A DNA stretch of 32,460 bases. It comes from Bacteroides sp. GTDB lineage: Bacteria; Bacillota; Clostridia; Lachnospirales; Lachnospiraceae. Shown in pieces: positions 1-32,460 of this stretch. The notes under the pieces were generated by a model that saw only the letters and a program-made list of their open reading frames with translations, searched no databases and was not told the origin of the DNA. Made by a program: the position numbers and the translations under genes. The stretch covers positions 1 through 32,460 of the forward strand of contig JAMPBO010000006.1 of the NCBI GenBank assembly GCA_023666705.1, read 5' to 3'. The stretch's first letter is position 1. Every line of letters starts with the position of its first letter.

Positions 1-27
1 GCTTATCTCTACTTTGGACATGAACCG

Positions 28-65
28 TGGTTTTACATATCATCGTGTAAAACCAGTTTTGTTGC
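28..65 (+). terminator. Candidate terminator hairpin
   Basis: TGGTTTTACA (28-37) and TGTAAAACCA (46-55) form a perfect 10-bp inverted repeat with an 8-base loop. It is followed on the plus strand by a T-rich tail (GTTTTGTT). It would suit a plus-strand gene ending left of, or just inside, the window. The stem is AT-rich and the T tract is interrupted, so an operator or another structured element remains possible. Confidence 0.45.
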
Positions 66-217
66 CAGTAATAATCAATCACATTAGACAGAGAAGAATA
101 TCGAACAAATATATTTTGTTTCAAACAGCACTCCGCTGCCTATTTTTGTGAAATAAAGCATCGAAGTTATTTGATAACAGATTCGTCAAAGACCGGCTAA
201 GCCGTAAAATTAAATCG

Positions 218-244
218 AATACAATGCTTCAAGGACATTGTATT
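218..244. repeat. Perfect 9-bp inverted repeat
   Basis: AATACAATG (218-226) and CATTGTATT (236-244) are exact reverse complements separated by 9 bases. No T tract follows on either side, so a terminator is unlikely. An operator or a leader hairpin is possible. Function unknown. Confidence 0.4.
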
Positions 245-293
245 ACATGCGTATAGAAATTACAAGTGATTTTTCTGTGAATTATATAAAATA

Positions 294-370
294 AAAACCT
301 GATTTGCCAAATCTTATTTTGCGGTTGGATGCTATGAAACGGACTCATTTCATAAAAAGGTTTTAGCATC
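294..370 (+). promoter_or_regulatory. Possible structured leader upstream of spmA
   Basis: Four perfect helices can be drawn. The closing stem is AAAACCT (294-300) with AGGTTTT (358-364). It encloses a small hairpin GATTT/AAATC (301-305 with 309-313) and a larger hairpin TATGAAA/TTTCATA (333-339 with 348-354), giving a three-way-junction-like fold. A fourth pairing, GATGCTA (328-334) with TAGCATC (364-370), shares bases with the larger hairpin and the closing stem, so it could be an alternative state. It lies 60 bases before the spmA start. I do not recognise a known riboswitch family. Confidence 0.35.
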
Positions 371-429
371 ATAAATCAGAGCATAATTTATATAGAAGAG
401 GAACTTATATGGACCAAAAAGGAGTATAT

Positions 430-1107
430 ATGCTTGATTTTTTGTGGGCAACAATGATAGTGGCAGGAGTTTTATTTGGCTGTATACAGGGACCGGAAAT
501 TATAAATGCGGTGGCAGGCTCTGCGATTGATTCCGCAAAGGAGGCAGTGCAGCTTTGTGTTGTTATGCTTGGGGTAGTTGGACTGTGGAATGGAATCATG
601 AATATCGCAAAGGAGGCAGGCTTGATAGCCAAATGGACGAGGGGGATAGACCCTGCTATTACATATTTATTTCCCAGAATACCGAAGGAAGATACGGTGA
701 GGCAGGATATTGCCATGAACATGATTGCAAACATGCTGGGACTGGGCTGGGCGGCAACACCTGCAGGACTTCGGGCAATGAAAGGTTTGGCAAGAATTCA
801 GGATGGACGGCAGGAAAAAGAGATGCAGCCTGAAAAGGCTGGGAATAATAAAACCATGGACAAGAAACATAAAAGACAAAACCCACAAAAAAGCCATAAA
901 CGAATCGCTACGGACGAAATGTGTGCGTTGCTTGTTTTAAATATATCGTCGTTGCAGCTGATACCTGTCAATATAATTGCATACAGAAGTCAGTATGGAA
1001 GCACAAATCCGACTGCAATTATAGGACCGGGCATCGTTGCAACGACAGTCAGTACATTGACTGCGATTATATTTTGCAGACTAATGTATAAACGGCATAA
1101 GGAGTAA
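430..1107 (+). CDS. spmA: Spore maturation protein A (nucleoside-recognition/Gate domain membrane protein)
   Basis: This is an integral membrane protein of the SpmA family, which in Bacillus works with SpmB in dehydration of the spore core. The N-terminus (MLDFLWATMIVAGV) matches the usual SpmA start. The family core is clear: a segment like NMLGLGWAATPAGLRAMKGL, and near the C-terminus an STNPTAIIGPGIVATTVST stretch. I chose ATG 430 because GGAG lies 5 bases upstream and the family starts there. An in-frame ATG at 409, also with an AGAGG site, would add 7 residues. A lysine- and glutamine-rich insertion of about 30 residues (roughly 125-160) separates the two conserved halves and is not present in the Bacillus protein as I remember it. 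spmB, normally next, is missing: a convergent aminotransferase follows after 12 bases. Confidence 0.88.
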   Translation: MLDFLWATMIVAGVLFGCIQGPEIINAVAGSAIDSAKEAVQLCVVMLGVVGLWNGIMNIAKEAGLIAKWTRGIDPAITYLFPRIPKEDTVRQDIAMNMIANMLGLGWAATPAGLRAMKGLARIQDGRQEKEMQPEKAGNNKTMDKKHKRQNPQKSHKRIATDEMCALLVLNISSLQLIPVNIIAYRSQYGSTNPTAIIGPGIVATTVSTLTAIIFCRLMYKRHKE

Positions 1108-1119
1108 CGTCCGCTTTTT

Positions 1120-2172
1120 TTACAACAGCTCCAGCATGGTATTTACCAGCAAATCATTTTGTGAAGGCTTCATAAAGCAGAAGCGTACATATTTGTCGCT
1201 AAGCCCATGGAAGTTTTCGCAATTTCTGATAACGATACCCTTTAATTTGCAGTGTTCTGCAAGCTGGGATGCAGTGACATCCTCCTTCAGGATTTTAATG
1301 AGCATAAAGTTTGCATACGGTTTAAACAGCTTTACATTTTTGTTGGTTGCCATGGCGGAGTAAATAAGATTACGCTCCGTATATATTTGGGAGCGGGACT
1401 GCTCGATATAGCCCTTATCCTTGAAAAGCTCCGTGCAGGCAGCAGCAGTCAAAGTAGAAATGCTGTTTGGCGTTGCTATTTTCTCGGAGAGAGAAAGCAG
1501 CTCCCCGTCGGAAGCGATAGAGTAGCAAAGACGAAGTCCGGGAACGGCAAAAAACTTTGAAATGCTTCGGATGACCGCTATGTTTGTAAAATTATTCACA
1601 AGAGGAGTGCTTGTAAGCTCCTCGTATTGTTCGGTAAATTCAATGTACATTTCGTCTATAACCAGAAATATTTCCAGGGCGTTACATGCCTCGGCAAGTG
1701 TTTCCATATCCTCACGGTTGATAATCTGTGATGTCGGGTTGTTTGGATTTGCGAGAATAATCATATCGTAGGAGGAGTCCAAGGTTTTTATAAAGTCAAC
1801 AACATCAAGCCTGTAGTCCTCGTCCTCGGAGAGCTCATAATAGCAAACCTCGCATCCATACATGGAAAGGGCATCCTCGTGCTCGATTGGTGATGGTGCA
1901 GGAAGCAGGGCTTTTTTTGGGGCAAGCAATGCAGCGTAAAGTCTTAGCATGTCGGAAGAACCACTTCCTAAAATCACGTTTTTATCGTTGCAGCCTATGT
2001 ATGCAGCAATGGATTTTTTCAGGTTGCCATAGTAATCGCCCGGATACCTTATGATGGAATTGATATTTTCGGAAAGTGCCTTCTTAACTAAATCTGGAAT
2101 TCCCATAGGATTTAGGTTGGAATTGTAAAGTACGGTGTCATATTGCTCCAGTCTGAATGGTGTTTTTGCCAT
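1120..2172 (-). CDS. PLP-dependent class I/II aminotransferase, CobD/HisC-like
   Basis: A 350-residue fold-type I PLP enzyme. Visible motifs are ANPNNPT (141-147), the cofactor-pyridine aspartate in VIDEMY (D173), the Schiff-base lysine in SISKFF (K206), an arginine in PGLRLCY (R214) and a C-terminal carboxylate-binding arginine in YVRFCF. The N-terminal YNSNLNPMGIP resembles the SxNxNPxGxP start of threonine-phosphate decarboxylases (CobD) and of histidinol-phosphate aminotransferases. CobD would make aminopropanol phosphate for cobalamin, and HisC would act in histidine synthesis. Neither a cob nor a his operon is next to it, so the substrate is open. The start has AGGAGG 7 bases upstream. 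The gene stands alone on the minus strand, diverging from the DUF5717 operon across 252 bases. Confidence 0.8.
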   Translation of the reverse strand: MAKTPFRLEQYDTVLYNSNLNPMGIPDLVKKALSENINSIIRYPGDYYGNLKKSIAAYIGCNDKNVILGSGSSDMLRLYAALLAPKKALLPAPSPIEHEDALSMYGCEVCYYELSEDEDYRLDVVDFIKTLDSSYDMIILANPNNPTSQIINREDMETLAEACNALEIFLVIDEMYIEFTEQYEELTSTPLVNNFTNIAVIRSISKFFAVPGLRLCYSIASDGELLSLSEKIATPNSISTLTAAACTELFKDKGYIEQSRSQIYTERNLIYSAMATNKNVKLFKPYANFMLIKILKEDVTASQLAEHCKLKGIVIRNCENFHGLSDKYVRFCFMKPSQNDLLVNTMLELL

Positions 2173-2254
2173 TGTTATACCTCCTGTTATCTTATAACTG
2201 ACTATCTTTTTCGATAAATAACCCCTATAATGTCTTTAAAAAATAAAATTCTTT

Positions 2255-2280
2255 TGTTATAATGTACTCTGTGTTATAAT
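2255..2280 (+). promoter_or_regulatory. Tandem extended -10 promoter elements for the DUF5717 operon
   Basis: TGTTATAAT occurs twice, at 2255-2263 and 2272-2280. Each is an extended -10 (TGnTATAAT) spaced 17 bases from the other. The upstream copy has a weak -35 (TTTAAA, 2235-2240, spacer 17). Both lie 145-170 bases before the DUF5717 start in a very AT-rich intergenic region, the most likely start point for the long operon. No T-box or other known leader for the downstream valS was found. Confidence 0.45.
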
Positions 2281-2424
2281 ATTTTGATGAATATAATAGA
2301 AAATGATTTTGTTTCTTATCAAATAAAATATATATAATTATAACATTGCGGCAGATAATATCAAGATAATTTTGCTGCGATAAGCAATGATAACAGATTA
2401 TAGCCAAAAGCTATGGAGGAACAT

Positions 2425-5400
2425 ATGAAGGGTATTATTGAACATTACGCAAAGGGAGAGTTTACGGTAGACAGACCTGAGGTTGAAATCTCTGAGCAGT
2501 TCTTAAAATTGAACATTGAGTCAGGAACCACCTATACAGGCAGCTTCCGGGTAACCAGTCCAAATGACCATGTCATAAAGGCAATGGTTTATGACAGCAG
2601 GTATATGATTCGGTTTGACGAGCACACATATATCAATAGACGTTTTGATGTAACGTATACATTTGATGCTACGTGTCTTGAGGCAGGAAAAAATTATAAG
2701 GGACACATAAGCATAATATCAGATGGCGGGGAATTTAAAATTCCGTATGACATAGATATTACAACACCATACGTGAAGTATGAGGATCAGAAAATAGACG
2801 ATCTTTTCAAATTTGCAACGCTGGCGGAGAGTAACTGGTCAGAGGCTGTGAAGGTTTTTGTGCGGGAGGATTTCAGGAGAACCTTCATTGATAAGGATCC
2901 GCTTATCAAGCAGATTTATGCAAGCCTTCTTGAGAGCCAGTCTGTCAATCAGGCATTGGAGGAGTTTCTTGTTTATGTGCACAAGAAAAGAGCACTTACC
3001 CTTTCCGTGTCCAAGGCAAAGATAAGCGTTGAGATGCCGTCCGAGCTCTCAAAAATATCCATAAACATAAGTAAAAACACATGGGGATATACCAATTCCC
3101 GTGTTAAATCCATGGATGATTTTATAATACCTGCAAAGAAAGCGATAACGAGCAGTGACTTTTGCGGCAATCTGTTCTCCCTTGATGTTCTGATATCTCC
3201 TGAAAATGTTCCTGACGGGGCAAGCACGGGAAGATTGCTGATTGAAAATATTTATCAGACAATTGAAGTTGAAATTAATCTGTCAAGACCTCAGTCAAAG
3301 ACACATATTTCGCCGAGGTCGGCAAATAAAAACCATATGATAAAAAGCAATAAGGCAAAGCTTGTCAATGCATATTTGGATTATCGGATGGATAGGGCTG
3401 AGCTTAAGGATTATGTGTCAGCTTCCCTTATGGCATTTGGAAACCTTGCAAGATATGTGCCTGAGGAGGGACTTTACCGAATGGGAACAATGCACATGAA
3501 CATTATGCAGGGGGAGCTGGAAAAGGTGGAACAGGAATTTCTCCGAATCGAGGCAGACGTGGACAACACTGTTATGGGTGACATGGAGGAGTGCTATTAT
3601 GCATACCTTAAGGCATTGGTTCAAAAGGACCCTGCAACGATAGAAAACGCAAGAGCCAAGATAAAAAGACATTATAAGACAAAAGACGACAAAATGTTTT
3701 ATTTCTGGCTGTTGCTTTTTATAGACGAGGCATATGCACAGGATCAGGCAGCACTGTACAAGGAAATCAAATATTTGTATGAAAATAATTACAACAGTCC
3801 GGTTATGTACCTTGAGTTTTGCGAGATGCTAAACAACAATCCGCTTCTGCTCAAGAAGATTACAGGATTGGAAATTACCGCAATCAGATGGGGCATCCGA
3901 CACAAATTTGTTTCGGATGAAGTCATTGATGAATTTATAAGACTTGCAGGCTCCTTTAAAAATTTTGATACCCAGATATTTGGTATTATGGAAGCGATCT
4001 ATGATAAGAACAAGAGCATTGAGGTTTTAAAGAGCATATGCTCCATGCTTATCGGTGCGAATAAGCTGGATAATAAGTACCACAGATTTTACTTTGATGC
4101 GGTGGAAAATTCGCTTAAGTTTATCGGGCTGAATGAATGCTTTGTAAAGAGTATGAATTTTTCGAGATACGATGTGATACCGACATCGGTGCTCATGTAT
4201 TTAAACTACAAAAACACGCTTTCAGAGACAGAGCTTGCATACCTTTACGCAAATGTAATCTATAACAAATCACAGCACATGAAAGTCTACCATGAATATT
4301 GTACAACCATGGAGGATTTCATGGAAAACATGATTATAAAGGGAGAGGTCAGTGATGACCTTACGGTTATTTATGATGAATTCCTTGAGCCTGAGTCAGT
4401 CAGCCCGCTTTACGCAGGCAAGCTTGTAAACATTATATTCAGGAGAAAGCTGGTATGCTTCAATAAGGGTGTAAGGGCTGTTATTGTAACACACCGTGAG
4501 ATAGAGGAGGTTCAAAGGGTACCTATCGTGAACGGTGAGGCATACGTTGAAATATTATCCAACACAGCCTCCATCATATTTGAGGACAGTGAGGGCAACC
4601 GGTATGCAGGTTCCATTCCGTACCGCTTGGAGCGTATTGTGGATGAAAAGGCATATCTTCCAATCTGCTGTGAATATAGCCCAAGGGATTACAGGGTTCT
4701 TTTGTACAATTATGAAAAGCTTGGTGATTTCACCTACAAGAAGGCAATTGAGGTAAATGCAGCAAGAGATATTGTAAACTGTGACCGTATTTCATATGAC
4801 TATAAGCAGCAGGCATATTTAAACATTATAGAGTATTACCATGAAAATCTTGATGCCGATGTACTTACAAAGTATCTCGGAAAGCTGGATATCGATTATT
4901 TGAATCACGCAAATGCAAGAACACTGATTGCCTACATGGTAGATATGAATTTGTTTGACAAGGCATTTCAGGCAGTGAAGCTTTACGGCTTTGATGAGAT
5001 AGATTCCGAAGAGCTCTATCAGCTTGCCGATTATGGTGTTGAGGACTCAAACGGATTTGTAAATGAAGACCTGCTTGCCATCTGCGTCCATCTTTACAAG
5101 ATGGGTAAGGTAAATGAACGCATACTCATTTATGTCATGAACAACTTCAAGGGTGATTTGGATGAGCTTGCAGCATTGTTTAAGACTGCCAGAAACCGGA
5201 TACGTGACGTATCATTTTTGGCGGAAAATACATTGGCACAAATGATGTTTGCCATGGGAAATGTAGAATATATATACGATATATTTACTGCATATTACGG
5301 AGGAAGAAGCAGGGGACTTGTCGTAAAGGCATTCCTGCGGTATGCAGCATATAATTACCTCATAAAGGATGTGCAGACACCGACGGGTATTTTTGACTGT

Positions 5401-5991
5401 CTCTATACTGAAATTATGAAGGGTAACATAGATGATGAAATATCAACCATGGCACTTTTGATGCAGTTTGGCAAGATGGAACGATATACGGAGGAGCAAA
5501 AGGCATGGATTGCAGATTCTGTCGGTAAGTTTATGGATGCAGGAAAGCTTTTGCCGTTCTATAAGAGCTTTAAGACATTTATCAAGCTCCCGCAGGATGT
5601 GTTCCTCAAAACATATCTTATTTATAAGAGCGACCCGTCAAAGCAGGTAATGGTCAAATATGCATTTGACACAGGCTCAAGACAGAACCTGACCTATAAG
5701 ACGGAGCGGTTGGATGAGATGGTGCCGGGGCTTTACGTGAAGGAGTTTGTCGTGTTCCATGGCGAGAGACTTGTATATACAGTGGATGATGACGTGGACG
5801 GAAATGCTTATGTGGTGGAGAGCGAGGTACTTAAAACCAAGGCATTTAACCGTAAGGACAGAAGTAGGTTTGAGATTATTAACAGCATGCTTGTAAATCA
5901 GGAAATGCGTGAGGATAATGAGCTTCTTGAGGCATTGGATGTATACCTGAATACAGTTCACTTATTTGAAGAAAATCTCAATATTTTGTAA
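2425..5991 (+). CDS. DUF5717 family protein (giant cytoplasmic scaffold of unknown function)
   Basis: A protein of about 1188 residues that I recognise as DUF5717; its function is unknown. No signal peptide or membrane helix is seen. The sequence alternates beta-sandwich-like segments (roughly 20-120, 200-300, 670-770 and the last 100 or so) with long alpha-helical stretches that look like degenerate TPR/solenoid repeats, suggesting a scaffold. The start is ATG 2425 (MKGIIEHYAKGEF), 5 bases after GGAGG at 2415-2419. The in-frame ATG at 2413 overlaps that ribosome-binding site and is rejected. It is the first gene of a four-gene cassette; the DUF5716 gene follows after 9 bases, with AGGAGG overlapping this stop codon. 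Pairing with an actin/Hsp70-fold protein suggests the two act as a complex (inference). Confidence 0.85.
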   Translation: MKGIIEHYAKGEFTVDRPEVEISEQFLKLNIESGTTYTGSFRVTSPNDHVIKAMVYDSRYMIRFDEHTYINRRFDVTYTFDATCLEAGKNYKGHISIISDGGEFKIPYDIDITTPYVKYEDQKIDDLFKFATLAESNWSEAVKVFVREDFRRTFIDKDPLIKQIYASLLESQSVNQALEEFLVYVHKKRALTLSVSKAKISVEMPSELSKISINISKNTWGYTNSRVKSMDDFIIPAKKAITSSDFCGNLFSLDVLISPENVPDGASTGRLLIENIYQTIEVEINLSRPQSKTHISPRSANKNHMIKSNKAKLVNAYLDYRMDRAELKDYVSASLMAFGNLARYVPEEGLYRMGTMHMNIMQGELEKVEQEFLRIEADVDNTVMGDMEECYYAYLKALVQKDPATIENARAKIKRHYKTKDDKMFYFWLLLFIDEAYAQDQAALYKEIKYLYENNYNSPVMYLEFCEMLNNNPLLLKKITGLEITAIRWGIRHKFVSDEVIDEFIRLAGSFKNFDTQIFGIMEAIYDKNKSIEVLKSICSMLIGANKLDNKYHRFYFDAVENSLKFIGLNECFVKSMNFSRYDVIPTSVLMYLNYKNTLSETELAYLYANVIYNKSQHMKVYHEYCTTMEDFMENMIIKGEVSDDLTVIYDEFLEPESVSPLYAGKLVNIIFRRKLVCFNKGVRAVIVTHREIEEVQRVPIVNGEAYVEILSNTASIIFEDSEGNRYAGSIPYRLERIVDEKAYLPICCEYSPRDYRVLLYNYEKLGDFTYKKAIEVNAARDIVNCDRISYDYKQQAYLNIIEYYHENLDADVLTKYLGKLDIDYLNHANARTLIAYMVDMNLFDKAFQAVKLYGFDEIDSEELYQLADYGVEDSNGFVNEDLLAICVHLYKMGKVNERILIYVMNNFKGDLDELAALFKTARNRIRDVSFLAENTLAQMMFAMGNVEYIYDIFTAYYGGRSRGLVVKAFLRYAAYNYLIKDVQTPTGIFDCLYTEIMKGNIDDEISTMALLMQFGKMERYTEEQKAWIADSVGKFMDAGKLLPFYKSFKTFIKLPQDVFLKTYLIYKSDPSKQVMVKYAFDTGSRQNLTYKTERLDEMVPGLYVKEFVVFHGERLVYTVDDDVDGNAYVVESEVLKTKAFNRKDRSRFEIINSMLVNQEMREDNELLEALDVYLNTVHLFEENLNIL

Positions 5992-6000
5992 GGAGGCAAT

Positions 6001-7254
6001 ATGGCAGAGGCATATTACATAGGAATGGATTTGTGTTCGGACTCAACGCAGATAAGCTTTTACAATGATATAAAGCGTGAGCCTGAGACAGTAAACCAAT
6101 TAAATAATAAAGAGACATACATGATGCCAAACATCTTGTTCTTCAGCAGGGATACAGGGGATTGGTATGTGGGCTCTGAGGCGTCGGAGGCGAGATTTAA
6201 GGAGGATGGTATTGTTCTTGATGAGCTGTACAAAAATGCCACAAGCGAGGCGATTGTCGATGTGGACGGCATGAGCTACAGCTACAAGCAATTGTTCCTT
6301 ATGATGCTAAAGATGCATATTGACTCTTTTTTGTACAGGTATGAGGGAGCAACGGTAAAAAAGCTGGTTGTCACACTCCCTGAATACAACAAGAGCCTGT
6401 TTAAGGTGGTCACGGGACTTTACAGGGAAATTAATATACCTGAGGATTGTATCAACATCACAAGCCATTTGGACAGTGGACTTTACTACATCTTTAACCA
6501 GAGCAGTGACCTTTGGACAAACAGTGTCGGTCTTTTCGATTACAACACGGACGGACTTCACTATTACAGGATAGATATATCAAGAAGCAAGGAACCAAAC
6601 CTGATTAGTGTGACGCACATGGATTATAGCAAGGACTTTAACATGGCACTTTTTGCGGGGGACAACATTTTGATGGATGCGTCCTTTGCAAAAATAGCAG
6701 AGGCGGAAATGAAGAAGACATACATATCTTCTGTATTTCTGACAGGCTTGGGATTTTCTGAAAAGTGGATGAATAAGTCGAGAAATATTCTTTGTCAGGG
6801 CAGGCGGGTTTTTGCCGGGCAGAATATATATACAAAGGGAGCGTGCTACAAGGCTGTCGGCGGTGAGTACGAGGAGTTTTACCAGAAATATTTTGTCGAG
6901 ACAAAGGAAAATGTTATTTTTGATATCGGAATATCAAGCGGTGATGAGGACGACAAATTTATTCCGATAGCTTTAGGCGGAAGGCAATGGTACAACATAA
7001 AGGGAAAAATCAATATTATACTGGATGATACTGACACAATCACACTTGTGTACAGGAGCAGAAGAACGGAGCAGGAAATCAGGGAGGTTGTGAAGCTTCA
7101 TGGAATTCCGAAAAGACCGAATAAGACCTCTAAGTTTTCCGTTGAGGTTGAGTTCGAAAATCCGCACAGAGGAGCAGTAGTTATAAAGGATGTTGGCTTT
7201 GGTAAGCTTTTCCCAACGACCAACAAGGTTTATCGTAAGGAGTTTGAGGTATAA
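6001..7254 (+). CDS. DUF5716 family protein, divergent actin/Hsp70-fold ATPase-like
   Basis: A 417-residue protein with a degenerate Hsp70/actin fold. The phosphate-1 loop is GMDLCSDSTQISFY (8-21; Hsp70 has GIDLGTT there). A phosphate-2-like strand VGLFDYNTDGLHYYRI carries D180 but lacks the glycines of DxGGGT. An adenosine-type motif NIYTKGACYKAVGG lies at about 275-288 and follows a LTGLGF motif. The last 85 residues or so are beta-rich and could be a small substrate- or partner-binding domain. Nucleotide binding is plausible; hydrolysis is uncertain because the phosphate-2 glycines are missing. The start has an ideal AGGAGG. The stop TAA shares one base with the ATG of the next gene, implying translational coupling with the TPR protein. 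Confidence 0.82.
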   Translation: MAEAYYIGMDLCSDSTQISFYNDIKREPETVNQLNNKETYMMPNILFFSRDTGDWYVGSEASEARFKEDGIVLDELYKNATSEAIVDVDGMSYSYKQLFLMMLKMHIDSFLYRYEGATVKKLVVTLPEYNKSLFKVVTGLYREINIPEDCINITSHLDSGLYYIFNQSSDLWTNSVGLFDYNTDGLHYYRIDISRSKEPNLISVTHMDYSKDFNMALFAGDNILMDASFAKIAEAEMKKTYISSVFLTGLGFSEKWMNKSRNILCQGRRVFAGQNIYTKGACYKAVGGEYEEFYQKYFVETKENVIFDIGISSGDEDDKFIPIALGGRQWYNIKGKINIILDDTDTITLVYRSRRTEQEIREVVKLHGIPKRPNKTSKFSVEVEFENPHRGAVVIKDVGFGKLFPTTNKVYRKEFEV

Positions 7255-8087
7255 TGTCAAAGATTATATTATGTACAACGAAAGAAGCGACCAATCCGTT
7301 TATTTTCCTCAACACAAAGGTTGAGATAAATACTTATGAGGAGCTTTGCTTCTATATATACAATAATACGGTTCTCATAAGCAAATCCTCGCTTTCTGAC
7401 AAGCTGTTTGACTGGATTCGGGATGAGCTTGATATGCCTGCACTGGCAGCTAAATTAAGTGCACTTTCCAACAAGACACCTTTTGCACAGGATTTGCTTG
7501 TGGAAATATTAAACGAGGGTGATTACTATGAGCCTGAGGAGATTAAAACCTATGTGGAAGCATGCCAGAAATACAGGAAGCTGAACAAGTGCCAAAGGAA
7601 GAAGCTCAAGGCAGATGCATACCTTGGATATAGGAGATATATAAAGGCGGCATCCATATATGATGATATCATAGAAAATCCTGAGGATATCCCTGACAGG
7701 GAATTTCTTGGAAACGTATATCACAACAGGGCGGTTGCGGCGGCGAACAATCTGGATACGGAGGATGCAAAAAAATATTTCTTAAAAGCATATGAGTTAA
7801 ATGACAACGAGGAATCCTTGAGAGGATATCTTATCGTATTTGCAGCAGGAAATGACTCCACAAATATAAGGCAGGAAATGCGTAGGTATGATTTGGATGA
7901 TGATGCGTTTGAAAGCCTTATGCTTGAGATAGGCGACTCCAATGAGGATGTGCGGGAAATGACGATTTTCTCCATGCTTCAAAGAGCCGTTTACAACAGA
8001 ATGAATAAGGATATGATAGATTATGACAAGAGAATGGATATTATTCTCGGTCAATTAAAGGATGGGTTTAGGGAGCAGGCAATTTAA
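7254..8087 (+). CDS. TPR-like protein of the DUF5716/DUF5717 cassette
   Basis: A 277-residue soluble protein. The first 60 residues or so (KIILCTTKEATNPFIFLN...) form a mixed alpha/beta segment I do not recognise. Residues about 105-210 are helical with tetratricopeptide character: ADAYLGYRRYIKAASIYDDI, then GNVYHNRAVAAANNLDTEDA and KKYFLKAYELNDNEESLRGY. TPR proteins are common co-chaperones or adaptors, which fits a neighbour with an Hsp70/actin fold. The start ATG overlaps the upstream TAA by one base, and its own TAA overlaps the next ATG the same way, so three genes are read in tight coupling. No signal peptide or membrane segment. The specific role is unknown. Confidence 0.72.
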   Translation: MSKIILCTTKEATNPFIFLNTKVEINTYEELCFYIYNNTVLISKSSLSDKLFDWIRDELDMPALAAKLSALSNKTPFAQDLLVEILNEGDYYEPEEIKTYVEACQKYRKLNKCQRKKLKADAYLGYRRYIKAASIYDDIIENPEDIPDREFLGNVYHNRAVAAANNLDTEDAKKYFLKAYELNDNEESLRGYLIVFAAGNDSTNIRQEMRRYDLDDDAFESLMLEIGDSNEDVREMTIFSMLQRAVYNRMNKDMIDYDKRMDIILGQLKDGFREQAI

Positions 8088-9475
8088 TGGGTTTGATAGA
8101 CAAAATCAGAAGCTATCTGAACGAGGATGAACAGGGGGAACCAAGGCTTTCCGCTGAGGATAACGAGGCAAAGAAAAAATTTGCCGCATCCATATCCTCT
8201 GATTTGGATAAAGAGACGGATGCTGAACAAAAAAACAAGCAAAGCAGCAATAAGAAACGCCCGGCGGGCGGTTTATTTTCCGTGTTCCGAAGAAAAAATA
8301 AAAACAACCCCAAAGCTCAAACAGAAGAAGAAAGCAAGACAAAACGCTCACCTGCAGAGGTGAATCCTGAGCTTTATAACAGCATACAGGAACAGGGTGC
8401 ATCAAAGGATGAGCGAAAGTCGGCACAGGATTTCTGTGAGCAGTTAATTGATGTCACCTACCATATGGAAGATATGAAACGGGAGTATAAGCTTGTGACA
8501 AGCTACCTGATTGACATACAGAAAATCGAGGAGCTTCCGGAGGATATGGCAAATGATTTGGCAGAAAATGCCAGAAGAATAGAGATGCTGAATGAAGACA
8601 AAAGCAAGTACATCCAGTCGGAGAAGCTGCTTCCAATGGAACGGTACAATGCGATGGCATCACTGGAAAAGGATGTGCCAAGTACCATAAAAAAGCTGAT
8701 TGACATGGAAGCGAGGGATAACCTTCTGAAAAATGACATGAGTTATCTGGAGGGAGAAAAGGAAGACCTCAAATTTATGCATCAGGAATATAATGAAAGT
8801 ATATCAAGGATACGAAGCATGACGGCAGTGGTGCTCACATTATTTTTAATTATCGTAGGCATCATGCTTATTTTTGCGGTCACCACAAAGAAAAGCGTCA
8901 CGGTGTATTGTCTCGCTATATTTCTTGCTGCAATGATTTTCTTTGCGGCGGCTTATGCAAAATATAAGTCACTGAAAACAGAGATAGCAGAAAATGATGC
9001 GAAGCTGAATCGGGCGATTTCGCTTTTAAATAAGGTTAAGGTCAAGTTTATCAACAATACAAATACGCTTGATTATATATATGAAAAATATGGGGTCAAT
9101 TCGTCAAATGAGCTGGAATACCAGTGGGACCAGTACAACACTATGGTTCGTGATGCGTTAAGGTATTCACAGGCGAACAATGATTTGCGGGTCTACAGCG
9201 ATGAGCTGATTAGCAAGCTGAAAACCTATGGTATAGAGGATCCGTTTGTCTGGCCAAAGCAGACAATGGCACTGATTGACAGCCGCGAGATGGTGGAAAT
9301 CAAGCATGGTCTTAATGTCAGAAGACAGAACATCAGGGAAAAGCTTGTTACCTGTGAAAAAATAAAGACAAATGCAGGGACAGCACTTCGTGCTGCCATA
9401 GATGCAAACCCGGGACTGGCGGCATATATAAATGATTTGCTTGCATCCTACAACATTAAGCTTGGGGAACAATAA
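8087..9475 (+). CDS. Membrane coiled-coil protein of the DUF5716/DUF5717 cassette
   Basis: A 462-residue protein. The first 120 residues or so are charged and low in complexity (many K, E, S; likely disordered, with a basic patch KKRPAGGLFSVFRRKNKNN). Residues about 120-240 are heptad-like coiled coil. Two adjacent transmembrane helices follow (about 247-266 and 271-290, split by TTKKS), and then a second long coiled coil (about 290-460). The two helices form a hairpin, so both coiled coils should face the same side, probably the cytoplasm. The TAATG overlap with the TPR gene couples their translation. It is the natural membrane anchor for a complex with the three upstream products (inference). 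I recognise no named family. valS starts 44 bases further on. Confidence 0.72.
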   Translation: MGLIDKIRSYLNEDEQGEPRLSAEDNEAKKKFAASISSDLDKETDAEQKNKQSSNKKRPAGGLFSVFRRKNKNNPKAQTEEESKTKRSPAEVNPELYNSIQEQGASKDERKSAQDFCEQLIDVTYHMEDMKREYKLVTSYLIDIQKIEELPEDMANDLAENARRIEMLNEDKSKYIQSEKLLPMERYNAMASLEKDVPSTIKKLIDMEARDNLLKNDMSYLEGEKEDLKFMHQEYNESISRIRSMTAVVLTLFLIIVGIMLIFAVTTKKSVTVYCLAIFLAAMIFFAAAYAKYKSLKTEIAENDAKLNRAISLLNKVKVKFINNTNTLDYIYEKYGVNSSNELEYQWDQYNTMVRDALRYSQANNDLRVYSDELISKLKTYGIEDPFVWPKQTMALIDSREMVEIKHGLNVRRQNIREKLVTCEKIKTNAGTALRAAIDANPGLAAYINDLLASYNIKLGEQ

Positions 9476-9519
9476 GACAAATTACGGATGAATGAAATAT
9501 ATTGGAGGATAGGAACATC

Positions 9520-12216
9520 ATGGCTAAGGAACTTGAAAAAAATTATAACCCGTCTGAGATTGAAGGAAGACTATATGACAAGTGGGTTGAAAAAAAATAT
9601 TTTCATGCGGAGGTTGACAGAAGTAAAAAACCGTTTACGATTGTTATGCCGCCGCCAAATATAACGGGGCAGCTTCATATGGGACATGCCCTTGACAACA
9701 CGATGCAGGACATTCTCATCAGATTTAAGCGGATGCAGGGTTACAATGCACTTTGGCAGCCGGGCACGGACCATGCGGCTATCGCCACAGAGGTTAAATT
9801 GATTGAAAACCTGAGGGAAAAAGGAATTGAAAAAGAAGACCTGGGACGTGAAGGCTTTTTAGAGAAGGCATGGGAATGGAAGGCAGAGTACGGTGGACGT
9901 ATTATTAACCAGCTTAAGCGGATGGGCTCATCTGCTGATTGGGACAGAGAGCGTTTCACCATGGACGAGGGCAATAACAAGGCAGTTACGGAGGTGTTCT
10001 GCAAGCTTTATGACAAGGGCTATATCTATAAAGGCTCACGTATTGTAAACTGGTGCCCTGTCTGTCAGACCTCTATTTCAGATGCAGAGGTTATCCATGA
10101 GGAGCAGCAGGGATTTTTCTGGCATATTAATTATCCTGTTGCAGGCGAGGAAGGAAGATTTGTTGAGATTGCTACCACAAGACCGGAGACACTCCTTGGA
10201 GATACAGCTGTCGCTGTAAATCCTGAGGATGACAGATATAAGAGCCTGATAGGAAAAAATGTTATTTTGCCACTTGTAAATAAAGAAATTCCTGTAGTTG
10301 CAGATTCTTATGTTGATATGGAATTTGGAACGGGTGTTGTTAAAATTACGCCTGCCCATGATCCGAATGACTTTGAGGTGGGTAAGAGACATAACCTTGA
10401 GGAAATTAATATTATGAATGACGATGCTACCATAAACTCCCTTGGCGGTAAATACGCAGGTATGGACCGGTATGAGGCGAGAAAGGCTATGGTGGAGGAC
10501 CTTGATAAGCTGGGACTTTTGGTTAAGGTTGAGCCGCACACACATATGGTTGGAACCCATGACAGGTGTAAGACGGTAGTTGAGCCGCTTATTAAACCAC
10601 AATGGTTTGTGAAGATGTCTGAGATGGCAAAGCCTGCAAAGGAGGCTGTTGTAAACGGAACACTCAAGCTGATACCGGAAAGAATGGATAAGACCTATTA
10701 CAACTGGCTGGACAACATCAGGGACTGGTGTATATCGAGACAGCTCTGGTGGGGACACAGAATACCTGCCTATTATTGTCAGAATTGTGGGGAGGTTATC
10801 GTTGCAAAGGAAAAGCCATGCAACTGTCCGAAGTGTAACGGTACGGAACTAAAGCAGGATGAGGATACCCTTGATACATGGTTTTCTTCTGCACTTTGGC
10901 CGTTTTCTACCTTGGGATGGCCGGAAAAGACAGAGGAGATGGATTATTTCTTCCCTACGGATGTACTTGTAACGGGATATGATATTATTTTCTTCTGGGT
11001 AATCCGGATGGTATTTTCTTCTATTGAGCAAACGGGAAGGCTTCCGTTTTCTACGGTTCTGTTCCATGGTCTTGTAAGGGATGACAAGGGAAGAAAAATG
11101 AGTAAGTCACTTGGAAATGGCATTGACCCGCTGGAGGTTATTGATAAATATGGTGCCGATGCATTGCGGTTTACGCTTGTTACAGGAAATGCACCGGGAA
11201 ATGATATGCGTTTTTATTGGGAGAGAGTTGAGGCAAGCCGAAACTTTGCCAATAAAATATGGAATGCATCCAGATTTATTTTGATGAATATTGAAAAGGC
11301 AGATATCGGTGAGGTTGCACTTTCTGACCTTACCATTGCGGACCGCTGGATTCTTTCCAAAATGAATGACCTGATTGTTGAGGTTACGGAAAACATGGAG
11401 AAGTATGAGCTGGGAATTGCAGTCTCCAAGCTTTATGATTTCCTTTGGGAGGAATTTTGTGACTGGTATATCGAGATGGTGAAGCCAAGGCTTTGGAATG
11501 ATGAGGATGAGACAAAGGCGGCTGCACTTTGGACACTGAAGAAGGTGCTCACGAACGGACTGAAACTGTTGCATCCGTATATGCCGTTCGTCACGGAGGA
11601 AATATTTGTCACCTTAAATGAGGCGGCAAACGCAAAGCCTGACAACAAGGTTTACAATGGAGGAATGTCTGATATTGCGGAGTCCATTATGATTTCTGCA
11701 TGGCCTGTTTATGAGGAAGGATACAGTTTTAAGGCAGACGAGGAGGCTGTGGATAAGCTTAAAGAGGCTGTGAGAGGCATCCGAAATATAAGAAGTGAAA
11801 TGAATGTTGCCCCAAGCAAAAAGGCAACGGTATATGTTGTTTCGCCAAAGAACGAAATAAGGGATATTTTTGCGGCGAGCAAGACATTTTTCGCCACGCT
11901 TGGATATGCAAGTGATGTTATGATACAGGAGGATAAGACGGGAATCGCCGACGATGCCGTTTCGGTTGTTATCCATGATGCGGTTATTTACATGCCGTTT
12001 GCAGAGCTTGTGGATATTGCCAAGGAGCTTGAGCGTCTGAATAAGGAAAAAGACAGACTGATGGGCGAGATAAAGCGTGCATCAAATATGCTGTCAAATC
12101 CTAAATTTGTGGACAAGGCTCCTGCGGCTAAGGTTGAGGAAGAAAAAGCGAAGCTTAAGAAATATACGGAAACTCTGGAGCAGGTAGAGGAGAGACTTTC
12201 ACAGTTGGGAGCATAA
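9520..12216 (+). CDS. valS: Valyl-tRNA synthetase
   Basis: A class I aminoacyl-tRNA synthetase charging tRNA-Val; about 898 residues, a normal bacterial length. The signature sequences are intact: [18 protein letters not shown] with HMGH at 53-56, and KMSKS at 526-530 ([13 protein letters not shown]). The editing domain region is present ([17 protein letters not shown]). A CxxC...CxxC zinc knuckle (YYCQNCGE...CNCPKCN) precedes the GTDLD-like segment. The last 60 residues or so form the usual ValS C-terminal coiled coil. The start ATG 9520 ([11 protein letters not shown]) follows GGAGGATAGGA. The in-frame TTG at 9502 lies just before that site and is rejected. Firmicute valS often has a T-box leader; none is visible here, because the gene sits only 44 bases behind the DUF5716/5717 cassette. 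Confidence 0.97.
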
Positions 12217-12217
12217 T

Positions 12218-14263
12218 ATGAACAACGAAAAAATCCTGAAAAAGAAAATAGAAAAATACCTGTTGGGACCTATGGCTGCACAGCTTGTTTTGGTTGTGAT
12301 GTGCATTGCATTGTTTTTTATTGATAAAAAATGTGCACTTGTAGCTACAATCGTCACGGTTGGAGTTATCATAGGAGAGGTTATCAATTATTATGTATCC
12401 AAGGCAAGCGTTCTGCCCACACTTATGAGCTTTGCACTGGAGCAGGGACAGATACAGAAGGAGCTCCTCAATGAGCTGGCAGTCCCGTATGCACTGATTG
12501 ACACGGACGGTAAAATACTGTGGGGAAACAAGCAGTTTATTTCCAAGGTAGGAGACGGTTCAAAGAAAAAAATCAGAAAGAACATTGCCACCTTTTTTCC
12601 ACAGGTTGCCGCTGAGATAATCGGTGTCAAGGATGTAATCAATCTTGATTTGGAATATAAGGATGCAAGCTATGTGGCGGAAATTAAAAAAATAGAGCTG
12701 GATGAGATTTTCGATGATGAGGACACGGTTGTATCTACAAACGGGGAGGCATTGATTGCACTGTATCTGTTTGATGTTACGGAGCTGAACCACTATAAGC
12801 GTGAAAACAAGGAGCAAAAGCTGGTTGCGGGTCTTTTGTATATCGATAATTATGATGAGGTAATGGAAAATACGGAGGAGGTTCGCCATGCATTGGTTGA
12901 AGCATTAGTTGACCGACGGATTAACATGTACCTTGGAAGCATTGACGCCATTGTCAAGAAAATGGAAAAGGATAAATACCTGTTTGTGTTCCGCCAGAAA
13001 TTTCTCCCGCAGCTTAAGGAGACAAAGTTTGCTATTCTTGATGAGGTTAAGAGTATCAATGTGGGAAATGAAATTCCAATCACCTTAAGCATTGGTGTAG
13101 GTGCCGAGACGGAAAGCTTTATGGAGGCATATGAGTATGCACGTGTTGCCATGGGACTTGCCCTTGGACGTGGTGGGGATCAGGCAGTCGTAAAGCATGG
13201 GGAGAAGATACTTTACTTTGGCGGAAAGAGTGGTGGAACGGAGAAGACCACAAGAGTCAGGGCGAGAGTGAAAGGACAGGCATTTACCGAGCTTTTGAAT
13301 GATAAAAACCGCGTTATCATTATGGGACATAAGAGACCTGATGCAGATGCCTTTGGCTCTGCCGTAGGTGTTTATAGACTTGTAAAATCCTTTAACAAGG
13401 ATGCCCATATTGTTATCAATGAGGTTACCTCTGCCATTCGGCCTGTGATAAGCAGCTTCAAGGGTAACAGCTTATATGGTGACGACATGATATATAACAG
13501 TGAGCAGGCGATAAGCTGTATTGACGACAAAACGCTGGTTGTGGTTGTTGATGTCAACAGACCAAGCATGACGGAATGTGAGGAGCTTTTGTCCCTTGCA
13601 AAGTCGGTTGTGGTGTTTGACCATCACAGACAGACAAATGAAACAATTGAAAATGCTACGCTGTCATACATTGAGCCGTATGCATCCTCCGCCTGTGAAA
13701 TGGTTGCGGAAATGATGCAGTACATTGACGTGAAGGTGAAGATAAGACCGGTTGAGGCAGATGCAATGTATGCAGGTATTGTAATAGACACGGATAACTT
13801 TGTGACCAAAACGGGCGTCAGAACCTTTGAGGCTGCTTCGTATCTTAGAAGGAACGGTGCGGATGTTGTCAGGGTCAGAAAAATGTTCCGGAGCGACATG
13901 TACTCCTTTAAGCAGCTTGCAGAGGGTGTTATCAATTCAGAGACTTATATGGGTGTTTTTGCATTGTCGAAAGTAAGACCTGAGCAGTCGGATGCACCTA
14001 CAGTTGTTGCCGCAAAGGTTGCAAATGAGCTGTTAAATGTAGAGGGTGTCAGGGCTTCCTTTGTCGTTACGGAACATGGAGGTACTTCGTATATCAGTGC
14101 CCGTTCTGTGGATGATATTAATGTTCAGGTTATTATGGAGAAGCTTGGCGGAGGCGGACACGCCAATATAGCGGGAGCACAGCTTAAGGATGTTTCGGAT
14201 ACGGATGCACTGGAAAAAATTAAGCAGCTTCTGGATGAAATGTACAAGGCAGGAGATATATAG
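12218..14263 (+). CDS. gdpP: Cyclic-di-AMP phosphodiesterase GdpP (YybT family)
   Basis: A 681-residue membrane enzyme that hydrolyses c-di-AMP to pApA. Domain order: two N-terminal transmembrane helices (about 15-65), a PAS domain (about 80-185), a degenerate GGDEF domain (about 190-340, ending LGRGGDQAVV, where GGDQ replaces GGDEF as in YybT), and a DHH/DHHA1 phosphodiesterase. The catalytic metal ligands are visible: H371, D375 and D377 in GHKRPDADAFGS, and D468-H469-H470 in VVFDHHRQT. The C-terminal GGGGHANIAGAQ is intact. The start follows GGGAG and lies one base after the valS stop. Order gdpP-rplI-dnaB matches Bacillus yybT-rplI-dnaC. Confidence 0.95.
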   Translation: MNNEKILKKKIEKYLLGPMAAQLVLVVMCIALFFIDKKCALVATIVTVGVIIGEVINYYVSKASVLPTLMSFALEQGQIQKELLNELAVPYALIDTDGKILWGNKQFISKVGDGSKKKIRKNIATFFPQVAAEIIGVKDVINLDLEYKDASYVAEIKKIELDEIFDDEDTVVSTNGEALIALYLFDVTELNHYKRENKEQKLVAGLLYIDNYDEVMENTEEVRHALVEALVDRRINMYLGSIDAIVKKMEKDKYLFVFRQKFLPQLKETKFAILDEVKSINVGNEIPITLSIGVGAETESFMEAYEYARVAMGLALGRGGDQAVVKHGEKILYFGGKSGGTEKTTRVRARVKGQAFTELLNDKNRVIIMGHKRPDADAFGSAVGVYRLVKSFNKDAHIVINEVTSAIRPVISSFKGNSLYGDDMIYNSEQAISCIDDKTLVVVVDVNRPSMTECEELLSLAKSVVVFDHHRQTNETIENATLSYIEPYASSACEMVAEMMQYIDVKVKIRPVEADAMYAGIVIDTDNFVTKTGVRTFEAASYLRRNGADVVRVRKMFRSDMYSFKQLAEGVINSETYMGVFALSKVRPEQSDAPTVVAAKVANELLNVEGVRASFVVTEHGGTSYISARSVDDINVQVIMEKLGGGGHANIAGAQLKDVSDTDALEKIKQLLDEMYKAGDI

Positions 14264-14302
14264 ACTACTGACATAGTTGCTATGGTCAATGAGTTGTGTC
14301 AT

Positions 14303-14332
14303 CCCATTTGCTGAAAGCAAATATGGAATGGG
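14303..14332 (+). promoter_or_regulatory. Hairpin in the gdpP-rplI intergenic region
   Basis: ATTTGCT (14306-14312) pairs with AGCAAAT (14316-14322) across a 3-base loop. CCCATT (14303-14308) can alternatively pair with AATGGG (14327-14332). The two pairings share bases and are mutually exclusive in part. There is no T tract, so this is not an obvious terminator. It lies 28 bases before the rplI start and could be a processing site or a leader. Function not known. Confidence 0.35.
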
Positions 14333-14360
14333 CTGATGTTCAAAACAGGAGGGAAAGGAT

Positions 14361-14810
14361 ATGAAGGTTATATTGCTTCAGGACGTAAAAAGTCTTGGTA
14401 AGAAGGATGAGATTGTAAATGTTTCAGACGGATATGCGAGAAACTTTGTTTTACCTAAAAAGCTTGGTGTGGAGGCAACTCCAAAAAATTTAAACGAGCT
14501 TAAGCTGAAAAAGGCACATGAGGATAAGGTGGCAGCAGAGGTGCTTGCAGCAGCAAATGCCCTTGCTGAGCAGATGAAGGAGGAGAGTGTCACGCTTTCC
14601 ATTAAGGTTGGAGAGGGCGGAAAAACATTTGGCTCCGTGTCTTCAAAGGAGATTGCAGAGGCAATTAAAAAGCAACTTGGACATGAGGTTGACAAGAAAA
14701 AAATTGTACTCCGTGAGCCAATTAAGAGTCTGGGAACACATATTGTTGATATAAAGCTACATACAAAGGTTACAGCCAAGTTGAGTGTTAAGGTTGTTGA
14801 GGGAAAGTAG
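14361..14810 (+). CDS. rplI: 50S ribosomal protein L9
   Basis: A 149-residue protein of standard L9 length. The N-terminal RNA-binding domain begins [19 protein letters not shown] and contains the L9 signature [21 protein letters not shown] long connecting helix (about 45-75) leads to the C-terminal domain (about 80-149; [16 protein letters not shown], ending VKVVEGK). It binds domain V of 23S rRNA near the L1 stalk. An AGGAGGGAAAGGAT ribosome-binding site precedes the ATG. It lies between gdpP and dnaB, the usual Firmicute arrangement, and ends 9 bases before dnaB. Confidence 0.97.
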
Positions 14811-14819
14811 AGCAATTTT

Positions 14820-16169
14820 ATGGATGAAAACAACATAAGACGTATACAACCGCATAATAGTGAGGCTGAGCAATCTGTGATTGGTTCCATGATTATGGAC
14901 AGGGATGTTATTTCAGACGTGTCCGATTTATTGGTGAGGGATGATTTTTACAATTCCCAGTATGGTATCCTTTATGAAAACATGGTTGAACTTTATAATG
15001 AGGGTCGGCCTGTTGATATGGTTACCTTGTCTGAGCGGCTTAAAATGAAAGACATTCCTGATGAAATATGCAGTCCGGAATATATTGCAGGGATAATATC
15101 AGCAGTTCCAACATCAGCAAATGCAAAGCATTATGCCCAGATTGTCCAGGACAAGGCAGTTTTGAGGAAAATGATTTCCATTACTGAGGCAATAACGACA
15201 GACTGCTTCCGTGATAGTGATAAGGTGGAAAACATACTGGAGGATGCGGAAAGTAAAATATTTAAGCTGGTGCAGACAAGAAACGGTTCTTCCGATTTTG
15301 TTCCCGTGTCCAAAATTGTAATAAATGTAATCGCTGAGATGGAGGCAGCAGCAAGAAATAAGGGAAAGGTTACAGGGCTTGCAACAGGATTCACGGACCT
15401 TGACAATATGCTTACGGGTCTTCATGGGGGCGAGCTTTTGCTTGTGGCAGCCAGACCAGCCATGGGAAAAACGGCATTTGTCCTAAACATTGCCCATGAT
15501 CTGGCAGTTGTACATAAAACTCCGTGTGCAATATTTTCACTTGAGATGAGCAAGGAGCAGCTTATCTCCCGTATGATAGCCATAGATGCCATGGTGGACT
15601 CTAAGAGCATGAAGCTTGGAAACATGGTGGATGAGGATTGGGACAAGGTGATTGAAAGCGTGGATGACATTGCAAGGGCTCCACTTTTTATTGATGATAA
15701 TTCAGCAATCACCGTTGCTGAGCTTCGTTCCAAATGCAGAAAGCTGAAGCAGACCCAGAATATTCAGCTTATTATCATCGACTATTTACAATTGATGAGC
15801 TCGAACAGACCGGTTGAGTCGAGGCAGCAGTTTATTTCGGATGTGTCGAGGGCACTTAAAAATCTGGCAAGGGAGCTGAATGTGCCCGTCATAGCACTGT
15901 CACAGCTTAGCCGTGCGGTGGACAGCAGACCGGAGCACAGACCTGTTCTCTCGGATTTGAGGGAATCAGGTGCAATTGAGCAGGATGCGGATGTTGTCAT
16001 GTTTATTTACAGGGATGAGTATTACAATCCTGAGACAACAACAAAGCCGCAGACAGCAGAAATCATTATTGCAAAACAGCGTAATGGTGAGACGGGAAGT
16101 GTGGATCTCCGGTGGATAGGTAAATATACAAAGTTTGCGGATCCGGAAAAGCAATACCGGCAGCCGTAG
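14820..16169 (+). CDS. dnaB: Replicative DNA helicase (DnaB; DnaC in Bacillus nomenclature)
   Basis: A 449-residue hexameric fork helicase. The N-terminal DnaB domain (about 8-115) starts RIQPHNSEAEQSVIGSMI. The linker is followed by a RecA-like ATPase domain with Walker A ARPAMGKTAF (G216, K217, T218), a Walker B-type LIIIDYLQLM, a SQLSRAVDSRPEHRPVLSDLRESGAIEQDAD segment carrying the usual arginine-rich and sensor region, and the C-terminal IIIAKQRNGETG. All hallmark motifs are intact and the length is normal; no intein is present. The ribosome-binding site lies inside the end of rplI, suggesting coupling. No DnaC/DnaI-type loader gene is nearby. Confidence 0.97.
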   Translation: MDENNIRRIQPHNSEAEQSVIGSMIMDRDVISDVSDLLVRDDFYNSQYGILYENMVELYNEGRPVDMVTLSERLKMKDIPDEICSPEYIAGIISAVPTSANAKHYAQIVQDKAVLRKMISITEAITTDCFRDSDKVENILEDAESKIFKLVQTRNGSSDFVPVSKIVINVIAEMEAAARNKGKVTGLATGFTDLDNMLTGLHGGELLLVAARPAMGKTAFVLNIAHDLAVVHKTPCAIFSLEMSKEQLISRMIAIDAMVDSKSMKLGNMVDEDWDKVIESVDDIARAPLFIDDNSAITVAELRSKCRKLKQTQNIQLIIIDYLQLMSSNRPVESRQQFISDVSRALKNLARELNVPVIALSQLSRAVDSRPEHRPVLSDLRESGAIEQDADVVMFIYRDEYYNPETTTKPQTAEIIIAKQRNGETGSVDLRWIGKYTKFADPEKQYRQP

Positions 16170-16193
16170 CAAATGAAAAGGGAGAGGGGATTT

Positions 16194-17684
16194 ATGTATC
16201 AGACGTTTTTAACACTTCAGTACATTGGTATTTTTATTCTGGCAATGGAGCTTATATATACGCATTTTCAAAATACATCCAAAATCCAGAATTCACTAAT
16301 GATGATGGAAATATCTTTATTGCTCAATTTTGTGGGGTATTTATTTGAGCTTAAGGCAAAAAATCTTGAAGATGCATTGATGGCGGTTAAAATTTCTTAT
16401 TTGGGAAAGCCGCTTATTTTGCTGTTCATGTTTTTGTTCGTGCTTGAATATTGTCATGTAAAGCTTCCAAAGTTGTTGGAAATAGTTATTATTTTATATC
16501 ACGCATCTGTTATTGTAATGGTAAACACATGTGAAAACCACGAGCTGTTTTACAACAACATTTCCTTTGTGGATGAGGGCGTATTTCCCCATATCGTGTT
16601 TGGACATGGATTTTTCTACATTATCAATACATTGGTTATATTTTTTTACAGTGCTTTCATCTTTTATATATGTATCAAAAAGCTGTGTACCATTGAAAAT
16701 AAAAATGAGAAAATGCAGATTTGGCTTATTATGCTTATGGTAGTATTGCCTTTGATTGGACTGGTGCTGTTTTTTAGCGGAGTATGTAAAGGGTATGACT
16801 GTACCTTGTTCGGATATTTGTTTGCAACATTAATACAGCTCGTGCTTATGATAAGGTATCATTTATTTGATACCGTTACACTGGCAAAGGAGCAGGCAAT
16901 TGACAATTTGAAGGACGGCATTGTTGTGTTCAATAACAATGATATGATGCTTTACCTGAACCGTCAGGCAAAATCTCTTATCCCTGAAACTGAGGAAAAA
17001 AACGTGTCAACGAGGGAGGATATTCCACGAATTAATACGCTGCTTGAAAATGAGGAAATGCTGTTTCATGATGAAAAGGTGTATGCACTGGATGACCGTC
17101 AGATTGATAAGCGGGGAGAAAACTATGGTCATATGTATATTTTAAACGATATTACAGACAGCTACAACTACACGAATCTTTTGCATAAAAAGGCATATGT
17201 GGATGTGAATACAGGGGCAAAGAACAGAACCTGCTTTGAGGAGGATATACAGAAGCTGGACGAAAGGCTTGCGGAAGAGACAGACAAGACTTTGGAAATT
17301 GGTGTGATTGTGTGTGACTTAAATGGATTAAAGCACACCAATGATACGTATGGACATGCTGTAGGTGATCAGATGATTGCGACAGCAGCAAAAATCATGC
17401 AGACGGAAATGACGGGTGCAAAGGATGTGTACCGCACGGGCGGCGATGAGTTTGTGGTTCTGTACGTAGGTGAGAATTGCTCAAAAATGCAGGAGGATAT
17501 CCGCAAGGTGGAGCAGGTTTGTGAGGAGGAGAGCAAAAAGTATAACTTCCCTCTGAGTATTGCCATGGGTCACACCTTAAATCAAAAGGGTGAAAAATTG
17601 GAGGAAATACATAAACGTGCGGATGATGCCATGTATGTCCGTAAAATGGAAATGAAAAAAGAAAATCCGGCATTAGTCAGATAA
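16194..17684 (+). CDS. Membrane diguanylate cyclase: 7TM sensor, PAS-like linker, GGDEF
   Basis: About 496 residues. Residues about 1-225 contain seven hydrophobic helices of the histidine-kinase-type 7TM sensor module. A PAS-like segment follows (about 230-320; DNLKDGIVVFNNNDMMLYLN), and then a GGDEF domain (about 330-490) with an intact GGDEF at 416-420 and the metal-binding ICDLNGLKHTND-type loop. It should make c-di-GMP. The autoinhibitory RxxD site that normally precedes GGDEF appears absent: the matching stretch reads MTGAKDVYRT. The start is ATG 16194 (MYQTFLTLQYIG) after GGGAGAGGGG. The in-frame ATG at 16173 lies just before this site and is rejected. It is 24 bases after dnaB and probably the last gene of that operon. 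Confidence 0.86.
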   Translation: MYQTFLTLQYIGIFILAMELIYTHFQNTSKIQNSLMMMEISLLLNFVGYLFELKAKNLEDALMAVKISYLGKPLILLFMFLFVLEYCHVKLPKLLEIVIILYHASVIVMVNTCENHELFYNNISFVDEGVFPHIVFGHGFFYIINTLVIFFYSAFIFYICIKKLCTIENKNEKMQIWLIMLMVVLPLIGLVLFFSGVCKGYDCTLFGYLFATLIQLVLMIRYHLFDTVTLAKEQAIDNLKDGIVVFNNNDMMLYLNRQAKSLIPETEEKNVSTREDIPRINTLLENEEMLFHDEKVYALDDRQIDKRGENYGHMYILNDITDSYNYTNLLHKKAYVDVNTGAKNRTCFEEDIQKLDERLAEETDKTLEIGVIVCDLNGLKHTNDTYGHAVGDQMIATAAKIMQTEMTGAKDVYRTGGDEFVVLYVGENCSKMQEDIRKVEQVCEEESKKYNFPLSIAMGHTLNQKGEKLEEIHKRADDAMYVRKMEMKKENPALVR

Positions 17685-17699
17685 ATTTAAATACGGAAA

Positions 17700-17752
17700 A
17701 TAAAGGGGCTGCCACACAAAGAACCGTTTATGGGTTTTGGGGTGGCAGCCTA
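17700..17752. terminator. Convergent terminator hairpin
   Basis: GGCTGCCAC (17707-17715) and GTGGCAGCC (17742-17750) form a perfect 9-bp stem, with further ACC/GGT-type pairing inside the loop. On the minus strand it is followed by CTTTATTTT, a good terminator tail for the coat-like gene. On the plus strand only TATATATAT follows. It lies exactly between the converging diguanylate cyclase and coat-like genes. Confidence 0.75.
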
Positions 17753-17770
17753 TATATATGACTGATGTTT

Positions 17771-18229
17771 TTAAGCCATACCGTTTGCTGTTTTATATTT
17801 CCACAGCATATCTGCGTGGTTTTGCTCCTCAATCTGTATGTCGGCAAGAAGCTTGCGGAGTTTGGAGTTAGCAAAAACAAAAACATCAGTATTGTATTCG
17901 GATGAAACAAGCTTTTCTGTTCCGATGCAGTCGGTTGCAAGGAAACAGTCAGCCTTCTTTTCCTCTGAATTTGTCAAAGCATCATAAGTAGCTGTCGGAT
18001 TATACTCGGCACCATCAGAATCGTTGCAATTGCAGCTTGGGACGTTTCCCTCTAACACCTGTCCCAATGAGTTGTAATGTTTTTCTTCCTCACGCTGTAA
18101 TCTCTGGAAGAGCTCTTTTAATACAGGGTCATGTGCCTGCTGGGCATACTTGGCGTATTTTTCAATACAAGACTGCTCCTGTGTCTGTAAGTCGGTAATT
18201 GCGGTTCTTTCTTTTTCTTTTAAAACCAT
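17771..18229 (-). CDS. Spore coat protein CotF-like, ferritin-like fold
   Basis: A 152-residue soluble protein, mostly helical, with a ferritin/CotF-like layout. The first helix pair contains LQTQEQSCIEKYAKYAQQAHD and LKELFQRLQREEEKHYNSL; the EExxH-type motif is typical of these families. The C-terminal helices contain RKLLADIQIEEQNHADML, a second E...EExxH-like motif. A cysteine-containing middle loop (VPSCNCNDSDG) separates the halves. CotF-like proteins of Clostridia are spore coat or sporulation proteins. A metal-binding rubrerythrin-type role is the alternative, because the E/H residues are preserved. AAAGGAA precedes the ATG. It is transcribed divergently from the copper ATPase. Confidence 0.68.
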   Translation of the reverse strand: MVLKEKERTAITDLQTQEQSCIEKYAKYAQQAHDPVLKELFQRLQREEEKHYNSLGQVLEGNVPSCNCNDSDGAEYNPTATYDALTNSEEKKADCFLATDCIGTEKLVSSEYNTDVFVFANSKLRKLLADIQIEEQNHADMLWKYKTANGMA

Positions 18230-18286
18230 GTTTGTATTTCCTTTCTGTTATTAAAGTAATGGGTGTTGTAAAATTTCCCATGTTAA

Positions 18287-18338
18287 TGTAGCTGTTAATG
18301 GATTGGTTAATCTGGTTATATCGCACAGCTACAGTGTA
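18287..18338. promoter_or_regulatory. Inverted repeat, possible operator between coat-like gene and copA
   Basis: TGTAGCTGT (18287-18295) and ACAGCTACA (18325-18333) are perfect 9-bp reverse complements, 29 bases apart. The right arm runs into TACAGTGTA (18330-18338), which resembles the copper-operator core TACAnnTGTA of CopY-type repressors but has only one central base. The elements lie in the divergent intergenic region, about 65 bases upstream of the likely copA -35. No copper regulator gene (csoR or copY) is in the window. Confidence 0.35.
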
Positions 18339-18403
18339 AGTATGCTCAAACTATGGAAAAGGAATACACAAAATGAGAAAATTTTTCAATAGTTTAATTT
18401 GGT

Positions 18404-18432
18404 TTGATTTTGTAAATGATAGATGCTAGACT
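18404..18432 (+). promoter_or_regulatory. Candidate copA promoter
   Basis: TTGATT (18404-18409) and TAGACT (18427-18432) are 17 bases apart. The -10 is preceded by TGC, giving an extended -10 (TGnTAGACT). It lies about 50 bases before the copA start with no intervening terminator. Confidence 0.45.
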
Positions 18433-18481
18433 TTATATAAAATATCAGGATAAGTAGAACACAAGCAAGGAGGTGTGTTTG

Positions 18482-21052
18482 GTGCAGAAGTATGCAGTGG
18501 AAGGAATGACCTGTGCAGCATGCAGCGGTCATGTTGAGAAGGCTGTCGGCAAAGTGGAAGGTGTAAGCAGTGTTGTTGTAAGCCTTCTTACAAATTCCAT
18601 GACGGTAGAAGGAACTGCATCCGCAGAAGATATTATAGCAGCAGTGGAAAAGGCGGGCTATGGAGCCTCTCTTTATGATGATGAAAACCGGATTGAAAGG
18701 AAAGACGCCAAGGCAGAGCCGGTGGGTGTCCTTGAGGATAAGGAAACCCCTAAAATAAGAATGCGGTTTATTATTTCTCTTATTTTTTTGATACCGCTTA
18801 TGTATCTCTCAATGGGACACATGATGTGGGATTGGCCAATTCCCGAAATTTTGCAGGACAACTACATTGCCATAGGATTAATCCAGCTTTTGTTTACGGT
18901 TATCATAATGGTCATAAATCAACGGTTTTTTGTGAGTGGATTTACCAGCATGATACACGGTGCACCGAACATGGACACTCTTGTCGCGATGGGAGCTGCC
19001 GCATCGTTCGGTTATAGTGTATATGCATTGTTTGCGATGACAGATGCAGCGATACATGGAACAGGACATGATGTCATGCATTACCTGCATGAATTTTATT
19101 TTGAGTCGGCGGCAACGATTCTCACGCTGATAACACTGGGAAAAATGTTAGAGGCATATTCCAAGGGCAGAACCACTGACGCATTAAAGAGCCTGATTTC
19201 CCTTGCACCGAAGCAGGCAACAGTAATCAGGGATGGCAGGGAAAAACTGGTCGTTGTTGATGAGCTTTTGGTAGGAGATATATTTGTTGTGCGGCCGGGC
19301 GAGAGCATACCTGTAGACGGCATTGTTCTTGAGGGAAACAGTGCAGTGGATGAATCAGTGCTTACAGGGGAGAGTATTCCCGTGGATAAGGAGCCGGGAG
19401 CTGTTGTGTCGGCAGCAACGATAAACCGTTCAGGATTTATAAAATGTGAAGCTACGCATGTAGGGGCAAATACAACACTATCACAGATTATAAAGATGGT
19501 GAGCGATGCGGCGGCAACAAAGGCACCGATTGCCAAGATAGCGGATAAGGTGTCAGCCGTGTTTGTACCTGCAGTCATTACAATTGCAGTCATCACCATT
19601 TTGGTCTGGCTTTTGGTTGGAAAATCAGTCGGATTTGCACTTGCAAGAGGAATTGCGGTACTGGTTATAAGCTGTCCGTGTGCACTTGGACTTGCAACAC
19701 CGGTTGCAATTATGGTAGGAAACGGAATGGGTGCAAAGCATGGGATTTTATTTAAAACTGCCGTATCCCTTGAAATGGCAGGACGTACAAATGTGATTGC
19801 ACTTGATAAAACAGGTACGATAACGAAAGGAACGCCTGTCGTCACGGATGTGATTCCCGTAAATGGAACAGACGAAGCGACACTGATTGAATATGCATAT
19901 GCGTTGGAGAGCAGGAGTGAGCATCCGTTGGCAAAGGCTGTCATGGCATATTATGATGAATGGGCAGCAGGTGTGAGCAATCAGGATAGTGCACACACGG
20001 ATGCGGTTGAGGATTTTAAAATATATTCTGGCAATGGGCTTGGTGCAAGGATTGGCAGGCAGAATGTTTATGGTGGAAATCTGAACTATATCGGGCAACA
20101 CTGCAAGATAGATGCCAAAACAAGAAGCAAAGTAGAGGAGCTTTCCCAAAACGGGAAAACACCGCTTGTATTTGCCGCTGATAAGCTGTTGGGAATTATA
20201 GCAGTTGCCGACGAGATTAAGGAGGACAGTATTTTTGCCATAAAGAGATTGAGGGAAATGGGACTTAAAGTGGTAATGCTTACGGGAGACAATGAAAGGA
20301 CGGCAAATGCCATAGGAAGGCAGGTCGGTGTGGATGAGGTTATTGCAGGGGTATTGCCTGATGGTAAGGAAAAGGTAATCAGAGATATCAAAAAGAATGA
20401 AAAAACCTATGTGGCAATGGTAGGTGACGGCATAAACGATGCACCTGCACTGACAAGAGCAGATGTGGGAATTGCCATAGGTGCCGGAACAGACGTGGCA
20501 ATTGATGCGGCAGATGTTGTTCTTATGAAAAGCAGCCTTATGGATGTTGTAACCGCAATTTGTCTCAGCCGCAAGACGCTTAAAAATATACATCAAAATT
20601 TATTTTGGGCATTTTTCTATAATACAATCGGTATTCCACTGGCGGCGGGAGTGTGGTATCCTATATTTGGCTGGACGTTAAATCCTATGTTTGGGGCGGC
20701 GGCAATGAGTCTGTCGAGCTTTTGCGTCATAACAAATGCACTTAGATTGAATTTGTTTAAGCCTGAAAATATCTGCGAAGCTGATAACAACAATAATGAA
20801 ATTAATCATGTTGAAATAAAGGAAATGAAGGAGGAGAATAACATGACAAAAACAATTAACATTGAGGGAATGATGTGTGGACACTGTGAGGCGTCCGTTC
20901 AGAAGGCACTGGAGGCAATCAGTGGTGTGGAAGCTGCAGAGGTAAGCCACGAGAAGGGAACTGCAGTCGTAACATTATCTTCAGAGGTAGCGGATGATAT
21001 CTTAAAAACTGCGGTCGAAGAAAAAGACTATAAGGTTACAGGGATTGCATAG
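18482..21052 (+). CDS. copA: Copper-translocating P1B-type ATPase with fused C-terminal CopZ-like domain
   Basis: About 856 residues. It begins with a heavy-metal-associated domain (MTCAACSGH; C11 and C14), followed by eight transmembrane helices. The P-type ATPase machinery is complete: the TGES region (VLTGESIPVD), the copper CPC motif C398-P399-C400 in SCPCALGLATP, phosphorylation site D442 in DKTGT, SEHPLAK, and GDGIND at about 648-653. The CPC motif and HMA cysteines identify Cu(I) export. After the last helix a charged linker (about 755-787) leads to a second HMA domain (MMCGHC; C799 and C802), an unusual C-terminal place. The start GTG 18482 follows AAGGAGG by 8 bases; the earlier in-frame GTG 18473 overlaps that site. 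The C-terminal domain has its own start, listed separately. Confidence 0.93.
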   Translation: MQKYAVEGMTCAACSGHVEKAVGKVEGVSSVVVSLLTNSMTVEGTASAEDIIAAVEKAGYGASLYDDENRIERKDAKAEPVGVLEDKETPKIRMRFIISLIFLIPLMYLSMGHMMWDWPIPEILQDNYIAIGLIQLLFTVIIMVINQRFFVSGFTSMIHGAPNMDTLVAMGAAASFGYSVYALFAMTDAAIHGTGHDVMHYLHEFYFESAATILTLITLGKMLEAYSKGRTTDALKSLISLAPKQATVIRDGREKLVVVDELLVGDIFVVRPGESIPVDGIVLEGNSAVDESVLTGESIPVDKEPGAVVSAATINRSGFIKCEATHVGANTTLSQIIKMVSDAAATKAPIAKIADKVSAVFVPAVITIAVITILVWLLVGKSVGFALARGIAVLVISCPCALGLATPVAIMVGNGMGAKHGILFKTAVSLEMAGRTNVIALDKTGTITKGTPVVTDVIPVNGTDEATLIEYAYALESRSEHPLAKAVMAYYDEWAAGVSNQDSAHTDAVEDFKIYSGNGLGARIGRQNVYGGNLNYIGQHCKIDAKTRSKVEELSQNGKTPLVFAADKLLGIIAVADEIKEDSIFAIKRLREMGLKVVMLTGDNERTANAIGRQVGVDEVIAGVLPDGKEKVIRDIKKNEKTYVAMVGDGINDAPALTRADVGIAIGAGTDVAIDAADVVLMKSSLMDVVTAICLSRKTLKNIHQNLFWAFFYNTIGIPLAAGVWYPIFGWTLNPMFGAAAMSLSSFCVITNALRLNLFKPENICEADNNNNEINHVEIKEMKEENNMTKTINIEGMMCGHCEASVQKALEAISGVEAAEVSHEKGTAVVTLSSEVADDILKTAVEEKDYKVTGIA
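20843..21052 (+). CDS. copZ: Embedded copZ-like copper chaperone with internal ribosome-binding site
   Basis: In frame with copA, AGGAGG (20829-20834) sits 8 bases before an ATG at 20843. From there a 69-residue HMA protein is encoded (MTKTINIEGMMCGHCEASV; C12 and C15), exactly the size of a free CopZ chaperone. CopZ delivers Cu(I) to CopA. Independent initiation would yield both the ATPase with a tethered chaperone domain and free chaperone from one reading frame. The alternative is a simple gene fusion in which the old copZ ribosome-binding site remains by chance. The sequence shows the start site; use of it is inferred. Confidence 0.6.
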   Translation: MTKTINIEGMMCGHCEASVQKALEAISGVEAAEVSHEKGTAVVTLSSEVADDILKTAVEEKDYKVTGIA

Positions 21053-21100
21053 GGGAACAGTAAAAAGGCGGCATATAAAAAGCTTTTAAAGAGTGGGGGT

Positions 21101-21145
21101 ATATGCAGGTGATTGTTGAAATTCAACCGCCTGCATATTATTTTT
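21101..21145 (+). terminator. Rho-independent terminator after copA
   Basis: ATATGCAGG (21101-21109) pairs perfectly with CCTGCATAT (21130-21138). The inner GTTG/CAAC (21114-21117 with 21124-21127) extends it, and TTATTTTT follows. It lies 49 bases after the copA stop. Confidence 0.8.
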
Positions 21146-21250
21146 AGCCAGAAACATATTTTTGTGCTTCTTCAACGTGATAAATCAAAATCAGTAGCAG
21201 GTTCAGCGGCAATTTTATTAAATACATGCGTGTGGAAAATGCAAAAAAAT

Positions 21251-21288
21251 TTTATTGCAATAAACATTAAATACCTATAAAATATAGG
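21251..21288 (+). promoter_or_regulatory. Promoter overlapped by two palindromes upstream of the PAS gene
   Basis: TTTATTGCAATAAA (21251-21264) is a perfect 14-bp palindrome. CCTATA-AAA-TATAGG (21274-21288) is a perfect 6-bp inverted repeat. A likely promoter uses TTGCAA (21255-21260) as -35 and TAAAAT (21278-21283) as -10 with a 17-base spacer, so each palindrome covers one promoter element. This arrangement suggests repressor control. The regulator is unknown. Confidence 0.45.
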
Positions 21289-21327
21289 AGTAATTATAAA
21301 ATAGTATTCTCTGATATGGAGGTAATT

Positions 21328-21705
21328 ATGGCTGATATATATGATTATTTTAAAAGTGTCATAGACATGGATACGGCAGGAGTGGTTATATGTAATTTGG
21401 AACACATAATCATATATATGAATCCTGCCGCATGTGAAAGATATGTTAAATGGGGAGGTGCATCCCTTCTGGGGAAAAACCTTCTTGACTGTCATAATGC
21501 CCGGTCTCAGGAGCTTATTAAAAAGGTGGTAGCATGGTTTCAGAAATCAGATACGAATAATATTATGCATACGTTCTTTAATGAAAAGGAAAATAAGGAT
21601 GTGTACATGGTGGCTTTAAGGGATGAAAAGCGAAATCTGATTGGTTATTATGAGAAGCATGAATACCGCACCCGCGAGACAATGGAGCTGTATGATGGCA
21701 TATAA
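21328..21705 (+). CDS. Stand-alone PAS domain protein
   Basis: A 125-residue soluble protein consisting of little more than one PAS domain. Residues about 12-110 hold the fold, with VICNLEHIIIYMNPAACERY (strands A-B and the NPAA turn), LLGKNLLDCHNARSQELIKKVVAWF (the helical part; this wording resembles the PAS domain next to DUF438), and YMVALRDEKRNLIGYYEKHEY (final strands). It has no output domain, so it would sense a ligand or redox state and act through a partner. The start ATG 21328 follows GGAGG by 5 bases; the in-frame ATG 21316 overlaps that site. The promoter region carries two palindromes. Confidence 0.8.
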   Translation: MADIYDYFKSVIDMDTAGVVICNLEHIIIYMNPAACERYVKWGGASLLGKNLLDCHNARSQELIKKVVAWFQKSDTNNIMHTFFNEKENKDVYMVALRDEKRNLIGYYEKHEYRTRETMELYDGI

Positions 21706-21730
21706 TATTTAGGGAAAAGGAGGTGAAAAG

Positions 21731-22093
21731 GTGATAAAGAAAAGAGTAACGCTGCTTTTGATTGTATGTTTCTGTTTTTTGTGCGGATGCAGTTCAGGTA
21801 AAAAAGAGGTCAGTCAGGAAGATATGGCAAAGCTCTGCAATACCTGGCAGAAGGTTAGTGGTGACATGACAACAACCTACACAATAAAATCAGATGGGAC
21901 ATATACGGAACAGGTATCTACCACAGGTGATATGCCTGTCAATATGAATTCATCAGGTACATACAAGTATGATGGAAAAACCATTACATTTGAAAGCAGT
22001 GACGGAGGAACACATTCTTTTGATGTGTCCTTTGACGGCGAAGTCATGATATTTGAACATGAGGGAACCGAAAACAGATATTCTAAAAAATAA
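21731..22093 (+). CDS. Small lipoprotein of unknown function
   Basis: A 120-residue protein starting at GTG 21731, 7 bases after a strong AAAAGGAGGTG site. The N-terminus is a lipoprotein signal peptide: basic MIKKR, a hydrophobic core, and lipobox LCGC with the lipidated cysteine at residue 20. The mature part (about 40-115) is rich in beta strands and T/S/G/D residues (TYTIKSDGTYTEQVST, GTYKYDGKTITFESSDGG), resembling small lipocalin-like or DUF5640-like domains that fold as a beta meander. Probably anchored on the outer face of the cell membrane. It follows the PAS gene by 25 bases and may be co-transcribed. Function not known. Confidence 0.72.
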   Translation: MIKKRVTLLLIVCFCFLCGCSSGKKEVSQEDMAKLCNTWQKVSGDMTTTYTIKSDGTYTEQVSTTGDMPVNMNSSGTYKYDGKTITFESSDGGTHSFDVSFDGEVMIFEHEGTENRYSKK

Positions 22094-22176
22094 ATACCAA
22101 AGAGTATAAGTAAACATTACGTAAAATCTTGGGAAAAAAGAATTTGAATTATACTTAAGAAAGGGGAGCATTTATT

Positions 22177-24039
22177 ATGATGGTAAAAGGTAATTCAAGA
22201 ACGACTGCATTGGTCGGAGGTATCTGTGCGTTAAGGGAGGATATCCATATGTACGAGCAGGTACAGGCAACAATTGTATTTAGGGATGGCGTAATTATCG
22301 CAGTTCAGAGATTGGATGAAGGACAGGATATGGATGAGCATATTGCTGGGTTGAAACAGGAATATGACAATCTTCTGATTGTCCGTTTGGACAACAATAA
22401 AAAACCGTGTCATGTTTTTCCGGGTCTGGTTGATATACACAATCATATCGACTATAATATGATGCCGATTTGGAACAGACCTATAAAGGAGCCGTGGGAC
22501 AATAGGCATGAGTGGCGGAATTGTACGGAATATTTGGATGATGTGAAGGGCTTGTACCAGTTTATATTTGAAAACTGGCAACAATATTCGGTTCCAGGTA
22601 AGAAGGATGGTTCCTACAATGAAGACCCATATGCGGTAATTCAGTTTTTTGCAGAGCTGCAGGCAATTGCAGGTGGTACTACAGCTTTGCAGGAATCTAC
22701 GGGAATCAGCTATCCTTCTGGTAATCATGATAATCCCACTATGAAACAAAAGGTTTACCGCAGGAGTGGGCATATTCTGTTGAGGAGCACGGGTGTGCCG
22801 ACAGACTTAGGTCTTATGCAAAGCCAAACCATAAATAGCGTAATCGATTTTTTTAAGCCTGATGTGGCTATAAAATCCAAAGAAAAAGGCGGGGAAACGA
22901 TTTCATTTTATCCGCCGATTGATACGGATAGCTGGCAGGTTGTGGAAATCGGAGAAAAGGGAGCCCAGACAACATATTTTCAGGATTATCTCGATTTATT
23001 AAAAAATAAAAGTGTTGGTCAGATATCGAGAGAAACAGGAGGCTACATCGTGCATCTTGCCGAGGGCAGGGCAGGTAATCAGAAATTGAAAACAGGAGCA
23101 GGAAAAGAGGTTGACGCTTACTCAAAGAAGGAGTTTGAATATTTCAGGGACAAAATAATGGAAATTGATGACTACAAGGAAAAGGTTGCCACGTCAAGAC
23201 TGACTCTGATACACGGGTGCGGAATTGATTTGGATGATGAGAAGAACATTCGCTTTATCAATGATTGCCATATCAAGGTTGTGTGGTCGCCTGTATCAAA
23301 TCTGCTTTTATATGATGATACGCCGAGATATCTTTTGAGCGGAATTCGGACAGATCTTGTATGCATAGGCTCGGACTGGGCACCAAGTGGCTCAAAGCAT
23401 GTGTGGGATGAGGCAAAGTTTGCACAAAAGCTTGCCATGCGGTGGTTTTACTGGGCACCGTACCCTGACAATATAAATGATATTTTTCTGGATATGATAA
23501 CCAGCGTACCAGCAAGTGCTGTGGGGGCAGAAAAAATTGGAGAAATTGCAGAAGGCATGTACGCAGATTTTTACATTGTTTCAGAGGGACGCAAGTTTTT
23601 ACAGGAAGAAAAAATAAGTGAGGCATTTGAAACATTTTCCGATTATGACACACTGGCAACCATTATAAATGGAAACCTGATGTTTGGCACTAAGGAAATA
23701 TTTGAGGCATTTGAGGTGGATGATGACAGGGTAGTGTCGATTGAAGCGGATATGCAGGATGTGGCAGAGGAGGATATTACCGACAAGAGTGCAGTGGATT
23801 TACGTGTCTACATTCCAGATATCAGGATAAATCTTGAAAATGGGGAGAAGGATATCCATATAGATTTTGATGCGGCAATTAATACGCTGGACAGGCTGTT
23901 TGAAGAATTTAACAAAAAATATGGCAAACAGTTTGTCAGAAGCAAGCTGCTTGGTTCTTATGATATCGAATACCAGAAACAGATAGGCAGACTTATGAAA
24001 AAATTTGAGTTGGATACGGAGGCGAAACTACATGGCTGA
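22177..24039 (+). CDS. Amidohydrolase-superfamily protein (ATZ/TRZ-like deaminase/hydrolase)
   Basis: A 620-residue metal-dependent hydrolase. The superfamily ligands can be seen: HxH (H88, H90 in LVDIHNHIDYN), H293 in YIVHLAEG, H346 in LIHGCGID and D400 in GSDWAPSG. This is the set of the mononuclear deaminase/chlorohydrolase group. An N-terminal beta segment (about 25-80) and VFPGLVDIHNH give the usual composite-domain start. About 110 residues beyond the normal end (roughly 510-620) form an acidic extension. The substrate is unknown; guanine, S-adenosylhomocysteine or other amine-bearing ring compounds are possibilities. GGGGAG precedes the ATG by 8 bases. The stop overlaps the start of the YunG-like gene by 8 bases, so the two are coupled. 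Confidence 0.8.
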   Translation: MMVKGNSRTTALVGGICALREDIHMYEQVQATIVFRDGVIIAVQRLDEGQDMDEHIAGLKQEYDNLLIVRLDNNKKPCHVFPGLVDIHNHIDYNMMPIWNRPIKEPWDNRHEWRNCTEYLDDVKGLYQFIFENWQQYSVPGKKDGSYNEDPYAVIQFFAELQAIAGGTTALQESTGISYPSGNHDNPTMKQKVYRRSGHILLRSTGVPTDLGLMQSQTINSVIDFFKPDVAIKSKEKGGETISFYPPIDTDSWQVVEIGEKGAQTTYFQDYLDLLKNKSVGQISRETGGYIVHLAEGRAGNQKLKTGAGKEVDAYSKKEFEYFRDKIMEIDDYKEKVATSRLTLIHGCGIDLDDEKNIRFINDCHIKVVWSPVSNLLLYDDTPRYLLSGIRTDLVCIGSDWAPSGSKHVWDEAKFAQKLAMRWFYWAPYPDNINDIFLDMITSVPASAVGAEKIGEIAEGMYADFYIVSEGRKFLQEEKISEAFETFSDYDTLATIINGNLMFGTKEIFEAFEVDDDRVVSIEADMQDVAEEDITDKSAVDLRVYIPDIRINLENGEKDIHIDFDAAINTLDRLFEEFNKKYGKQFVRSKLLGSYDIEYQKQIGRLMKKFELDTEAKLHG

Positions 24040-24481
24040 TGGGAAGCCGTACAATTTTTACGGATGGGAGCAGGCAGATGTAACAGCAGTCAATACATAC
24101 TACGAAAACATTAAAACACCGTGGGATTTATATGATGCACTGTCGGAAATATGGTGTGCAAATACCTGTGCACCGAGAATGCGGGATGCGTGGAGCAGTG
24201 AAAATAAAACGCTTGGGCAGTGTTCCATAACTGCTTTTCTTGCACAGGACATTTTTGGTGGGAAAGTGTTTGGAATACTGAGACCAGGTGGAAATTACCA
24301 TTGTTATAATGTGGTTAATGACAGGGTATTTGATCTGACAAGCGAGCAATTTGGTGACGAGGTGCTTGACTATAAGGATAATCCAGAGCAATTTCGGAAA
24401 GAGCATTTTGCAAAGGAAGAAAAACGTCTCAGGTACGAATATCTTAAGAGCGGGCTTGCCCAACGCTGCAAACAGATTTAA
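24032..24481 (+). CDS. YunG-like protein, candidate Cys-His-Asp fold
   Basis: A 149-residue soluble protein resembling Bacillus YunG, whose function is not established. The signature is LGQCSITAFLAQDIFGG (about 61-77), followed by a GGNYHCYNVVNDRVFDLTSEQF stretch (86-107). C64, H90 and D101 are ordered as in papain-like or transglutaminase-like catalytic triads, and C64 begins a helix, as expected for such a nucleophile; activity is inferred only. The start ATG 24032 lies 9 bases after GGAGG, inside the end of the amidohydrolase, with an 8-base overlap. A TTG at 24005 in the same frame precedes the ribosome-binding site and is rejected. The overlap suggests a shared function with the amidohydrolase. 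Confidence 0.78.
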   Translation: MADGKPYNFYGWEQADVTAVNTYYENIKTPWDLYDALSEIWCANTCAPRMRDAWSSENKTLGQCSITAFLAQDIFGGKVFGILRPGGNYHCYNVVNDRVFDLTSEQFGDEVLDYKDNPEQFRKEHFAKEEKRLRYEYLKSGLAQRCKQI

Positions 24482-24554
24482 TGGTAAAAAAAGTGTCAAC
24501 AATAACTACGTGACGGGAGAATAACGGGTCATGTATGGAAAGGATTGACACACC

Positions 24555-24896
24555 ATGGAATATTTAAATAATTTTTTAGAGTATATTGTTGAAATAGGCA
24601 TCCTTCTGTTTGAGTTTGTAGGAGTAGGGGTTATTATCATAACCTGCGTTGTAAGCTTATATAAATGTCTGGGTCGAAGACCCGATACACGAATTTATCT
24701 TGCAAAGGGCTTTGCCATGGGACTTGAATTTAAGCTGGGCAGTGAGATTTTAAGAACCGTAGTTGTGCGTGAGTGGAAGGAGATTGCCATTGTTGCAGGG
24801 ATAATTGTGCTCAGGGCAGCATTGACATTTTTAATCCACTGGGAAATCAGGCAGGAGGAGAGCCTTGCTGGCGAAATACTCCAAAAGAAAAAATAA
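24555..24896 (+). CDS. DUF1622 family membrane protein
   Basis: A 113-residue protein with two transmembrane helices (about 13-35 and 76-94). The DUF1622 pattern is clear: a first helix with EFVGVGVIIITCV, a conserved loop RIYLAKGFAMGLEFKLGSEILRTVVVREWKEI, and a second helix with IIVLRAALTFLIHWEI. Function unknown. The start has AAAGGA about 12 bases upstream, weaker than its neighbours. It lies 73 bases after the YunG-like gene and 33 before the flavodoxin, so it may belong to the same transcript. Confidence 0.85.
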   Translation: MEYLNNFLEYIVEIGILLFEFVGVGVIIITCVVSLYKCLGRRPDTRIYLAKGFAMGLEFKLGSEILRTVVVREWKEIAIVAGIIVLRAALTFLIHWEIRQEESLAGEILQKKK

Positions 24897-24929
24897 ATGT
24901 GACAAAAATACAAAAAGGAGGACTGTTAT

Positions 24930-25385
24930 ATGGCTAAAACGTTAGTAGCATATTTTTCTTATTCAGGCAACACAAAAAAGACTGCACAGAGAGTTGCAGA
25001 GCTTGCAAAGGCAGACTTGTTTGAGATTAAGCCGAAGAAAGCTTATTCTGCAGACTATCAGACCTGCATTGAGGAGGCGAGAAAAGAGGTTGGCGAGGGG
25101 GCAAGACCTGAGCTTATGGACAAGCCGGAGGATTTAGACAAGTACGATACGATTGTCCTTGGATTTCCAAACTGGTGCAGCACCTGTCCAATGATTATAT
25201 TGTCCTTTTTGGAAGCTTATGATTTGAGCGGAAAGAAAATATATTCCTTTGTTAAAAGCGGAGGCGGAGGCTGCGGAAACAGCACTGCAGACATCAAAAA
25301 CAGCAGTAACAAAGCTGAGGTTACTGAGAGCATTAATGGGAATGAGCTGACTGACGACCAAATCAGCCAGTGGCTGGGAATTTAA
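24930..25385 (+). CDS. Flavodoxin
   Basis: A 151-residue FMN-binding electron carrier. The phosphate-binding loop is FSYSGNTKKTA (9-19), near the N-terminus as in flavodoxins. Isoalloxazine-binding loops are LGFPNWCSTCP (about 77-87) and KSGGGGCGNS (about 109-118). The sequence resembles the short flavodoxins often annotated flavodoxin_4 in Clostridia, which accept electrons from ferredoxin-type or NAD(P)H reductases. The cysteines near the flavin loops (WCSTC, GGGGCG) are unusual but not diagnostic. An AGGAGG site lies 8 bases upstream. A terminator follows 10 bases after the stop, ending the transcript. Confidence 0.9.
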   Translation: MAKTLVAYFSYSGNTKKTAQRVAELAKADLFEIKPKKAYSADYQTCIEEARKEVGEGARPELMDKPEDLDKYDTIVLGFPNWCSTCPMIILSFLEAYDLSGKKIYSFVKSGGGGCGNSTADIKNSSNKAEVTESINGNELTDDQISQWLGI

Positions 25386-25394
25386 GATTATAAC

Positions 25395-25456
25395 AAAAGG
25401 GCTGTCGCACTAAGGACTTAAGGCACACTTGAAATTACACTGACAAGCCCTTTTTT
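25395..25456 (+). terminator. Rho-independent terminator after flavodoxin
   Basis: AAAAGGGCT (25395-25403) pairs with AGCCCTTTT (25446-25454), extended by GTC/GAC past a one-base bulge, with T6 at 25451-25456. The loop is long (about 36 bases). The opening GGGCTGTCGCACTAAGGA resembles the GGGCTGCCACACAAAGAA of the hairpin at 17705, suggesting a shared dispersed element. Confidence 0.75.
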
Positions 25457-25515
25457 GTTTTGTATTTTTATAGGAAACCAATGGAAGCAGGTAAAATTAA
25501 GGTTCCATTTTTCGA

Positions 25516-25535
25516 TATAATGTAATATAATGTAA
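25516..25535 (+). repeat. Tandem 10-bp repeat with -10-like elements
   Basis: TATAATGTAA is repeated twice head to tail (25516-25525, 25526-25535), 64 bases before the response-regulator gene. Each copy contains a perfect TATAAT. The second has a weak -35 (TTCCAT, 25503-25508, spacer 17). It probably contains the promoter of the operon. Confidence 0.4.
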
Positions 25536-25598
25536 CGTGCAATATGCTTTTTGTTTCACAGGTAGCAAGTTGGTTTTACTCTGAGGAGGATAGAAAAT

Positions 25599-26669
25599 AT
25601 GAGGAAATCAATTCTTATTGTAGACGATGACGAGCTAAACAGAGAATTGCTGAAGCAAATATTTGAGGATAAGTATGAGATACTTATGGCTCAGGATGGA
25701 AAAGAAGCCATCGAACAATTGGATGAACACATGAATGATATTGCGGTTATTTTGTTGGATTTAATTATGCCGGTGTTTAATGGATTTCAGGTTTTGAAAT
25801 TATTAAACACAAGAAAAATTCTTGTCGAGATACCGGTTGTCCTTGTCACGACAAAAAATGATGAGCAGACAGAGTTTGAATGTTATTCCCTTGGCGCATC
25901 AGCGGTTATTACGAAGCCGTTTGTGGCACAGACAGTAAAGCAGAGAGTGAACAACATAATTGAGCTTCACAGAAATGCGGATATGCTTGAAAGAAAGATC
26001 GAGCAGCAGCGGGAACGGATTGATGAACAACGCCGCAAAATGGAAATCTTCAATGAAAAGCTGGTGGATGTTGTCAGTAACATTGTTGAGTTTCGTGATT
26101 TGGAGTCGGGAGCACATGTAAAGCGTGTCAAGGGACTCACGGGAATTATGGCAGAGACGTACATGAAGCTCTATCCTGAGTCGGGACTTACGAAGGAAAA
26201 AATAAATGTCATCGTAAGGGCATCTGCACTTCACGATATAGGAAAAATTTCAATACCTGACAGTATCCTTTTAAAACCGGGACGCCTTACGGATGAGGAA
26301 CGGGAAGTGATGATGACCCATACAACAAAGGGCTGTGAAATACTAAAGCTCATAGACGTGGTTCAGGATGATGAACAAATGAAAGCGGCTTATGAAATAT
26401 GCAGACATCACCATGAACGATATGATGGCAGGGGATACCCTGATAAGCTGAAGGGGGATGATATTCCACTATCGGCACAGCTTGTGTCTATCGTTGATGT
26501 TTATGATGCACTTGTATGCGAGAGAGTTTACAAAAAAGCATTTGACAAGGAGACGGCATACAACATGATTCAGAATGGCGAATGTGGCATATTTTCACCA
26601 AAGCTGCTTACATGCTTTGAACATGCCAGAAGAGACATGGAAAAGTTTTCAGATACGCAGAAAGACTAA
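25599..26669 (+). CDS. Response regulator with HD-GYP phosphodiesterase domain (RpfG-type)
   Basis: A 356-residue protein with an N-terminal receiver domain (about 1-122; acidic D10/D11, phospho-acceptor D54 in LLDLIMP, switch threonine in VLVTTKN, and K in ITKPF). A coiled-coil linker follows (about 125-160; RKIEQQRERIDEQRRKMEIF), then an HD-GYP domain (about 165-345) with H212-D213 in HDIGK, H270-H271-H272 in RHHHERYDGRGYP, and GYP intact at 279-281. HD-GYP proteins degrade c-di-GMP. All main metal and GYP residues are present, so activity is likely. No sensor kinase is adjacent, but an Hpt protein gene follows after 29 bases, so it may belong to a phosphorelay. The ribosome-binding site is GAGGAGGA. 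Confidence 0.9.
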   Translation: MRKSILIVDDDELNRELLKQIFEDKYEILMAQDGKEAIEQLDEHMNDIAVILLDLIMPVFNGFQVLKLLNTRKILVEIPVVLVTTKNDEQTEFECYSLGASAVITKPFVAQTVKQRVNNIIELHRNADMLERKIEQQRERIDEQRRKMEIFNEKLVDVVSNIVEFRDLESGAHVKRVKGLTGIMAETYMKLYPESGLTKEKINVIVRASALHDIGKISIPDSILLKPGRLTDEEREVMMTHTTKGCEILKLIDVVQDDEQMKAAYEICRHHHERYDGRGYPDKLKGDDIPLSAQLVSIVDVYDALVCERVYKKAFDKETAYNMIQNGECGIFSPKLLTCFEHARRDMEKFSDTQKD

Positions 26670-26698
26670 GCAATAAAGTTATCAAGGAGGAAAAAAAT

Positions 26699-27055
26699 AT
26701 GACGGAGGAATTCAAAAATAAACTGATTGCGGCTGACGTTGACCTTGACGGTGCAATGGAGCGTTTTATGAACAACGAGGCAATGTATGAAAAGTTCTTA
26801 AAAAAATTTGCAAATGAGACAATCTACGACCAGTTAGTCAGTGCTGTGGAGGAGCAGGATGCAGATAAGGCGTTTTCTGCGGCACATACATTAAAGGGTG
26901 TATGCGGAAATCTTTCTTTACAGGGACTGTTTGACATTGTAAGCAAGCAGGTCGAGTGCTTTAGGGCAAAGGACATGGAAAAGGGAGGTGCCATGATGCC
27001 GCAGGTTACGGCTGAATATGAAAAAGTGATGGCACTTATTAAGGAAATATTATAA
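26699..27055 (+). CDS. Histidine phosphotransfer (Hpt) domain protein
   Basis: A 118-residue all-helical protein. The phospho-accepting histidine is H63 in AAHTLKGVCGNLSLQGL, a textbook Hpt motif (HxLKG). It has no kinase or receiver part, so it is a free-standing phosphorelay carrier. Its partner could be the upstream REC-HD-GYP regulator, with a hybrid kinase elsewhere in the genome. A strong AAGGAGG precedes the ATG. It sits 29 bases behind the regulator and 32 before iorA, which suggests that signalling and metabolic genes share a transcript. Confidence 0.9.
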   Translation: MTEEFKNKLIAADVDLDGAMERFMNNEAMYEKFLKKFANETIYDQLVSAVEEQDADKAFSAAHTLKGVCGNLSLQGLFDIVSKQVECFRAKDMEKGGAMMPQVTAEYEKVMALIKEIL

Positions 27056-27087
27056 TTACGACGGATTGGGAAAGGAAACAATGCAAA

Positions 27088-28827
27088 GTGGCAGATAAAA
27101 AGATTATGCTTGGAAATGAGGCAATTGCCAGAGGCGCTTATGAGGCGGGCGTTAAAGTCTCAGCCGCATATCCGGGCACACCGAGTACAGAGATTAGTGA
27201 AAATATAGTAAAATATCCTGAAATTTATGCCGAGTGGTCACCAAACGAAAAGGTAGCCATGGAAGTAGCCATAGGAGCATCCATCAGCGGAGTCCGTGCC
27301 ATGGCTTCCATGAAGCATGTAGGCGTAAATGTTGCCAGTGACCCACTGTACACGATATCTTACGGCGGCGTAAACGGAGGATTGGTTATTGTTGCGGCGG
27401 ATGACCCCGGTTTATACAGCTCACAAAATGAGCAGGATAGCCGTGCGGTTGCAAGGGCTGCGGTTGTTCCGGTTCTGGAGCCGTCGGACAGTCAGGAGGC
27501 AAAGGAGTTTACCAGATATGCATTTGAACTTAGCGAGAAATATGATACTCCTGTCATGGTCAGGACAACCACGAGATTGTCACATTCCCAAGGTCCTGTT
27601 GAGCTTCTTGACAGGGTGGAGGTTTCTGATAAGACCTATGAGAGAAATCCTGCCAAATTTGTTATGATGCCTGCAAATGCCAAGGGACGCCATGTATATG
27701 TTGAAAAGCGTATGAAGCAGCTTGCAGAGGATGGCTGTACAATGCCAATCAATCAGGCATATTATGGAGATACATCCATAGGCTTTATTACAAGCGGTAT
27801 CCCATACCAGTATGTAAAGGAAGTATTTCCTGAGGCATCCGTGCTTAAGCTTGGAATGGTTCATCCGCTGCCGAAAAAGCTGATAGAGGAATTTGCCTCC
27901 AAGGTTGACAAGCTTTATATATTTGAGGAGCTTGAGCCTGTGATAGAGGAACAGGTTAAGTCGTGGGGCATAAAAGCACAGGGGAAAGAACTGTTTACCA
28001 TCCAGGGCGAATATAGTGCAAATATGCTGCGAAAGGTGCTTAAGGGTGAGGATATCGTAGTCAATGAATATGATAATGTGCCTGTAAGACCGCCCATTTT
28101 ATGTCCGGGTTGTCCGCACAGAAGTGTATTTTCCGTTTTGAATAAGCTGAAAATACATGCGGCAGGTGATATCGGCTGTTACACATTGGGAGCAGTTGCA
28201 CCGTTAAATGTTATAGATACAACAGTCTGTATGGGGGCAAGTATTTCTACTCTCCATGGAATGGAAAAGGCAAAGGGTAAGGATTACATTAAAAACTGGG
28301 TTGCAGTTATCGGTGACTCTACATTTATGCATACAGGAATCAATTCCCTTATGAATATGGTATACAATCAAGGAACGGGAACGGTTATTATTCTGGACAA
28401 TTCCACTACGGGTATGACGGGGCATCAGGATCATGCGGCAACGGGAAAAACCCTTCGGGGAGAAACGGTTCCGGCAATCAATATATTTAAGCTGTGTCAG
28501 TCACTTGGAATTAAAAATGTGGTGGAAGTAAATGCATTCGACCTTGAAGCCTTAGAAAAGATTATTAAGGAGGAGGTTGCAAGGGATGCGGTATCGGTTA
28601 TTATAACGAAGTCTCCATGTGTACTTTTAAAGGGTAATGTATTTCCAAATGTCTGTAAGCCGATATCTGCAAAATGTAAAAAATGTGGAATGTGCTTAAA
28701 GCCGGGATGTCCTGCATTGACGAAGCTGGAGGACGGAACGATAGCGATTGACACGACGATGTGTAATGGATGTGGGCTTTGTAAGTCACTTTGTAAATTT
28801 GATGCCATAGAAACTTGTGGGAAATAG
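27088..28827 (+). CDS. iorA: Indolepyruvate ferredoxin oxidoreductase, alpha subunit
   Basis: A 579-residue subunit of the TPP- and ferredoxin-dependent enzyme that oxidatively decarboxylates aryl-pyruvates (from Trp, Phe, Tyr) to aryl-acetyl-CoA. The N-terminal pyrimidine-binding domain has the family start KIMLGNEAIARGAYEAGV with AAYPGTPSTE. TPP/Mg binding is marked by GDSTFMHTGINSLMN with ILDNSTTGMTGHQDH. The C-terminal 60 residues or so carry two 4Fe-4S clusters (CKKCGMCLKPGCP and CNGCGLCKSLCKF). The start is GTG 27088, with AAAGGA about 11 bases upstream, weaker than usual. A five-codon ATG frame at 27081 overlaps the start region and may influence translation. iorB follows directly. Confidence 0.95.
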   Translation: MADKKIMLGNEAIARGAYEAGVKVSAAYPGTPSTEISENIVKYPEIYAEWSPNEKVAMEVAIGASISGVRAMASMKHVGVNVASDPLYTISYGGVNGGLVIVAADDPGLYSSQNEQDSRAVARAAVVPVLEPSDSQEAKEFTRYAFELSEKYDTPVMVRTTTRLSHSQGPVELLDRVEVSDKTYERNPAKFVMMPANAKGRHVYVEKRMKQLAEDGCTMPINQAYYGDTSIGFITSGIPYQYVKEVFPEASVLKLGMVHPLPKKLIEEFASKVDKLYIFEELEPVIEEQVKSWGIKAQGKELFTIQGEYSANMLRKVLKGEDIVVNEYDNVPVRPPILCPGCPHRSVFSVLNKLKIHAAGDIGCYTLGAVAPLNVIDTTVCMGASISTLHGMEKAKGKDYIKNWVAVIGDSTFMHTGINSLMNMVYNQGTGTVIILDNSTTGMTGHQDHAATGKTLRGETVPAINIFKLCQSLGIKNVVEVNAFDLEALEKIIKEEVARDAVSVIITKSPCVLLKGNVFPNVCKPISAKCKKCGMCLKPGCPALTKLEDGTIAIDTTMCNGCGLCKSLCKFDAIETCGK

Positions 28828-28838
28828 GAGGGGTACCG

Positions 28839-29417
28839 ATGGAAACTAAAAATATTATGATAGTGGGTGTTGGTGGACAGGGTACTCTGCTGACCAGTCG
28901 TATACTTGGCGGAATAACGGTTGCTGCGGGATACGATGTAAAGCTTTCTGAGGTTCATGGAATGGCACAAAGAGGCGGAAGCGTTGTTACATTTGTAAGG
29001 TATGGAGATACGGTTGCAGAGCCTATCGTTGAGGAAGGTCAGGCTGACGTATTGATTGCCTTTGAAAGACTGGAAGCTATGCGGTACGCACATTTTCTTA
29101 AGCCGGATGGGGTCATTGTGGTAAATGACTGGCGTATAGATCCGATTACGGTTGTAACGGGCGTGGCAAAATATCCTGACAACATTATTGATGTGCTCAA
29201 GAAATCACATACGGTATACTCCATAAATGCCATGGAGGAAGCCAAAAAGCTGGGAAGTGTAAAAGCGTTTAATGTTATTGTGCTGGGACTTGCGGCAAGG
29301 CATATGGATTTTGCTGAGGCGGCGTGGCTTGAAGTGATAGAAAACACCGTACCGCCGAAGACTGTGGAAATAAACAAAAAAGCGTTTCTTCTTGGTTACA
29401 GGAGTGACAAGGAATAA
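28839..29417 (+). CDS. iorB: Indolepyruvate ferredoxin oxidoreductase, beta subunit
   Basis: A 192-residue gamma-type oxidoreductase subunit that partners IorA. The N-terminus NIMIVGVGGQGTLLTSRIL holds the GxGGQG nucleotide/CoA-type loop typical of POR/KOR/IOR gamma domains, followed by KLSEVHGMAQRGGSVVTFVRYG, a hallmark of IorB. The start ATG 28839 follows AGGAGGGG, which overlaps the iorA stop codon. An in-frame GTG at 28815 lies inside iorA and before that site, so it is rejected. Together IorAB link amino-acid catabolism to ferredoxin reduction; no paaK-type CoA ligase is adjacent. Confidence 0.95.
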   Translation: METKNIMIVGVGGQGTLLTSRILGGITVAAGYDVKLSEVHGMAQRGGSVVTFVRYGDTVAEPIVEEGQADVLIAFERLEAMRYAHFLKPDGVIVVNDWRIDPITVVTGVAKYPDNIIDVLKKSHTVYSINAMEEAKKLGSVKAFNVIVLGLAARHMDFAEAAWLEVIENTVPPKTVEINKKAFLLGYRSDKE

Positions 29418-29447
29418 GCGGTATATTCTGTAAGGAGTGTAAGAAAA

Positions 29448-30245
29448 GTGGTTATAGATTTTCACACACATGTTTTTCCTGAAAAAATGGTTGAGGCAGC
29501 AGTAAAATCTTTGGAAAAAAAGTCAGGTGTTCTTGCAAATACAAATGGATGCATTGACGGATTGCTTGCCTCCATGTCAGAGGCGGGCGTGGACCGCTCG
29601 GTGATACTGCCCGTTGTCACGGCACCGAAGCAGTTTTCAGGAATCAATAGATTTGCGGCATCGATAAATGAAGAATATTCGGACCGCCTGACGTCCTTTG
29701 GCGGAATTCATCCTGACAGCGAGGATTACAAGGGGCAGTTAAGGTTTTTAAAGGATGCAGGATTTGTGGGAATAAAGCTGCATCCTGATTATCAGGGAGT
29801 AGAATTTAACGATATAAGATACAAAAGAATTGTTAGCTATGCATCAGAGCTTGGCATGATTATTCAGGTACATGCGGGAGTGGATATCGGGCTTCCTGAC
29901 CCTGTTCACTGTACCCCTGCAATGTCGCTTGAGGTCATTCGTGAGACAGGGGCAGATAAGCTTGTACTCGCTCATTTTGGCGGTTGGAAGCTGTGGAATG
30001 AGGTTGAGGAGCTTCTTGTAGGTGAGGATGTATATTTTGACACTTCATTTATACAGGGCTACATTGACAAGGCTCAGTTTGAACGCATGGTAAGTGCCCA
30101 TGGGGCGGACCGGATACTCTTTGCCACGGACAGCCCATGGTCAGGACAAAAGGCATCCATCGATTGGATTAATGACTGTGACCTGGATGCAGAAACAAAA
30201 GAGAAAATGTTTCACATGAATGCAAGGAAGCTGCTTGGAATCTGA
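29448..30245 (+). CDS. Amidohydrolase family protein (ACMSD/amidohydrolase-2 type)
   Basis: A 265-residue TIM-barrel metal hydrolase. It opens MVIDFHTHVFP with the HxH ligands H6 and H8, then GIKLHPDY, IQVHAGVD, VLAHFGG and a late catalytic aspartate in FATDSPW. This pattern is that of PF04909 (ACMSD-like decarboxylases and hydrolases), not the larger deaminase type at 22177. The substrate is unknown; being next to iorAB, an aromatic or acyl breakdown product is a reasonable but unproven guess. Start GTG 29448, with AAGGAG 11 bases upstream. It begins 30 bases after iorB and looks like the last gene of the operon, though no clear terminator follows. Confidence 0.85.
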   Translation: MVIDFHTHVFPEKMVEAAVKSLEKKSGVLANTNGCIDGLLASMSEAGVDRSVILPVVTAPKQFSGINRFAASINEEYSDRLTSFGGIHPDSEDYKGQLRFLKDAGFVGIKLHPDYQGVEFNDIRYKRIVSYASELGMIIQVHAGVDIGLPDPVHCTPAMSLEVIRETGADKLVLAHFGGWKLWNEVEELLVGEDVYFDTSFIQGYIDKAQFERMVSAHGADRILFATDSPWSGQKASIDWINDCDLDAETKEKMFHMNARKLLGI

Positions 30246-30321
30246 AATAATGGATGTAATACCGTATATTGGTCTGATTGCAGTATCTCGATTATATATC
30301 AACAAAAAATGTTTATTGTTT

Positions 30322-30498
30322 TGATATAATTTGAGAAGGTTGAGGTGTGCATATTTTACTTTAGCACATTAAACCGTAACGGTGTAAAGCGAAAGATTAA
30401 AAGGATATATAAATTGACATGGGAGAAATTAAAAATAAACATGTCATTATATATAAAAGAAACAAGGTTTCTTATTAAGTAATTGCAGGGAAGCCTGC
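30322..30498 (+). promoter_or_regulatory. Symporter promoter and leader elements
   Basis: TGATATAAT (30322-30330) is an extended -10 with a perfect TATAAT hexamer but no good -35. Downstream, TGACATG (30415-30421) and CATGTCA (30440-30446) are perfect 7-bp arms 18 bases apart, a possible operator. GCAGG/CCTGC (30485-30489 with 30494-30498) is a small hairpin with a GAAG loop just before the GAGGAGAG ribosome-binding site. The 268-base gap between 30245 and 30514 holds no supported gene. Confidence 0.4.
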
Positions 30499-30513
30499 GG
30501 AAAGAGGAGAGAA

Positions 30514-32004
30514 ATGGTAATAAAGGTATTAATGCTGGTTGTGTTTTTTGCGGTTATGGTTTCTGTAGGACTATACTGTAGAAAGCATGCAACAAATGTA
30601 AATGGGTTTGTTCTGGGAGGCAGAAATGTAGGTCCGTGGCTTACGGCATTTGCTTATGGAACATCATATTTTTCAGCAGTTATTTTTGTCGGTTATGCAG
30701 GACAATTTGGATGGAAGTTTGGTATTGCATCCACGTGGATTGGCTTGGGAAATGCATTTTTGGGCTCACTTTTAGCATGGGTTGTACTTGGCAGGAGAAC
30801 AAGAACCATGACGCAGCGTCTTGACAGTAAGACAATGCCTGAGTTTTTTGGAACAAGATTTGATTCAACGATGCTTAAGGTTGTAGCATCGCTTATTGTG
30901 TTTATTTTCCTTATTCCATATACGGCATCCCTTTATAATGGACTTTCCAGACTGTTTGCCATGGCATTTAATCTTGACTATACCGTCTGCATCGTTGTTA
31001 TGGCAATTCTTACGGGAGTATATGTTATTGCAGGAGGCTACATGGCAACTGCAATCAATGATTTTATTCAGGGGTTGATTATGATAGCAGGTATTATTGC
31101 AGTCATTGCATCTGTACTCAAGACAAACGGAGGATTTATTAATGCGTTAGACAGCCTGTCAAAGGTTCAGGATACGTCAGCATCAACCTCACCGGGTGCA
31201 TTTGCATCATTTTTCGGTCCTGACCCATTTGGTCTTTTGTGCGTAATTATTCTTACATCACTAGGTACATGGGGTCTGCCTCAGATGGTTCAGAAATTTT
31301 ATGCCATCAAGGATGAGAAGGCGATACAAAAAGGAACGATTATTTCAACTGTTTTTGCCATAATCGTAGCAGGAGGCTGCTATTTCCTTGGAGGCTTCGG
31401 AAGACTTTATGATATTGACGTTGCTGCTGTTGGATTTGATGCTATCATTCCTGCAATGATTGAAAAACTGTCACCGTTCCTGATTGCAGTAGTTGTCATT
31501 CTCGTTTTATCAGCGTCCATGTCAACGCTGTCATCACTGGTTTTGGCATCAAGCTCAACCCTTACCATTGACCTGATAAAGGGAACAATCGTGAAAAAGA
31601 TGGATGAGAAAAAGCAGGTCCTCATCATGCGGGTATTTATCGTTGTATTTATAGCAATATCTGCTATCATCGCAGTTATACAGTACAAGAATAATGTTAC
31701 ATTTATTGCACAGCTTATGGGTGTTTCATGGGGAGCACTTGCAGGCTCATTCCTTGCCCCATTTATATACAGCCTGTACTGGAAGAAGGTTACAAAGCTT
31801 TCCGTCATTGTAAACTTTATATTCGGTTCGGGAATTATGATTGCAAATATGTTAGTCCGGACATCCTTCCCTGTAAACCTTCAGTCACCGATTAACTGTG
31901 GTGCATTTGCAATGCTTGCAGGTCTTGTTATCGTTCCTGTTGTGAGCCTTATCACACCGAAGCCTGACAAGGAAAAGGTTGAGAAAATGTTTGCAGAGGA
32001 GTAG
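30514..32004 (+). CDS. Sodium:solute symporter family protein
   Basis: A 496-residue membrane transporter of the SSS family (PutP-like), with about 13 hydrophobic helices. Typical features are the N-terminal GLYCRKHATNVNGFVLGGRNVGPWLTAFAYGTSYFSA, where the discontinuous first helix binds Na+, then GGYMATAINDFIQGLIMIAG and the Na2-site-like region SASMSTLSSLVLASSSTLTIDL. The family carries proline, pantothenate, sugars, nucleosides or carboxylates with sodium; I cannot assign the substrate from sequence alone. GAGGAGAG lies just upstream. It has its own leader (30322-30498). No clear terminator follows; a strong promoter on the same strand starts 19 bases after the stop. Confidence 0.9.
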   Translation: MVIKVLMLVVFFAVMVSVGLYCRKHATNVNGFVLGGRNVGPWLTAFAYGTSYFSAVIFVGYAGQFGWKFGIASTWIGLGNAFLGSLLAWVVLGRRTRTMTQRLDSKTMPEFFGTRFDSTMLKVVASLIVFIFLIPYTASLYNGLSRLFAMAFNLDYTVCIVVMAILTGVYVIAGGYMATAINDFIQGLIMIAGIIAVIASVLKTNGGFINALDSLSKVQDTSASTSPGAFASFFGPDPFGLLCVIILTSLGTWGLPQMVQKFYAIKDEKAIQKGTIISTVFAIIVAGGCYFLGGFGRLYDIDVAAVGFDAIIPAMIEKLSPFLIAVVVILVLSASMSTLSSLVLASSSTLTIDLIKGTIVKKMDEKKQVLIMRVFIVVFIAISAIIAVIQYKNNVTFIAQLMGVSWGALAGSFLAPFIYSLYWKKVTKLSVIVNFIFGSGIMIANMLVRTSFPVNLQSPINCGAFAMLAGLVIVPVVSLITPKPDKEKVEKMFAEE

Positions 32005-32022
32005 TGGCTTATTGGTTGGTGT

Positions 32023-32051
32023 TTGACAATTTAGTCAATTAAATGTATAAT
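32023..32051 (+). promoter_or_regulatory. Consensus promoter of the antitoxin RNA
   Basis: TTGACA (32023-32028) and TATAAT (32046-32051) are both perfect consensus hexamers with an exact 17-base spacer, the strongest promoter in the window. A short inverted repeat TTGAC/GTCAA (32023-32027 with 32034-32038) overlaps the -35. No ribosome-binding site or reading frame follows, so it should drive a non-coding RNA. Confidence 0.88.
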
Positions 32052-32057
32052 GTGCTT

Positions 32058-32149
32058 ACCAAGACAGCCGAGCGATAGATTAAGCCTATCCGCTTGGCAA
32101 CAGTTAGAAAATAGCGTCCAACCTTACCAGAGCTGGGGCGCTATTTTTT
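32058..32149 (+). ncRNA. Candidate antitoxin small RNA of a type I toxin-antitoxin locus
   Basis: A predicted transcript of about 90 bases starts near 32058. Its 5' half folds into a strong hairpin: GCCGAGCGATAG (32067-32078) with CTATCCGCTTGGC (32086-32098), 12 pairs with one bulge and a 7-base loop. It ends in an intrinsic terminator, AAAATAGCG (32108-32116) with CGCTATTTT (32139-32147) plus T tract. The terminator arm overlaps the stop codon and 3' UTR of the toxin gene on the opposite strand, so the two RNAs are complementary at their 3' ends, as in the RatA/TxpA and SR4/BsrG pairs of Bacillus. The RNA itself is predicted, not observed. Confidence 0.75.
32108..32149. terminator. Shared bidirectional terminator of toxin and antitoxin
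   Basis: A 9-bp stem AAAATAGCG/CGCTATTTT is extended by CCA/TGG past a small internal loop. On plus it ends in TTTTTT, a good tail for the antitoxin. On minus it gives CTATTTTCT just after the toxin stop codon, a weaker tail. Confidence 0.75.
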
Positions 32150-32224
32150 ATGTGTATAATTCAGAATTGCCACAATAAGTAAGCCAATGGTAAGTAAAAC
32201 CATAAATTCTTCATATGTACTCAT
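32141..32224 (-). CDS. Small holin-like membrane toxin (type I toxin)
   Basis: A 27-residue peptide starting MSTYEEF, followed by one hydrophobic helix (about 8-22) and a basic tail YTHKK. The MSTYE start, the single transmembrane span and the lysine end match the putative holin-like toxin (Hol-Tox; TxpA/BsrG-like) peptides of Firmicutes. Such peptides insert in the cell membrane and stop growth when their antisense RNA is lost. AAAGGAG lies 8 bases upstream of the ATG. A TATAAT about 70-80 bases upstream of the start, on the minus strand (complement at 32290-32297), may be its promoter. It is too short for standard gene callers. The start and stop are unambiguous. Confidence 0.8.
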   Translation of the reverse strand: MSTYEEFMVLLTIGLLIVAILNYTHKK

Positions 32225-32260
32225 AGGCACCACTCCTTTCCAAGACTTAAGCGGTAGCCT

Positions 32261-32460
32261 TTAACGTCCCCCGACTGTCCGGGTAAATAAATTATATTGT
32301 CTTTGTACGGTTTGTTTAAATGCTTGATGAATAGTAATCCCTTTTTCTTTTCTTACTTTTTGAATAGTATCTGTTATTGTTATTTTCGCATTTTCTTTCG
32401 AAAATAGTATAGCATAACAGGGCTGAAAATAACAGAACGTTATAGTTCTGTCAAGAATAA
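32261..32460 (-). CDS. Partial open reading frame running off the right edge
   Basis: On the minus strand a frame is open for 65 codons from the window edge to a TAA at 32261-32263. Its last 45 residues look protein-like (KITITDTIQKVRKEKG, then HQAFKQTVQRQYNLF and TRTVGGR at the C-terminus), with a basic helical character. No ATG, GTG or TTG start is inside the window, so the gene would begin further right. An open run this long is not expected by chance in DNA this AT-rich, but the candidate toxin promoter overlaps it. I do not recognise the family. It could be the end of a real gene, a decayed one, or a chance frame in the toxin leader. Confidence 0.35.
   Translation of the reverse strand, partial: ILDRTITFCYFQPCYAILFSKENAKITITDTIQKVRKEKGITIHQAFKQTVQRQYNLFTRTVGGR

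Follow-up and report, generated by a model that had tools for sequence, protein, structure and literature searches.

A cassette encoding a predicted pseudo-Hsp70 (DUF5716) as a probable remnant of a multi-Hsp70 operon

Introduction

Ssz1, which belongs to the ribosome-associated complex of eukaryotes, is an atypical Hsp70 that possesses an SBD-β-like domain but no lid, hydrolyzes little or no ATP and resides in a stable complex, as the available portion of PMC8476630 describes it. Several Hsp70-type components are co-encoded in the second theme of the GTPase-centric GAP1-N2 systems, which combines an HSP70 with GrpE and with an FNIII protein to which DnaJ or TPR is fused; a subset adds a second HSP70 that lacks the peptide-binding domain, and vWA occurs in related GAP1-N2 themes (Kaur et al. 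2020, PMC7159879, in the portion available). CnuD of the CoCoNuT restriction systems, a component of a multi-gene bacterial system, is a degenerate protein of the Hsp70 NBD/SBD type that also has helical repeats (PMC11090510, partial text).

The locus described here lies in a window of 32,460 nucleotides, the whole stretch of DNA that was analysed, and encodes a DUF5717 protein (A), a DUF5716 protein (B), a TPR protein (C) and a two-helix membrane protein (D). Like Ssz1, B is a lidless atypical Hsp70 with an SBD-β-like domain; in contrast, the account available gives Ssz1 an ATP-binding capacity and a J-protein partner at the ribosome, whereas B has no visible J-partner and probably no nucleotide site. 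As in the DnaK–DnaJ–GrpE system, B and its three paralogues in sister families are Hsp70s with an NBD and SBD-β, and the sister operon has its own GrpE-domain protein; however, the Hsp70s of one sister locus (L226) are lidless, one of them carrying a vWA domain instead, no J-protein was found, and window-type B lacks the catalytic residues and subdomain IIB. The co-encoded HSP70, GrpE, second HSP70 and TPR are shared with the GAP1-N2 systems, but the sister TPR protein is separate rather than FNIII-fused, no GTPase, GAP1 or FNIII part was found, and in the window's family the locus is near-universal and single-copy. A degenerate Hsp70 in a multi-gene system is likewise common to this locus and CoCoNuT as portrayed in the partial text, although neither an McrBC GTPase nor a nuclease or RNase partner was found here. 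The window proteins are members of Pfam DUF5716 and DUF5717 above the curated cut-offs; Pfam gives these families no function, and DUF5716 is here assigned to Hsp70. In the open literature searched, no paper was found on DUF5716 or DUF5717 function or on Hsp70 operons of such composition.

Organization of the locus

The four genes are co-directional on the forward strand in the order A (1188 aa, 2425..5991), B (417 aa, 6001..7254), C (277 aa, 7254..8087) and D (462 aa, 8087..9475). A matches DUF5717_N (E 6.9e-282) and DUF5717 (3.4e-66), and B matches DUF5716_C (E 1.4e-93), so the gene order and family names given in the initial annotation are borne out by the open reading frames and Pfam. The start of A is placed at the ATG at 2425, five bases upstream of which lies GGAGG; an in-frame ATG also occurs at 2413. 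A and B are separated by a 9-bp gap, and the TAATG stop/start overlaps that had been read between the last three genes are present at B/C (7252..7256, +) and C/D (8085..8089, +), each pair sharing one base. Among the named close relatives, where the start was taken as the first in-frame start and not curated, the overlap is -1 in 48/78 B/C pairs and 22/33 C/D pairs and is rare in the neighbouring pair valS/gdpP (2/53) and in A/B (2/78).

The locus is flanked upstream by a divergent aminotransferase gene that serves as a locus marker (1120..2172, reverse strand; Pfam Aminotran_1_2, E 2.8e-45) and downstream by valS (9514..12216, forward strand; Pfam), after which follow gdpP (Pfam), rplI and dnaB (both named by eye). 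The position claimed directly upstream of valS and dnaB thus holds for valS, whereas dnaB does not adjoin the cassette and is the third gene past valS. The 'constitutive and high' expression expected from this position lacks support, promoter-like sites being at chance level in the window (43 found against 44.7 in shuffles). An Rfam scan of the window gave nothing at gathering thresholds, and therefore no T-box was seen upstream of A or valS.

A is a putative scaffold protein in which two genes have been joined that many sister loci encode separately, its residues 6–305 and 313–1186 corresponding to the sister genes A1 and A2, respectively (hhalign E 4.5e-40 and 3.6e-83). Residues 1–118 and 193–292 are mutually homologous (E 4e-9). 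The helical-repeat part (residues about 313–1186; 3361..5982, +) gives only weak TPR signals, namely TPR_19 in 2/34 members and a GmaR chain at E 0.0018. C consists of a conserved N-terminal domain (about 1–110) followed by TPR (about 112–230); on Pfam only a sub-threshold TPR match (0.0038) was obtained, and the family profile of C matches TPR structures (best 9.4e-45), which confirms the earlier designation as a TPR protein. A match of C to GapS6a (0.0044) was below the curated cut-off and was discarded.

D has no Pfam match above the curated cut-off, its matches to DUF2721, DUF6594 and others being rejected as sub-threshold, and possesses two hydrophobic stretches 5 residues apart in the hydropathy profile. 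Two such stretches with a loop of 3–13 residues are found in 16/16 D sequences including that of the window, in agreement with the proposed two-helix membrane protein. Profile comparisons among A, B, C and D revealed no mutual similarity, and when A, C and D were set against the GrpE-domain protein of the sister operon, the result was equally negative.

Assignment of B to Hsp70 and loss of its ATPase site

B residues 17–415 align collinearly with DnaK residues 4–467 (hhalign, pairwise E 7.2e-10). The profile of B scored 81.7 against a profile of 30 DnaKs, built from the 30/31 DnaK loci that yielded a usable protein, and at most 23.0 against 30 column-shuffled DnaK profiles. The C-terminal SBD-β-like domain alone (residues 291–417; 6871..7251, +) scored 34.6 against the DnaK SBD, the best of 50 shuffles reaching 25.7 and the next 18.4. 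In a PDB search with B, DnaK (E 4.3e-9) was the sole chain below 1e-6, and no actin, MreB or FtsA chain was present among the 13 matches at E up to 5. Scores against the genome's own proteins were 68.1 for DnaK alone, 57.4 for the second Hsp70 and 29.3 for the two MreBs, and an actin or MreB identity for B was rejected on the MreB score against that of the own DnaK. PF00012 is absent from the families matched by 32 window-type Bs scanned singly; of the sister-family Bs, 17/20 match Pfam HSP70 (PF00012) and 20/20 match DUF5716_C. Matches of B to the RnlB antitoxin (0.016) and SMI1 (0.42) were each seen in one of the 32 members and were set aside.

The catalytic site was compared at eight positions, which we take to be D8, T11, T12, K70, E171, D194, T199 and D201 in E. 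coli DnaK numbering, using open reading frames of plausible full length from the first 20 sister loci and 32 of the 41 window-type Bs. In these 32 sequences, D8 is retained in 27, T11 in 0, T12 in 4, K70 in 0, E171 in 0, D194 in 22, T199 in 1 and D201 in 1, so that each keeps 0–3 of 8 (32/32); sister-family B keeps 2–3 of 8 (20/20). In contrast, all eight residues are present in Hsp70a (18/18), Hsp70b (17/17, from 21 so-labelled open reading frames of which the other four are fragments) and Hsp70c (14/14) of the sister operon. G6 is kept in 32/32 window-type Bs. B had been described as a divergent member of the Hsp70 superfamily whose phosphate-2 loop is broken, and this stands, since a phosphate-1-like GxD and an adenosine-like LTGxGF are kept and GGGT is missing. 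The stretch corresponding to subdomain IIB measures 10–20 residues in window-type B, 76–85 in sister B and 86 in DnaK, and the helical lid (SBD-α) is missing because the protein stops where SBD-β ends. As judged from these comparisons, B is specifically an Hsp70, composed of an NBD and SBD-β, without the ATPase residues, subdomain IIB and lid.

The multi-Hsp70 operon of sister families

At the orthologous locus of sister families, the genes are arranged as A, Hsp70a, a GrpE-domain protein, B, Hsp70b, Hsp70c/vWA and C, in some cases followed by D and valS. The sample comprised 31 loci from 11 families of the same order; the gene order is complete in 21/31 and incomplete or split in 10/31, one of which (L255) is A-B only. 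In 6 of the first 20 sister loci, A is likewise preceded by a divergent aminotransferase homologue (BLAST), and valS follows D in 5/31. A GrpE domain was found in 18/18 proteins scanned (18 of 20 from the first 20 loci), and this protein is additional to the canonical GrpE in 6/6 genomes. The vWA domain is present in 14/14 full-length Hsp70c proteins. In L226, none of the four Hsp70s has the helical lid, as judged from their length and Pfam coverage, Hsp70a and Hsp70b ending after SBD-β and Hsp70c running on into vWA. By its residues, sister-family B is already a pseudo-Hsp70, and Hsp70a, b and c are catalytically intact.

A J-domain protein is the partner that an Hsp70 with an ATP cycle should require, but a scan of the L226 operon and of five flanking genes revealed none. 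Hsp70a, Hsp70b, Hsp70c and the GrpE protein are absent from the open reading frames of 41 loci of the window's family (E up to 1e-4), and the two other Hsp70s of the window's own genome are not orthologues of Hsp70a, b or c.

Distribution in the window's family

B is present in 117/120 and A in 116/120 genomes of the window's family, and B is single-copy in each of the 117. A-B-C is near-universal. As exceptions, B stands without a neighbouring A or C in one genome (G020, 67% complete), and both A and B are missing from three genomes that are 93–99% complete. Adjacency in the family was counted after removal of the window's own genome. C co-occurs in 40/41 loci and D in 16/41. Of the co-inherited unit of four that had been proposed, C therefore travels with the cassette, whereas D mostly does not. 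D is optional because it is found in only about 53/120 family genomes, and its postulated part as an integral anchor is unsupported.

Origin of the cassette and alternative explanations

In a tree of B, the 41 window-type sequences group together (SH-aLRT 99), the sister of this clade (99) being a B from a full operon, and the closest relatives of the clade (f187 and f203) carry that operon. Since sister families possess a multi-Hsp70 operon at the orthologous locus, the window cassette is read as its reduced form, in which only the disabled Hsp70 is left. The active subunits, the GrpE protein and IIB of B vanished on the same branch, as sampled, with the scaffold near-universally retained; IIB is the part contacted by GrpE in DnaK–GrpE structures. 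The cassette is probably (about 0.6) a family-wide remnant of the multi-Hsp70 operon that keeps a disabled Hsp70 in an ATP-free structural role. The direction, loss rather than gain, is drawn from a quick, long-branched tree and the deletions of B, not from a species tree. The opposite course, in which A-B-C(-D) is ancestral and the sister families gained three Hsp70s and GrpE, would accord with the short A-B form of the single sister genome noted above; it is nevertheless highly improbable, because sister B is nearer to Hsp70 in its Pfam matches and keeps the IIB stretch in 20/20, window B has further deletions, and the nearest relatives in the tree have the full operon.

The reading offered by the initial annotation, an ATP-driven chaperone or actin-like cytoskeletal assembly anchored by D, draws on the membership of B in the Hsp70 superfamily by sequence, the frequent retention of G6, D8 and D194, and the membrane nature of D. 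It is unsupported because B has lost the catalytic residues and subdomain IIB, and with MreB scores far under those of DnaK and D optional, it is very unlikely. Regulation of the housekeeping DnaK by B, which A and C would recruit and which would act either as an exchange factor of pseudo-Hsp70 type comparable to yeast Sse or as an Ssz1-like partner, is unlikely: a canonical DnaK is encoded in the genome, and Ssz1 is a precedent for a lidless atypical Hsp70 that holds a partner complex, but Ssz1 and Sse still bind ATP (PMC8476630, available portion), whereas B has lost most nucleotide-loop residues as well as IIB, and no J-domain partner is seen in the cassette. Quite unlikely, too, is a conflict system (anti-phage or self-recognition) related to the GAP1-N2 systems, with which the sister operon has several Hsp70s, GrpE, TPR, vWA and repeated domains that look β-rich by eye in common. 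GTPase, GAP1 and FNIII gave no Pfam match in A–D of the window, in any of the seven proteins of the L226 operon or in five genes that flank L226 and L217, and DnaJ was equally absent from the window proteins, the L226 operon proteins and five flanking genes; moreover, B is single-copy, its tree looks vertical and the locus adjoins housekeeping genes. PADLOC returned 0 matches for 6/7 proteins and for Hsp70c one weak match (PDC-M61B, 27 bits) over its Hsp70 part, A had no plasmid match, and the defence reading was dropped since PADLOC, plasmid and phage searches gave nothing specific.

Proposed role

On the preferred reading, a reduced multi-Hsp70 operon, the products of the complete operon could form an assembly powered by ATP, whose lidless Hsp70s would be recharged by the operon's GrpE and act on the large scaffold A, with C as a TPR organizer and D as a membrane tether in some lineages. 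In the window's family, the pseudo-Hsp70 B may have been retained after loss of the ATP cycle as an immobile structural element, clamped to A and to C, with the latter of which it is sometimes fused, and lobe II and the SBD-β-like half may form its working surface. An A-B-C complex would be expected in the cytoplasm, or at the membrane where D is present, with a housekeeping role in assembly or holding rather than in stress folding or defence. The window cassette is thus most likely a static, partly membrane-tethered scaffold derived from an ATP-driven one, a role suggested by gene content and residues. More tentatively, at somewhat short of even odds, the order may possess a new Hsp70 machine, namely a fixed hetero-array in which three active Hsp70s and one pseudo-Hsp70, all lidless, are combined with a GrpE fusion of their own, a giant two-part scaffold, a TPR organizer and in some lineages a membrane tie, which one family turned into an ATP-free complex still needed by nearly all its members.

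DUF5716 and DUF5717, which almost all genomes sampled from a dominant gut family carry, would thereby gain an origin, DUF5716 as a disabled Hsp70 and DUF5717 as its constant scaffold partner. The sister operons look like the working version, and function could therefore be tested by comparing the ATP-driven form with its ATP-free descendant.

Some further observations concern individual components. A general Hsp70 query matched 37 phage records; the annotated ones among the matches listed are HscA or DnaK. B and C are fused in 4/41 loci of the window's family, a label that needs 2 changes on the tree of B. The Ig-like label for the repeats of A was read by eye from the sequence, as was their β-rich appearance. 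In one clade, the loss of D accompanies an acidic insert in A; the insert is present in 22/52 relatives, and none of these 22 has D.

The Cassette and Its Surroundings

The four genes of the cassette (2425..9475), all oriented in one direction, encode A (DUF5717, 1188 aa), B (DUF5716, 417 aa), C (TPR, 277 aa) and D (two membrane helices, 462 aa). A and B are separated by 9 bp, and TAATG is common to the B/C and C/D junctions. A divergent aminotransferase gene lies upstream, and valS and gdpP lie downstream, the latter (12218-14263, plus strand, after valS) encoding a GdpP-like c-di-AMP phosphodiesterase with GGDEF_GdpP, DHH and DHHA1 domains. Farther along, 18473-21052 (plus strand) encodes a copper-type heavy-metal P-type ATPase that has CopZ-like metal-binding domains at each terminus. 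No RNA family scored above threshold in the window. Promoter-like sites (43 vs 44.7 by chance) and terminator-like sites (15 vs 11.6 by chance, sd 3.1) occur in about the chance number, and thus no statement on cassette expression is possible. The initial annotation described the four genes correctly; its interpretation as a membrane-tethered assembly, possibly chaperone-like or cytoskeletal, holds in part and is now superseded by the reading as a reduced Hsp70 operon.

B as a Disabled Hsp70

As judged from profile comparisons and nucleotide-site residues, B is a disabled Hsp70. HSP70 was absent from the Pfam families matched when 32 window-type Bs (DUF5716 proteins as in the window's family) were scanned singly. 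Among PDB chains, a profile built from these 32 diverse Bs matched DnaK (E 4.3e-9); six DnaK chains fell below 1e-6, and actin, MreB and FtsA chains were missing from the match list. In profile–profile comparison with 30 DnaKs, B was collinear through the NBD and SBD-beta with a score of 81.7, and 30 shuffled DnaK profiles gave at most 23.0; the scores were 68.1 against the DnaK of the own genome (that holding the window) alone, 57.4 against its second Hsp70 and 29.3 against two MreBs. The C-terminal half of B scored 34.6 against the substrate-binding part (SBD) alone, where 50 shuffles reached at most 25.7 and the next 18.4. Among Bs of sister families, i.e., other families of the same order, Pfam assigned DUF5716_C to 20/20 and HSP70 to 17/20.

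In a joint alignment with columns set by the own genome's DnaK (residue names follow E. coli DnaK), window-type Bs keep G6 (32/32), D8 (27/32) and D194 (22/32), and have mostly lost T11 (0/32), T12 (4/32), K70 (0/32), E171 (0/32), T199 (1/32) and D201 (1/32). Subdomain IIB of the NBD is represented by 10–20 residues vs 86 in DnaK, the C-terminal end is without a lid, and in several members another segment of lobe I is missing as well. Columns conserved to at least 80% are commoner in lobe II (13/125) and the SBD-like half (9/127) than in lobe I (6/165).

Distribution in the Family

The window's family is taken to be Lachnospiraceae. DUF5716 was found, in one copy each, in 117 of 120 family-draw genomes (own genome counted) and DUF5717 in 116. 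With the own genome left out, 115 of 119 carry both A and B, one carries B without A (G020; 67% complete) and three carry neither (G029, G091 and G098, which are 93–99% complete). In G020 (1.2 Mb), the lone DUF5716 gene at 11089-12318 (minus strand) of locus L055 adjoins a pyrG-like gene, and no DUF5717 or TPR gene lies near it. Of the 115 genomes with both, 112 have A directly 5' of B and the other three have it on a different contig. A set of 41 loci combines the window with 40 loci of at most 20 kb from the family and other draws; 40 of the 41 carry A, 40 carry C and 16 carry D. C stands as a gene of its own in 36 of these loci and is fused to B in 4. In 80 named close relatives, B has A before it in 78 and C after it in 78; each of the four departures from this arrangement lies at a contig end. 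D occurs in 33 of the 80. The D profile matched 54 of 120 family genomes; excluding the own genome, D lies just 3' of B in 51 of 53, on another contig in one, and is a weak match elsewhere in one. Genes beyond the cassette are variable housekeeping genes (valS, gltX, pheT, purine genes, a solute-binding protein gene). Because of these counts, A-B-C is a unit and D is optional. The B–C fusions, a label that requires two changes on the tree, argue for physical association of B with C.

After window residue 529, A carries an acidic low-complexity insert of 74–163 residues in 22 of 52 relatives (alignment A6 of A, L105-L148 range). D is nearby in 0/22 carriers, which form one clade and hence are not independent cases; the relatives without the insert comprise 26 with D and 4 without.

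The Orthologous Operon in Sister Families

DUF5716 relatives were found in 71 of 146 order-draw genomes (66 above the family cut-off); 15 belong to the window's family and 56 to 13 others, mostly with two matches apiece. The sister-locus set comprises 31 loci from 11 of those 13 families; a 32nd locus, L248, belongs to the window's family, has A-B-C only and stands outside the set. The one-strand order A–Hsp70a–GrpE protein–B–Hsp70b–Hsp70c–C occurs in 21/31, with median neighbour gaps of 3–31 bp and unlabelled small ORFs between some genes. The other ten comprise several truncated where the contig or region stops, some that are split, and one limited to A-B. The latter (L255, genome G617) is one of the shorter loci of family f198, along with L254 (A–Hsp70a–GrpE–B; genome G671, with one more match on a different contig). 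D follows the operon in 7/31 loci and valS follows D in 5/31, and a divergent homologue of the window's upstream aminotransferase is located 5' in 6 of the first 20. Because these genes flank sister loci too, the sister operon and the window cassette occupy the same chromosomal place.

D8, T11, T12, K70, E171, D194, GGG, T199 and D201 are kept in Hsp70a (18/18), Hsp70b (17/17) and Hsp70c (14/14). Sister-locus B keeps the IIB stretch (76–85 residues) and D194 (19/20), with T11 and E171 in 3/20 and K70, T12, T199 and D201 in 0/20. The GrpE protein (279–644 aa) matched PF01025 in 18/18 scanned, and a canonical GrpE is also present in 6/6 genomes with it. Hsp70c ends in a C-terminal vWA domain in 14/14; at residues ~504–650 (L226 and 13 more), this domain occupies the lid place of the fourth Hsp70, and its consensus includes DTTGSM, a MIDAS-like motif. 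Window A corresponds to two sister genes, A1 (aligned to its residues 6-305) and A2 (aligned to its residues 313-1186), and these are encoded separately in many sister loci. Scans of the L226 operon proteins and of five flanking genes detected no J-domain, GTPase or FNIII domain.

Probable Loss of the Active Hsp70s and Range of the System

In a quick B tree rooted with Hsp70b, the 41 window-type Bs group together in a single clade (SH-aLRT 99), with the B of G606 (f187; 99) as sister and that of G717 (f203; 98, long branch) next outward, both from full operons. No Hsp70a, Hsp70b, Hsp70c or GrpE protein was detected in the 41 family loci, and the other Hsp70s found in the own genome are only DnaK and a 564-aa protein, which reach 134–304 bits on the sister Hsp70 and GrpE models vs 915–1396 for true members. 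The simplest reading is that the lineage leading to the window's family lost the three active Hsp70s and GrpE, and that its B lost IIB. Searched against 391 class genomes, the sister DUF5717 profile matched 16 genomes of the family itself, gave nine further weak matches, and matched 0/3 genomes from other families of the order in that draw; outside the family, DUF5716 was found in none of 196 class and 299 phylum genomes. From these searches, the system looks confined to the order within the draws sampled.

Proposed Working and Known Relatives

The sister form has every part for an ATP-driven cycle except a J-protein, none being visible, and the window form is without any ATPase parts; A, B and C are what both forms keep. 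For these reasons, B is read as a structural subunit, which would be held by C and A. We infer that window A-B-C(-D) most likely forms a complex, which may serve as a static scaffold or holding platform and, where D is present, could be located at the membrane.

A literature search returned nothing on DUF5717 and found DUF5716 named in one unrelated paper; in a word search, "Clostridi" and "DUF" were absent from the main text of a DnaK-duplication survey (PMC11019930). The cassette appears to belong with Hsp70 systems, as a variant. The part list of the sister operon resembles that of the HSP70/GrpE theme among GAP1-N2 GTPase systems (PMC7159879), but the GTPase, GAP1 and FNIII parts that define those systems were not found here. 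The best functional analogue is Ssz1, a lidless, non-cycling Hsp70 (PMC8476630), and CnuD is another degenerate bacterial Hsp70 (PMC11090510).
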